Assembly: GCA_022592445.1 (NCBI GenBank)
Contig: JABYQR010000182.1
Location: 24,912-88,911 of the forward strand
Direction: 5' to 3'
DNA from: Cytidiella melzeri
Lineage: Eukaryota > Basidiomycota > Agaricomycetes > Polyporales > Irpicaceae
DNA length: 64,000 nucleotides
The notes beneath the pieces are model-generated. The model saw nothing but the letters and a program-made list of their open reading frames with translations. It was not told where the DNA came from and did no database searches. A program made the translations under genes and the position numbers. Below are positions 1-64,000 of the stretch, piece by piece; the first letter of the stretch is position 1, and each line of letters opens with the position of its first letter.

Positions 1-1555
1 TGCACGACAAGTATCGGAAGACGCTACATCTGCTCAATGCCAAAACCGGTATTTGCGTACCCTCGACCCAGGCATTAAACGTGCTCCATGGTCAACGGAA
101 GACGACGCGTTGCTCCGAAAAGCTGTCGACGTATTTGGGCGATCTTGGATGGATATATGTACCTGGGTCCCAGGACGAAACAACGAGCAGTGTCGCGAGC
201 GTTGGCAGGAGATTGAGAAGCTTAGTGAAATGAATATTTGGACAGCAGAACAGGATCAAGCCTTGCTGGACGCGTACGAAAGTGTCGGAGGATCCAGGTG
301 GAAAGATATTAGTAAGATAATGGGGCGAACGACGGGGGTGGTAAGCTTTCTACCGACTTTACTATGAGTTACCACTCAATGATGATGGGTAGTGCCGGCA
401 CCGATATCAACTCTTAACGAAACGTAAGAACAAGCAGGACGTTCAATCGTCTGTTCGTTCCTCCAGACCGTCAGATGTAGAAGAGGAGCCTGTTGCAGGA
501 CCATCAAAGCCTCGTACGAGCGCAGCTAGGCGTCGAAGAGCGAAGCTCCATGCAGAGCTGATAGGATTGGCAGAAGGTCGTCCCCAATCGGCGGAGAGCG
601 AGGTTCATAAGCCGAGACCGAAACCGCGTGCTCGCGGAAAACGTACAGCACTCGAATCGGAGCAGCAGTCTCGTGTAGTCAACGATGCGGGGACTATCAA
701 CTCGCCAATTGTCCAGCAAGCTGCGGAGGAAGAAGCGGCTCAAGGTATTGAACCGGCTACTGTTCCAGTAGCATGTCCTCCGCAAGGCAATTCTATGGCA
801 GAATCCGAGACGTACGCGCCTGATACGACAAAACCTTCAGAATCTTTGCCTAAGCCACCGCAACGCGGTCGTGGGCGTCCACGAAAGAATCTTCTTCCGC
901 AGCCAGGTGTCGAAACATTCTCACCAGATGCGACGAATACAACAGAGCATCTCTCTGCGCTGCCGAAACGCGGTCGTGGACGTCCGCCAAAGAACGCACC
1001 TTCTCAGCCAGAAGGCGGAGATGAACCTGCGACAAAGAAACGACGTATCACTGCAAACCCACCAGATCAGGGAACAGTGAATATAGGGCACGATGCATCG
1101 CTAGGTGGTGCTGCCCTTGCTACTGAGGTAGGCTGCTTCTGACGGCGATTGCCGATGTTTCAGCATCTCTAACGTCTCAACTACAGGCAGAGAGTTCCGC
1201 TGTACAACCCATGTCTAGGGCTCCAGATGCACCCTCAGTCGCAGACAATACCACTCATCAAAAACCTAGCAGGCCTGGGAAGGCTCCCTCAAGGAAGCCA
1301 AACGCGAGAGGCCGCAAGGCTGCCCACAACATTGCCACCTCTGCTAGGGAAACATCAGGTCAGGGATTGGTCGTCAGCGATGACCACGGTCAGTTACTAC
1401 CTCCTGCGGCGACCGCTGAGAATGCCAATCTGGACCCTCATACGGATGGAGACAAAGCTCAAGGCAGAGAGGAAACCATGCGTAGCGGAAATAGCTCAAA
1501 GGCTTCCAACAAACAGTTGCGGCGTTCGGCCAGAGTGCATGTACGGACAGCGTGA
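1..1555 (+). CDS. Myb/SANT repeat and AT-hook DNA-binding protein (5' truncated by window edge)
   Basis: The protein is open from the first bases of the window, so its N-terminus lies outside. Reading from base 2, it begins inside a Myb repeat (QCQNRYLRTL). A second repeat follows (APWSTEDDALL ... RWQEI), then a third (IWTAEQDQALL ... TTGVCRHRYQ), each with spaced aromatic residues. Three exons fit: 1-340, 393-1127 and 1187-1555, with phase-0 GT-AG introns of 52 and 59 bp. Exon 2 carries two AT-hook-like cores (RGRGRPRK and RGRGRPPK) in a basic, proline-rich tail. Multiple tandem Myb repeats resemble SNAPc4/Bas1-type regulators, but the visible part cannot settle which. Inferred role: nuclear, sequence-specific DNA binding that favours AT-rich minor groove. 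The stop is TGA after RTA. Confidence 0.8.
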
Positions 1556-2153
1556 TATATGCGCGTATGCGGTTGATTGTGAAAGTAATGACCACACTCG
1601 TGTCAATAGGTGCAAAGCTAGTAACCCGCCATTTCTTGAAGCGCATTTGGGCAACAGTATGCTTACGCACGATAGCAGTACGACTTCATAGATTGTATCC
1701 GTCAGATATTCATTCTGTTGTCTACCTGTGGCTGCGTGTGTGTCAAGCTTTTTCAAGACAACCTCCCAGACCAGCACCACCTGCACTACGTTGGATATAT
1801 GGTTATTCCCTGTTCTCTCAATAAACAACCTAACTCCAGCATGTCGCATTCGCTGAGCCTGTCTGTCAGCAACCAGACTGCTGTGCATAAAGTAATCTTC
1901 GATACCTGCCTATTTGAGAAGGAATGTCAATATGTATACACGTGGTAGCAACGCGACTCTCTATGCCAGTAGTTGAGACTCGACTTTGACTCGTGTATCA
2001 TTATTGACCCAACGTGCAGTGTTTTCAAGGCTCTCTCAACTTGAACTTATCCTACACTTGGACAAACGCTGGCTGCCAGGAAAACCAGGCTACCAGTAGA
2101 AGCTCTTATCCGCCATAACTGCACAGCTATCTGCGGCTGCTTAAGTTGGCAAG
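1556..2153. other. Intergenic, no gene seen
   Basis: This stretch lies between the Myb gene and the next co-directional gene. It presumably contains the 3' UTR of the former and the promoter of the latter. I see no conserved protein signature or RNA gene in it. Confidence 0.5.
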
Positions 2154-4170
2154 ATGGCCAAGGGCAAACTAAAGAGCGGCGGGAGGCCTATGTACGACGA
2201 TGACCCAGGGTGTAAGTATGTTGTCGTTGAGAACCCCTGGCCATATTGTGGTTCGGCTGCAAGCAGAAACGAGAGTTACTTTAGACATGTTGGCGCATGG
2301 TTATGGTATGCGTCTAACAAGACCCTCCTGCCTGATGAACTGTTCTATGTCAGCACGGTGCGTATTCGCTGTTTTGGTGGGTGTGCGCGTGCGTACACGG
2401 CTCGATGCTCACTGTCGTATCGTGCAACATCCCTTTCCCTTCGCGCAGAAGAACGAGGTCGTAGTGAAGTACGCGCAACATCTGGATATCACGGCCCTAT
2501 TGGGGAAACATGACTGGCGACAGTTCAGTCTGAAGGATAATCCAGCTGAAAACGGGTACTCCACATACATTTTCGAGTTTAACTACGGGACAAAAGGGCA
2601 TCCCGATGAACGTATGTCCGATAGTTTTCGAGAACATTGCGCGGGCCCGGGATTCACCTTTCCTTGCTCTAGATCAATGGGCCAGCCAGGCTTTCGAAGA
2701 CTTCAGTCAGGATGCAAAGCTGCAGCGAGGGGCACTGCCTGTTCGACAACCGTATCCTCGTCCTGTATGGGCTGATTGTCGAGACAGGCTGAGATCTTGC
2801 AGGGATCTTGCATTGCCTATGCCAACGGACATACCCAAGCCAGTATTGCCTCCGTCGGAACCTGTGTCTGCGGTGAGAGCCGTTATCCGAGAACTAGCCT
2901 TCCATACATGCTGACGACATGCATCTGAGCAGCAACCGGAATTTACGTCTATATACTCTGGGCTTGCCGGTCGTATCCCCGAGAGACCAGAGCAGCCTGC
3001 TGCACTTACACGTGAAGGACCTTCAGATGGCTCAAATCGTTCAGGTACGGCAATCAGGTATGTTCAATAGGAGGCTGAGCATTCTAATATGTATAGGTCA
3101 ATTATACACAGGCAAACTTGAGTCAGAAGACGAAGGTGAGTGAAGACGCATCTGAACGCTCATGGAAAGCGCGTCATCTAGACGCACTCCCGTGTTTGTA
3201 GAGGCCGCAGCTTTGCGAGCACTGAAAAGAGAGCCGAGGGATGAGGAACTCCCACGTGTCAAGCAGGAATCGGGCTTAGGTACGAAGCTTGGTAAAGTCC
3301 AAGCGACTTGTTGACCTTGTTTATTGGTTAGCTGTCAAATCTGAGCCATATCAAGAACCATCTCCGGAAGTACAGGCCAGTTACGACGCATGGAGAAAAT
3401 CCAGGGAAACGCACAGCGCAGAAGTCAAACAAGAGCCTGCTTATCAGGGACAGAGCTCCGTCAAAGCTGAGCCTTCTTGTAGGTTTCTCTCTCCCTCCTT
3501 TCGCCATCTATAATAAACTGTTCTCGTAGCCAACGAACCTTCCGAACAGATGCTTAGGCTGCATGCCGAGTATGAAAGAAGCCGTTCTGCTGTTTCGTCG
3601 GCAGGCCAACGCGAAGCATCGCGGCTCAAATGTGAGTGATATCAAAATTTCACAGAATATCGGTGACTCAACGATATTCATGCGCAGGTGATGCATCGCT
3701 GCGTGTCAAGCAGGAGCATTTCGCTGCGACACAGCTGTCAGATCTTGTTCGACGCTCTGGAGAATTGCCGGTCAAAGCAGAGCTGACGGGTACGCATTTC
3801 GCTACGACAGGGTGTCTTTACACTGATGTGTTCACCCTCAGAACTCCAACTTACATCGAGACCGGAAGGTCAGTCAAATCCCCACCGCTTGTCATTGCTG
3901 CCGCTTTAACGTCCTCATAATTACACAGAGCGCAACAAAGTCACTGATCCTCGTCGAAGAGATAATGCGACAGGTGAATTTTCGTCAAATCACTGGAACA
4001 ATACTAGGTTTCTTACTGCTGAAAGCATCCATATCCGCAGGTCGATCGTTTATCGTGAAGAGAGAAAGCGACACTGATGACAAAGGTGGACTATGTCGCC
4101 GTGCTATCGTGTGCTAAAGCTCATCTCATTGTGCTTTGCAGATCATGCAAAGAGGGTCAAGACCGAATGA
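2154..4170 (+). CDS. Unknown 412-residue protein with nine SUMO-consensus (psi-K-x-E) sites, 14 exons
   Basis: Frame-consistent exons are 2154-2209, 2264-2357, 2449-2611, 2673-2872, 2933-3044, 3097-3135, 3202-3279, 3332-3478, 3530-3631, 3688-3789, 3842-3868, 3929-3973, 4041-4085 and 4142-4170. They total 1239 nt and end in TGA. The first donor is read as GG|GTGTAA. The N-terminal ~110 residues look folded (FRHVGAWLWYASN, LPDELFYVST), but I do not recognise the family. From residue 222 on, the chain is polar and contains nine matches to the SUMO acceptor motif, with lysines at 230, 242, 250, 280, 292, 338, 360, 395 and 410. Typical forms are VKQEP, VKAEP, VKSEP and LKREP, and the last (VKTE) is the extreme C-terminus. 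The site at 395 is followed by SDTDD, as in negatively charged SUMO motifs. Inferred: a heavily SUMOylated nuclear scaffold or regulator. The exon model is strong in the 3' half and weaker for exons 1-2 and 5-6. Confidence 0.75.
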
Positions 4171-4366
4171 GATTCGAGTAGTGTGTCAACAAACTAACCA
4201 ATCTATAAGAAGAGCAGCAGCAGAAGCGACATGTATATTTGGACCTAAAGCAATATAGTTGGTCCTTTTGCGGGGACGCATGAGTGGACAATGGCTCCTT
4301 GGGTCTGTCGTTCTCGGAGAATCGTCTCCATTTGCGTCAGTCTCGATACCGGTCAGATCCATCAAT

Positions 4367-5892
<1,526 letters not shown>

Positions 5893-6008
5893 CTTCGCAG
5901 GTCGTGAAGTATACAATACTTGCCAGTGGCCCTGTGCCGCCAGGTGTTGCGCCAGTTTTGCTCAAGATGATTGTGCATCCTTGATGACATTTTATGTTTT
6001 GTTTGTAT

Positions 6009-6102
6009 GGCAAGATGGCCGAGCGGTCTAAGGCGCTACGTTCAGGTCTTTGAACCACCTTCGTAGTCCGAAAGGGCGTGGGTTCGAATCCCACTCTTGT
6101 CA
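6009..6102 (+). tRNA. tRNA-Leu (anticodon CAG) with a short intron
   Basis: The 5' arm GGCAAGA pairs with TCTTGTC at the 3' end (one G-U), followed by discriminator A. The D-arm GGCCGAGCGGTCTAAGGC and T-arm GTGGGTTCGAATCCCAC are canonical. The anticodon stem CTACG/CGTAG encloses TTCAGG plus an intron of about 14 nt, giving anticodon CAG. The long variable arm is that of a class II (Leu) tRNA. CCA is not encoded. A T-run starting about 20 bp downstream (near 6124) could end Pol III transcription. Confidence 0.92.
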
Positions 6103-6596
6103 ACTTCATGTCTCAAAGTCAAATTTTTGCTGACGATTTCGATTCGAACACGCGACAACCACGCAATCACATGCTCTGCCAAGTGGTCGCATTTCAACCG
6201 CCTTTGGGAAAGTCTCAGCTTTGGATCCTTTCACGTACAAATATCAAGATTATTGACTGGATGAAATGCTAAGCAAGAGTTCAGTGTGGAAAGCATTGCG
6301 GTAAACTCCGTTTGAAAAGCTTAGAAAAGACAAAAATACTGCTCTAGTGACTAGTCCGTGTTTGTGCATCAAACACTGGTGTCCAATTCGAACGGAAATT
6401 GAGTCAATTGGTAGTAGCTGCTGTGTCCCTGCGATGAGGTGGATTTGAACGGCTTAGCAACTGAGCATAGGGTGGCGTTACCTGATCCTGTGCGACGCAA
6501 CTCTTAAAAGGCTGAGCCAAGAGCTGCGAGTGATATGTAATCCACTGCTGAATAGCGATAAAGCTTCGCAAAACGAGTGAGACGCAAGGAAATTCA
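6103..6596. other. Intergenic; possible minus-strand tRNA-like remnant near 6130-6195
   Basis: No protein gene is apparent. On the minus strand, 6130-6195 contains a T-loop-like TTCGAAT and a D-arm-like TTGGCAGAGC in the right order. The T-stem does not pair and no acceptor stem closes the structure, so at most this is a degenerate tRNA fragment. Confidence 0.4.
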
Positions 6597-7657
6597 TCAA
6601 ACTGCGTCATCTTTGGTCAGGACTTCTAGGAGGTCGCGAGCGCGCAGCTCCTTTGCGATTGGCTGGAAGGAAACCTTCATGCTAGTCCGCAATTCTTCCT
6701 CCGGCGCGGTTTCACCAGAATCTACGGTGGACAGTTCGAGCGGTTCCAACTGTCCTGCAATCAAGTTGCGGCATGTCTGAATGAGTGCCTGCATATTATT
6801 GAGCGGTCGCTGAAGTCAGGAGGGTACAGTCAAAATTTACCTCACGAGCTCCTCCTTGTACGCCGGACAGGTACCGGTTTACTAGAGGGACGTAGTCCGT
6901 AGGTATCTGGACGGTGTCAATTGTCGAATCATGTTTCGGTCTAATCTCTACTTCTACTCACGGCTTCATCAGAAAATGCGTTCCGTATGAGCCAGTTTTG
7001 GCGAGCTTTGTTGAATTTCCAGCTTGAGGGTTCATCAACCTGGGTGTAGGCGTACAAAAGAGCTACGGAGCAGTAAGGAAGGTTGAGTGTTATAATTATC
7101 TGCACCCACATACCTTTAGTAGCCTGCTCAGACAGCGACTCGTCGCTTGACGGGTCCTTCAAGCCGTGAGCTGCACGTTGTCGCCTTTTCTTCTTCTTCT
7201 TCTGCTCCTTTGCGTGTCCCTCCTCAGAACGCTCAACTGTCTGCGGTTCGTGCTTGTGTCTATTGCGCTTCTTCTTTGCCTCTTCAGCTTCGCCAGATTG
7301 ATGTGCTGGTTCTGTATCTGCGGTCACTAGTACTCCCTCATCTTCACTGGCAGACCGTTTCCTCTTCTTCTTGCGCTGCCCAACGTCCTCTGTAGCAGTC
7401 TGCGATTCATCTTCAACACGCCCCTTCAACTCTTTACGTTTCGTCGACTTGTCTGCCAATACTTTTACAGTACCACCATCTTCCTTTCTCTGATAATCAT
7501 GTTTCTTCTGCTCCCTTTTTTCTTCATTTCCCGTGACCCCTTCCTCTGCTGGTTCGTTGTCTTTGCTGACTTCCTTGCCTTTCCTCGATTTCTTTATCCT
7601 GGCCGGCTTCTCTGCTACAGCGTCAGGTGGTTCCAAAGCGACGAGCGTGGCGACCAT
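6597..7657 (-). CDS. WKF-domain protein (C7orf50 family), probably nucleolar
   Basis: The family is defined by the WKF motif, here SSWKFNKARQNWLIRNAF, followed by a helix reading LVNRYLSGVQGGAR, as in human C7orf50. The N-terminal two thirds (exon 1, 7657-7114) is a long Lys/Glu-rich disordered region with several KKKKRR-type nuclear/nucleolar signals (RKKKRKR, KKKKKKRR). Exon 2 starts at 7062 and encodes the WKF domain. Further short exons reach the stop at 6597. The start is the first in-frame ATG at 7657, since no in-frame ATG lies upstream. Members are nucleolar and poorly characterised, with a link to ribosome biogenesis that is family knowledge rather than something seen here. The gene is divergent from the ARL1-like gene. 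Confidence 0.85.
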
Positions 7658-7852
7658 GGCGAATAAAAAAGCGAAGGTGGTGGACGAGGTTGAAGGGAAC
7701 AGACACGCCTCCAATCACAAAATCTGCGATCTCGCGTGCCACGGGGACAAGTCCAGCGTCAGCTTACTCTCGAGACGTCCTCTACCCGCTACACTCATCA
7801 TCTCGTCCCTCAATCCATTTTCTTTGCTTCCTGGCTTTCTTGCGGTTCACTC
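7658..7852. promoter_or_regulatory. Divergent promoter region between the WKF gene and ARL1
   Basis: These 195 bp separate two start codons pointing outward, so the core promoters of both genes must lie here. No TATA box or named factor site stands out. Confidence 0.5.
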
Positions 7853-8748
7853 ATGGGTCTCTCATTGTCTTCGCTGTACAACTCACTCACGTCGCTTGTG
7901 CGCTGGAGTAAAGAGCAGGATGTCCGGATATTGATGCTCGGTCTCGATGCAGCGGGAAAGGTGCGTCGCTTTATGGTGTCTGCTGCAGATCACATGAACT
8001 AAACGTCGCTTTGTAGACGACGATACTGTACAGACTACAGGTAGGAAAGGTCTTGCTTGCAAGGGAACACTAGCTCAACTTCACACCCACACCCAGATCG
8101 GCGAAGTCGTTTCCACCATTCCTAGTACGCCTTAGTATACTCTCCATTTTTTTAAAGGCAGGGCACTGATTGTCTGCTCGCTAGCCATTGGATTCAATGT
8201 AGAAACAGTAGAGGTGGGTATAATGGACTGGCCTGCCCTTGAGGGAACCTTCTAAACCTGTCTCTGTCCTTTAGTACAAGAATATCAAGTTCCAAGTGTG
8301 GGATATCGGTGGACAGTCGAGTATAAGGTACGCTTTATATACCCTCTTACACTGTGTATGCTGACACCATGATACAGACCATACTGGCGCTGCTACTTCC
8401 CGAACTCCTCTGCCATCATCTATGTCATTGACTCATGTGATAGAGATCGACTATCGACGTCGCGCACAGAGTTACTCACCATGTTGTCGGAAGATGAGCT
8501 CGCAGGAGTTCCGTTACTTGTGTTTTGCAACAAACAAGATGTCAAAGGTGCTTTGCGACCCGAAGAGATTAGCGAGAAACTCGGAATAGCCGGAGGTGAG
8601 AAGGGACGTGACTGGAGTGTCAGAGGCAGTTGTGCGATCAAGGGTGAAGGTTTGGAAGAGGGCCTTGACTGGTACGTCGGTCATAATATCACGTATTCGC
8701 AACTTACCTTTCACCTACAGGTTGGTAAATGCGATACAAAAGAAATAG
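7853..8748 (+). CDS. ARL1: ARF-like small GTPase, ARL1 type
   Basis: The protein is about 187 residues. It begins MGLSLSS, so Gly2 is available for N-myristoylation. GTPase motifs in order are GLDAAGKT (P-loop), PTIGFN (switch I), WDIGGQ (switch II), CNKQD (guanine specificity) and a C-terminal SCA. Exon 1 is 7853-7960. Short exons follow (TTILYRLQ; IGEVVSTIP; TIGFNVETVE), then the main exon. A last exon supplies LVNAIQKK and the stop at 8746-8748. ARL1 acts at the trans-Golgi, recruiting GRIP-domain tethers. The sequence fits ARL1 better than ARF1 (lacking the ARF-type N-terminus) or ARL2. An insert between EKLGIA and WSVRGS is slightly longer than usual. Confidence 0.9.
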
Positions 8749-8974
8749 CGGCCGGATGCCTACTCTTAGGCTTCTTGTCGATATTTAATGCATCATACGT
8801 ACTTCCTCGGAACATTATACTAGCTGCACACGCGCTGATTGTACATCACCTAATTGCTCACCTTTCAACATCCAGTCTTCGGTCCCGACCTTGGGAGACT
8901 GCGTCCGCCGAGAAAAGTTTCCCTTCAGGTTGATCGAGCACACGCCGGAATGACGTCTCTACTAGAGTATATCC

Positions 8975-10795
8975 TCACCGTTGTTGTTCTCTTGCCCAGC
9001 TCCAGCTCCAAGCCATTTCATCTGGCTCGGCCTCACATTTCCTGCAAGTCTCTAGATCTGGTCTCCAAATCCTCACTGTCCCATCATCGGCGCAGGTGGC
9101 CAACTGACCAGGTGCCCAATCCACAGCACCGACCTCTCCTTTCTGTCCGCTCAGCTCAATTCCTCTCCCACGCATATCACCATACAACGACGGCTGTACT
9201 CGCGCCCTATCGGAACTTGACACGTCGAATACATAGGCACGGCCATCTCGCGCACCGCCGCTCGCGAGCCACTGTCCGCACGGCGACATGGCCAAACGGA
9301 CGTAGAACGAGTTCGTCCTCATATTCTCGTAGCCATAGGACCACGCGTCCGTGTTGGTATCGGTTGTCCATCCGGAGAGCGGTTCCAATGTTGTCGCGTC
9401 GTACGTATGTATCCGGGAGTCACTGGACAATGCAAAAAGCAGGCCTGCTGTGATGCCTGTGCCAGATGTCATGCTCGTAATGCCCCGAGCTCTTCGTGTT
9501 CCTCTAGACAGCGTCGGGTCCTCACTAGACATTTCTACAGGCGACGAGATTGACCTGATATTGCATCCTTGGGGGGTCGAGCGACGCCTCGTGTCAAGAT
9601 ACCTGAGGTCCCATTTTCGCAAAATCCTGCAGCATAGTCAGCATATCATCCAGAAAGCTTTACAGAGTCTGCTGGCACGCACCCGTCATAAGACCCGCTG
9701 CTGACCAGACCATACCGGTTATGTCCAGAGAAAAGCAGACTGGTCACGCCTCTCGCAGGCGGCGCAGTCATCTTGCCCTTCCTTGATATGGTCTTTTTGC
9801 CTGTTTCATGTGCTTTTGCCACTACCATCACCGGTTTTGGACCCCAGCAGCCAACTTCCGCTCGCACATCCCATACACAGATCATTCCGTCTCTACTGCC
9901 CGAGCAGAACACATTTCCATCTCTCGTAGGGTCCCAAGTAACACATTTAACAGTATTTTTGTGATGCTTCATTTGCGATATAGGTGTGACTCCGGCTCGT
10001 GAGACGTTGGTGATGCAGAGGGAATGGTCGGCGGAGACTGTTGCCAGCTGTGTGTCGCTGGGAGACCATTGTACATCGAATACGCCATTGGTGTGCGGCT
10101 GGAATGTACAACGTTGTGGTTCTAGAACAAAGTCGATTCTCAAAGCAAGCATTGTGAGCATGAAAGTACGCACCAACATCATGCTCTTGGCGCTTGGAGG
10201 TGTTAAATATGTGCACTACGCCTTCCTCCGTCGCCACAGCTAGCAAAGAGTCCTCTCCCCGTTTGGAGCCATGTGAATATGAGCATGCGTATGGCGGACT
10301 CATATAGGACGCATTGCTCATTGAATGCAGGTTGAACACGTCTGACCTGTTCGAGGAGACAAAGGATTGAAGTATCGATCGCGTAGAGTCTACCAAGATG
10401 TGCAAGAACTCAGCGCGAGGTACTGTTGGGGGAGCATTGAAGGACCTACACGAAGGTAAGCGTGACACACGGCTAGGCCCCGCTGTCCTCCTAGCATTCA
10501 GTATTTCGAAAGTGGTGAGGTTGCGTGGCTTTCTGGGGACCACGAACGCATCCTCTTCGTCACTGGAGTCTTCCTCCTCCTCCTTTTCCTCGTCGACACG
10601 AAAGATGTCTTCTGTGTGTACTTTGACGCGTTTTCGCACGGAAACTCCATCCGTCGTCTCGCTCAGTAGACGTTTTCGCTCAGACGAAGACACTAGAGTG
10701 CTATAGATGAGGTCTCTTTCGCCATGAGCATCTGCATTAGTTTTGTTGAGGAGAACAGGGCGTGTTGGTGAAGACATGGTAGTGGGCAGCTGCAT
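8975..10795 (-). CDS. CDT2: WD40 substrate receptor of CRL4 ubiquitin ligase, CDT2/DTL homologue
   Basis: Three exons (10795-10174, 10121-9683, 9626-8975) sum to 1713 nt, giving 570 residues. The N-terminal ~160 residues are disordered with an acidic run. WD repeats follow: VFDVQWSPSDTQLATVSADH, VKCVTWDPTRDGNVFCSGSRDG with ICVWDVR, GVTSLLFSG with ILRKWDLR, then SFYVRLAMSPCGQWLASGG and VGAVDWAPGQLATCADDG ending VRIWR. This order and the phrase T-N-S-F-Y-V match the DTL/Cdt2 family. Cdt2 brings chromatin-bound PCNA clients such as Cdt1 to CUL4-DDB1 for degradation in S phase. Two ATGs (10795, 10777) are possible starts. The gene is convergent with ARL1. A generic WD40 protein is the alternative. 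Confidence 0.85.
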
Positions 10796-11124
10796 GGGAG
10801 CAAAAATACGCGTTCAAGTTGCCACTTGAATTGGTACCAGGCGACCGAGGAACGGCGCTTGTAAACGAGAACGGCACGTGAGCGCGTTCTCGCGTCAAAA
10901 GCAACGACGTCAGATTGTCGAAAGGTAAGTGTGACCGTTATGTAGCAGACCTCCAGTACAGCAACTAACGCGACATGCATTTGTGTGTCAAATCTGAACA
11001 ACAACTCCATATTCATTTCACTTTCCATTTGTGCGATGGGTAGTAACTCGAACAACAAAAGAGACCGTAACACAATGAACAACACAAGCTGACATACAGA
11101 GTCAGAGGCTTTGCAGATTCCACT

Positions 11125-13321
11125 TCAAGCAGAGGCCATGACGGGAGTAGGAGAGTGTTGCGTCGGAGCAACAGCCATATCCAAACGGGTCTGCGTTGGC
11201 TTGATGTCGGCGACAGGCACAGAAGCGCTAGGAGCGCCGACGAACGGACCAAGGAGATCATTGAACTTGCTCCTCGTGATGTTCACTGCCCTCTGATCGA
11301 CGAACCTCTTTTCACCACTCCTCAACGTCTTCGGTGCCGTACCGTCTGTCAGACCAACCTGATCGTCTGTCCAGATGGGCTTAACCTCCTCAGGATTGGG
11401 CATACCAACGTTAGCGTGTCCGCCAAGCTTTGCCCAGTCCTTTGTACGCTTGATACCGAGCTCGGTGAATGTTTCGTCGACGGCGGTAGCGAGACGAGCA
11501 ATCTGCTCGATGGTGTGGCCTGGAGTCACTGTGAAGCGAAGGCGTTCCTCGCCGCGAGCGACGGTTGGATAGTTGATGGCCTGGACGTAGATGTTGTACC
11601 TGGAAAGCAAATTGTCGGAGGCGAGCTTAGTGAGACCAGCATCACCAACGAGGACAGGAACAATGTGTGAGGGGCCAGGGATGACGGGAATATCCAATGC
11701 CTCGAAGCGGTTCTTCAAGTCACGGACATTGAGCTGCTTGAGCTGACGGTCACCGTTATACTCGCGTTGGTAAGAGATACTGGCACGAGCACCGGCAACG
11801 TTGACTGGCGGAAGCGAGGTCGTGAAGATGAAGCCGGAAGCGTATGACCTGACCATATCAACCATGTCCGTTGAGCCTGCAATGTAGCCGCCGACAGCAC
11901 CGTAAGCTTTTCCAAGAGTGCCTGTCCAAGACAAACGAAGGTTAGCCTCTGACGCAATGCAGATCTTGCAACAAAAGAGCTGACCGGAGATGATGTCAAC
12001 CCGATCCATGACCGATCCCTTGATAGGCTCTGGGTTCTTTCCAGCAGCCTTCTGCGCATCCCAGTCGAGATGTTCAGCGACGCCTGCACCGTGAGGTCCG
12101 TACAGACCAACGGCGTGCACCTCGTCGAGGAAGGTGAGCGCACCGTACTTCTCTGCGAGATCACATATCTCGGAGATTGGACCTATACTCCCGCACATAG
12201 AGTAGACGCTCTCGAAAGCAATGATTTTCGGCGTCTCCTTCGGGTACTGGGCGAGCTTCGTTTCGAGGTCCTCCAAGTCGTTGTGCTTGAAAATGACCCG
12301 CTTTGCACCAGAGTGGCGCATACCGACGATCATAGACGCGTGGTTCATCGAGTCAGAGAAGTAGACGCAGCCAGGCAGCTTCGAGCCCAGCGTCGTGAGG
12401 GTAGCGTCGTTGGCAACATAGCAGGACGAGAACACGAGTGCTGCTGGCTTGCGGTGAAGCTGGGAGAGCTCTTCCTCCAGGGCAAGGTGCATCCCTGTGT
12501 TGCCGGCAATGTTTCGAGTGCCGCCAGCACCGTGACCATAGCTGTCGAGGGTTCGGCTAGAGGCGGAGATAAATAACACGTCGTCAGCGCCAAGCGCACA
12601 AAAGGTTTCTCATGAACGAAAGTAGGACATACTGCATCGTCTCAAGAACGACAGGGTTGTTACCCATGCCAAGATAGTCATTCGCACACCATACTTCTAC
12701 TTCGTTCTTCGGGTTCCCAGTGTGGGCGACGGGGAACTTCTCCGCCTTGCGGTTGATGTTGGTAAAGTAGCGGTACGACGCGTCCTTGTGTTTCGCCTCG
12801 AGCTCGTCCTCGTAGAACTTTTCGTAGTTGAACCCGCCCGGAACGGGTGCCTTCTTCGCGCTCTCCGGGGAGGCAGTCTTGCTAGCAGCGGCATGGAAGG
12901 GACAACCAGCAGCAGCAGCTGTTGCAGTGGACGTGGACGGCTGCGTGGGATGTCCCTTGGGGAGCTTAGCCTTAACCTTGGCTAGCTCTTCGGCGACGCG
13001 AGCGGCAGCAATGGCCTTGGAGGCGTGCGGGCACTTTTGGATGTCACCGGAGTTGACGTCGGCTGAGATGCCCTTTTGCTCGTGAATCTTTTGCACTTCT
13101 GCGGTGCCAGCAACACTCGCGTAGTTGGCGACAATCTGACCGGAGCGAAGCTGAAGGGCGGGGCCCATGATAGGGCACGCGGTTGCCTTCACCGTGAGCT
13201 TCGACAGCGAGGGGTAGCGCGGTGACGCCTTTGTGCACAGCGTGCGGAGAGTCTGCGACTTTGTGCGGGAGAGGTATGGGCACGCGGCCTTAAACTTTGT
13301 GATCGAAGAGAGCTTGTCCAT
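11125..13321 (-). CDS. HEM1: 5-aminolevulinate synthase, mitochondrial (heme biosynthesis)
   Basis: This enzyme condenses glycine and succinyl-CoA to 5-aminolevulinate with PLP, the committed step of heme synthesis. Three exons (13321-12633, 12556-11985, 11921-11125) give about 685 residues. The N-terminus is a basic leader rich in Ser/Thr. Four Cys-Pro heme-regulatory-type motifs occur at C14, C49, C97 and C140. The catalytic core shows [38 protein letters not shown], and GTLGKAYG with the PLP lysine. An in-frame ATG also lies upstream at 13447, but the chosen start gives the usual [11 protein letters not shown] beginning. The intron at 11922-11984 is 63 nt with no stop in frame, so its retention would insert 21 residues next to the catalytic lysine. 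Confidence 0.95.
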
Positions 13322-13623
13322 CGCTGTGTAGGACGACGACGACGGTGCTCTGCACGGCGAGGACGAGAGTATGCGTTGGGGGTAAATTCGTAGGACGGGA
13401 TTGGGTGTCCTCTTATGGGAACCCCTGATATAAGAAGCGCGTGACATTGATTGTATTTTTGTAACCAGAGTATTGATTTGTTTTTCACGCGCTCCGATTG
13501 GCTAGTCCCCGCTGTGTGCGCGGGTTCGGAGACTCGGATGACCGACTACACCCGCATCTGTCGCCTGCAATGGCTTTGGTGTGCTCACTCGCTCTATTGC
13601 AAGCAGTCTACTGTACAGCAAGT

Positions 13624-15621
13624 TCACGCCGTCCCCCTCAGCAGGCCTATGCAGCTCTCCAGCACGTCCACAGCAATATCCACCTCCTCTCGCGAGATAT
13701 TGAGGCTGGGAATGATTCTCACAGCGTCACTACCCGCTGTCAAAACCAACAACCCGCGCTCCCTCGCCATTCCCACCATCTTTGCCGGGTAGTCCTGATT
13801 CCTGAATCCTAGTCCAAGAATGAGTCCACGTCCCCGCACCTCTGGCTCAAGGATCTCAGGGAACCATTTCGGCAGATGGGACAGCCTGCTGTGCAAGTAC
13901 GAGCTTGTGTCCGTCATATTGGCGACGAATAAGGGCTTGGATACCCGTGACAATACGTGGAAGCCTAGGGCGCATGCGACAGGCGAGCCGCCAAACGTCG
14001 TACCGTGCGTGCCTGCATAAACCATACCATTATCGTACAACACTGAGCATTGTCAATGAACAACTATTCATGACTCACCGACTGTCATTACTTCTGCGAT
14101 GCTGTCACGCATAAGCACCGCACCGACAGGGAATCCGTTCGCGAGCGGTTTAGCCATGGTCACCACATCAGGATGACAATCAGGTGGTAAAGATGAATGA
14201 GCCCATATTTTGCCTGTCCGATAAAGTCCACACTACGTGCAGGATCGGTGTGAAACGTTCTGAATCAGCATTCGCCCTATATCCCACTAACCGAATGATC
14301 AAAGCCGGCATACTTACCTGCACTTCATCATAGATTAGCACTGCCCCAATCTCGTCGCATCGTTTGCGGACCGCTCTCAAAAACTCTTCAGAGGCAGCAA
14401 AAATACCCCCTTCGCCCTGGATAGGCTCCAAAATGACCGCGCATGTATTTTCGCCAACCAATTCTTCAACATCCTCGACGGCATTCAATTTGCCCACCTT
14501 GACACCAGGGATCAGCGGTGCAAAGGGCTTTTGGTATTTCGGGTTCGACGTCACACTGAGCGCTCCCATCGACCTGCCATGAAATGCGTTTTCAAAGCAT
14601 ACAATTTCATACTTGTCTGCAGAAGCGTCGTCCCAGGCCTTCCCGGTCCTTTGGGCCCATTTTGCTTTCCCCACCTTCCTGGCGATTTTCAAAGCTCCCT
14701 CGTTCGCCTCCGTGCCAGAGTTTGCGAAGAAAACCTTCGCACCACTGCCAGGCGCAGACGTTGAACCGGGTTCCCAGCCTAGACCGCCATCCCGCTGCGT
14801 GAGAGTGACGAGCAGCTCGGCAAGCTTGCCACTCCATTGGTGGTGGAAGAGATTACTGGAGTGTAGAAGCTTGCCAGCTTCAGTTGTCATAACCTATGTG
14901 CCCACAATCTGTTGTTAGTATTACACAGACCCAAGCGCACGGCAACCAGTCGAAGAGTGAGAGTTTGTCAACGTGTAGATCACTCCAAAGAGGTGAATAT
15001 CGGTACACAGTGGACTGTGCGCAACCCCTCGCCACGGAATTGGTTCAGCATAATTCTCACCTCTGCGAGAGCGAGAACTGGTGAGAGCATATGCTCCGCC
15101 ACACAGGTCTCGCACGGGAGGTACCATGACACGCATTATCGTGTGTTCCCTTGGCTCAAATCCAGCAACAATGATCCTCAAACGACAGGATAGAAATAGA
15201 CAGAAACATGGATACTCACCTTGACGAACTCATCATCTGCGTGTCCTAGGGCATTCACAGCGATGCCAGCACAAAAATCCAGATACTTGTTCCCGTCCGT
15301 GTCCCAAACGTAAGCACCCTTGCCATGACTCAACACAAAGTTGGGGCGAGCGTACACCGGGAGGAGGTACGTGTTCGATTTTTCGATGAACGGTGCGGCA
15401 GAGATGGATGGTGAGGAAGGGGCAGGGTGTGTGAGAGCCGTATAGCGTGTCGACGGCGCAGACTATGCAAGACACGAACGCTTTAGCGATAGCCGTGTTG
15501 TACACCGTATGAGTTGTATATAAAGTACCTGAGCAGTGCTGGAGATCTGCCTACGCTGCAAGCTTTCCTTTGGTCGTCCAGCGAGAGCCCTATGGGCTAA
15601 CCTAGTGATGAATTGCGACAT
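13624..15621 (-). CDS. ARG8: Acetylornithine aminotransferase, mitochondrial (arginine biosynthesis)
   Basis: This class III PLP aminotransferase converts N-acetylglutamate semialdehyde to N-acetylornithine in the matrix. Exon 1 (from ATG 15621) encodes a presequence-like MSQFITRLAHRALAGR. Exon 2 carries GAYVWDTDGNKYLDFCAGIA. Exon 3 carries FFANSGTEANEGALKIAR, AFHGRSMGAL, EPIQGEGG and LIYDEVQ. A later exon carries TMAKPLANGFPVGAV with the PLP lysine. The last exon carries HGTTFGGSPVACALG and ends at 13624. Between HADDEFVK and VMTTEAGKL there is an intron of about 330 bp (roughly 14895-15223), far longer than the 50-65 bp norm here. The gene is co-oriented with HEM1. Confidence 0.92.
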
Positions 15622-16038
15622 GTGGTCTTTTAATGTTTATGGCTTGATCTCTGCGAGTGAAGATTAACAGTCTGGTCTGCAGGTTCGAATGGAGTATAGC
15701 GTCCAACGCTCCCTGTTATTGTTGTCCGTCACTAATCCAAGCCAAAGGGGCAACGAGAAAGAGAGAGAGAGAGCCAGTGGTAGTCGAGTCATGATCGTGG
15801 CTCATTCCTTCAAGTTTTTCATGGCGCTAAGTAATACTACGCGGCAAGAGCCTCCGCCAAACATCCGCACTTGAAGCCGCTGTAGTGTGTTTTGTTCAAG
15901 AAAAGCAAATCGCTTTCACCATGACGAGGAGAGCATTGTAATTAAAAACGGCGCTGACACAAGCACAGTAACACAAAAAGCTAACAATTGAGAAGCGCGA
16001 GATCAATATGTCAAAGCGCAACGGCGATTATCGAGCAC
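15622..16038. other. Intergenic with a short GA-rich run
   Basis: This region holds upstream sequence of ARG8 and downstream sequence of the SR-type gene. A (GA)n stretch near 15756-15772 is the only simple repeat. No gene is seen. Confidence 0.5.
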
Positions 16039-17338
16039 CTAGTCCCTGCTTCGGCTGCGACTTGCACTGGACCTACTGCTGACTGACATGGAAGAGTCGG
16101 ACGCAGAGGACCTCGAACGAGAACGGGAGCGATCCCGCCGAGATCCGCGACGAGGAGAGGGCGATCGCGAATCCCGACCGCCGCGTCCACCTCGTGTGCG
16201 TGATCGTGAAGGAGACCTGGAAGGAGACCGGAGGCGTTCTCTTCCAAGGTCGCTCGTGTGCCTCGGGTAAGGAGGTGGTGACCTTGACACACCTCTCGCG
16301 GCGCGCGAAGGAGGTTCGACCGAGCCTGAGCGACGATACCTGGGAGGTGGCGAAGGAGAGCGCGAAGTGAAACGACGTCGCATACGTGCAGGTGGCGATG
16401 GCGAACGAGAATGCCTGCGCCTTCTTCCAGCCTGAACAGGAGACGGAGAGCGCGAGTGAGGTGGTCCGCGTGGTTCGCGGTCTGATTCGCTGTCCCGTTC
16501 TCGTGCAGGAGGAGGTCCTCGACGAGGAGGGCTTCTGCTGCGTCTGTCGCGGTAATCTATACCCCTGTCCCGATCGCGACCGGTTGGCGGCGGTGGCGGT
16601 GGCATACGCTGCGTCTCTCTACCGCCCTCTTTCCTCCTCCTGTCCTCCTCACGCCGTCTTAACCTCTCCCTTTCCTTTCGCTCAGATTCCCATTTCTCCT
16701 TCTGTGCCTGCATCTTTGCACGCTCCTCATCCCTCTGCCTGTCCCTTTCCTCTCGCTCCGCGTTTCGCCGCTGCTTGATCTCCTCCTGTTTCTCCCTATC
16801 GAAAGCCTCCCCTTCAGTGTAGTCACTACGCGTCCCAAGTGCCCTCGCCATTTTGCTCAATTCCTCCTTTTTTGCGGCAGCCAAGCCGTGTCTATCGGAA
16901 GGCCTCAGACTTCGTACGTCGGGAGCCATGGCTGCCAGGTTGGCAAGAAGCTTCGCACGCAGCGCACTCACTTCCTCCTCAATCTTGTCTTCGTCTACAC
17001 TGAGGTAGATTGTGCATATATCAGAAGATAGCCTATTGTCAACTGTGACGTGACTCATACCCTTTGTCTTCGAGTTCGAGTTGCAGCTCCAAGCACTTCA
17101 CCTCCACTTTTCGTTTCTTCTCGTGTTCAAGAATAGCAGCATCTGGTTCTCTGTGCTTTGGAGGAGCAGCGTCCCAAGCAGCTGCCCGATCTGCGGCAGG
17201 CTCATGATTGCGCAGGACGGACATGTTGCGAACAACGTAGCCATTGGTGCCACTGCCAGAGGTTCAGTTGAGGCTTAAGAGCAGAGAGTTGACTAATCAC
17301 CTTCCTCGAGGAGTCGTCAGGCCTATTCCGTTGTACAT
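16039..17338 (-). CDS. CWC21: Spliceosome-associated RS-domain protein, CWC21/SRRM2 family
   Basis: Exon 1 starts at 17338 and encodes [13 protein letters not shown]. It joins [14 protein letters not shown] across an AG|GT intron, together forming the invariant Cwc21/SRRM2 N-terminus that contacts Prp8 and Snu114. The cwf21 helix follows ([17 protein letters not shown] ... LEDKG, then [13 protein letters not shown]). The last large exon encodes a charged coiled-coil (Arg/Glu-rich, [11 protein letters not shown]) and a long RS domain with SRSPSP, SRSRSR and RSPPPYP repeats to the stop at 16039. Yeast Cwc21 lacks the RS tail, while SRRM2 has it, so this is an intermediate-size SRRM2-like protein. 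Inferred role: nuclear speckle/spliceosome factor acting near the first catalytic step. Confidence 0.92.
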
Positions 17339-17579
17339 TGTGGAGTGTCAAAGGAGGAAGTGTCAAGGTTGCAGCACGAAAATGAGTGGCGTTGTGCTTG
17401 CCCAAAGACAGAGTTCACATCACGTGAACATCGCATCAGTTTCCTTTCAAGGCAGACGTCGGGACATTGTGGCGTCAAAACGTGAACGGAACGGACATCC
17501 TGAGGCCGGTAGCGTACTTCGTGAAAATAGCATACAAAATTCCACCAAGCGAATATTCATCGAGTGCATCAAATCCATG

Positions 17580-18660
17580 CTATGACCCTACCTTCCACCT
17601 TTTCCTCTTGTAGTTAGTAACCTCCCAATTCACCACCGCGCCCAGTATTTCCCCATCGCCATTATCTTCTGGTGTATCCTCCGTGCTTTCGAGCAAATGT
17701 TTGAGGGATTCCTGAACGAGACTTGACGTCTTCAGTTTCTTCTCGAGCGAAGGAAGAGCTGCTTTCTTCGGCGGCGCTATCTGTGCATTCATTAGTCGAC
17801 GGCTGACTGCAATGATTGTGAAACGTACTGGGGTGCGCAGATACGTATGTTTTGGAGGTAAAGGGGGCAGGTGGTGTGGATGCAAACGGAGGGTGGCAGG
17901 GATCACGGGAGGCACTCCCTCGTCGTCGGACGAAAGTAAATCAGGCGACGGTGAACGAGAAGGAGGAGGTACTAGCTGAGCTGCAATCTCTATTTCGTCT
18001 GCATAGTCTAACAAGCACGAGTCAGTGAAACACGTCCAACGCGACATAGTCGAGGAAGGCCACTGCGGAAAGAACGACTCTTACCTCGCTTCCTTTTTCG
18101 CGACGCGACTACTACTCGATGTAAGTCGTTTGTATGGTAGCCGACTTGCTCACATCCCAGCATAAGGTCCGTCACGATAGGTTTTGCGCGGTTGGCCAGA
18201 TTCGAACAGTCATGTGCATGTTGGAAAATCTGGCTCAAGACTGCAGAACGTATGGATTGTGTCCATGCACCACACTTGAGCAAAGCTTGTTGCAAGTGCT
18301 AATGCAACGCGACCGCCACTCACATGTTACGACCTCCGTCTCTAGCCTCTGCATGGCCAGTGGGTGAGCAGCCTCAAAGCCTGCTCCTTGCAGCTCAAAC
18401 GAGATCAGTCTTCTCAAAGCCCGACATGCGACGCCTGGAGTCATGTCTGACACCTCTGGTGCGGTACTCTGCTCTGGCGGCGGTGACTGCGACTTGAGAG
18501 GTACATTATTGGATTGGTACGACGTGCCATAGTACGGTGGCTGAGGCTGGGAATAGGGCACAGAGTACTGCGCGGGCGTGGGCGGCGAAGGGACATATGG
18601 CTGTTGCTGAGGAGTGTACGAAGCCGAGTACGACTGTCCTGCCGCGTGCCCCGTCGACAT
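17580..18660 (-). CDS. TAF8: TFIID subunit 8 (TAF8)
   Basis: From ATG 18660 the protein has a Gln/Pro/Tyr-rich N-terminus (YTPQQQPYVPSPPTP). A bromodomain-associated histone fold follows (ACRALRRLISFELQGAGFEAA; LSQIFQHAHDCSNLANRAKP; VTDLMLGCEQ). The TAF8 C-terminal signature LPPLPPKHTYLRTPV comes next, with PPKKAALPSLEKKL after one more intron. The end NYKRKRWKVGS is basic, like the TAF8 nuclear signal. TAF8 pairs with TAF10 and bridges to TAF2 in TFIID. At least four exons are present. The start lies 225 bp from the divergent riboflavin kinase start. Confidence 0.88.
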
Positions 18661-18885
18661 CGCAGTGGCGAGCGGTGAGCTGAGAAGCGCCCAGATTGGA
18701 TTCTACCCTGGGCCTGGCATCAAGCGCCCATTTGCTGTGATCAGTCATGGTCCTTAGTCTGTCTTATGCGATCCAAGTCGGCCCCGTAGCCATAGCTCAA
18801 CTCTCTCTTTCTCTCTTTCTCAACACACCCCTGGGACACCATATCCTGTCCTCCTTTCCACTGAGCCCATCCGCTCTGCTTCCAG

Positions 18886-19680
18886 ATGACAGTCACTAAA
18901 CAGCTCGTAGAAACCGCAGCCGAGGCAGCTCTACACGACCGTCCTCCCGCGCCGATCTCAAAGGGCGACGCTCGAGCACAGAGGCCTGAAATAACTGGTC
19001 CTGATTCACCTGAGGCTCCTTTCCCAATCATCCTCTCCGGTGCTGTGCAGCGCGGTTTTGGGAGAGGAGGGAAGGACCTGGGGTGTCCTACAGGTGTGTA
19101 CTCGTCGTTATCTTATCGCCGCCAAGGTGCTCACAGGAGCGATGTACGGGGCGTTTGCAGCGAATCTTCCCAACGAGTCGCTCCCTGCAATGAGCTCAGT
19201 GACACAGACAGGCGTATACTATGGCTACGCGCAAGTAACACCGACAATGGACGGAGAAACAACCCTCCGCGACGAAGATGGTCGCGTCCACCCTATGGTG
19301 ATGAGCCTCGGCTGGAATCCGTTCTACAAAAACAAGCAATTGACTGCAGTGGGTAGCAGCTCTCGCTATCAGAGCTGTGTAGAATCTCAAAGTTTTGCGC
19401 GCAGGAAATCCATGTCATGCATGATTTCCAGAAAGACTTTTACGGACACAATTTGAGAGCTATAGTCCTTGGCTATATACGCCCTGAGCTAGATTATGTA
19501 TCAAGAGGTACGATTGTCAGGCCTTTCTTGACGTCCTGCCGCTCATCGTTGTGACCTTACGTAGAGGCGTTGATCGAAGATATCGAAATGGACAAGAGGG
19601 TTGCACTTAACTGCCTCGCTCGACCGGAATATGAGAAGTATAAACAAGACAGTGTATTCGCAGGACAACCAAAACTGTAG
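18886..19680 (+). CDS. FMN1: Riboflavin kinase (FMN synthesis)
   Basis: The enzyme phosphorylates riboflavin to FMN with ATP. Exons 18886-19093, 19161-19348, 19405-19507 and 19565-19680 total 615 nt, giving 204 residues, close to the usual monofunctional fungal size. Motifs are [20 protein letters not shown] followed by CPTANLP (the PTAN flavin/ATP loop), [21 protein letters not shown], the catalytic-glutamate segment AEIHVMHDF, and [17 protein letters not shown]. The PTAN motif is assembled across the exon 1/2 junction (CCT ACA G | CG AAT). No FAD synthetase domain is fused. Confidence 0.95.
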
Positions 19681-19768
19681 CATAGAATTTCAAGTTGTCG
19701 AAATGCACGGCCTCAGAGGGGAATAAGTACGCTAATGAGTGCATTCACTAGAGCTGTGCTCTTGCAAT

Positions 19769-19863
19769 GGCAAGATGGTCGAGCAGTCCAAGGCGCTACG
19801 TTCGGGTCTCTTTCGTATGTAGTTCGAACAATCCGGGCGTGGGTACGAAACTTACTCTTGTTA
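19769..19863 (+). pseudogene. Degenerate tRNA-Leu copy
   Basis: The sequence aligns over its length with the tRNA-Leu(CAG) at 6009-6102. GGCAAGATGG, GAGCAGTCCAAGGCGCTACG, GGGCGTGGGT and ACTCTTGT are shared or nearly so. The anticodon is altered (TTCGGG for TTCAGG), the intron region has changed, and the T-arm reads GTGGGTACGAAACTTAC, with two G-U pairs and the conserved TTCGAAT loop broken. It is very probably non-functional. Confidence 0.75.
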
Positions 19864-20372
19864 TTCGTCGGCGTGGAAGCTACATTGATTTGCAGAATCA
19901 TGACACTTTTCCCCCAACCGACGTCAGTCTCAGGCCAAGCCAACACCTCTTCACAGCCTGAAATGACTTCCATGTTTTCCAAGTTCATTGGATCCCCCAT
20001 CGGTTTCTGCAAGACACAGAGAGCCAGCCTCGCAGAGATCGAGCCGTTGCAGACTACATCCTCCTTACATAACGGCAGGTCGATACTTGCTCTACAAAAT
20101 CCGTATGCGGTCGGCAACACAAATCTGGACTCACAAACATCGGAATATCCTTCGGGCGAGTGGTGGCACTGAATAACGGTCTTGTATTAGGTAACAGACA
20201 CATGAGGGTAGAATTAGCCGCGATACATCCATATATAATGCGAAGAGAAAATCGTGGATGCAAATGTTGAAAGCCAAAAAACGTCTCTGCGTGGGTCTCC
20301 AATCTATTCAAGGCTAAAATCGCGGGTTCTTAATTGATATTCTCTGCGATACTGCTCTGGCCGTCTAAACTC
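19864..20372. other. Intergenic, no gene seen
   Basis: The short stretch 19681-19768, between riboflavin kinase and the tRNA relic, is also empty. The region up to 20372 shows only short chance open frames on both strands. Confidence 0.5.
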
Positions 20373-21905
20373 TTAAAAGTCACGATTCAGCTCTTTGATG
20401 AGGAGGTCGTTCATCGCTTTAGGGTTGTCAAGATATACTGCAAGGGAAAGTGAGTATATCTGGCAAAATTGACGGTTGACCGGATCACTCACCATGGTGC
20501 CCAGCATGGGGAACGATGTACATCCTGCCCTTGCCGTTTCCTGCCAGCCGCAAGTTTTCGACTGACGCCGCACCACCGTCGGGATCCATCCAATCCTGGT
20601 CGCCATCTGCATCCGCGTGTCAGTGTGGCCTTTCGAAAGAGTACACCGGTTCACTTACAAACAAAGGTCACAGGAACCTTCACCTCGTGGATGCGATCCA
20701 CAAGCGGCCTACGTGCGTGAGCTCCCGGAGCGAGAATATGTGCTATGAGATCGTCAGCTAGAGTGCACTGCAGGGAACGAGGACTACTCACATATGCAAT
20801 ACTCCCCAGATCCCTTTGCGAGGGTGATGTTTAGAATGTACTCATGCATCGCCTTGGTATCCTCCATATCTAACCCAATGAATCGTCGGCTGGAGTACCT
20901 TCCGACGAGTAGAGGTGCCCATAGCCCAGCCGTGCGCACCAATTGGAATGGGCTCCAGCCCTCTTCCCAAAGATACGTAACAAGTTTCCTCGACCTACTC
21001 TCCTTCTGCCGCTCTTCCTTTTGATCAGAACGCAACGATTCCACTTTCTTTCGCGTCGCCGGTTCAGCTTTGTCGCCGCTGGCAGTGTTCGGAGTATCCA
21101 CTAGCTCTCTACTTGGCACAGTGGTGTTGTTGGGATCTCGCGGGATGCCCGCCGGGCTTAACAAAATCAACTTGCTCACCCTTGTCGGATACCGCAGCGC
21201 GTACACGACGCTCAGATACCCGCCCAAAGAATGGCCAACGAGCGTCATCTTCTCCAATCCCATCTTCTGCCGCCAATCTTCTAACGAATCCACAAAAAAT
21301 GATTCTGCTTCATGCAGACGACCATCGATATCGCCTCGTTTCGCCTTGATCGTGAATGGCACGCGTGCAGAACGTCCCATGCCTAGCCAGTCGACGGCGT
21401 ACACGGTGCTGTATCGGCTACCAGCCCACTGTCCGAGTGCCGCAAGATTCTGGAAGAAGAAGCCGATTCCTGCACCATATCCATGTAGCAAGACTGCCGG
21501 CGGAGGTGCCGTCGCAGATGGTTGAGTGGATGCAATCGTGAGTGTGTTGAGGTATTGTTTCGGGTTGCTCAGCTCCACCTTGGTACTGTGCGCCACTACT
21601 GGATATTCATCGACTGAAGAAGACGGTGAGCCCGAAGGACGATAGTATGGCAGCTTTCTGAGGAAACACTTAGTAAGAGAGACGAATGAGGAGCTCGGAA
21701 GTGGCGTACCGCAGTAATCTCTCTTCAGCAGCTGCACTTTCTTTATCGCCGGCGGACCACCTGAGACACTTTGAGCCTCTCTGAAAGGATGGTAGGGTAA
21801 CGGTAAGAGGACTCACCAGCTCTTTACACTTGCAACAAACGTTGCTGGAATATCCTTTGCTGGAGGCAAGGGTAAGGGCATGGCATCTGAGATAATATCT
21901 GACAT
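20373..21905 (-). CDS. Alpha/beta hydrolase of the ABHD4/ABHD5-CLD1 family
   Basis: From ATG 21905 the first exon reads MSDIISDAMPLPLPP to VKSW. Splicing to SAGDKESAAAEERLLR and then KLPYYRP gives the family entry into the fold. The oxyanion motif HGYGAG, the nucleophile elbow GHSLGG, and near the C-terminus DGDQDWMDP and HAGHHVYLDNP are visible. The last contains the HX4D acyltransferase-type motif of ABHD5/CLD1 proteins, formed across an intron. A charged Lys/Glu insert (ESLRSDQKEERQKESRSRK) lies between strand and lid. Family members are mitochondrial cardiolipin deacylases (yeast CLD1), lysophosphatidate acyltransferases (ICT1) or lipase co-activators. Which applies cannot be told from sequence. 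The stop is at 20373. Confidence 0.85.
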
Positions 21906-22320
21906 GGTTGGAGGTATGAACCGGGCAGCAGGCCTGAGACGGAGGATTCGAAGAGCTATGGCGAAACGATGGTGGGTGTGTAAGGAATAAAAGTGTTTTG
22001 TGGGAGGTGGTGGAGGTTTAAGTACAAAAGCTCATAGCCACTGCTGCTTTGGCCACTGCTGCTTTGGCCTGCGGTGCCGCGTGCCGTGGCTGAACGTCAA
22101 GGTCTGCGATGACACATTCATGCTGACTCGTATTGTATGCACGTCCTCAACTGTAGCAGCAATTATTGTGTAGATATAAAAATTGTACAAAACAGTGACT
22201 ATCGATCGTGAACCGAGTCTCCTAAATAGCAAAGTACTTTTGCAAAAAAGCTACAAGCATCGTCAACACGAGACACGGTGCAAAGTCCATGCAGACACTT
22301 ACAATAACGACGACCTTGCG
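21906..22320. other. Intergenic, no gene seen
   Basis: The region lies between the start of the hydrolase and the end of uS11m, both on the minus strand. A direct repeat of CTGCTTTGGCC occurs at about 22042-22064. Otherwise no structure is apparent. Confidence 0.5.
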
Positions 22321-23037
22321 CTACACTCGTCTCACCTTCTTGGCCCTAACACCACCAATCTTTATCGGTGTCTTGTCCGTCAACCTCACCACCAACGGTC
22401 GAAGCGCATCCCCCTCAGTCCCCATGAATGCCTGCTTCACCGCATCTCTCCCTTTACCGAACCCACTCACAAACACATGTAGCTTCATCTTGGGATCCTT
22501 CGGCAGTATCCCCTCCTGTATCGTCTTGAACATCTTGACAGCACACTGATGCGCCGCCTCGTGCGTCGACCGGTTCACATGCTTGAACCCACACGCCCCG
22601 CCAGTGTGTGTTCGTATTGGGTCCCCGTTCGGCCTCGTGAAGGTGATGATGATGTTATTCCTCGTCGTCTTCACATACATTCGGTACAGCTGCCTTGTTT
22701 CCAGTCGCGTCTCCGCCGCCTCCTCATTCCCCGCCTCCATTTCGCCCTGCTGCCGCTGGTCTCGAATAAAGTTCGGCTGAGGCGGGTTCGGTTTCGGATA
22801 CCCACCTGGCGGTGCAGTGGGTGGCAAGTCTTCTGGTTCATGTGCCGAGACACCAGTGATCGCGTCAAATATCGAGTCTGCGAATGAAGTCGATTTCACA
22901 GAGTTGGGACGAGCCGGAGAAGGCTGCGAAGGCCTCGCTGAACGGGTCGTGGACGAAGAGAATTGTGCGACTGTGGCACAAAAGCGAGGCTTGGCCGAGC
23001 AAAGCTGCGGTATTCGCAGATGAGCTAGCAGAGACAT
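22321..23037 (-). CDS. uS11m: Mitochondrial small-subunit ribosomal protein uS11m
   Basis: This is a single-exon gene of 238 residues. The N-terminal ~75 residues are Ser/Arg/Pro-rich (mitochondrial targeting type). The C-terminal ~125 residues are a uS11 domain: YVKTTRNNIIITFTRPNGDP, THTGGACGFKHVNRSTHEAA, ... KLHVFVSGFGKGRDAV, and a basic tail GGVRAKKVRRV, as expected for the decoding-region protein (yeast Mrps18, bacterial S11). The first ATG of the frame is at 23037. The gene is divergent from QCR9. Confidence 0.93.
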   Translation of the reverse strand: MSLLAHLRIPQLCSAKPRFCATVAQFSSSTTRSARPSQPSPARPNSVKSTSFADSIFDAITGVSAHEPEDLPPTAPPGGYPKPNPPQPNFIRDQRQQGEMEAGNEEAAETRLETRQLYRMYVKTTRNNIIITFTRPNGDPIRTHTGGACGFKHVNRSTHEAAHQCAVKMFKTIQEGILPKDPKMKLHVFVSGFGKGRDAVKQAFMGTEGDALRPLVVRLTDKTPIKIGGVRAKKVRRV

Positions 23038-23268
23038 GACTGGACTGGTCACAACGGCGAATCCTCGCAACTTCCAGCCGCGTTTGAGTGTCAACGTCCG
23101 AGTCCAAGGTGCAGTAAAGTGTGTTATGCCTTGTCAGTGACCACGACTGTTGGCAGGCGCGTCAAATGAGTTATTTAAACTCCGCCTGCTTTTCGTTGCG
23201 GAACGGGCGACTTCAACGCGTACAACAGCGACCACCACCATAATTCTACGCCTCTCATAAACGCAGCC
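23038..23268. promoter_or_regulatory. Divergent promoter shared by uS11m and QCR9
   Basis: These 231 bp lie between two outward-facing start codons, both of nuclear-encoded mitochondrial proteins. Co-regulation is an inference from the arrangement. No specific factor site is claimed. Confidence 0.5.
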
Positions 23269-23655
23269 ATGAGCGTATGTATACATTTGAACCTTCCACA
23301 TCATACGTGCATAACTCACTTCAGCGCAGCTGGCAAACACCTTTTACAACGTCTTCGTAAAGCGTAACAGTGAGCACCCATTCCCTGCCACCAACCCTCG
23401 CCGTACCGTGCACCTAACCGTCACAACATAGGTGTCTACGTGACCAGCATCTTTGCCGGCGCGTTCGCCTTTGGAATCGGATTTGACGTCGGTGTCACAT
23501 CGTTCTGGGACAAGTGGAACCAGGGAGTGCGTATCACCCATCTCTCACCGTAACAAATTGTCCCCTCGATAGACTAACCGACGGAAATGCCATGTTTCCA
23601 GAAACAATGGAAGGACATCCGTGCGAAATACGTCGAGTCTGCGTCCGAGGATTAG
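23269..23655 (+). CDS. QCR9: Cytochrome bc1 complex subunit 9 (QCR9)
   Basis: This is a small subunit of mitochondrial respiratory complex III with one membrane helix. Four exons (23269-23274, 23330-23369, 23432-23526, 23602-23655) total 195 nt, giving 64 residues, the normal family size. The first coding exon is only ATG AGC. The second gives LANTFYNVFVKRN. The third gives VYVTSIFAGAFAFGIGFDVG plus TSFWDKWNQG, containing the transmembrane helix. The fourth gives KQWKDIRAKYVESASED. All introns are GT-AG, 55-75 bp. Confidence 0.93.
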
Positions 23656-24298
23656 AGAGTAGTGCAGATGTTGCAATAAAGCACTTCATATAGACGACTT
23701 TTCAGTCTCAGTCCGTGGCCAGAAAGGGCCGCTCGGAAGCCTTGCAAAGCAGCGAAATGAAGACGTCTATCAGTTCAAACTGGCGAAAGTCTCCCGTCCG
23801 TCAGACTTTCAGCCATTCGCTCTGTGTCTCACAACTTTGACTCTACAACGGATTGCTCACTCGTCCCTGAACTATAAGCACAGTACAGAGTCACGCGATG
23901 CATTGGAGGCTATGTACAATGTCAAGTTCGGCACGAACTTCTTTGTGCGCGGAGCGTTGTATGTAACGGAAACGAGCAGCTTTAAGGGGTTGATGCAGAT
24001 AAGACTGTGAGATCAAGAAACCGACATGAATCGAAAGGGAATGCGAGTACGTCATGATGCATGAGGTATGAGCATGAACAATAGTGATTGCGAGGGTTGA
24101 TAGAGACAAGACAGAGAGTATGAGATGATGATATTGAAAATAGACTGAGGTATGCGAAGAAGATAATAGGGACTAGAACGGAGGGAAGACGAGTATGAGT
24201 ATGATATATTAATGCAACAAAAAAAAACTGATGTTGTGCAGACGTCGTTGAGGAAAAAGTGCGGAAAGGAGAAGCCAGAGTGCAAGAGCAGTTTCGGC
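23656..24298. other. Intergenic, no gene seen
   Basis: This is the 3' flank shared by QCR9 (+) and KCS1 (-). It is fairly AT-rich toward KCS1, with A-runs near 24219. No coding or RNA signature was found. Confidence 0.5.
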
Positions 24299-27200
24299 CT
24301 ACGTTGAGATGTTGCCAAGGTCGACGTTGTCCTCTCCTATAGCAAAAATCTCGCGAAAGATCTCCTTTCCCTGAACAGATAACGGAGGGAGCTGCTCTTC
24401 ATGTCCAAGCGATATGTGGTCTCTCCCAGCCTTGATACGCCGCAGCCGCTCCTCATTCCAAATTTTCTCCAAGCTCTCCGACAGGTTCATCAAGCCGAAC
24501 AAGAAGCCGCGGTCAGGCTCGTCAGGATAATGAGGAGGGAACCGCGCGTATATCAAACCCGTCTCAGGGTCCACTTCCGCCTGGTATCCCTTTCCACTCG
24601 AAACCTCCTCCGTGTCAATGCGGCTGACATATGGAGGGCACGGCAGCCAATCGTGTCCCGTCGTCGTATGCGCAAAATCGACGAGACGTATCTGAAGCTC
24701 CCCTCGCTTCCTCCTCCTACTGCACCGGTTAGCAACAGGACCCACAAGCAAATCCTCACTGCGCGCACGTCGCAGCAGCCCTGTGCGAGTGGCGTTCTTA
24801 GTCGCCTCGCCCGACGCGCGGTTGTCCATCTGACGCTCGAGCGACTCCCCACGCTTGCTGCGCGAGGACGGATTGTCCAAGCTGGTCGCGTGAAACGCCT
24901 CTTGGACCTCTCTGTCTCCATCGTAAATCATGAGGAGACTGCACCCGTAAAACCGGAAGCCCTTCAGTCTGTAAATGATGCGCGCGAGAGCATAGAGTTT
25001 GCGAAGGATGACTGGAATTTGGTAAACGAGCAAACGCTCGCCGTCGTGCAGGAAAGATGCGAGGACGGACGGAAAATCGTCCTTCCGTACCTCACGGCCC
25101 TTGTACTTGTCCTGAGAGATGTATGATTGCGTGACATTATTCCAGACCTGAAGGAAAAGAAGAACAGCAAATGTCAGATTGTGACGGCAATTGATATCCA
25201 ACAGCAAGCTATTCCTTATACGAACACGGATAGACAGCCATGACAAGGGTGGACACATCATACAGAATTAGAATCGCCATGTATGAAAGGGCTACGCAAG
25301 CCGTTCGAATCCGCGATAGCACACAACACAAGCACACACTTACCTGCATGCCGCAAATTCTAACCCCCAAACTCCGGCTCGTCGTCCTATCGCATTTCTT
25401 TCGCTGGCTCTTCTTCTTCATCGGCGTCGCGTCCATTCCATACTGTCGAGTACCCATTTTCAAGTCCAGAACGCACGAATGTTTCAAACGTCCGGTGAGG
25501 TCCTCCATCAGGATGAAGTGGTTCTGACGTGCCGCGGAGCTTTCTAGCGACGTCCCGTCACCCGTCAGGGCTGACGAGTGCTCAGTGGCCATATGCGGCT
25601 GCATCAACACCGGAAACGAGGTGTGTTGAGCAGGAGGAGAAGGCGACTTGTGTCGATGACACCGTGATACGAACGACGAGCTCTGGACGTTACTGGAGTC
25701 GTACTTCCTCGATGGCTCTTGTTCGTCGTTATTGTCGAAATCCTCGAACGGGAAAATGTCCGACGGCTGGGCATCAAAATGCTCCTCGCTGCGAGTCCGT
25801 CGAAGACTCTGGCTCAAGGACAAGCCCTCCTCCAATCGCAACCGCTCGATCTGGCTAAGCTTCTTCCTGCTACGTCTCCTGTGCACAACGCTGTCGCCCC
25901 TCCCAATATCAGCTTCAACATCGGCCATCTCGCCATCGTCCTCCGCCCGAGTGCTACTATGGCGTCTCCTAACAATACGGCGCAGCAGCGTACTGAAAAC
26001 GTGGTCCTTGAACTTCGTATTGACGGTGGTGGATCCAGTACCTCCACACCAGCTCAACGACGTGGATGCAGGCAGCGGGGAGCCTAGTGCCGCCGTAGTT
26101 GCTGTGTCAGAAGCCAAAGAGCGTAGCGGGGGGCGAGGGGACGGAGTTTTTGCGACGTCCTCCGACAGGAGCGAATGCATTGCCCGAGGAGATGCTTTAG
26201 GAGTGTTTGCTGGCGTAGGCGCATCGAAGTTCACGTCCTGCACACGGGCCAGTGGACTCTTGACCTCGTGCAATTCACGTAAGCTCCCCGGTGCACTGAA
26301 AGATGCGGCGCGGTCTGCGCTGCCAGACAATGCGAGGTCCGGACTGGAAGCAGTGTATCCATTGAGATGATGATGTCTCCGTAGATGGCGATTGACAAAA
26401 TTGGGGCTGTGGTTGTTCGTACCTGCCGCAGACTGTGAAAGCGCGCGTCCGCGACTGGCCCTGAGCATCCACTCAGGAATGATGTGCCTGTTCCTGTCGA
26501 GAACCACCTCCGGCATTTCTGCTTCATCATTGTCAGTGTCGCCGCCCGCGCCTTCTTCGTCGTCGCCGGGAACGGCTCCATTGTCGACTGCGTAGCCCGG
26601 CAGCGCGTCGGATGCCGACTTCGGCAGACGAGGGCGACGAAGGTGGCCAAGCTGGCACCTCTCTGAGAAGGACCCTGGCTGAACAGTGACGCCACGCGGA
26701 ACTCGCCGATACGTGACAAGCATGACTCCCAAATACCGTGGTATAAAGTCAAGCAGGGGCGGTGCCTCCCTTTCCACGGCCTCGTAAAAAAGGTTCTCTC
26801 GCGACACGAGAGGCTACGGGAGATTCGGTTAGCACAACCATCGTTCAACTTGAGAATTCAAGCTCACTTTACAAACTGCGCTTTTAGTGAATTTATAAAT
26901 CGCGCTATGACCTCCTACCTGATTCTTGAACGGACGGAGAGGTATATGTGGTAAACTCTCTTGCGATAAGTTAAGAGTCCACTCAGGTACATGATGCTGA
27001 CTGCCAATTTGTAGAGCACGGTCCTCATGCTCAAGCTCAGCACGACGAAATGGCGACAACATACCCCTGCCGGCATGATGCTCGTCCTCATCGCTGGGAT
27101 GGCGAACAAGAGGCTGTGGCGCCGGACTAGTCCGTGAGGGGGAAAGTGGGAAAGGGGTTGATGCAGAAGTGGTAGAAGTAGTGGTTGTGACAGAAGCGGT

Positions 27201-28481
27201 CTCCCACGCAGACTCTTCGTCTTCTTCTTCGTCACTAGACCATGGCGACAAGACAGAGGAAGATGGAACAACGGAGGAAAAAACAAAAGGTGGCTGACCA
27301 GGGAGGGATTGCGGCAAGGAAGTCGGCGAATGATGCGAGGCTGAGGGCTGTTGGATTGCGGGGGGAGGTATTTCGTGTTCAGGTGAACGGATGAATACAG
27401 CACTGGGAAGTATGGGCGTAATATCGGGCTGATCATGTGGAGTTGAGGTAGGACGATGCATAGAGGAGCGGGAGCGGCGATGAGGCGAAGCGGGTACCGC
27501 ATGGCTTGATAAATCCTGCAGAGTGGCCACCGATGAAGACGACGTTACAGAATCCGGGGAGCCAACCTGAGGGTCATCGACTCTATCCTCTGGCCAGAAG
27601 AAAGGTCGCTCTCGTGGCCTGCCTCGTCCATCTTGGTCGGCTGCTATGGAGTTACGCCACTGAACCAAATTGTGCTTCACCGAGTCTCGCACGGACGGCC
27701 GACGTTCCGACTTTCTTCTCCGGCACTCAATCTCTCTTGTCGAACATGCGGAGCTTGCACTTTCCCTCGTCCTCACTCTCTCCAGTGCCGTAGTGCTCTT
27801 CTCCCTCCTCACCGCCACTGCTTCACGATCTGGCCATTCTGAACGCTTGACAAACTCGAACTCTGGTTCTTCAACATCTTCAAGCTGGTGCGAAGAGCTA
27901 GAGGCGTGGTGAGAATTAAAGGGATTAGAGGTGGAATCGAAAGAGCTAGGCTCCTCAGATACCGGCGTTGTCACGGTCTCCTTGAAGAGATCAAGTGAAG
28001 CGGCAACCTTGCGACCGATACCAGAAGATGTCGGAGGTATTGAGTGAGTTGTCCACTTTGCGGGCCTGTTTGAGGAGGAGGAGGAAGCAGAGGAGGAAGC
28101 GGAGGAAGAGCGCCGTGACAGGGGCCGGTTAGAGCCAGTAGACTTTGAATGGACCGAATCGCCTAGTACAGTGCGCGAGGATGGCAGGGTGAGGGCTCTG
28201 TCAGACTTTGCACGCACGGCCGAATTGCGATGTGCAGTAGGTGAGCGTCGACCGGTCTTTGTGTCGGTGACGGACCGGTCACAATCTGAGTCATGAAAGA
28301 TGGTGGACCATCGAGGGCTAACTCTGTGCGAGGCTGCGCGAGAAGCAGAAGGTCGAGAGGGCGAAGGCTTGCGCCTCGAAGACTCGAGCGAGAAGCGGGA
28401 AGTCGTTGCGGTTGAAATCGAGGTCGATGGCGAGCAGGAGAATGTGAGTTCGTTGGGGGAACTGGCTGTGCGAGGTCCCAT
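24299..28481 (-). CDS. KCS1: Inositol hexakisphosphate kinase (KCS1 family), long disordered N-terminus
   Basis: The enzyme converts IP6 to the pyrophosphate 5-IP7. Three exons (28481-26868, 26813-25344, 25147-24299), all phase 0, give about 1310 residues. Residues 1-480 are Ser-rich and disordered. The kinase begins near [17 protein letters not shown] and continues [19 protein letters not shown] and [11 protein letters not shown] large insert rich in Ser/Arg lies before [16 protein letters not shown]. The family PxxxDxKxG motif appears as [14 protein letters not shown], with Pro replaced by Ser-Cys context. The C-terminal part shows [15 protein letters not shown] and [10 protein letters not shown], the catalytic/metal-binding segment. 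A further basic insert separates these two. The start is the first ATG in a frame open further upstream. Confidence 0.92.
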
Positions 28482-30137
28482 CAACTTTATGGCAAGTGAA
28501 GGGATAGACGGGCGAAGAGACGGAGGATGAGCGGGTGTTTGTGCGGTGGAGGGACAGGAAAGGAGGGAACTGACCTTGGTACAGGGATGATATAAGTTGT
28601 TCGTCTTGATATAAGACTCAAGCAACGTTGCTGCAGATCCTAGAAGTATGGCCAGCAACTGAATATAATATTTCTTGTCTCCAAACGCAGAGCTTCAGAG
28701 TTGGTGGGGAGGAAGAGAGTTGCAAGTCGTCGCAGGTGAGCAGAAAACCTATCCGCCCGTGACGATAGAGGAAACAAAGCACGTGGGTCCCCCATGGCCA
28801 GACGGCTGACAAAGCATTCTTGCCCCGCCAAGCATCCCGACGCGCTCGACGTCCTTCCAGCACACACACGTTCTACTCTATCCATACAAGTGCCCAGCTC
28901 GACACTGCGTCCGCCGTCGACCATAGGTTTATCTGCAAAGCGCGGCATATGGCGCTCCTGGGCACTAGGGACCACAACCGAGGCACGCACGTTTGCCCTC
29001 GTTGTGCTCAGCTGCCACTGGTCGGTCGTGTCTGGCGGCATGTCTCCCATCTTACATACCACACCACACAGTCCAATCCTCGTCTGCGTCGTGGCCAATG
29101 TAGTCCTCTCGCCGCCTCCTTTGCGTGATCACCCCCCGCGCAGGTGCGTATCTTCGTATCGCCTCACTCTGTCTGATCCAGCGTACGGCAACGCATGTTC
29201 GTCCCATTCCAATGCCAAACAATTACAGCACTTGCTGCTGGTTTGAATTCAAGGTCGTCAACCACCAATAACATTTCACGCGGCGTTCATCTGGCGAGGT
29301 AATCATACCGTCACCTGAGAGTCATCGTCCACGTTCCTTACGCCATTCGCCATCCCTCGATCAAGGAACTTGCCGCCGCAGCGCATATATCCTCCGCCAT
29401 GACATGAACGTGTACGCCCTCAGCAACGTCCTCGACGACGCCGGATCTACGGCCCCATCTGCCTCAAGCTTATCAGCTGCTGCAGAAAGTCCAACCTCGT
29501 GTTGCTCATTCCCGAAGACTGCCCGCGGTTCGGCCTTCTCCCCGCAGCTCGCCGTTATCATCCACCCTTTCTCAAACATGTGGCATATCGCCAAAAAACC
29601 GGATCTGACTCGGTTTGATCATCTGTCAAACCTGTAGATGCCCTGAAGCAACTGTCCACATTGTACCTTTCTGTCCAGACCTTGCATCCATTGAGGGTAT
29701 CTCTGTCTGAAACTGGGCTTTCTCATTGAGAGTGTAACTTGCAAGATGACTCATGACAAAATGAGACTGAGCCTAGGCCTGTATGGTGCAGTCTAGAACA
29801 TTCCAAAATAGCTCACATGATCAGCTAATCAGACCAAATAAGGCTAGACTGATCAAAATTTGATATCAATGTGTGAAACTAGTAGAGATAGGGGTGGGAA
29901 CTTACTTCATTATTTGCACAGAACAAATACTGATGCCTATATATGGTGCTCAATGGAACAATTGTTCCATAACCTCCTTACTTCTTGCCCCCATCTCCTC
30001 AGAGAACATTTGGGCAAGTCTTAATTTACTTTTTCAACATCATACAATAACAGCTTGTTCAATTCAGCACAAGTACTGAGGCTCTAGACTACCTACATAC
30101 CCTTTCCTTCCCCCGTTTTAAACCGTTTATTGTTACA
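28482..30137. other. Large divergent intergenic region; AT-rich island begins near 29600
   Basis: The region is 1.66 kb. The left part is GC-rich and probably the KCS1 promoter and leader. At about 29600 composition shifts to AT-rich, which continues into the following ORF. Short open frames (e.g. minus-strand 28640-29098 and plus-strand 29404-29637) have no recognisable domain, and I do not call them genes. Confidence 0.5.
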
Positions 30138-32171
30138 ATGTCTGTTGTCATTGCTGCACAATCAAACAAACGGCCAGAACAGGATGTTACACCTGTAGTG
30201 CCCTTTGTTGATCAACAGTCATTGGTAACATCTCTGAAGGCACTGCCACCAAGCAACATGAACATTGTCAACAATGTTCATCAAGAGAACCTTGAAACCA
30301 GGAAACTATCCACAGACAACAATGAATGTGAGTACATCATAGTCAGTAAAAGTCATTTGAACAATGCTCACAAATCTGTAGCTTCAAATACACCATCAAA
30401 TTCCAACACATGGACAATTTCCAAGAATCTACAGGAACAAACAAGCACATTGTTGAAACAATGTAAACACAAACTTTTCCTACTGCCAGAAATTCTTTCT
30501 CAACAAGCATCTTCCTCAACAGTGTCAATCACAACTCTGTCCACATCTTTCAACAGTCCTGTAAGTAGTCAAGCTCTCTGCAACAATAGTACCACTGCTA
30601 CAGCTACACTTCAGTATGCAGTGAAGGTGCCCTCACCACTTGGCCCTTATGCACATTCTCCAAGCTCAAGTTTGAGTTCTATGCATGCACCAAAGCCAAG
30701 ATCACCTTTGTTCATCTCTACCTTGCTGCGTGCAGCAAATCAAACCGAGGCGCGCTTCCAACAAGCTACAATCAATCGACACCCACGCCACGCGACAGTA
30801 CTAGGAGGTCGAAGACAACACCGCTACACGCCTTACCGGAAACCATTTCCGGCGAGCTATGTTCCGGCGGCTGCGGCCCCTTTTCCTTCCCGTTTCGAGA
30901 GATCCGCCGAGCTTACCAGAGGAGGTCCCCGTATACCCTATCTTCCCAGAGACCAGCAAGAGATCATTGTACGCGGGTTCGTCAAGCGCATACATCCAGC
31001 TGCAGCGCAGCTGCCTCAGGCGTGTCATACCCCGACGCTCACGCAGTCTGCGTCCATTCCTCAGACACCACAACACCAGAAACAATCTCCAGTCGATCAG
31101 GTGCGCGCCACCGCCGGCAAAGACGCAACTTTGCAAGTCCTCGAGGAGCGCGACGGCAGAGTTCAGTCTGGTCGTGTCCCAGATTTCGAGCCTGATCTCT
31201 TCCAGTTTGAACTGCAATACCCATGTGAAGACGAAGGGAACGTAGCCGAGGACGACGGGTCGGCGTGCACGGCTCGCAAGCGTCAAGTCTTCACTGATCT
31301 TTTCCCACCTTCGCCGCCCTCGATCCAAGCGCTTTCGAGATCACCATCACCGTCGACCAGCGACGAGGGCTATGAGGGGTCTGGGACAGATGGTTCTGAG
31401 ACGGAGGTGGACGAGCTCGTGTACGAACAGATGGACGACACTCACCAAGTCCCTGCTTACAGACAACGAGTCCCAATACCACCACCCGTAGCGCGCGACT
31501 CGCCACCACCTCTCCCACTCGAGGCCCCCGCTTTTTCTCAGCAGCTCGTTCCATCTCCCATCCCTCACCAAACGCCACCCTCTGTACTCATTCCTCAGAC
31601 CCAGAGGGACCATTTGGTCGCCGCGCCGTCTGCACCTGATAAGTCTACCAACTGGGCGTTCACAGAGCGGAAACTCGGGTCCGAGCGTAGAGTGAGGCAG
31701 AAATTGAACCACAGCAAAGGATCAAGCAAGAAAGCAAGCGACTCAAGGCACTTTCGTCGTGAAACGGGAGCCAAGTCGTTACCGATGACCACCAAGGGCG
31801 ACCCAATATCGCGCAGGCTCTTGGCGGAATGGAGCAAAGAGATCCAAACGTGGTACAAACTCGGAAAAAGCCTCGAAGTCTGCAACAGGCCAGAGGATCG
31901 CGCCGTCTTGAAGAAACGGTACGAAAGAGCCTTGGGAATGGCCTTTAGGGTCGACAACGAGAACAGCATGTCGTGTGGCGTCAAGAATATGGACTGGACG
32001 ACTCCCGGAGCCGGACAGTTTGCCAAGTTCTTGTACAAAGCGAAGGACTACGCTGTCGATGAGAGGTGGGGGTCACAAGCGGTCGCATTGAAGAAGCTCA
32101 TCGAGGGATACTGGGAGCAAGTCAAGAGCAGGTTGAAGATAGCGGAGGGAGAGCGAAGGAGGGCGGTGTAA
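30138..32171 (+). CDS. Unknown 677-residue protein with a composition break after about 200 codons
   Basis: This is a single uninterrupted ORF. Residues 1-200 are Asn/Ser/Thr/Gln-rich and encoded by AT-rich codons. From about 30735 on, codon use becomes GC-rich like the rest of the window, and the chain changes to an Arg/Pro-rich disordered region. An acidic, Ser-rich stretch follows (SPSPSTSDEGYEGSGTDGSE), then a folded-looking C-terminal block. That block starts ISRRLLAEWSKEIQTWY and ends YWEQVKSRLKIAEGERR, with a charged helix and W residues. I do not recognise a domain. The single long frame argues that the C-terminal part is real. The N-terminal part may be a recently captured exon (see findings). 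A shorter product starting at an internal ATG is possible. Confidence 0.6.
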   Translation: MSVVIAAQSNKRPEQDVTPVVPFVDQQSLVTSLKALPPSNMNIVNNVHQENLETRKLSTDNNECEYIIVSKSHLNNAHKSVASNTPSNSNTWTISKNLQEQTSTLLKQCKHKLFLLPEILSQQASSSTVSITTLSTSFNSPVSSQALCNNSTTATATLQYAVKVPSPLGPYAHSPSSSLSSMHAPKPRSPLFISTLLRAANQTEARFQQATINRHPRHATVLGGRRQHRYTPYRKPFPASYVPAAAAPFPSRFERSAELTRGGPRIPYLPRDQQEIIVRGFVKRIHPAAAQLPQACHTPTLTQSASIPQTPQHQKQSPVDQVRATAGKDATLQVLEERDGRVQSGRVPDFEPDLFQFELQYPCEDEGNVAEDDGSACTARKRQVFTDLFPPSPPSIQALSRSPSPSTSDEGYEGSGTDGSETEVDELVYEQMDDTHQVPAYRQRVPIPPPVARDSPPPLPLEAPAFSQQLVPSPIPHQTPPSVLIPQTQRDHLVAAPSAPDKSTNWAFTERKLGSERRVRQKLNHSKGSSKKASDSRHFRRETGAKSLPMTTKGDPISRRLLAEWSKEIQTWYKLGKSLEVCNRPEDRAVLKKRYERALGMAFRVDNENSMSCGVKNMDWTTPGAGQFAKFLYKAKDYAVDERWGSQAVALKKLIEGYWEQVKSRLKIAEGERRRAV

Positions 32172-32696
32172 TAGGAAAAGACGCGGCGAAGCGCCGAATT
32201 CGTAGCTACGGATCGTTTTGACGCTGGTTTGTTTCAACCGTTGCACCGCGTTCCAAATTGGGAAGGTTTCATTGTTCTGTTCGTCTTACGCTATACCAGT
32301 AAAACCAGAGTAGCTGGATATCGCATCCCTGTAATTGTATTAGTTGCTCAGACCGCCTAGGGCTTCGCATCAATAGTACCACTCAAAACGGTCTCGGTTT
32401 CCAATTTCCAGTTGTCAATACTATTCATCGTATGCCTCATGCCATATGTTGTCTTATGCCTGACTAGCCATAACATCGAAGTAGCGACAGAATGACAGAA
32501 GTGCCCGTGCAAAATTGCAATCAGACGCTACTTTACCATGCCGGAAACAATATCAGACTAACGAGATCTATGCAAGTAACAACGACAGCCATGCATACTC
32601 ATCTGCCTGCAACTGATGATCCACATGAGTAAAAACCCCATCAGTACTAGGCTTGTTATCGTCGGACTGTCAACATACATTGAGACAATGTGCTTC
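32172..32696. other. Intergenic, no gene seen
   Basis: This is the convergent 3' flanks of the unknown 677-residue gene (+) and MTP18 (-). No features are visible. Confidence 0.5.
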
Positions 32697-33522
32697 TTAT
32701 AATTCCCTCCGCTCTCCAGGCTTGACCGCATCTGGGCTGCTCGGCGCCGGATGTTGCATGAGCTTATGCTCTATCCATTCGAACGCAAAATCCGTCACAT
32801 GCTCAACAGGCTTGTCAAAAAGGTACGGCAATACCGGGACGATGGCAAGGCCAGTCACAGTTGGCCCCCAGGTCTTCAAACGGGGATTTTGCACGTTGGT
32901 GAATGCCTTCTTAGCTTGCTTGACAGCGGTATGAATCGTGAACGCAGGTAAAGCCCTGTAAGAAAGAGAGTAGTAACAGTATGAGCATCATAATCAAGAG
33001 AAACGGAGGCATTGAGACATACATAGACGCCACCGACTGGAATACAGCACGCTTGACTGCTACCATGCCCACTCGCGTTGGCTCAGAGAAGTTCGCGGCC
33101 TCTAGAGGTGTTGGGCGTTGCCGATATGCCTTGTACGACTCATAGCCAACATCTCTGTCACACGCAAGCACCACACACTCCGTGTATCAACATGGGGTTA
33201 TAGAAGAGAGCACGCATGGGCTCACCCGCCAAGATACATCCACGAAATCCCGTACGCCGCTGTGACAATTGCAGGTGGGACGACCGGCCTGAACGCCTCA
33301 CCAACATCACTAGTCTACGTGTCAATTCGTCTCTGTGCACAATAGAAGATGCCTGAAACGAAGACGTACGTATGCGATGTATCTGGTTCCTGCCCGCAAC
33401 GCTGTCCTCAATCGAGCACCATACGCCATGTAACGAACGTCGGAATCTGTGCTGTCCACATTGTGATCCGCGAGTTCCTTGACGGTATCCGTCGCTTTTT
33501 GTACTGTTGTGGTTTCTGGCAT
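32697..33522 (-). CDS. MTP18: Mitochondrial fission process protein 1 family (MTP18)
   Basis: From ATG 33522 the protein starts MPETTTVQKATDTVKE, then YMAYGARLRTALRAGTRYIAY. It next shows SDVGEAFRPVVPPAIVTAAY with GISWMYLGGDVGYESYKAYR, the defining block of the family. Further exons give VGMVAVKRAVFQSVASMALP and TWGPTVTGLAIVPVLPYLFD, then PVEHVTDFAFEW. Four or five exons are present, ending at 32697. MTP18 is an inner-membrane protein with several short hydrophobic helices that affects mitochondrial division. The biochemical activity is unknown. Confidence 0.9.
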
Positions 33523-34108
33523 CGTCGACGCTGCTGTTCAAGCTCGCTCACGGTGGAAGGCAAAGAAACAGGACTTAAGATATGCTCAAAGGATGGTGGT
33601 GGGACAATATGCCATCAAAGCGGCTCGGAGAGGTGCGGAAGTTGTTGCTGTGTCACCTTCGTTGAGTCATTACTCGAAAGTCGGACGAGTCCAAAATTCA
33701 AACGTCAAATTCTCAAAGCTGATGCTTCACGCTCGAGCTGCAAGTCCAGAAAGAGTATTACTGTCTGGTTTTGTAAAATAGATATATATAACACGGTATG
33801 TATGAAGTGGATCTATGACTAGCATAACGTATGCGATGATGATAATGATGATGAGAGAATCCTTGTTGACGATGCAAAAAAAACAGAGTTGAGAAGAGGA
33901 GACGAGGTACTACCCTGGACGGATGAGTCGCGGACCAATAGAGCCCGATGGAGGCCACGTACGCCGTGGAATTAGCCACCGAAGTGAATGGGAAGGGATG
34001 ACCTATGTATGCAGGTGACCCACCATAGGGACTGTGCGAAAGGAAGAGTTATTCAAGGGGTCAAATTGTCTATCAGCCAGTTCAGTTTATCCAAATTCAC
34101 ATAGCCTA
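33523..34108. other. Intergenic, no convincing gene
   Basis: The upstream flank of MTP18 and downstream flank of the forkhead gene lie here, both on the minus strand. A minus-strand frame at 33758-33979 could be a spliced 3' UTR or extension of the forkhead transcript (acceptor-like TTCGCACAG upstream of it), but no matching donor is evident. Confidence 0.4.
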
Positions 34109-36192
34109 TCATGACTCCCCAAGGCGCGCTCTCTTCGACACATGTGCGTCCGACCCTTCGTCGTCATCGTCGTCGACAACAATGATAGGTGAACCCGGGC
34201 CCTCCTGTTCAATTGGGGATGGCTGCAGTGACGCCATAGGAGGGTGAGCCGTCGCAGGGACTGTCGTTGGTATCGCAGGTGTGCTCGTCTGTCCTTCAGA
34301 GCCAGGTGTAATACGTATCGGTAGAGGAGTAGTGGTAGAAAGACCATCTCCCGTTGCGATTGGGCGTGAGACTTGAGGAGCACCGCCGCGCAACTTCTTC
34401 ACTCGTCCTTTTACACGTCCTCGGCCGCCCTCCGCACGTAGCTTTTCCTTGTAGAAACGCACGATATAGCCTTGAAGAATCTCCAAAGCCTTCTGGGCGC
34501 CAAGACCCTCGAGATCGCGCACTTGCTCTGGCGTAAGGTGCGAGAAAATAGCCGGGTTGAGGATCAGGGAATTTTGGTGCAGCACGATAGGTTTGACTTC
34601 TGCGGGATTACAGGATGAGTCCGGTGAAGACGAAGGAACCGGGCCGATGATTATCGGAAGTCTGACAGAAGGAGGAATAGGGGGTATAGACGATGGCGCT
34701 TGTGAGGAGGCTGACGCTTGTGGCGGATTGAAGGTTTGTGCCTGATGTGAGCTGGGTTGTACGCTAGAGGTGACGGAATGAGCTGGTGCAAAGGACGTTA
34801 AAGTTGATGTGTGCTGTGACTGCGGTGGATGAGGTATTGCTGCTGGCGTAGGCTCGACTTTGATAGGGATTGTGGTCGTGAGCGGAGGTGCTGACACGTT
34901 CGTGCTGTGGAATTCTCGTTTCACGAGGGGAGCGGAGGTTAGGGGAGGGGGTAAAGGTGTCCCTTTCGGTTCACCTTTCACACTTCGTCGAAGCGGCGGC
35001 CCAAGCAAAGCGGTATCTTTGCCCTTCTTGCTGAAGAGTTTGCCCTCTGCTTGCTTACGGGCATCCTGTTCCTCGAATAGATGCTCGTGTTGTGGGTCTA
35101 CGGACCACAACGCGCCCTTCCCTTTCTCATCTGGGCCACGTTCTAACTTCTTGAACGCACGATTGGATGATAGGTTATGCCTAACAGAGCTCTGAATCAT
35201 ATAGAGAACAAAACACCACATTGAGTCGCATTATACAAACGTATATGATGCATGTCACACACCTCCCAATCTTTTTCAGAATACTTGTACCATTCGTGGG
35301 TATCTTGAATCCATTGACAGATGTCCTGAAGAGAACCCCGCCCTCCGAGGGCTTTGATTGCACGATAAGAGAGTTGCGCGTACGTATATTGCGGCTTTGG
35401 TGGCATGTCATCTGGTTGAACGCGAGGCAAAGCATCCGTCGTGTCCGCTTTCTTGCGCTTCTTGTTCGACTTGTTGCGTGAAATCGAGTTGGTATTAGGT
35501 AATGACGGTTCGAGGAGTGGGGGTACTTTCTTCGGTGGCAAGGCTTCATCGACGGCTGCTGCTGGCGGAGAGCAAGGTGGAATGGAGGACGGCGGAGATA
35601 TAGAAGTCACATCCAGAGACGTAATGTCCACTGAAGGGGAGCGACGACGATTCCCTGCGGAGGAATGGGAAGACGGAGAGGGAGAATCTTCGGGAAGCGC
35701 AATGGGAGGCGGGAGGACGAAGTGAAATGTGCGCGACGCAATCTGTATTTGCGACCTAGGGATTGTTTGAGACGGGTTGAGAAACTTTGAAACAAGAGTG
35801 ACATACCTATCCCCTAGGGAGACCCTACTTCCGCTTCCCGACCAGACACCATCGACCCAAGCACCGTTCCTCCCAACAACGACAAGAACGAACCGCTCCT
35901 CCTCTTCATCGTATTCGATTCGTGCGTGAAGCCGCGATACGCTCTTGAGAGGTCCAAGATCGACATCTACTTGAGGATTGTCGGAAGACGATGCGGTATT
36001 CGATGGGATGCAACGTCGGCCTATGGTGACGTTTAAAGTCTGAAGGTAGTAGGTGAAACTGGGGAAGACAAGGCTGTAGTATGCGCTAATCTTGTCAGGA
36101 GAGAACTCTTGCATGGCGTCGTCAGCATTGTGAACGACAGAAGCCGCGTTGTTGAGGGTATCCTGGGCGTTGTGGGCGACGGCAGTGGCCAT
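34109..36192 (-). CDS. FHL1: FHA-forkhead transcription factor (Fhl1-like)
   Basis: From ATG 36192 (first in-frame ATG) the N-terminal region carries an FHA domain. It shows TIGRRCIPSN, VDVDLGPLKSVSRLHARIEY, NGAWVDGV and FHFVLPPP. A proline/serine linker and basic NKSNKKRKK follow. The forkhead (winged-helix) domain starts KPQYTYAQLSYRAIKALGGR and continues ICQWIQDTHEWYKYSEKDWE. Splicing adds SSVRHNLSSNRAFKKLERG, the recognition helix, then GALWSVDP. The C-terminal ~320 residues are low complexity (Pro/Ser/Thr). The FHA-plus-forkhead order is shared by Fhl1 (ribosomal protein gene control) and Fkh1/2 (cell cycle). The V-D-L-G-P phrase favours Fhl1, but the assignment is tentative. About four exons. 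Confidence 0.88.
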
Positions 36193-36461
36193 GGTAGTGG
36201 TGAGCTCGAAAGCAGCTGTACGGCAGAAATGACTAGAGAGCCATCCGTTTTGGGTCAAGCGGCACGCCGGAACGCCGGGACGCCGGATTCGGAGCGCCTT
36301 ATGGTTCGAATTGTGTACCGTCGCATGTTGCACAGCATAGGGAGAACCTGACCCTGCTCGAGCATGACCTGAATGCTATCAATTCCAAGGTTTCATATGT
36401 ACACGTAGATGATAATATTCTACAGACTCTCTTAGCCAACCCAGAGCTCAGCACGATCGCC

Positions 36462-39400
36462 TCACCACCTGTTACCGCGACCACGTCCGCCTCTGCTGGA
36501 ATCATTACCATATGCTCCCCGTGTGTTACTGTTGTAATGCTGTGGCTGGTGATCGCCGTGGCCGCCATAAACGCCAGAGCTCCCGCCCCCTCCGTAGCCT
36601 TGACCTCTGCCATAGCCTTGGCCTCCCCCGTATGTTGCAGGACCCTGTCCACCCTCATACCCACCGCCGTGCCCACCGACGCCACCTCCATATCCACCAT
36701 ATCCTCCTCCTCTTCCTCTCCCACTGCCACCACGGCCGCTGAAGGATTGTCCAACACCACGAGAATCCTCGTAAGAGCTCCCGTAAGAGTTGTTGTGCGT
36801 GTTATTGTTGTTCCTCGGCGGGCCGCCGCGACTACCCCTGCTGCCACCACGATCGTAGCCATATCCATCTTGGCTTCCCCCCCGTCCGCGACCACCGTAA
36901 CCAGTCTGCTGGTAGGGCTGATGCTGCGACTGATAGCTCTGGTAATATTGATATGACTGCGCCTGTTGGGGAGGCTGCTGGTATGATGAGCGGTTTTCCC
37001 GTTGGTAGGAATTGTCGTAGCCACTCTGCGATCGCTGCCAGTCGTTGCGCCCATTGTAATCACGGTTCCCGTTCCCGTTTCCGTATCCGCCTCGCCCGCT
37101 ATCCTGATAACCACCTCTTCCGCGGCCACGCCCGCTCCGACGAGCGTTCTCGCGATCAGCCTCAGTCAAAACGGGGCGAGGACGTCTGACTCCCGGCAAA
37201 AGTACGGAGCGATGCGGCGTTACTTGCTTGGGGAAGAAATACAGAGCAGAAAGCGAGCGGTCTCCTTTGATGTCAGGCAAGTCAACCGCGGCCAGAGGGC
37301 AAATGTATGTCGAGCCAGGAACACATTCTGGATTAGGGAGCATGCTACCGCTCATGCCTCGACTGGCTTTTACGTTGATTGGGACTGGCTGCAACGCATA
37401 TAAGTGAGAATACGCATATGCATCGGGGACTGGACTGACCTCGTCGTTTTTGCGCTTGCCATAAAGTGCTTCCATTGATGGATACAGAGGATTCTCCTCC
37501 CCAGCGAGGAGCACATCGTTGCCCCATCGGTTTCGCCGTTTCTCTTCATCAGTGAGATTTGTATAACCCGGACCCATCGCGTCCAGAAGACGCGTCTCGT
37601 CTATGAACGGCAGCAAAGCGACACCTTGCCACGCCATCCGTTTACCATTCATATCTATCTCGAACGTTTCGGGGTAGAAGTCAATTATAGGAGATTCCGT
37701 ACTTGTCATCAAGTCATGAAACACAGCGGGAATGTGTTGTCGACTGCAGGGCGAAGGTGTGAAAGACAACTCATGAAGAGACAGAGACGAGTAACGTACC
37801 TTGCGGCTGGAAAAACCCCCATCAATTGCTCGAACGGCTTGAACGGTTCACCAATGTCGAACGTGAGCTGTAGTGGCGGAAGATCTTCAAAGTCCTTTGC
37901 AAATGGCGCAAAGTGGTAGGGATAATACCACTGCCATGAGGGGGTCTGTGATGTGATGTTGGTCAGTCTCAGCAAATTTCCAAAATGAGACGAAACACAT
38001 ACGCCTTGATAGTAATAGCTGAGAACCCATGCCATGCCTTCAACATACTTGGTAGTGATCCTGTTAGCGTAACAAACAATGTAAGCGATGAACAAATCTT
38101 GTTGAACGGCTGAAACGTACTGTTTTCTGAACTCGTGGTCGGCGGGCCCAATGCCGAACTTCTGCGAATAGTAGCGGTCCCTGTAGCCGGGTTCCCAGAA
38201 TCTGGCAGAAATTCAGTCAAAGCCCGACAATTGAGCTACGTTAAACTTGCTTAACAGTATCTTCCTGATCCACAGTGCCGTCGGCATTAACCTTTAACGC
38301 GTAGGAAACTGCTTTATTAGCGTCCGCTGGCGCGTCGTCGTCATCGTCGATATCAGCTTGAAGCTCAATGGTATCTTCAACATCGATGGCGGCATCCTCT
38401 TGCGTGACTTCCTCGTGCTTGCGCTTGACGCCTTGTGGGGACAATTGTACAGCTAGCGTCTCACTGGAATCCACCAACGTAGACTTCTCCGCGGTCTTTA
38501 TAGGCAGCCGTTGAGCCTGCGCATCTACGTTCATGGTGTTGCCCAACCCTGAAATATCCGGATCATCCACGTTCGTTGGAGGCTCAACAGCTGGTGCAGG
38601 CACAATGTTAGTCTGCTCTAGGTTTTGTGCAGGTATAGCTGGCGTAGGAGTAGACGTACACGATGAAGCAGACTTCTTCACCGGGGCAAGTCCAGCAAGC
38701 TCAGCTTTCAAGACTTCCGCGGCACTCATGTTCGCCAAACGGATGGCTCGACGATTTGCCACAACATCGTGATTCGAACCGGCAAGAGCTTGAGCTGCCA
38801 AGGGGGCGTTGCGCGCTGTTTCTGCGTCCTTCGCCCCTCCAAGACCGATACTGTCCGCATTGGCGGCGAACGTCCCTGCTATACGAGGCGGTTCGGTCAG
38901 TCCTAGGGAAGCCGCGGGCCCAAAGTGTCCATTGGCGAGGTGCTCTCTCTCAATCTTCCGACGCTTCGCGTTCTGGTCCTGACGTTCTTCCGCTACATAT
39001 GTGGATCTCAGCTCGCCATGGATAATATCTCTTTCTTAGACACCAGACACACCTTCACGCCTGCGCCGGAAGATCTCATCTTCGCGCTTGGCGAGACCCT
39101 CAAGCATAATTTGTGTTCTCGACAACTCAAGCTGACCATGATTGGTCAAGTATCCGCCCATCCTCGGCAGCTCATCTTTCCAGATTTTGAGCAAAGTATC
39201 GATGGCGCCCTCTCTAATCTCAAGAGACGGCAGGTGTGGCAAAAAGTCGTTCCCAACGAAGAATATCAAGAGCACCCAGTCGTCAATCGCTTGCTCAAGG
39301 TTGAATGGGAATGGCAACTGCGGCACTTTCAACTCGGCCTCAAGGTACTCGCGCAGAATAGCGACATCGAGGAAGATAAATGGCTTCTTCTCTGGAGGAG

Positions 39401-40650
39401 GCTTTGCAACTTCGGCAGCCTCTCCAGTACATTGGGCAGCATAATGGCCTTCCTGGCCACATTTTCGACACAAATTGCGAGTGTCTTGAGCGAAAACATC
39501 CTCGCGCAGCACGCGAAAGTGAGGCTCATGAGTCGCAAGAGAAAGCATGATCAAGTCTGCATCCTGTAAGAGTGAGGGGAATTCAGCGGGAGAAGAGAGC
39601 GCACGTGCAAGATGAACATACCAAACCGTATATTACATGCCTGGTATTCGGATCATGTCCTTCGTTCGTACGCTGCCGTCTGATGAAGTCCATTATCTTG
39701 TGTTCTCCTTCGCCTGGAACGCTCGCATCGGAAATAATCACTTGCACCTGTGAAAGACATGAACACGCAGACAACGGGAGACCGAGCAAAATCAACAAAC
39801 CTGCTTCCAGCCAGGGTCAGTGTTAAGTTTGCTCGCAACCCAATAGCGAAGCGACGCGGCTAGCAAGGTCATAAAAGGCGTGCCAGGTGTGATTGCATTT
39901 GAATCCCAAGCTATCTTAGCCTTCTCCTCTGCACTAACCGTCTTACCCATGCCTAAGCACCAATCAGATCGAACCTGTAGAACCATGAGCTAGACGTGGC
40001 GTACCTTCCCAAATGGCTAGCGACTCCTGTCTTTCCACTTCCCTCTCCTTGGCTTCTCGTGAGGAACGGAAACGTCTAGAGCGCTGTTGATTCATTTTTG
40101 CCCGAGGTGCGACACCGTCTAACCAACAAAGTAACTGAGCGAGGCCTTCATTTGAAAGCGGCCTACATACCGATGGCCATAAATAACAGTTTGCGAGGGC
40201 GAATCATGTTGACAACACGTTCAGTGTAACTGAATATTTCTACCATCATCTCCTCCTCGGTCTCGGGTGCAGGCTGCAGCGACATGTCAGAGATGAATTT
40301 GGTCACAGCCTAACTGCGTACCTTGCCCTCAGGATGAGTACATGGATGGACAATACCGTTCATATCAAGATATAGGTTGTCGAACTCGACCTCGTTCGGA
40401 TTCGGGTGCGCTATGTTGATTGGAATGGATATTTCCGTACCGTCATCATTGGTAACTTTTACCTCCTCTTCCTCGACAACTGGCAGGACTGCAGTCACGA
40501 GGGTTCAGCACGGTTACAGAATTTGCGAAGTGTATGCTACTCACTGATTTTTGGGTACTTCTTGCTCAACCAACGAAAAAGAGCCGGAACACCCTATGTC
40601 AGTACTGCTCAGTAGTGAGAAAGAAAAGATGGGCATAGTCTCTGACCATA
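36462..40650 (-). CDS. RAT1: Nuclear 5'-3' exoribonuclease RAT1/XRN2
   Basis: The enzyme degrades 5'-monophosphate RNA in the nucleus and drives Pol II termination. The first coding exon is only the ATG at 40650-40648. A 54-bp intron then leads to [16 protein letters not shown]. Further exons carry [39 protein letters not shown] (the acidic catalytic residues of conserved regions 1-2) and a CCHC zinc knuckle [14 protein letters not shown] typical of the nuclear paralogue. They also carry [30 protein letters not shown], and [17 protein letters not shown]. The last exon ends in a ~220-residue Arg/Gly/Tyr/Gln-rich tail ([16 protein letters not shown] and similar) down to the stop at 36462. The zinc knuckle and tail separate it from cytoplasmic XRN1. 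At least ten exons. Confidence 0.94.
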
Positions 40651-40835
40651 TCGCGTGGCTTTCAGCAGTGAAAGGGGAAGGCACGGCGGTGGTCACTGCC
40701 GTGGTGGTCGTCGTGAACGATGACTGGACAAGGGCGCAGACGCCGGTAATGCCTGACCTTTCCTGGAAAGGAACTGCACGTGGCGATCTTGACTTAGAGA
40801 TCTGAGAGCGATTAACTTGCGATCAAAAGACTGGC
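40651..40835. promoter_or_regulatory. Divergent promoter between RAT1 and GCD2
   Basis: These 185 bp separate the two outward-facing start codons, assuming the ATG at 40836 is used for GCD2. No individual element is identified. Confidence 0.45.
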
Positions 40836-42617
40836 ATGACTCGAGAACAGCACTCAACGCCTCTATCCTCCTCTAGAGCACCGCGACCTCCACCAAATTA
40901 CCTCGAATATTGCTCAGATACACAGTCACGTCGAGTACAGATGGCACCACCTCCCTCGCTGCCTGTTCAGCCGCCAAACGGCCCAGAATCAAGACCTCCG
41001 GTAAAAGCCCAGAAAGAGATGTCCAAGGCAGAACGGAGAGAACTGCAGGAGAAGCAAAGAGCAGTCAAAGCAGCAGCAAAAGCGGGCGGCTCGTCGAGTC
41101 AGCCAAATCAGAAGGCCGCAGCAAAACAAGCACCACCACCTCTGACCTCGAACGCTATGCCAAAGAAGGGAGGAAAGCTCGCGGATACAGCTCCGCCGCG
41201 CACCCCTGCTGCACCTTCCGGCAGAAATACAAGAGACGTGAAGTCAGCTACAGCTGCCTTGGCTGAGAATGTCCCGATGAACGCTCGCGGTTTGCGCATA
41301 TTCTCGCACTTTGGATTACCGAAGCCCGTCAGCTTAGCAAAGGGCGATATTCATCCTGTGATCCTTCGTCTTGCACTACAATTTTCGAACTTCAAGATTA
41401 CTGGTGCAAATGCGCGCTGCATAGCTACGCTCACCGCGTTCAAGACAGTGAGCATTCTGTTTTATCCCGCGACATACTTGTTGATCTTCTTCTATGCAGG
41501 TAATTCAGGACTATATTACACCACCGAATAACACCCTCTCCAGACATCTCATGACGCATCTATCCCCTCAAATCAGTCATCTAGTGGCCGCACGTCCAAT
41601 GTCTGTTACGATGGGAAACGCGATCCGGCAACTGAAGCTAGAGATCAGTGGTACAGATATTGATCTACCGGAGCAGGATGTCAGTGTGTTTACCCCACTT
41701 CCCATGTATATACACCACTTCGCTGAACGTAATCGACTTATTCTATGCAAGTATAGGCGAAGAAGGCCCTCTGTCAAAAAATTGATAACTACATACGCGA
41801 TCGAATAATGGTCGCCGACCAGGTCATCGAAGAGACAACAGGAAATAAGATAAAAGACGGAGACGTCATCTTGACTTACGCGCGGTACGCGGTCTTGATT
41901 CCGTATCGTTTAACACAACCCTGACACTTGAACAGCTCATCTGTCGTAGAGAAGGTGCTTCTAGGTGCACACTCCGAAGGACGTCAGTTCTCAGTAATCG
42001 TCGTCGACTCAAGACCGATGTTAGAAGGTCGATATTTTCATTCACACTACAGTTATCACTTCTTGCTTACCATCGTTTTGCGCAGGAAAACGCCTACTCT
42101 CTGTTCTTGCCGAAGCCGACATTCATTGCTCATATCTACTACTACCTGCTCTCGGGTCAGTGATCACCGAAGCATCAATGGTGCTAGTTGGTGCACATTC
42201 AATACATTCGAACGGGTCCGTGTACTCTCGGGCTGGTACCGCTCTCGTCGCAATGCTGGCAAAACAACAATCTATTCCTGTGATTGTGTGCTGTGAGACG
42301 TACAAATTCTCTGAGGGCGTGCAGCTGGACAGCTTCACCAAAAATGAATTAGGTCAGCACGCATACACGCAGTGGTCATATCGTGACGTCTCTAACAAAA
42401 CCTCTGCATAGCTCCGCTTGGAGACACATTCGCGTCGTTCCCCCTCACAAAACCTAGAGACACTCTTACCCTAGTCAACAGCCCGAACCTGGAGATTCTC
42501 AACCCCCTCTATGATTTGACACCCCCGACTTCAATCTCCGCCGTAGTCACTGAGGTTGGGGTCATTCCGCCAAACTCAATCGGCTCCATACCTCTCGCTC
42601 TTGGCCGCTTGCTTTGA
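40836..42617 (+). CDS. GCD2: Translation initiation factor eIF2B subunit delta (GCD2)
   Basis: This is a regulatory subunit of the eIF2 guanine-nucleotide exchange factor. The N-terminal ~150 residues are Lys/Ala/Pro-rich with a charged segment KAERRELQEKQRAVKAAAK. The conserved IF-2B alpha/beta/delta domain starts at IFSHFGLPKPVSLAKGD and continues IHPVILRLALQFSNFKITGA, then MTHLSPQISHLVAARPMSV, DGDVILTYA, FSVIVVDSRPMLEG, VITEASMVLVGAHSIHSNGS, VYSRAGTALVAMLAKQQSIP and PLYDLTPPTSISAVVTEVG. It ends at TGA 42617. About seven exons. The start is the first ATG of the frame. An internal ATG at about 40941 is possible. Confidence 0.93.
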
Positions 42618-42899
42618 TTTATTACCGACCATTTCGTACGATCGATGTTTACTCGTTTTTGCTCTGCATCGCTGCTTTCATACTGTTACAGCCTGTCTGC
42701 TGCCATTATCACTTACAAATGATCATCATTCACCATCCTTGATAAGCAGTGCCCCTCAAGACGCCAGTCAGAAGTGTGTTTCATATTCAGTACCAAGATA
42801 AATGTACAGACAGCATATATAATAGTACATGAAGATGAGTGATTTCCATTCAAGACACATGATTCGAAGATGGGCGGCCAATTTCCGTATACTTTCATC

Positions 42900-45207
42900 T
42901 CATGGCTCAATAGGGACGCAGGTGATGTAGAGAGCATACTTCCTCTCCGCCTCCTGGAGCTTCCTCCTCTGCCTCTTTTCTTGACGACGCCTCTTCTTCT
43001 CCGCACGCTTGCGCTCGCGGCGAATGCGCTTTGCCTCCTGCAACTCCGCTAGCTGGCTCTCTGCGCCGCGACCGTACACGCCACCGTACGCACCATAGCG
43101 GCTTCGATCGTCCAAGTCGTCGTCATCATCGCTCGAGTCTCCATCAGAGTCAGAATCGTCACTCAGACTAGCGAGATCATCGAAGCCAGGGAGATGCAGC
43201 TCAACTGCACCCACCTGACGTCCCGAACGCCGCTCGCGTCCTTTGAAAAGTACTACTTCGACGCCGCGTTTGAGGAAGAACGAGGCGTTCCACAGATCCA
43301 AGAGATCGGAAGTGAGCGTCGTGCGCTTGGGAGTACGGCCGTCCCGAGCGTAGTCGGGAACCGGAAGCTTGCCAGACCAGGCAAGGGAGAGGTCCTGTGT
43401 ATCGTAGTCAGCTCACGAGCGGAGTGAGGAGTCACGACAGACAATCAGCATCAACTTACCGTCATGAGACGAATCCAATCCTCGTGGTACACATCGTGAG
43501 GAACAAGCACCAACGGCATGCGCGGGATGTTCTCGAAGAAATCATCCATGTCCTGTATTTTGAGCGTGTCAAAGCGCGTGTAGGACTGCGCGAGACTTGG
43601 AGGGCGAGAGAAGCCCTCGGGAGCTGGCATCGGAGCAGCCTCTGCACCAGGCGGCGGCGGGTAAACAGGGCCTTGAGGAGGAGTTTGAACTGGGTATTGG
43701 CCAGGGACAGGCGTACCGTATCCTGGCGCAGCAGGATAAGTAGGTTGCACTGCGTAGCCTCCTGGTGTAGCAGCGTAAGGGGAGGGGGAGGCTGGGCGGC
43801 CGATTGGTCTTCCTTCCATCACATGTCCGGGTGGGTACATCCCGGGGATTGCTCCTGCAGTTTGGTACGGGGAGTGTGACGGAGCCGGGGGAAGAACAGC
43901 GCCTGGTTGGTAAGGCGAAGCTGTCCGAGGCGCTGCAGCATACGGAGATGCAGCACGAGGAGGTGGAGCGTAAGGCGACGCGGCGCGGGGAGGAGGGCCG
44001 TAAGGCGAAGCAGCTCGAGGAGGGGGGCCATAAGGCGAAGCAGCTCGAGGAGGCGGCGCGTAGGGTGAAGCAGCACGGGGAATAGCTCCGGTCTGGGCAT
44101 ACCCTACAACAGGAGCAGCTTGATACGGCGAAATGGGACGAGGAGAAACTGGTTGTGTGCCATAGCCTGCAGCCGAATATGGCTGACCCGCAGGGGGGTA
44201 TGGTTGACCTGCAGTAGCGTATGATTGGCCCGTTGTAGGGAATGGCTGAGCAGGCGTGGTAGCGTATGGACTGGACGGAGCGTATCCAGGAGGGGCTGCT
44301 GCTGGGTATGTCCCAGAGGTGGCGGCCGGGTATCCAGTGCCTGCAGGAGCAACAGAATAACCAGCAGGCTCTCCGTACGTGGAGCCCCGGCGAGACCTCG
44401 CTTTCTCTCTGTCATATTCACGCTCCCTATCCTTGAGATCCATATCTCGGAACGATCGATCTAACTCCCGCTCGTAAGCATATCCAGAACTCTTCCTTCT
44501 GTCGTCACGCCTCTGTCGGTCTCGATCGTCGCGTTCTCTTGCACGACGAATTTCTCGTTCCAACTCGCGCTCTTCATCTCTGTCTTGCCTGCGGCGCTCT
44601 TTGTCTTCGCGACGGATTTCTTTCTCAATCTCTCGTCTGCGGCGATCCTCGTCACGTTGCCTAGTATGAAAGTATATATAGGACGATATGACGTCGCAAA
44701 ATCCGGGGGTACACACCAATCACTGTATCTTTCATCTCCAGGGCGTTGGAAGGACGCGAGAATTTCCTTTGTGATTGATCGGTATGTTGATGAGTGTTAT
44801 CAATTTTGATAGTCACACTCACAGCAGTGGCAGGTGTAGCGCCGGCGGGAATGACCGCGGTGGCTTCAGCAGGAATCCACTGGATGCCGCTCACGATGCC
44901 CTGAGGAGTCTGGTAGCTACAGCGACAGATAAGTCGTTTTGCTCAAGGCCAGCGGGATCTCATACCTTGCGGGCATTGCTCTATTCAAGGTCCGTCAGCG
45001 TGCTCAGGGTTCACGGCAGGGATGGACTCACTTGAATACATGGTGGGTGATCTGGCCATCTGGACCTTGAGAGGTCGTGTAGGTGAGAGAGCCAGGAGCG
45101 ATTTGGCCACTGGGAGGGATAGTGGGCGTCACCGCGCGCGGAACTGGCGTCGTTCCTCGATGTGGCATAATCGGCGAACTGCCGCCAATTGGGTAGTGGT
45201 AGGCCAT
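42900..45207 (-). CDS. Unknown basidiomycete protein with Pro/Ser/Tyr minisatellite repeats and charged coiled-coil
   Basis: From ATG 45207 the protein starts MAYHYPIGGSSPIM. Short exons give TYTTSQGPDGQITHHVF and YQTPQGIVSGIQWIPAEA. A strongly charged helix follows (RREIEKEIRREDKERRRQDR and on), then a Pro/Ala/Tyr/Ser-rich region with a tandem decapeptide PRAASPYAPP. A conserved-looking block DFFENIPRMPLVLVPHDVYH and EDWIRLMTDLSLAWSG comes next. The C-terminal exon holds FFLKRGVEVVLFKGRERRSG, an acidic Asp/Ser run and a Lys/Arg coiled-coil ending at 42900. The block around VPHDVYHEDW looks folded and may be the functional core. I do not recognise the family. The frame stays open through the repeats, which supports it being expressed. 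Confidence 0.7.
43901..44080 (-). repeat. 30-bp coding minisatellite, six units
   Basis: Six tandem 30-bp units encode PRAASPYAPP, PRAASPYGPP (twice), PRAASPYAPP, PRAASPYAAA and PRTASPYQPG. Differences are mostly at third positions, so the array is old enough to have diverged but selected for sequence. Confidence 0.9.
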
Positions 45208-45581
45208 CGCTAACTGGGTAAATGTGGTGCAGACTGGAGGAGATGGCGGTAGGAGAGAGAGAAAGAGCAAGAGAGAGACTGTGTATATCTCGGCGTTTGG
45301 CAGATTGCGGAGGCTGCCTCATTGCTGATGGTAGCAGACAAACACGTTGCCACTATCAACTCGAATCAGTCCCATGCTCCTCCATCCTCGCTGAGTCTCA
45401 GACATCGGCTAGCGAGATGTGTGCGACGCTAGAGATCAGATTAAGGCTGGCGAGGTTTACCATGATTACGAGCTTACGTCCTACCGGCGAAGCAATACAT
45501 AGATGTAAAGTGCATGTCGAGAGAGGCCTCGCGCGGCTCTCGTCCGTATCACTGGGTATATACAAGCACACCCATCTCTGC
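45208..45581. other. Intergenic between two minus-strand genes
   Basis: This contains the promoter of the repeat-rich gene and the 3' flank of SEC22, with a GA-rich run near 45254-45278. No further gene is seen. Confidence 0.5.
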
Positions 45582-46459
45582 CTATGAGAATCTCCACCAT
45601 AAAAGGATGATGATAATAAAGACAATAGCACCAATAGGCGCATATTGACGGAGCATCGCATAGACGTTAATGTTGCGGGCAGCCTTGCGGTACTTCTCTG
45701 ATTCGGACCTTAGCGAGGTAGATAAATGCGACATGCCTGCGAACCACATTCATGTCAGTCAAGATCGACCTGGGAGAATACTACACGTACGGTCCAATGA
45801 GTCTCCTCGCCACAGCAACTCCTCCATGTTCTTCGTCATGATACGCGTAACATCCTGTAGTTCGTCATTGAGTTTGTCCAGGCCAGAACCACCACCTGCG
45901 TTCCGTGTGTCTCTGTAAAGCCTTGACGTCTTGCCCATGAATGTGTCTGATGTGGAGGTTCAGCTCGCTTTGTTCGGCAAAAGACAGAAGGACTACGAAC
46001 CAAACCCAACAAACGCATACGGCTTCCGAACTGTCTCTACTTTCGCACCATACGACACCTCGAATTCTTTCGAAAGCTCATCTAGGTATGAGAAGGCTAG
46101 TTTCCGGGGATATGATTTGTCCGCAATGACGAGGTATACAACATTGTTCGCTATAAGGTAGCTTTGGTGTTCTCCCAGATTAATAAAGTGACAAATACAT
46201 AACGAGGACGAGGCGTCACTGACTGTAATGTGTACTGTCCGCTTTCTATTGAACAGCGAGGTTCAGAGTTGGGTGTTATTCGGCGAAATATAAGCTTGGC
46301 CTGCTGTTTATGCTCCTGGAGTGCGGTCTCTGTCTATGGAAAGCCAACGTTAGGGACTGCAAGTGCTGGTCAAGAGCTGTGTCTCACCTGCTCATCATCC
46401 ACGGTGGCAGCAAGAGGTAGAGCGTCGGACGCTCGAACAATGATTGTTGAGCGCACCAT
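45582..46459 (-). CDS. SEC22: Vesicle SNARE SEC22 (ER-Golgi transport)
   Basis: This is a longin-domain R-SNARE for ER-Golgi fusion. Exon 1 from ATG 46459 gives MVRSTIIVRASDALPLAATV, then DDEQ. Exon 2 gives TALQEHKQQAKLIFRR and CSIESGQYTLQ. Next come YLIANNVVYLVIADKSYPRK and LAFSYLDELSKEFEVSYG, then VETVRKPYAFVGFDSFIQKT. The SNARE helix reads LDKLNDELQDVTRIMTKNME with ELLWRGDSLD, and a later exon gives MSHLSTSLRSESEKYRKAAR. The C-terminal anchor is APIGAIVFIIIILLWWRF before the stop at 45582. At least five exons, most too short to stand out as open frames. The length is about the usual 215 residues. Confidence 0.92.
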
Positions 46460-46764
46460 GGCAAATTGCGGTATTCAGTGAGTGCTTTTGAGTAAACGAA
46501 AGGGTATCGGTGAGGCTAGGACAAGCAGAGAACCCTGGAGTGTTTCGTGGCCACAGGCGCTTGTGGGGAAACGACGTGTAAGGAGTCGTGCACGTGACGC
46601 GTCATGGATATCAGGGGACCGGGCGATCTGAGTCCGTGACAGTCGCCGCTGTCCTCCGGGTGGGAGAGTCGTTGCTCCCAGACATCCAGCAGGAGGAAGA
46701 CAAAAAACATACCTATATAACCGCTTGTTCAAAGGGCTTCCCATCTTTCCTCACTGAACACACC
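46460..46764. promoter_or_regulatory. Divergent promoter between SEC22 and MPO1
   Basis: These 305 bp separate two outward-facing start codons. A TATATAA-like ATACCTATATAACC lies about 40 bp before the MPO1 ATG (near 46711-46724) and is a plausible TATA element for it. Confidence 0.5.
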
Positions 46765-47603
46765 ATGTCCGCAGGAAGTCTGTTCGATATACGCAAGCAA
46801 GTGTGTATGCTTCTCTACTCGATGTCGAAAGCATATCTCACCGTGAATGTGTTCAAGCTCACCTTTTACGGTGCCTACCACAGCAACCCTACCAACATCG
46901 CCATTCATATCACATGCGTTCCCCTCATTCTTTGGTGAGATGTGCCAACACGACTCGTGCGAAGGCCAATGGACTGACATACACATACTCCAGGTCGGCA
47001 CAAGTCCTGACCAACGACTTCCCTGTCCCTCACGCGATCCCGCATATCTACCACAAGTTCAACGACTACTTGATCTTTGACCTAAACTTCCCTGTGTTGT
47101 ACATTACCGCATACTTGGTGTATTATGCCGCTCTTGATCCTGTGGCTGCGGTGCGCACTTCCTCAATGCAATCACTCTACTCAGCGACGACGCTGATTGA
47201 CTCCTTTCGAAGCTGACGTATGTTCCGACGGCCGTTATTTCTCTCCTGACGGCAAGGGCCTTTGTCGAGCGACCAAATGCGCTTATGGAGGCTGCGATAG
47301 TACATGCAGTCTGCTGGATCGCCCAATTCATAGGGCATGGTGTCGCTGAGAAACGTGCCCCTGCATTGCTCGATAACATCGTTGGCGGTACGCTGGTAGT
47401 CCTATACACGCTCATGACGCAAGCTTAAGGTTTCATTAGCTGTGGTCCTCGCCCCGTTCTTCGTTCACCTCGAGATCCTCTTTGCTTTGGGTTACCGCCC
47501 TGCGCTTCATCATGATATCAAGAACGGTGTGGGCATTGAGATTGCCAGGATCAAGAAAATTGAGGGCGACAAGAAGCGGGCTGCGAAGGCTAAGGAGCTT
47601 TGA
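46765..47603 (+). CDS. MPO1: MPO1-like 2-hydroxy fatty acid dioxygenase (DUF962 family)
   Basis: This small ER membrane enzyme alpha-oxidises 2-hydroxy long-chain fatty acids in phytosphingosine breakdown (known for yeast Mpo1). Exon 1 (46765-46800) gives [12 protein letters not shown]. Exon 2 gives [20 protein letters not shown] and VPLILW, with the conserved YxxYHxxxxN and H-x-x-x-V-P motifs. Exon 3 gives [20 protein letters not shown], exon 4 [19 protein letters not shown] and [19 protein letters not shown], and exon 5 [20 protein letters not shown] and a Lys-rich end. Several hydrophobic helices fit a multi-pass protein. Five or more exons, with the stop at 47601-47603. Confidence 0.88.
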
Positions 47604-47832
47604 CTGCAAACGACCTACACAGAGTCTGTGTGACACCGAGGGCTCTAAGTATTTTTCTTACGTTCATCCATGTATTCTCTATCTTTTGTAACAATATATC
47701 ATGCAGCTTAACTTTACTCTCGCTTATATGGCGCAGTTCTTCACTGATGTCGTGCTATAGGGGTCAAAAGGGGCAGCAGGGTACCATGATTTCAATACCT
47801 TAATAGAGCACAGAACGAGCTAGCTTGCTCAA

Positions 47833-49264
47833 TCAAACAATGCTGGCAGGTGGAGGGAGAATCTGCTCCCCCTCAGGAGTGACATAGCACGCAGAAAGAC
47901 CTCCATCGACCTTGAAGTCCGTGCCCTAGAGGAGGATCTTAATCAAACATACGTGGGCAACAACCGCGTCGCGACTTACGGTAACATAGCTGCTATCATC
48001 GCTTGCGACTAGAACAGCAAATTATCAGATAACATAGATCTGTGTTTTTTGGGGGGGGGGGGTAACAAGACTTACGGAATAGCGCTCCTCTCGCGACTTC
48101 TATGGCCTCACCAAACCGTCCCATCGGCAAATGGACCATACGACGATGACGCTTTTCCTCTGTATTGAGGAAGTCCATGAGGAGAGCTAACGATTCGAGG
48201 TTAGTATGAGAGCACTTGTATATTCGCGAGGGACTTTACGTGTCTTCAAAGGGCCACTGGAACGTCACGACCATGAGAAACAATACAGAAACTTTGCTAC
48301 GTACTTCAGCACTTACGGGCAAATAGAGTTGATGCGAATACCCTCACGCGCGTGAACCATGGCAAGCTCACGTGTCATGGCGAGTACGGCACCCTGAACA
48401 TTCTCATCAGTGGGCTAACCGTCCACCAAATCGACATAACACATACTTTGGAGGCGGTATCTGCGAGACAACACTCCCGCGGTTAGCTGGGATTGCTGAG
48501 AAAAATGGAAAACGCACAAGCAAGCTGGGGCGTTGCGGCACCCATGAGAGCCACAAAGCTAGCTGTGTTGATGATGCTACCACCCTTGTGAAGACCTTTC
48601 GACTCGTCGATCGGGTTGTTTCGCATTGCTGCGATAGCGTGCTTGCAACCCCACCAGACACCTTTGAGGTTGATGTTCATGGTGAGATCCCAGATACGCT
48701 CCTCCGTGTTGAGTGCGTTATCGTCCGCAGGGTGCATGATTCCTGCGCGATGCGTGGGTCACACGATCTCATTTGTAGGAAACGTTAAAAGCAAGTAATA
48801 CCGGCGTTATTAAACTGCAAAATCGCCGAGCTGGGTTAGTTGAGCCCGACTTGCGAGAATAGTGCACACTGACCACGACATCAAGCCTTCCAAGCTCTGA
48901 GACAGCCCTGTCTACTGCTGCTTTGACGTCTGCCTCGTTGCTCACATCGGCCTTGACTGCGATTGCTTTCACATTTGGGTACCGATTGGCTACGAGCTTG
49001 CGGGTCTTCTCAGCGGTGTCGATGTTGAGATCAACGAGTACGACGTTTGCACCCTCCTCTGCAAACAAGAGAGAAGATTCGAGTCCGATGCCGCTGTATG
49101 CGTGGGAGATGAATACGCGACACAAGGCTCATATTACTCAGTGGACGCGTACGAGCCAGCACCGGTGATCAAGGCAACCTACATAGTACAAACAACAGTT
49201 AGCTAGTGTATGTGCAATCAATATGAGAGTGAAGACTTGCTCTGTGTGCAAGACGACCTGGCAT
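47833..49264 (-). CDS. Short-chain dehydrogenase/reductase (classical SDR)
   Basis: Exon 1 (49264-49241) encodes MPGRLAHR. After a GC-AG intron (49179-49240) the Rossmann start VALITGAGSGIGLESSLLFA appears, the glycine motif itself being split by another intron. Further motifs are NVVLVDLNIDTAEKTRKL, IAVKADVSNEADVKAAV, LDVVVNNAG-type FNNAGIM, GGSIINTASFVALMGAATPQ and ASKGAVLAMTRELA. The last gives S-x-n-Y/K positions, but the usual catalytic YxxxK reads with T-A-S-K after an intron, so the Tyr assignment needs exact splicing. The end is GTDFKVDGGLSACYVTPEG. The substrate is unknown. About seven exons. One intron contains a C12-A6 run (48045-48062). Confidence 0.87.
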
Positions 49265-49715
49265 TCTGTTATACTGCTGATGAGAGAGTTCAAGTTGACA
49301 AGTTGTCGGTCCTGGAGAAGGAGATAATCAGCCGCATTAGCGCCCAAGAATAGCGGCCTTTTGGCATGGGCCAAGAAACTCGTAGCTTTAAGACACAGGA
49401 AAGAAAAGTACAGGTCTCATGGCGAGAAGTAGTAAGCGATCACACTCAAAAGTCACAGAGCTAGAGACTGTTAGGTTGGAGTGAGCGGAGGGACATACAG
49501 AGGCATATGTACAGAACAGGTCGCATACAGATAACAATAACTTCTCCAATCGAGTACACATACTAGCGATAGCAAAAGGCTAAGCAGGTGTAATCTAAAC
49601 GTAAAAAAGAGTCGATGATGCGAGGAATGTAAGGTAAACAAGATCTTGTGGGCAGGTACAGCGTGCAGGAAAACGAAAAGGAAAAAGGGAACCCACGGCA
49701 GTGGGAGGGTGTCCG
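49265..49715. other. Intergenic, no gene seen
   Basis: This is upstream flank of the dehydrogenase and 3' flank of the zinc-ribbon gene, both minus strand. Only chance open frames are present. Confidence 0.5.
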
Positions 49716-50600
49716 TTATAGCATGGAGAGGCTGAGAATACCCATGACATGGACGAAGATGGCGAGGAAAATGAGGAGGCCAACGAAACCCGCCGTGGAG
49801 AACTGATAAGGCTTTTCTTTCGCCAGAGTGTGAGCAACAGATGATGCAGGACTCGGTGTTGTGAGCGATATGGGAGCGGCATCCAGCTTCGCGAGGGCTT
49901 CGTTCTCCTTCAACTCCATAATATGTTCCACTGCGACAGGGTCCCTCCCCACAACCACCCACAATGGGTTACCCTGCCTCACACCAGACGCGTAATCGAA
50001 TTCGTCCTTCACGGCAGCCGCATCAGGTGGCCGCATCACACCCGCATGCAAACCGTTCCGCCGTGCTGCTTGTGTGATCTTTGTGACATCCTCCCTTTGA
50101 GCGCTGAACATGCTCAGAAGAGGGACGCCGTTGTTGAGTAGGCTAGTGAAAGAGCGTTTGAGACGCGACGAGGTAGAAGAGGACGATGCGACGGAGGCGG
50201 AGGAAGAGGCCACGGAAGGAGGACGCATCAACATCTGCACCTCGTCGACTTCCCTCACTACGCTCAAGTTGTGTTCGTGTTTGACATGGCAGGGTATGTC
50301 GTCTGCAGGCTCCGTAGATACCCATGAGTCAGGCGTGCCTGAATGTCGTGAGGGTCTTGGGATAAAGGGAATCGCAGGCGCGGCTGGCTCTTCCCAGTTC
50401 GGGTTCCGGTAGTGGTACCCAGCGGTGAATGCAGATACCACAACCTCTCTGCGTAGGGGAGAGTTGAGCGTTGCATGTCCATCGACGGGGAGATCGACTG
50501 CTTTGTCGGTAGGACAGGTAAGGACACCGTTTGGCCGTTTATGCCCAATCATGAGGGCACCGCACTTTTGGCACTGCGGTCGTTTCCTTATGGGAGACAT
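49716..50600 (-). CDS. Unknown 294-residue protein: N-terminal zinc ribbon, C-terminal membrane anchor
   Basis: This is a single exon from ATG 50600. The N-terminus MSPIRKRPQCQKCGALMIGH plus VLTC has a CxxC...C arrangement, suggesting a small zinc ribbon with a fourth ligand (His or a later Cys) uncertain. Residues ~60-250 are mostly disordered with Ser-rich runs. The last ~25 residues, STAGFVGLLIFLAIFVHVMG and ILSLSML, form one hydrophobic helix at the very C-terminus, as in tail-anchored proteins. No family is recognised. The cytosolic zinc-ribbon and tail-anchored reading is inference. Confidence 0.7.
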   Translation of the reverse strand: MSPIRKRPQCQKCGALMIGHKRPNGVLTCPTDKAVDLPVDGHATLNSPLRREVVVSAFTAGYHYRNPNWEEPAAPAIPFIPRPSRHSGTPDSWVSTEPADDIPCHVKHEHNLSVVREVDEVQMLMRPPSVASSSASVASSSSTSSRLKRSFTSLLNNGVPLLSMFSAQREDVTKITQAARRNGLHAGVMRPPDAAAVKDEFDYASGVRQGNPLWVVVGRDPVAVEHIMELKENEALAKLDAAPISLTTPSPASSVAHTLAKEKPYQFSTAGFVGLLIFLAIFVHVMGILSLSML

Positions 50601-51048
50601 GGTGTTGCGACGCACTGAGGATATGTGCGGGTAATCTAGGGTGGTTTCCGCGTAGGGTAAGCTTCAGTGAATGTATGCCATACGCGTGTTCACGTTCAGA
50701 ACGAAGGTGGTGACAATCAGCAGAGGGTTCTTTATAAGAGCGACAATGAACGTACCTCGCGTGGCTGTGACTTTTGTGAGCAGGGATACAAATGGATCAG
50801 GCAGACAACGCATGCCTTTGTGCGACTTACTTGACTGCCTGCGCGTGAAAGTGAACGACGCTGTTGGATGAGGAGGGAGGTCTTGAACGGGGGAACAAAG
50901 GAGAGGGACGCCGGACGGGGTTGCTATGCATGCACACACTTGAGCGTCTGTCCCGCTCCCCCCATTTCGAGAAGCCTCAGCGCTCGAGGTGTTGGTTTAT
51001 TTTTTTTACCGAATCTGCCATGAGGCTCGCATGAGGACACTAGCACAA
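50601..51048. other. Intergenic up to the copia insertion site
   Basis: This is the upstream flank of the zinc-ribbon gene. No gene is seen. It ends at the target-site duplication of the retrotransposon. Confidence 0.5.
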
Positions 51049-51053
51049 AAACG
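51049..51053. repeat. Target-site duplication, left (AAACG)
   Basis: AAACG directly precedes the left LTR and recurs at 56467-56471 directly after the right LTR, as expected for a 5-bp copia integrase stagger. Confidence 0.88.
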
Positions 51054-51482
51054 TAATGGACTTTTGCGGCGCTACTCATGGACTTCGCCCCTATCAGACA
51101 CTCTTTTGTCTCCTGTCTCATGACTCCTTTGTAGTATGATCGCATCTTTTGTTTCATCACGCGGACACTGCCTCGTTGCCAGCTTCCTTGTAGTATATAA
51201 CCTTTTCACCCTGGTTCTCTACTCCTCCATTGTGCTCTCATCTTCGCACCTGGAGTGAGTATTCCCCCCATTGCTCTTGCGTTATGTTATATGCTCATAT
51301 GCCTGTTACCTAGTTAACTCGTCTCCGTGTGTACTAGGTACATTCTATATTCATCATTGTGCTCTCATCTTCGCACCTGGATTAACTCGTCTCCGTGTGT
51401 ACTAGGTCCCTACAGTCTGCAGTGGGTTTACAACAGCGCATCCACCTTGCCTAAGTGACTACGTTCCCTCAACTCGTCATTA
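51054..51482 (+). repeat. Left LTR (429 bp) of the copia element
   Basis: It begins TAATGGAC and ends GTCATTA, giving 5-bp inverted termini TAATG/CATTA rather than plain TG/CA. A TATATAA box is at about 51195-51201. About 30 bp downstream begins a duplicated module that carries an apparent intron (51228-51407). It is identical to the right LTR except for one base. Confidence 0.94.
51228..51407 (+). repeat. Tandem LTR leader module: copy with 59-bp GT-AG intron, then copy exactly lacking it
   Basis: Block A (27 bp, 51228-51254) is followed by a 59-bp segment (51255-51313) starting GTGAGTATT and ending TTACCTAG, then block B (26 bp, 51314-51339). After a 15-bp spacer, A (51355-51381) and B (51382-51407) recur, identical and directly joined. 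The missing segment has a perfect donor, a CTCAT branch-like site and a TAG acceptor, so the second copy looks like the spliced form. Block A starts about 30 bp after the TATA box, near the expected transcription start. The same structure is in the right LTR. Confidence 0.9.
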
Positions 51483-51494
51483 GGTTATGAGCCC
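51483..51494 (+). other. Primer-binding site matching the initiator tRNA-Met anticodon arm
   Basis: GGTTATGAGCCC directly after the left LTR is the reverse complement of GGGCTCATAACC, the anticodon stem-loop of eukaryotic initiator tRNA-Met. This indicates priming by an internal (half) tRNA site, as in Drosophila copia, not by the tRNA 3' end. The tRNA sequence is from general knowledge. Confidence 0.75.
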
Positions 51495-51603
51495 CGCCTA
51501 GCTCTAATCTCCACACACTGTTCACCTGCTCCGTGCTCATCTAGCACATTCGCTCCTATACGTCCACACACGCATATCCAGGTCCATATCCATATCCCTG
51601 ATC

Positions 51604-54600
51604 ATGTCCACCTCCGCCTCTGCTGGTCCCTCTGCGGCCAACTCCTCTTTTGCCTCTACCACGGCACCTCCTCTCATCAAGATCGAATCGATCGCCAAGT
51701 TGACTGGCGCTTCCAACTGGAAGACATGGAACGCTGTAATCAAGCAGTACCTTCGCGTCACCAAGTCCCTGTCCCTCATCGACGGCACCCTCACTAAGCC
51801 AGATGCTAAGGACGCCGACTACGAAAAATGGGAGATTGCTGACGCAAACGTTTCTCTCGTCCTGTTGAACACCGTTGACCCCACACTCCACCACCTCGTC
51901 GATACCGAGACCAAAACTGCTGCCGAGATCTACGCCACCTTGCATGCCAACTACTCCGCCACTACCACTCTCTCCGCTTTCCTCAAATTCAAGCAGTACT
52001 TCCTCTCTCAGATGGACGGCTCTTGCCCGTTCGTTGAGCAGATTGAGGAACGTGGTCGCTTATGGAAGGAAGTCAGTGACTCTGGCATCCTCGACAACAA
52101 GGAGCTGCTCAAGATCTTTGGCCTCCTCTCGGTCATCCCTGACTCCTTCGGCAACATTGTCGAACCCATCCTCGCTGTCACTGCCCCCAAGGACCTCAAG
52201 TATGACGACATCCGCTCGCGCCTCATTGACGAGGCTTCGCGCAAGGGATCGTCAGACGTCTCTGCTGTCCGGGCAGGCAAGCAGGCTTCTTCGGCTTCGA
52301 ACGCCAACAAGAAGAAGAAGAAGAAGTGCAACTTCTGTGGGTACACAGGTCACGTTGAGGGGGAGTGTAGGAAGAAGGCTGCTGCCTCCAAGGGCATCAA
52401 GGAGGAGAAGGAGAAAGGAAAGGGGAAGGAGTCGTCTGGTTCTACGTCGAATGGTTCCGCCGCTGTACATGTAGTTTCTGCTGAGGACCCCGAGTCCAAA
52501 GCCTCCAACGCCGCTGTTTACTGGTACACCGCTGGCTCTACGCCATGGATGCTTGATTCCGGCTGCACGAAACACATTACCAACGACATCAACGACTTCA
52601 CTGAGTACAAGGCATTTGCTACGCCGCACTTCGCTACGCTGGCAAACTCGTCTAAGACTACGATGTCTACACTTGGTTCAGGTCGCGTGTCTGGCACCAC
52701 AACCATCGACGGAAGGCAGCTCACAGTGCAGCTTGACAACGTCTTGTACTGCCCGAGCATCGCTGAACGCATGATTGCTATCTCCTGCCTTGATTCCAAG
52801 GGATTCTCCACTGTCTTTTCAGACGGGGGAGCTCGGATCTATAAAGAAAACAAAACCTACGGCTTAGGTTCTCTCAGGGGCGGCCAGTATTGGTTGGAAC
52901 TCACCATTTCAACTCCAAACGTCGCCTCCTCCACGCACTCTGCCACTGCTCCCATTGACCTCGTTCACCAACGCTTCGGTCATCTCAACTTCGAAGCCCT
53001 TCAAAAGCTACGTTCTGAAGACTCTTCTGTCAAGGGACTGGCTCTCAGCGAGGCCCCTCGTTCCGAACACGTCTGCGAGGGCTGTGCTTTGGGAAAGCAG
53101 CATAGGCGACCCTTCCCTCCATCCTCCACTCCTCGTGCATCTCGACCATTCGACCTCATTCACACTGATCTTGCCGGTCCCATGCAGACCGCGTCTATCA
53201 ACGGCGGAAATCTGTACATGCTCGCGTACATCGATGACTGCACCGACGACGTCTGGGTGTACTTTCTTAAACACAAAGACAAGCAAGAACAGAGGTTCGA
53301 GGACTTCCGCGCTATGGTCAAGACACAGTTTGGTTGCGACATCAAGATCCTCCGCTCCGACAGGGGGGGAGAATACCAGTCGAAGAGATTCATTCAACGG
53401 CTGAAGGATCTTGGTATAATCCACCAACGCACAACCCCTGACACGCCCCAACAGAATGGCAAAGCTGAGCGCTACAACCGTACGATTGTCGAATCTGCGA
53501 AAGCCATGCTCCATGCTGCAGGGTTGTCCAAGGGATTCTGGGAGGAAGCTGTGAAGACAGCTGTGCACGTTCGTAATCGGGCTCCTAAGAAGTCCTTGAA
53601 CTGGAGGACACCATACGAGAAACTCACAGGCGCACCACCGGATGTATCCTACTTCCGTGTGTTTGGCTGCCTGGCCTATCGCCTCATCCACAAGGATCAT
53701 CGACGGAAGTTGGAGCCTAACGCTCAACCTCTTGTCTTTGTTGGGTATGAAGCGGGTTCTAAAGGTTACCGCCTCTGGGACAAACATACCCATAAGATTG
53801 TTGCGAGTACAGACGTAGTATTCGACGAAACAGTCTTTCCTAACCGTCCTAACTCTACACCCCCGCGTTCGAGCGCACCTCAACCAACACCGCCCACTTC
53901 CTTCGAACTTGAAACTCCATCCTTTCACACGCCCTCTCAGCAGCCGGCTACTATCGCGCCACATGTGCCTACCACTCAGCAACTGCCTCCTCTCAGCGCA
54001 CCATCTACGGACGTTCGTATGGAACGGACACCATCCTCGCAGATGCCGTCACAGATACCGCGCCCCTCTTCCACTCCTCGACCATCCACGCCAGCCACAC
54101 CTTCACCATACCCTAGCATCTCGCAGGGCAAAGGAAAGGCACCAGATCAGTTCTTCACGCCGAAGACTGAATTCTCATCCTCACCGTCCAGACCAACCCC
54201 TTCGTTGTCTCGAGTTGTAGAATCACCCAAAGTCGAACCAAATCCCAATCGTCCCTCAGCACACGACTATCTGCCCATATCGAATCCTGCTCATCAGCTT
54301 CCCCGCCGCACTACGCGCGAACAGAAGCGACTGGATTCCATCTGGCAGGCAGCAAGTGAGGATGATGTTCAACGGGCTACACAATCTCGAGGCAACAAGC
54401 TCCCTTACAACCGCAAAAACCGAGCAGCAGCAGTCCTCGCAGACGAAGCTGACTTAGTCCTAGCGGCAGCTGTAACACCTCAGGGGGAGCCTCGTTCATA
54501 CAGACAGGCTATGGGTTCTGAGGACAAGGATGACTGGTACGCGGCAATGGAGACTGAATTCAAAGGTCTCCAGGATTCAGGAACGTGGGACCTCGTCGAT

Positions 54601-55044
54601 TTACCTCAAGGTCGCAAGGCGATTAAGAGTAAATGGGTATACAAGCTCAAACTCGACAAGGACGGCAATGTTGACCGTTTCAAGGCACGGCTGGTAGCTA
54701 AAGGATTTGAGCAAATTCAAGGCATCGACTACGAAGACACCTTTGCTCCCGTCGCCCGTCTGGAATCTTGGCGATATCTCGTCGCCCTGGCAGCCACTCT
54801 AGACTGGGAAATCCACCAAATCGACTTCCATCAGGCGTATTTGAACGGATCTTTGGACGAGGAGGTTTATATGGAGCAACCTGAAGGCTTCGTGGTGGCC
54901 GAAGGCAAAGTATGTCGCCTTCGGAAAGCAATCTATGGCCTCAAGCAAGCAGGACGCCAATGGTTCCTCACGCTAAAGGCATGCCTCGAACAACTTGGAT
55001 TCACCTGTCATGACACTGGTGACGTCTCTATTTTTGTTCGTTGA
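51604..55044 (+). CDS. Copia Gag-Pol polyprotein: Gag, protease, integrase and N-terminal reverse transcriptase
   Basis: The reading frame of 1146 codons ends at an in-frame TGA. Gag has a copia-type N-terminal domain (LTGASNWKTWNAVIKQYL) and a CCHC knuckle CNFCGYTGHVEGEC at residues 242-255. The protease has DSG with Asp318. The pre-integrase HHCC zinc region reads HQRFGHLNFEALQKL ... CEGCALGKQHR. The integrase core has Asp522, Asp586 and Glu622 in DD35E spacing (HTDLAGP, DRGGEYQS, NGKAERYNRT). A Pro/Ser/Thr-rich linker follows (residues ~750-920). The reverse transcriptase starts DDWYAAMETEFKGLQDSGTW and contains KARLVAKGFEQIQGIDY and QIDFHQAYLNG. The TGA falls 11 codons before the catalytic YVDD. 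Gag and Pol share one frame, so no frameshift is needed. Confidence 0.93.
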   Translation: MSTSASAGPSAANSSFASTTAPPLIKIESIAKLTGASNWKTWNAVIKQYLRVTKSLSLIDGTLTKPDAKDADYEKWEIADANVSLVLLNTVDPTLHHLVDTETKTAAEIYATLHANYSATTTLSAFLKFKQYFLSQMDGSCPFVEQIEERGRLWKEVSDSGILDNKELLKIFGLLSVIPDSFGNIVEPILAVTAPKDLKYDDIRSRLIDEASRKGSSDVSAVRAGKQASSASNANKKKKKKCNFCGYTGHVEGECRKKAAASKGIKEEKEKGKGKESSGSTSNGSAAVHVVSAEDPESKASNAAVYWYTAGSTPWMLDSGCTKHITNDINDFTEYKAFATPHFATLANSSKTTMSTLGSGRVSGTTTIDGRQLTVQLDNVLYCPSIAERMIAISCLDSKGFSTVFSDGGARIYKENKTYGLGSLRGGQYWLELTISTPNVASSTHSATAPIDLVHQRFGHLNFEALQKLRSEDSSVKGLALSEAPRSEHVCEGCALGKQHRRPFPPSSTPRASRPFDLIHTDLAGPMQTASINGGNLYMLAYIDDCTDDVWVYFLKHKDKQEQRFEDFRAMVKTQFGCDIKILRSDRGGEYQSKRFIQRLKDLGIIHQRTTPDTPQQNGKAERYNRTIVESAKAMLHAAGLSKGFWEEAVKTAVHVRNRAPKKSLNWRTPYEKLTGAPPDVSYFRVFGCLAYRLIHKDHRRKLEPNAQPLVFVGYEAGSKGYRLWDKHTHKIVASTDVVFDETVFPNRPNSTPPRSSAPQPTPPTSFELETPSFHTPSQQPATIAPHVPTTQQLPPLSAPSTDVRMERTPSSQMPSQIPRPSSTPRPSTPATPSPYPSISQGKGKAPDQFFTPKTEFSSSPSRPTPSLSRVVESPKVEPNPNRPSAHDYLPISNPAHQLPRRTTREQKRLDSIWQAASEDDVQRATQSRGNKLPYNRKNRAAAVLADEADLVLAAAVTPQGEPRSYRQAMGSEDKDDWYAAMETEFKGLQDSGTWDLVDLPQGRKAIKSKWVYKLKLDKDGNVDRFKARLVAKGFEQIQGIDYEDTFAPVARLESWRYLVALAATLDWEIHQIDFHQAYLNGSLDEEVYMEQPEGFVVAEGKVCRLRKAIYGLKQAGRQWFLTLKACLEQLGFTCHDTGDVSIFVR

Positions 55045-56040
55045 CGAGGGGGAGACCTCGAAATTCTCGTTGTTTACGTCGACGATCTTACCATGATGGG
55101 CAACAGCATCGCTCTGCTGAAGGAAACGAAGACCGCGCTTCGCTCGCACTTCGAACTCAAGGACTTGGGGGAACTCAAGCACTATCTCGCTATCCGCGTC
55201 ACTAGGGATAGGGGGAGCCGCCGCATATACCTGGACCAGGAGGTATACATCAACAATGTTCTCAAGCGCTTCGGACATGAGGACACAAATCCTGCGTCAA
55301 CACCTCTCCCAACAGGTATCAAGTTGGAGAAGAACGAAGAGGATCCTTCACAATGCGATCCAAAACTCATTCATGAATACCGCAGTCTTCTTGGCTCCCT
55401 TATGTATGCCATGCTCGGTACTCGCCCTGATATTGCCTTTGCAGTCGCTCGACTTTGTCAATATCAGTCAAACCCCACGCAGTCTCATCTCAAGGCTGCA
55501 AAACACGTCCTTCGCTACCTCCGTGGCACATCCTCCCTCCGACTCTGTCTAGGCCACAGTGACACTCGAGAAGATCAAATTGTTGGATACACCGACAACT
55601 CTCTCTCAACCTCAGGCTGGGCCTTCTTCCTCGGCAATGGAGCTGTATGCTGGTCATCTCGCAAGCAGCAGTCTGTTGCCAAATCCACCTTCGACTCTGA
55701 GTACTACGCAGCACACGAAGCCTGCGAACAACTCAAATGGCTGAATGACTTGGCAGACCAAATCGACATCCCTCTCAACCTTCCTATCACGCTTTATTGC
55801 GACAACAAGAGTGCTGTCGATGCTTCGAAATCTCCAAATGTCAAACACCGCTCAAAACATACCCGAGTCAAGGCGCACGCAGTACACAAATGCTTCAACG
55901 AAGGCCTTGTCGAACTGATTCGAATCCCTGGAACCGATAATCCTGCTGACATCTTTACGAAGCCACTTCCTCATGATGTTCACGCTCGACATTGCAAGGC
56001 TCTTGGACTCGTCCAGTATCGTCTCGCCGAGGGGGAGTAA
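55045..56040 (+). pseudogene. Copia polyprotein continuation: C-terminal reverse transcriptase and RNase H, downstream of a premature TGA
   Basis: This is in the same frame as the upstream part, separated only by the TGA at 55042-55044. It starts with the YVDD active-site segment (VVYVDDL), then LKHYLAIRVTRDRG, a thumb/connection region (YRSLLGSLMYAMLGTRPDIA), and RNase H motifs GYTDNSLSTSGWAFFLG, SKQQSVAKST-like and DSEYYAAHEACEQLKWL. The end is PGTDNPADIFTKPLP and a TAA whose three bases are also the first three of the right LTR (56038-56040). It would be made only by readthrough. Confidence 0.88.
56029..56037 (+). other. Polypurine tract of the copia element
   Basis: GAGGGGGAG lies immediately before the right LTR and primes plus-strand synthesis. 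It also encodes the last residues (EGE) of the polyprotein. Confidence 0.85.
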
Positions 56041-56466
56041 TGGACTTTTGCGGCGCTACTCATGGACTTCGCCCCTATCAGACACTCTTTTGTCTCCTGT
56101 CTCATGACTCCTTTGTAGTATGATCGCATCTTTTGTTTCATCACGCGGACACTGCCTCGTTGCCAGCTTCCTTGTAGTATATAACCTTTTCACCCTGGTT
56201 CTCTACTCCTCCATTGTGCTCTCATCTTCGCACCTGGAGTGAGTATTCCCCCCATTGCTCTTGCGTTATGTTATATGCTCATATGCCTGTTACCTAGTTA
56301 ACTCGTCTCCGTGTGTACTAGGTACATTCTATATTCATCATTGTGCTCTCATCTTCGCACCTGGATTAACTCGTCTCCGTGTGTACTAGGTCCCTACAGT
56401 CTGCAGTGGGTTTACGACAGCGCATCCACCTTGCCTAAGTGACTACGTTCCCTCAACTCGTCATTA
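56038..56466 (+). repeat. Right LTR (429 bp) of the copia element
   Basis: It is identical to the left LTR except for G in place of A in the run TTTACGACAG. It contains the same duplicated leader module (56212-56391) with and without the 59-bp intron. The TSD AAACG follows at 56467-56471. Confidence 0.94.
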
Positions 56467-56471
56467 AAACG
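56467..56471. repeat. Target-site duplication, right (AAACG)
   Basis: This is the second copy of the 5-bp duplication flanking the copia element. Confidence 0.88.
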
Positions 56472-56533
56472 GCGGAATCTCTTCAAAATATTACTATCAC
56501 CACGAATTGTCTCTAGGTCCACAGCCTTTCCAA

Positions 56534-56881
56534 CTAACAAGGTACAGCAACGATAGCCTCGTCCACATTGCGTAGGACAAACCAATGCTTCTCGCCAGAC
56601 GGTCGTCGGAAAATGTTCATAGAGGAAGGATTGTTGAGGGTGTGGGTTGCAGTTTCCGGAGGCCCCCGGAATGCTCTTACAGAGGTTATATCCGAGATCG
56701 CTGGAATCTGGCCCAAAATGTCCTCGAGTTTTTGGGGGTAAATGTCAGGCGCTAGATCGGGTTTTCCAATTTTCTGCTCCTCAAACGGTATATATGCTCC
56801 AAAAAACCCAAAAAATCTGACAAAAAATTCAACAATTGCAGATTCTACTGTTGGAATCAAAGTTTTTTTGTTGCTGTTCAT
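56534..56881 (-). CDS. Small hypothetical ORF, about 115 residues
   Basis: An open frame runs from ATG 56881 to the stop at 56534. The C-terminal half (DITSVRAFRGPPETATHTLN and EKHWFVLRNVDEAIVAV) looks like genuine protein sequence. The N-terminal half is Phe-rich and AT-rich (FFVRFFGFFGAYIPF) and may be an intron or fusion of transposon-derived sequence. No family is recognised. It lies between a young copia element and repeats and may be a gene fragment. Confidence 0.35.
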   Translation of the reverse strand: MNSNKKTLIPTVESAIVEFFVRFFGFFGAYIPFEEQKIGKPDLAPDIYPQKLEDILGQIPAISDITSVRAFRGPPETATHTLNNPSSMNIFRRPSGEKHWFVLRNVDEAIVAVPC

Positions 56882-56974
56882 CAGCCATGAACTCACCTTC
56901 CTTTTACGGACTGTTGTGTAAGCGTTCTAGCGCCCGCAGTTTTCGATTCGGGCGACCAAGTTCTCTTTTTCCTC

Positions 56975-57153
56975 AGTACCTCTTTTCATCAAGGCTTACT
57001 GAGGTTTGTTCACTTGTTTTGTTACATGTTTCATACACTATCTGATACACTGTAGTTCACCTTCGCTTTGCGTATCTTAGGTTAGCAGTGCAATCCAATA
57101 GTACCTCTTTTCATCGAGGCTTACTGAGTTCACCTTCGCTTTGCGTATCTTAG
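56975..57153 (+). repeat. Second tandem 'intron-containing then spliced' module
   Basis: Block A' (29 bp, 56975-57003) is followed by a 52-bp segment (57004-57055) starting GTTTGT, containing CTGAT and ending TGTAG, then block B' (25 bp, 57056-57080). After 19 bp, A' (57100-57128, one mismatch) and B' (57129-57153, identical) recur directly joined. The absent segment is a complete GT-AG intron by its signals. The sequence is unrelated to the copia LTR. A surrounding solo LTR is possible (TGTTGTGTAAG at 56922 to CCTGCA at 57176), but no target duplication was found. Confidence 0.85.
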
Positions 57154-57180
57154 AGCAGCTCTCTTATAACCCTGCAATAT

Positions 57181-59960
57181 CTACGTTATACAATCCCTAT
57201 CAGAATAATCAGATAAATCATCATCTGAGTTGTCTTTTGTGCTTTGATGCTTGTTGATAGCAGCTGCCCATGCCTGTGCACTGCCCTGATCCAAAGGAAG
57301 TGGAACAGTGCCATGATGAGCTGCCTTTGCTTGTGCACTTCGGTTGCAAAGACCACATAGCTGTGTGATAGCCTTGCTCATGTCGCCATGCCAGAGTGTG
57401 AGTGTCAGATGAAGATGTGGTGAGGCCGTACACAGCGTGACGGTGTCACCTTTGTGAGTGCCAACATTTATACTTCCAGTAGTGATTGTGTCAGCAAAAT
57501 TGGCAAGCAAGAGCACCACATGGGTCAGTGGGACATTAAGAATATAGTACATTCCATGAATTTGCAGGATTTTGCTGAGTATGTTGATCTGGTAAAATGG
57601 GAGTAGATCTGTACTGCAACGTACAAGGGTGTTCCAACGTTATCAATAGAAGCTATCCAGGCATGTTTAGCTCTACGGCCCTCACTCTTGGAGTATAATG
57701 TAACAACTAAAACCAAGCCATTCAGGCACTATACACATAGCTCACTCATTCATGTAGCACTTACCACAACACAACAGTAGTTCAAGCTTGCTAATAGTGC
57801 CATTGACTGATTGCAAGACTAGCAAAAAGTCTCCAGGCTTAAGGGGCAAGCTTGGGCTGATATTTGCATTGTCCATTTTGGGATGGATGGCCTGAAGATG
57901 AGTGGATGCATGCGTCCAGAGAGCACAGAATGACAAGTTGTGTAAGAGGTACAGAAGGTCAGTTAAGTCTTGGTGTTTGGCATGCTATGTAGCAGAATAC
58001 CTTACCGCTGATGATGCAGCCTGTAAAGTCTGTTTTTGCCCTTCTTGGGTCCCTGATTCTGAGACCCAATACAATCTAGTATGACAAACTTGATGTGCAA
58101 CCCCTAAGCTTGGGCCTGACATGATTGCATCATGTGTGAGAGCTGCTAGACGGGTCACTAAAGTATGTTGTAGAGTAGACTTGGAGGTCTCATTGACTTC
58201 ACCACTTGGTAGACATTGACGAGATGATTGTCAAATAGTGCAGGTGACAAAAGGTGGTTTATGCTGCACTCGAAGCTTTGCCAAAGCCTCAGGTATCAGC
58301 TTTGAGGTGGTAGAGTTAATCAGCATGACTGAGTTATCAACGTCAAACAGTGTGACTTTGTTTGGAGTGTGTGTGGTATGAGAGTCTTGTCTGTTGCTAA
58401 CAATAGGCTTAAGATTATTAGTGGTGAGAGTCTTGAGTAAGGCTGCATCCTCAGAGTCTGGTAGCATGGTTCTATTTTCTTTGCATTATATGTTGTTGAA
58501 TTCATTAACTTCGTTGCTTACATTTCTAATGTCTTGTGGATGCCTTCAGAGATGAGTGCTACTTGACATGCTTCAATTTTGTCCTGCTCAGCAGATAAGA
58601 TGCTGGCAGCAGAGGCATTGTATAGAGCAATCAGCTCTGCTAGCGTGGCAGGCCCTCTAGGTATATTCAGCTCGCTTTGTCTGGTGCAGTGGCTGCTATA
58701 TGAAGATGGATGTTGATACAATGACAGTGTAGTCTTTGCGTCAATTTCTACTGCCCGCAAGAGCTGTGTAGCATTCTCCAGGGCTCCTCTGAGATGCATG
58801 AGCAAGCCAAACCTTGCTGGGCCACTGCACAAGAGCATGCAAGTCGATATCTACATCAACAATGTCAAAATGGTAGTACCCAGCTGCAGTTTTACTTGCT
58901 TCTTGCTGGGGAAGAATATGGCTGAAAGCGGCAAGAAGTAGTGTTTGAAGCTTTGGCTGCCAGTACAGTAGGTCCATGTAGTTGAAGTCAGCCTAGAGCT
59001 GGCAGAGAGTGCCAAAGATGTGCTCACAATTCTCGGTAATATGAAGCCAGGGAAGAAGTGGCCATTCAGGATGGAATTGGTGGTAAGAAATGATGAGGGA
59101 CAGGAGGCCATCACAAATCTTCATGAAGATGTCGTAGGACTCCCAGGAAATAAATTGCACATGTACTGAGTATGCGGGGTGCTGCTCAATGTGACTTCAC
59201 CATGCCATAAGCACAAAACGAGCTGTTATAACCATAGTTGCACGCTCAAGATTGGTGATGAGCCAAGTTTTCCAGGTGTAAATCATCTCTCAAAGAATCA
59301 AGAGGTAAACAGCAAGAGCTGATTGCTCTGAAAGGAGACTGAGCACATGAAAGAGAAATGCAGCAGATGTGAGTTGTGCAGCTGCGCGAATGTCCTGCCT
59401 GTCAACCTTCTCCACGTCTTGGTGGAATAAAGGAGATACAGCTCCAATCACACAGTCACGGAGTGGTGAGTAGAACATAGCATCCCTTCCCATGACAAGC
59501 AACTGTGCCTTCGTGAAAAGCTGATTGCGTCCAGTCTTTTGCACGTGATTGGAGTCCTGGAGCATAACAAATGGATGTTCTGGTCTTGGAAATGAAGCCG
59601 AAGAGTGATCCGGCATGTAATGAGAGGGTTGGGGATCTCATAGTCAACAACTTGCTGAGCAGAGTCATTGATTCTTGACTGTAGGAACCGCTCAACCCCA
59701 GTACCATTAACTGACATTGAGACTGAGTAAATCTCAACAGAATGCAGTAGTTTGAGGAGTTCCAAATGCAACAAATGAAGCATGCCTGCATTGTCACTAC
59801 CTTTGTGTGCTACATGTCGCGGAGCGACTGCTGCTATGCTGATAACCCTAGAAAGGGAGTGAAATAGAGAGGAAGGGGGTGGATCTCCAACGACGACAAC
59901 GAGGTCAAAGTCGATGATGAGCAGGCAAGCAGGCACTGAGGCCGGATACTGGCAGTGCAA
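57181..59960 (-). pseudogene. Decayed AT-rich gene, transposon-associated, with in-frame stops and frameshifts
   Basis: On the minus strand a protein can be followed through several open segments. They start LIIDFDLVVVVGDPPPSSLF and pass through FPRPEHPFVMLQDSNHVQKT and RQDIRAAAQLTSAAFLFHV. The frame then continues through three in-frame stops (59290-59292, 59197-59199, 58993-58995). These sit around TENCEHIFGTL- and DFNYMDLLYWQPKLQTLLLA-type sequence, and a frameshift follows near 58830. Later fragments (58518-58838, 58231-58467, 57742-57936, 57181-57552) look like further exons. The E-N-C-E-H-I-F-G segment recalls the ENxFs/GxR end of transposase catalytic cores, but this is a weak hint. 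Codon use is AT-rich, unlike neighbouring housekeeping genes. No family is named. Confidence 0.5.
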
Positions 59961-60030
59961 ATGACGAAGTTAATATCATGTTTATACTAGGTTACATTGA
60001 GTAACTCACCTGGCAGTGCAAATGACGAAG
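59949..60030 (-). repeat. 21-bp direct repeat flanking a putative intron
   Basis: CTGGCAGTGCAAATGACGAAG occurs at 59949-59969 and again at 60010-60030. Read on the minus strand, the upstream copy ends CTGCCAG followed by GTGAGT, and the downstream copy ends the same segment with CTGCCAG. A 61-bp GT-AG intron could thus be removed between the two copies. Confidence 0.75.
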
Positions 60031-60162
60031 AGGTCAAGATGCAGAACCAGGGAGGGTAAGGGGTACTATATATACTGTGTCTGGATGGTCTGTGCACCAG
60101 TTCCCACACTAGGGACTGGAGTAACTGTGGGACTGGAGTAACAATAGAACAATAATGAACCC

Positions 60163-60257
60163 GGGTAACTGTCAAGAACCGGAGTAACTGTCAAGGACCT
60201 GAGTAACTGTCAAGGACCAGGGTAACTGTCAAGGACCTGAGTAACTGTCAAGGACCA
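60163..60257. repeat. Five 19-bp tandem repeats in the presumed gypsy LTR
   Basis: Units of the type GAGTAACTGTCAAGGACCT/A repeat five times without gaps, the first unit slightly diverged. Downstream (60268-60380) the motif AGAACAATAG recurs several times. Both arrays lie in the region expected to be the 3' LTR of the minus-strand gypsy element. Confidence 0.85.
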
Positions 60258-60594
60258 GGGTACGTAGAACAATAGAGCTAGAACAATACAACAATAGAAC
60301 AATAGGATAAGAACAATAGAACAATAAGACCTGGGGGAATCCCTGGGGAATCCCCATCAATGGAAGAGGAACAATAGAACAATAGCCTAGGTTGATCTGG
60401 AACCGCTCCAGACTGAGTCTAGGGTTTGGGTCTGGACTATTGATAAATAAGGCAGGATGTCACGTGACCCAGGTTAGGGTTAGGTCCGGTAACACTCCTA
60501 GCCGGAAAATAAGCGCTCTAGATAGGCGCCTAAGGCTATAAACTTGTGACAATATTGGAAAAATCCGGTCTCTGTTGGACTATCCATGTCATTA

Positions 60595-60604
60595 CCCCCC
60601 TCCT
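60595..60604 (-). other. Polypurine tract of the gypsy element
   Basis: AGGAGGGGGG on the minus strand lies six bases after the integrase stop codon and just before the presumed LTR start, as in other gypsy elements. Confidence 0.75.
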
Positions 60605-60609
60605 AAAAT

Positions 60610-61608
60610 TCATCGCCTCGATGAACTAAGACCAGGGACTCTACCATCTGCCCACTCGAGGTCAGATGCAATGGCTTCTGTGATGTTCTCTAACGGTTTC
60701 CAAGGAATGGAGTCGAAGAGTGCTTTGGGCAATTTCTGGGGTGCATTGGTATGTCTGGCGTGGAACTCTGCAATGCTCTCTTTCGCATTGGTCAGATTTA
60801 CTGCAGGTTCCCACGTTACGTCGCCTTCTCCATAGCCTTTCCATTTGACTAAGTACTGCATTTGCTTCCGATAGATCTGACTGTCTAGGATCTTCTCAAC
60901 TTCGTAGACTTGTTGATCATCTACTATGATTGGTGCTGGTGGTTCCGGTATGAGGCCGTTTACTTCGTTTCCTCTGTACGGAGATAGCCGTTCAACATTG
61001 ATGTTGTCATGAATACGATATCCGGATTTGAGTTTGATCCGATACGTATGTTCACCGGTTTTCTGAAGAACTGTGAATGGACCAAGCTGTCTAGGCCCTA
61101 GCTTGTCAGACTGCTGATGTACTTTGACGTTCTTGGAAGACAACCACACGAGGTCCCCTTCTTTGAAGACTGGAGTAGTTCTGCGGGTGTATGCGGAAGC
61201 TTCGGCCATCTTTTCCTTAGATAGACGCGAGGCAGCTTTGGCTTCTGCCCGAACCTGTCTGAGCTTTTCTAGACGTGCATCTAGGTTCGGCATGCGACTT
61301 TGACGACCGACTGGTATGGTGAAATCTGGTAGGTACCCGTACATGACTTCAAACGGAGAGTGCTGCGTAGATGAGTTGACACGAGAGTTGATGGCGAATT
61401 CAGCCACTGGGATGTATTCTGCCCAATCATCTTGTCGTTGATCAACAAAGAGTCGTAGAATCTTTTCTACTTCTTGGTTGACTCTTTCCGTTTGACCGTT
61501 AGCCTGAGGATGATAGGCTGTAGTCATAGCGCCAGTGATGCCTAGCCGCTTGTACAACGCCTGCATGACACGAGCCGCAAACTGAGGTCCTCTATCAGAT
61601 ATGAACTG
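60610..61608 (-). pseudogene. Gypsy integrase C-terminal half with chromodomain
   Basis: This is in the same frame as the upstream segment, after the TGA at 61609-61611. It carries QFISDRGPQF and MTTAYHPQANGQTERVNQE, the second and third acidic positions of the DDE core. It then carries FKEGDLVWLSSKNVKV and a GPFTVLQK/LKSGYRIHDN GPY/F-type module. The chromodomain YEVEKILDSQIYRKQMQYL and VKWKGYGEGDVTWEP follows, then a tail to the stop at 60610. The chromodomain classes the element as a chromovirus, which targets heterochromatin. Confidence 0.9.
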
Positions 61609-63072
61609 TCAGGGAATACCATGGAGCCTGAAAACTTCTTTGATGTGTAGGTCGGCTATGCCATCCGCTGTAACAGTAGACTGGGTCGGGATTACATGAC
61701 TTTGTTTGCTATACAAGTCTGTGTATACTGCAATCATGTCAAATCCATTGCTTCGTGGAAGGGGTCCGACTAAGTCTACGCCAACCACCTGCCAGGGTCC
61801 CTCTGGTACTTCAATGGGCTGTATCGGAACGACAGGATGCTGCGCCGGTTTGGCTCGCTGACATTTGTCACATCCGAGTACGTACTGCTCTACAAAGGAT
61901 GCCATGCGAGGCCACCAATAATGCTGTGTGACTAGTTCCAGGGTTGCATGTTTGCCAGGATGTCCTGCCGGTAACGCATCATGACATCGTCGTACAATTT
62001 CCCGGCGAACTTCGCGATCCTTCGGAATGTATAGCTTCCCTTTGTAGTACACCAGTCCATTGTCTTCCTCCCACTCAAGTCCACCATCGGTCAACTTCCG
62101 GGGTCCATCCTTCCTAAGCTTGGCTAGTCCCTGGACTACCTCTGCTTCTCGAATGCTGATATCCTTAATCCGTGACTCTAACGGATCAGGTTCCGGGGTA
62201 CTCGAGGCGGCTATTGTCTGGAAGTATTCGGGTTTCAGTACAACTTGTTCCTTGTTGTCTGATGCATCTAGAACTTCCAAGGTTCTGACCCGGGATAATG
62301 GGTCGCCTTGAGTGAGGGTCTTTCCGGGTTTGTGCATTAAAACAAAGTCAAACCGGCTCAGATACAAAGACCACCGAGCTTGTCGTCTGGACAAGTCCTG
62401 AGCGGTACGCCAGTACTGCAAATTCTGATGATCTGTGATGATCTCGAAGGGCGCGGGTAATCCTTCCAGATAATGACGCCAATCTTCAAGAGCTCTGATG
62501 ATAGCAAGCATTTCTCGATCATAGATCTCGTAGTTCCGTTCCGCTTCGGCCATAGACTGAGACCGAAACGCTACCGGGTGCCATTGTCCATCCTCTAGTT
62601 TCTGCAACAGAACTCCTCCAGTCGCAAAGCCAGACGCATCAACTTCAATACGTGTGGGGCGATCGGGTTCCCATGTGACTAGAATAGGTTCCTGAGTGAA
62701 CGCATCTTTGAGCATCTGAAAGGCGTTCTGCTGTGCTTCTCCCCACTTCCAAGGTTGGTCCTTCTTGGTGAGATCGTGGAGGGGACGAGTATGCCGTGCA
62801 AAGTCCTTGATGAAACGTCGGTAGAAGTTGGCAAATCCAATGAAGCCTCGTACATCACGGAGGTTCTGTGGTACCGGCCAGTTGGTGATAGCTTCTATTT
62901 TACCCGAGTCCATACGGATCTTTCCGTTACCGATGATTAAACCTAGATACTCGACTTGTGACTGTTCAAATTCGCATTTTTCGGGGCGAAGATACAAGTC
63001 GTTGGCTTCAAGTCGAGATAGTATCAATTTTCCGGTGTTCCACAATGTCTGAACTGAAGACAAGGATGTCAT
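61609..63072 (-). pseudogene. Gypsy RT thumb, RNase H and integrase N-terminal half
   Basis: This is open from about the frameshift to the TGA at 61609. RT connection: YLRPEKCEFEQSQVEYLGLI, FIGFANFYRRFIKDFA. RNase H: IEVDASGFATGGVL, YEIYDREMLAIIRALEDWRH, ITDHQNLQYW. Integrase zinc HHCC: HDALPAGHPGKHATLELV and CDKCQRAKP. Catalytic first Asp in VGVDLVGPLPRSNGFD. It ends FRLHGIP before the stop, where related elements continue without interruption. Confidence 0.9.
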
Positions 63073-63994
63073 CTAAGTAGACCGAGACTTTTCCTTCCGC
63101 AATGAGATCAGCAAAGATGGAATTCATCATTGCTTGAAACGTGGCAGGAGAATTGGTCATGCCAAACAACATCACCTTAGGCTCAAACAGCCCTCGGTTT
63201 GTCACAAATGCACCCTTCCATTCGTCATTTTCTTTGATCCGAATGTTATGATAACCCCATCGTACGTCAAACTTGGTGAAGATTCTGGCTTGACGAAGCC
63301 GATTGGTAATATCTGATACCAAGGGGAGTGGGTAGCGGTTTTTGACTGTGATGTCATTTAACCTTCGATAATCCTGAACAAGCCGGAGCTTGCCGTCCTT
63401 CTTCTTGACGAAGAATACCGGTGAGGCCATAGGCGATTTGGAGGGAACAATATATCCTTTCGCTAGGTTTTCCTCAATAAACTTGTCCAGCTCCGCTTGT
63501 TCATTTGGAGACATGGGGTAGACCTTGGATCTGAACATCTTTGGGTTCTCTGTCAGATCAATCGTATGATCCCAAGGCTGATGCTCGGGGAGACGCTGTG
63601 ATGCTTCTTCTGAAAAGACTTTCTGGTGTCTGCGGTATTCCTCTGGAACCATCTGTTCGAACGTCCGTTGTTCTTTAGATTGATGGGCTTTAGCAGCGAT
63701 GTCTGTGGAGTACGTAAAGCTGGCACAGGACCAAAGTTCTTCTTTTGTGTCCTGAATGATACCGGCTCTGAGCCAGGCTCGTCTCTGTTTCCGATTGGCT
63801 GTGATAGACTGTAAGGGTTCGAAGTCTTCTTCGGCTTCCAATTCCATTTCTCCGGTAGCCCAATTGATTTTGGGGTTTGCTTTGCGAAGCCAGGGTAGAC
63901 CTAAAATGCAGTCTTCTGGTCCGATGTCTGTGACCAAAAAGGTTGCATTTTCTTTGATAGCCCCAACTTGTAGTTCGAGCTCTGCTCTGTGTTG
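63008..63994 (-). pseudogene. Gypsy protease end and reverse transcriptase palm
   Basis: The retropepsin end is seen as VTDIGPEDCILGLPWLRKAN, then a connecting region. RT motifs follow: PMASPVFFVKKKDGKLRLVQ, DYRRLNDITVKNRYPLP, FTKFDVRWGYHNIRI, FGMTNSPATFQAMMN and the active site VYLDDILVFSS. The frame then shifts near 63030, after EHRKI, relative to the downstream part. Upstream a TAA lies in frame at 63995-63997. The aspartate of the protease active site is outside the window. Confidence 0.88.
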
Positions 63995-64000
63995 TTATAC

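Follow-up and report, generated by a model that had tools for sequence, protein, structure and literature searches.

The window (the whole stretch of 64,000 nucleotides of Cytidiella melzeri DNA that was analysed) contains a Ty1/copia LTR retrotransposon, with gag, integrase and RVT_2 domains and paired LTRs bounded by a target site duplication. The domains are arranged as copia-type gag, integrase, and then the RVT_2 reverse transcriptase (Pfam); this order, the LTRs and the 5-bp target duplication are shared with Ty1/copia elements. The duplication AAACG was read from the sequence at 51049-51053 on the 5' side, with its partner at 56467-56471. The 5' LTR is 429 bp long (51054-51482, plus strand, TAATGG...CATTA), and is followed by a primer binding site motif GGTTATGAGCCC at 51483-51494. 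This putative site is presumably of the half initiator-tRNA type, which we take to be a further likeness to Ty1/copia. The Gag-integrase-RT frame occupies 51604-55041 on the plus strand (translation, Pfam). An in-frame TGA (55042-55044) interrupts the reverse transcriptase of the window copy, and the frame continues at 55045-56037 with the remaining part of the domain (RVT_2 positions 163-242) and downstream sequence. The 3' LTR lies at 56038-56466. A second retroelement, carrying an RNase H domain and an integrase zinc-binding domain (Pfam), is located on the minus strand at 61612-63072, and short tandem repeats lie near it at 60165-60326. Another tandem repeat, with a 30-bp unit and about 4.4 copies, is found at 43950-44081 inside a long minus-strand open frame.

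Both LTRs have the order U3 - A1 - intron - B1 - x - A2 - B2 - U5. In the 5' LTR (all on the plus strand), the TATA box TATATAA is at 51194-51200, and its first base lies 34 bp upstream of A1. Block A1 (27 bp, 51228-51254) would contain the RNA start, placed from the TATA distance only, and the first exon block. It is followed by the 59-nt predicted intron (51255-51313, GTGAGT...CCTAG) with the branch-site-like CTCAT at 51294-51298, and by the second exon block B1 (26 bp, 51314-51339). The segment x (51340-51354) includes 13 fairly constant nucleotides and, as the comparison of copies showed, a hypervariable junction before A2. Block A2 (27 bp, 51355-51381) is identical to A1, B2 (26 bp, 51382-51407) is identical to B1, and A2 joins B2 at the splice borders. 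The LTR remainder (51408-51482) is called U5 as a label only, the RNA 3' end being predicted. The duplicated blocks, the gap with its borders and branch-like site, and the presence of the pair in both LTRs confirm what was originally described, including its coordinates. A2-B2 is the exact splice product of A1-intron-B1, joined precisely at the GT...AG borders, and the A-B joint is unambiguous, since its position cannot be shifted by even one base. Over 51053-51431 the LTRs are identical to each other, and the whole A/gap/B/x/A/B arrangement recurs at +4984, at 56212-56391 of the 3' LTR.

Copies of the paired layout in the genome

Both joints were searched in the 49.7-Mb assembly (731 contigs), allowing at most 3 mismatches. 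There were 200 matches to the unspliced joint A|GTGAGTATT, of which 100 are among the matches listed, and 51 to the spliced joint, whereas the control patterns of both joints, read backwards, gave 0 matches in the genome at the same threshold; the layout is therefore not due to chance. The copies belong to two subfamilies with a common layout: that of the window (subfamily 1) and a diverged 'CTTTCGC' subfamily (subfamily 2), with 73% identity in the one stretch aligned. Relatives of the element were looked for in viral contigs, and none were found.

An intron module followed by a spliced module was present at 60 of the 72 parsed LTR sites, from both subfamilies; these sites were chosen for carrying one of the two joints, and such fractions do not describe a random sample. 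The other 12 sites include five with the spliced module only, one triple-module LTR (C114:54402, the sole one among the 72), one double LTR, and five labelled I or I?. Among the latter, C255, C375 and the 5' LTR of C414 have a single module with the intron, C206 is truncated, and C472 is interrupted directly after A2. Both LTRs are spliced-only in three elements (C378, C39 and C135). Intron-only single modules were found at two places in subfamily 2 and one in subfamily 1, where C223 and C358 (AAA before B) were left out of the reading of the matches. In a U3-anchored search of subfamily 2 (≤3 mismatches), U3 was directly followed by the spliced joint at 6 of 92 places; reading onward covered one C135 LTR among these six. 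Single-module LTRs, which had been expected as ancestral states, do exist; however, both subfamilies have them, and deletion between the repeats could produce them, so that they are not read as the ancestor. For example, C414 has an intron-only 5' LTR and a paired 3' LTR, which indicates that deletion between the B repeats occurs too.

Several other arrangements were observed around the copies. At C645:151257, a subfamily-1 LTR adjoins a subfamily-2 LTR, with two paired layouts side by side. At C96:14680-20260, the primer-site motif and internal sequence follow both LTRs, which suggests a tandem array of elements. In the LTR at C56:75178-78605, a 137-bp unit from the U3 start is amplified seven times in tandem (1797-2755 of the locus), and extra copies of this unit lie beside the C379, C3, C648, C217 and C690 copies. 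Three loci with the primer-site motif (L120-L122) showed no paired layout within the 281-282 bases read.

The predicted intron and RNA start

The paired copies were compared in a 61-row table, which was made without the double LTR C645, the truncated C206, the interrupted C472 and all single-module LTRs. Five partner LTRs (C93, C24, C39, C727 and C6) were dropped from the permutation, allele, junction, tree and intron counts. The 59-bp gap looks like a host intron, in that the donor, the branch-like site and the TAG have been kept while the interior diverged, and splicing is predicted from these signals. In both subfamilies together, the donor GTGAGT is present in 55 of 56 rows, the final TAG in 54 of 56 and TGCTNAY in all 56; the length is 57-60. 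When one copy per subfamily was compared, the first ten bases, the ATATGCTCA stretch and the TAG end agreed, and the interior was diverged. The GT..AG borders, the branch-like site, and the host-like length and donor are those of a spliceosomal intron, the host sample being five introns read by hand; the A2-B2 copy in the DNA points indirectly to its removal from RNA. These are from three window genes (Pfam), namely an aminotransferase, which is taken for ALA synthase, an XRN and a forkhead gene; an automatic scan gave noise. All five have a GTRNGT donor, and the four measured are 56-76 nt long.

Such borders also bear on the order of events. When the layout first arose, the 59 bp might have entered module 1 of an older tandem A-B-x-A-B, by insertion or intron gain. 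This course is nevertheless considered very improbable: there is no border duplication, the borders are spliceosomal, the 59 bp is present in both subfamilies, and A-B-x-A-B without the intron was not found as a stand-alone LTR in either of them (≤3 mismatches). The single exact match to A-B-x-A-B sits within the C114 triple.

All three ATGs in the LTR part of the window leader fall inside the intron. In shuffles of the window copy, at least three intronic ATGs occurred in 2.5%, and an exonic LTR leader with 0 ATG in 9%. In subfamily 2, the intron has two ATGs, but a further ATG is exonic in 22 of 23 rows, and the remaining row has two exonic ATGs; the upstream-ATG argument for splicing is therefore weak. 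A hairpin was also noted at 51307-51321/51326-51340, in which the intron end TACCTAG pairs with the B1/x border CTAGGTA, and which would enclose the intron acceptor. Subfamily 2 has, by eye, GTACCT/AGGTAC where the hairpin arms of subfamily 1 sit. The RNA folding of the leader was unremarkable (z -0.97).

Of the 31 scorable rows of subfamily 1, 30 have the TATA box 34 bp upstream of A1, and in all four scorable rows of subfamily 2 it lies 30 bp upstream; the 21 other rows have too short an upstream sequence and are outside this count. Only one TATA-like box was found in the LTR, before A1, and no TATA-like string is present 22-45 bp upstream of A2 in any of the 56 rows.

Concerted modules and the variable junction before A2

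The two modules evolve in concert in both subfamilies. With the first base of A omitted, the non-majority variants shared by the modules numbered 18 in subfamily 1 (33 rows; permuted mean 5.2) and 23 in subfamily 2 (22 rows; permuted mean 11.6), and 0 of 20,000 permutations reached the observed count in either subfamily. One further row, C133 with a length change, was dropped from this test and from the counts of shared and different sites. For the B allele CTCTGC/CTTCGC, the modules agree in 22 of 22 scorable rows, and each allele is found with either base directly 3' of B2. Private changes also occur in both modules: in C656:82606 the initial base of B is altered from T to A, and the C6 element has two changes in A. 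Against such concert, many variants are found in one module only. The non-CpG variants in one module versus those shared were 17 versus 10 in subfamily 1 and 5 versus 12 in subfamily 2, and the CpG variants were 34 versus 8 and 18 versus 11, respectively. We read the one-module variants as probable post-insertion changes.

The two borders of the modules differ in their variability. All 56 rows have CTC directly before A1, and A1 itself begins with C in 55 of them, whereas the border of A2 varies by 1-3 nt. The strings made of x plus the junction were of 9 kinds in the 33 rows of subfamily 1 and of 8 kinds in the 23 rows of subfamily 2. Five junction types (T, TA, A, G and TG) remain in subfamily 2 if differences inside x, as well as one row displaced by a length change, are disregarded. 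Exact patterns of this subfamily were found across the genome at 30 (TA), 22 (T) and 39 (A) places. From these 91 places, 17 LTR pairs at element spacing were obtained, one of which (C96) may belong to a tandem array; the junction agrees in 16 of the 17 (chance rate 0.35; the sole discordant pair is C175), which indicates that these bases are fixed no later than insertion. Moreover, C132, C217 and C63 are identical over 168 compared columns (U3, intron and U5), yet their junctions are A, T and G.

On the trees, at least 9 junction changes are needed in subfamily 1 and 11 in subfamily 2, against at least 6 changes of the B allele; the trees are weak, with no starred branch, and therefore these event counts are rough. 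In subfamily 1, two junction forms account for 25 of 33 rows, and a clade of 11 rows has one of these forms throughout; renewal of the junction is therefore slower in this subfamily and does not accompany every transposition.

The homology of A2 starts about where the RNA start is predicted. Variation is concentrated at x|A2 rather than at U3|A1, and the 5' end of the RNA therefore seems to come to lie at A2, even though the TATA box precedes A1. Judged from its sequence, the junction would look like bases added to the end of strong-stop DNA and then sealed by strand transfer.

These patterns bear on the origin that had been proposed, in which spliced leader RNA was reverse-transcribed, joined once to an unspliced copy by template switching, and inherited as a fixed pair, so that the modules would be similar through recency or DNA gene conversion. 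The segment x is equal in length in the two subfamilies and has 9 of 13 matches between them (0.2% of shuffles), which suggests that the layout as such may have arisen once, and change between the repeats does happen, as in C414 with its single 5' LTR and double 3' LTR. However, gene conversion would not leave x|A2 the most variable border and U3|A1 fixed, and a single capture with simple inheritance is considered quite unlikely. The spliced copy looks instead like a reverse transcript of the 5' end of spliced RNA that has been renewed repeatedly; the variants shared by the modules, the junction differences among near-identical copies, and the presence of this layout in a diverged subfamily argue for such renewal. 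The original prediction is thus partly supported: module 2 appears to copy the 5' end of spliced RNA, with a border like that of strand transfer, but these same observations speak against one fixed event. The proposed origin seems right in kind and too static.

A proposed replication cycle and its relation to known retroelements

The best reading, to which we give a probability of about 60%, is that transcription starts at A1, host splicing acts on the leader, and the spliced leader rewrites module 2 with a new junction. From the predicted start at A1, the host spliceosome would take out the intron, and reverse transcription of the spliced leader would proceed as far as the 5' end of the RNA, where 1-3 bases would often be added. 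The A-B-U5 cDNA would then land on the pre-spliced A2-B2 of the 3' LTR. Such a landing would restore A1-intron-B1-x upstream, and A2-B2 would be renewed from the A1-B1 of the parent and given a new junction. In this way, the pre-spliced copy would act as a landing pad that lets an intron in the repeated LTR end survive transposition. This cycle would explain intron survival, concerted change and the junction jointly. As originally suggested, leader splicing might also keep genomic RNA apart from mRNA.

The proposed cycle would require that the 3' copy of the intron stays in the RNA. It would also require that the 5' leader loses x-A2-B2, and so changes from A-B-x-A-B-U5 to A-B-U5, which is its least certain step. 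The triple-module C114 would be the expected outcome when this loss fails. There are two candidate routes for the shortening: a second splice from the B1 end to the B2 end, or slippage of the reverse transcriptase across the A-B repeat. For the second splice, AG|GT is present at both ends and TTAAC is a possible branch site. However, its donor GTACAT/GTACAG has no +5 G, which is present in 5 of 5 host introns; this second intron is therefore kept as a candidate. Alternatively, GTAC may be conserved at the B1/x border because of the hairpin with the intron end.

A different arrangement would have two RNA starts: genomic RNA from A2, with x|A2 as an ordinary U3/R border, and a separate spliced mRNA from A1, with occasional capture homogenising the modules. 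It accounts for the variable x|A2, the near-invariant U3|A1 and a stable module number without a shortened leader, and the clade-wise junctions of subfamily 1 match rare capture. There is also a precedent in the barley copia element BARE, which has two TATA boxes and keeps the pool of translated RNA apart from that of packaged RNA (PMC3735527). On the other hand, the region 22-45 bp before A2 is without a TATA-like string in 56 of 56 rows; each capture should yield a triple-module intermediate, which was seen once in 72 parsed sites (C114:54402); and concerted change requires frequent capture. Two starts are therefore regarded as rather unlikely. As to the reading with a single start at A1, its fuller form is held tentatively, at somewhat below even odds: the element may keep an intron in its terminal redundancy through a pre-spliced landing site that is rewritten repeatedly, perhaps with almost each transposition in subfamily 2, so that the start and the transfer border are offset by one module.

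Compared with other Ty1/copia elements, the window element adds a complete LTR-leader intron and a pre-spliced copy of the leader. In foamy viruses, the major splice donor is in R, upstream of the poly(A) signal (PMC3694450). In the window element, the donor would likewise be inside the repeated end, as it lies 3' of the predicted RNA start in both LTRs; the portion of the foamy virus paper bearing on the donor has no mention of an R acceptor or a spliced duplicate (PMC3694450). In BARE, the spliced RNA is translated and the unspliced RNA is packaged; the splice alters the Gag-protease reading frame, and its authors argue that the spliced RNA is not replicated (PMC3735527). Both are copia elements with RNA splicing, which is predicted here; in the window element, the spliced leader sequence is present in the LTR. 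At the U3-R junction of HIV-1, short base changes occur at the border of strong-stop transfer, and with the wild type >96% have the original junction (PMC12172438). The same kind of border varies in both; the changes are minor in HIV-1, whereas several forms are common here.

No description of a complete LTR intron beside its own spliced copy was recognised in open PubMed Central papers. The paired layout is a new form of copia LTR architecture, and its replication mechanism is testable. An intron in the repeated end of a retroelement should vanish whenever spliced RNA is copied; nevertheless, this intron persists in two diverged subfamilies, beside a spliced record of itself. If the pre-spliced copy is indeed a landing pad, it would represent a new way for a retroelement to exploit host splicing and yet keep its intron, and the genome would preserve, in legible form, the first-strand-transfer junctions of many earlier insertions.
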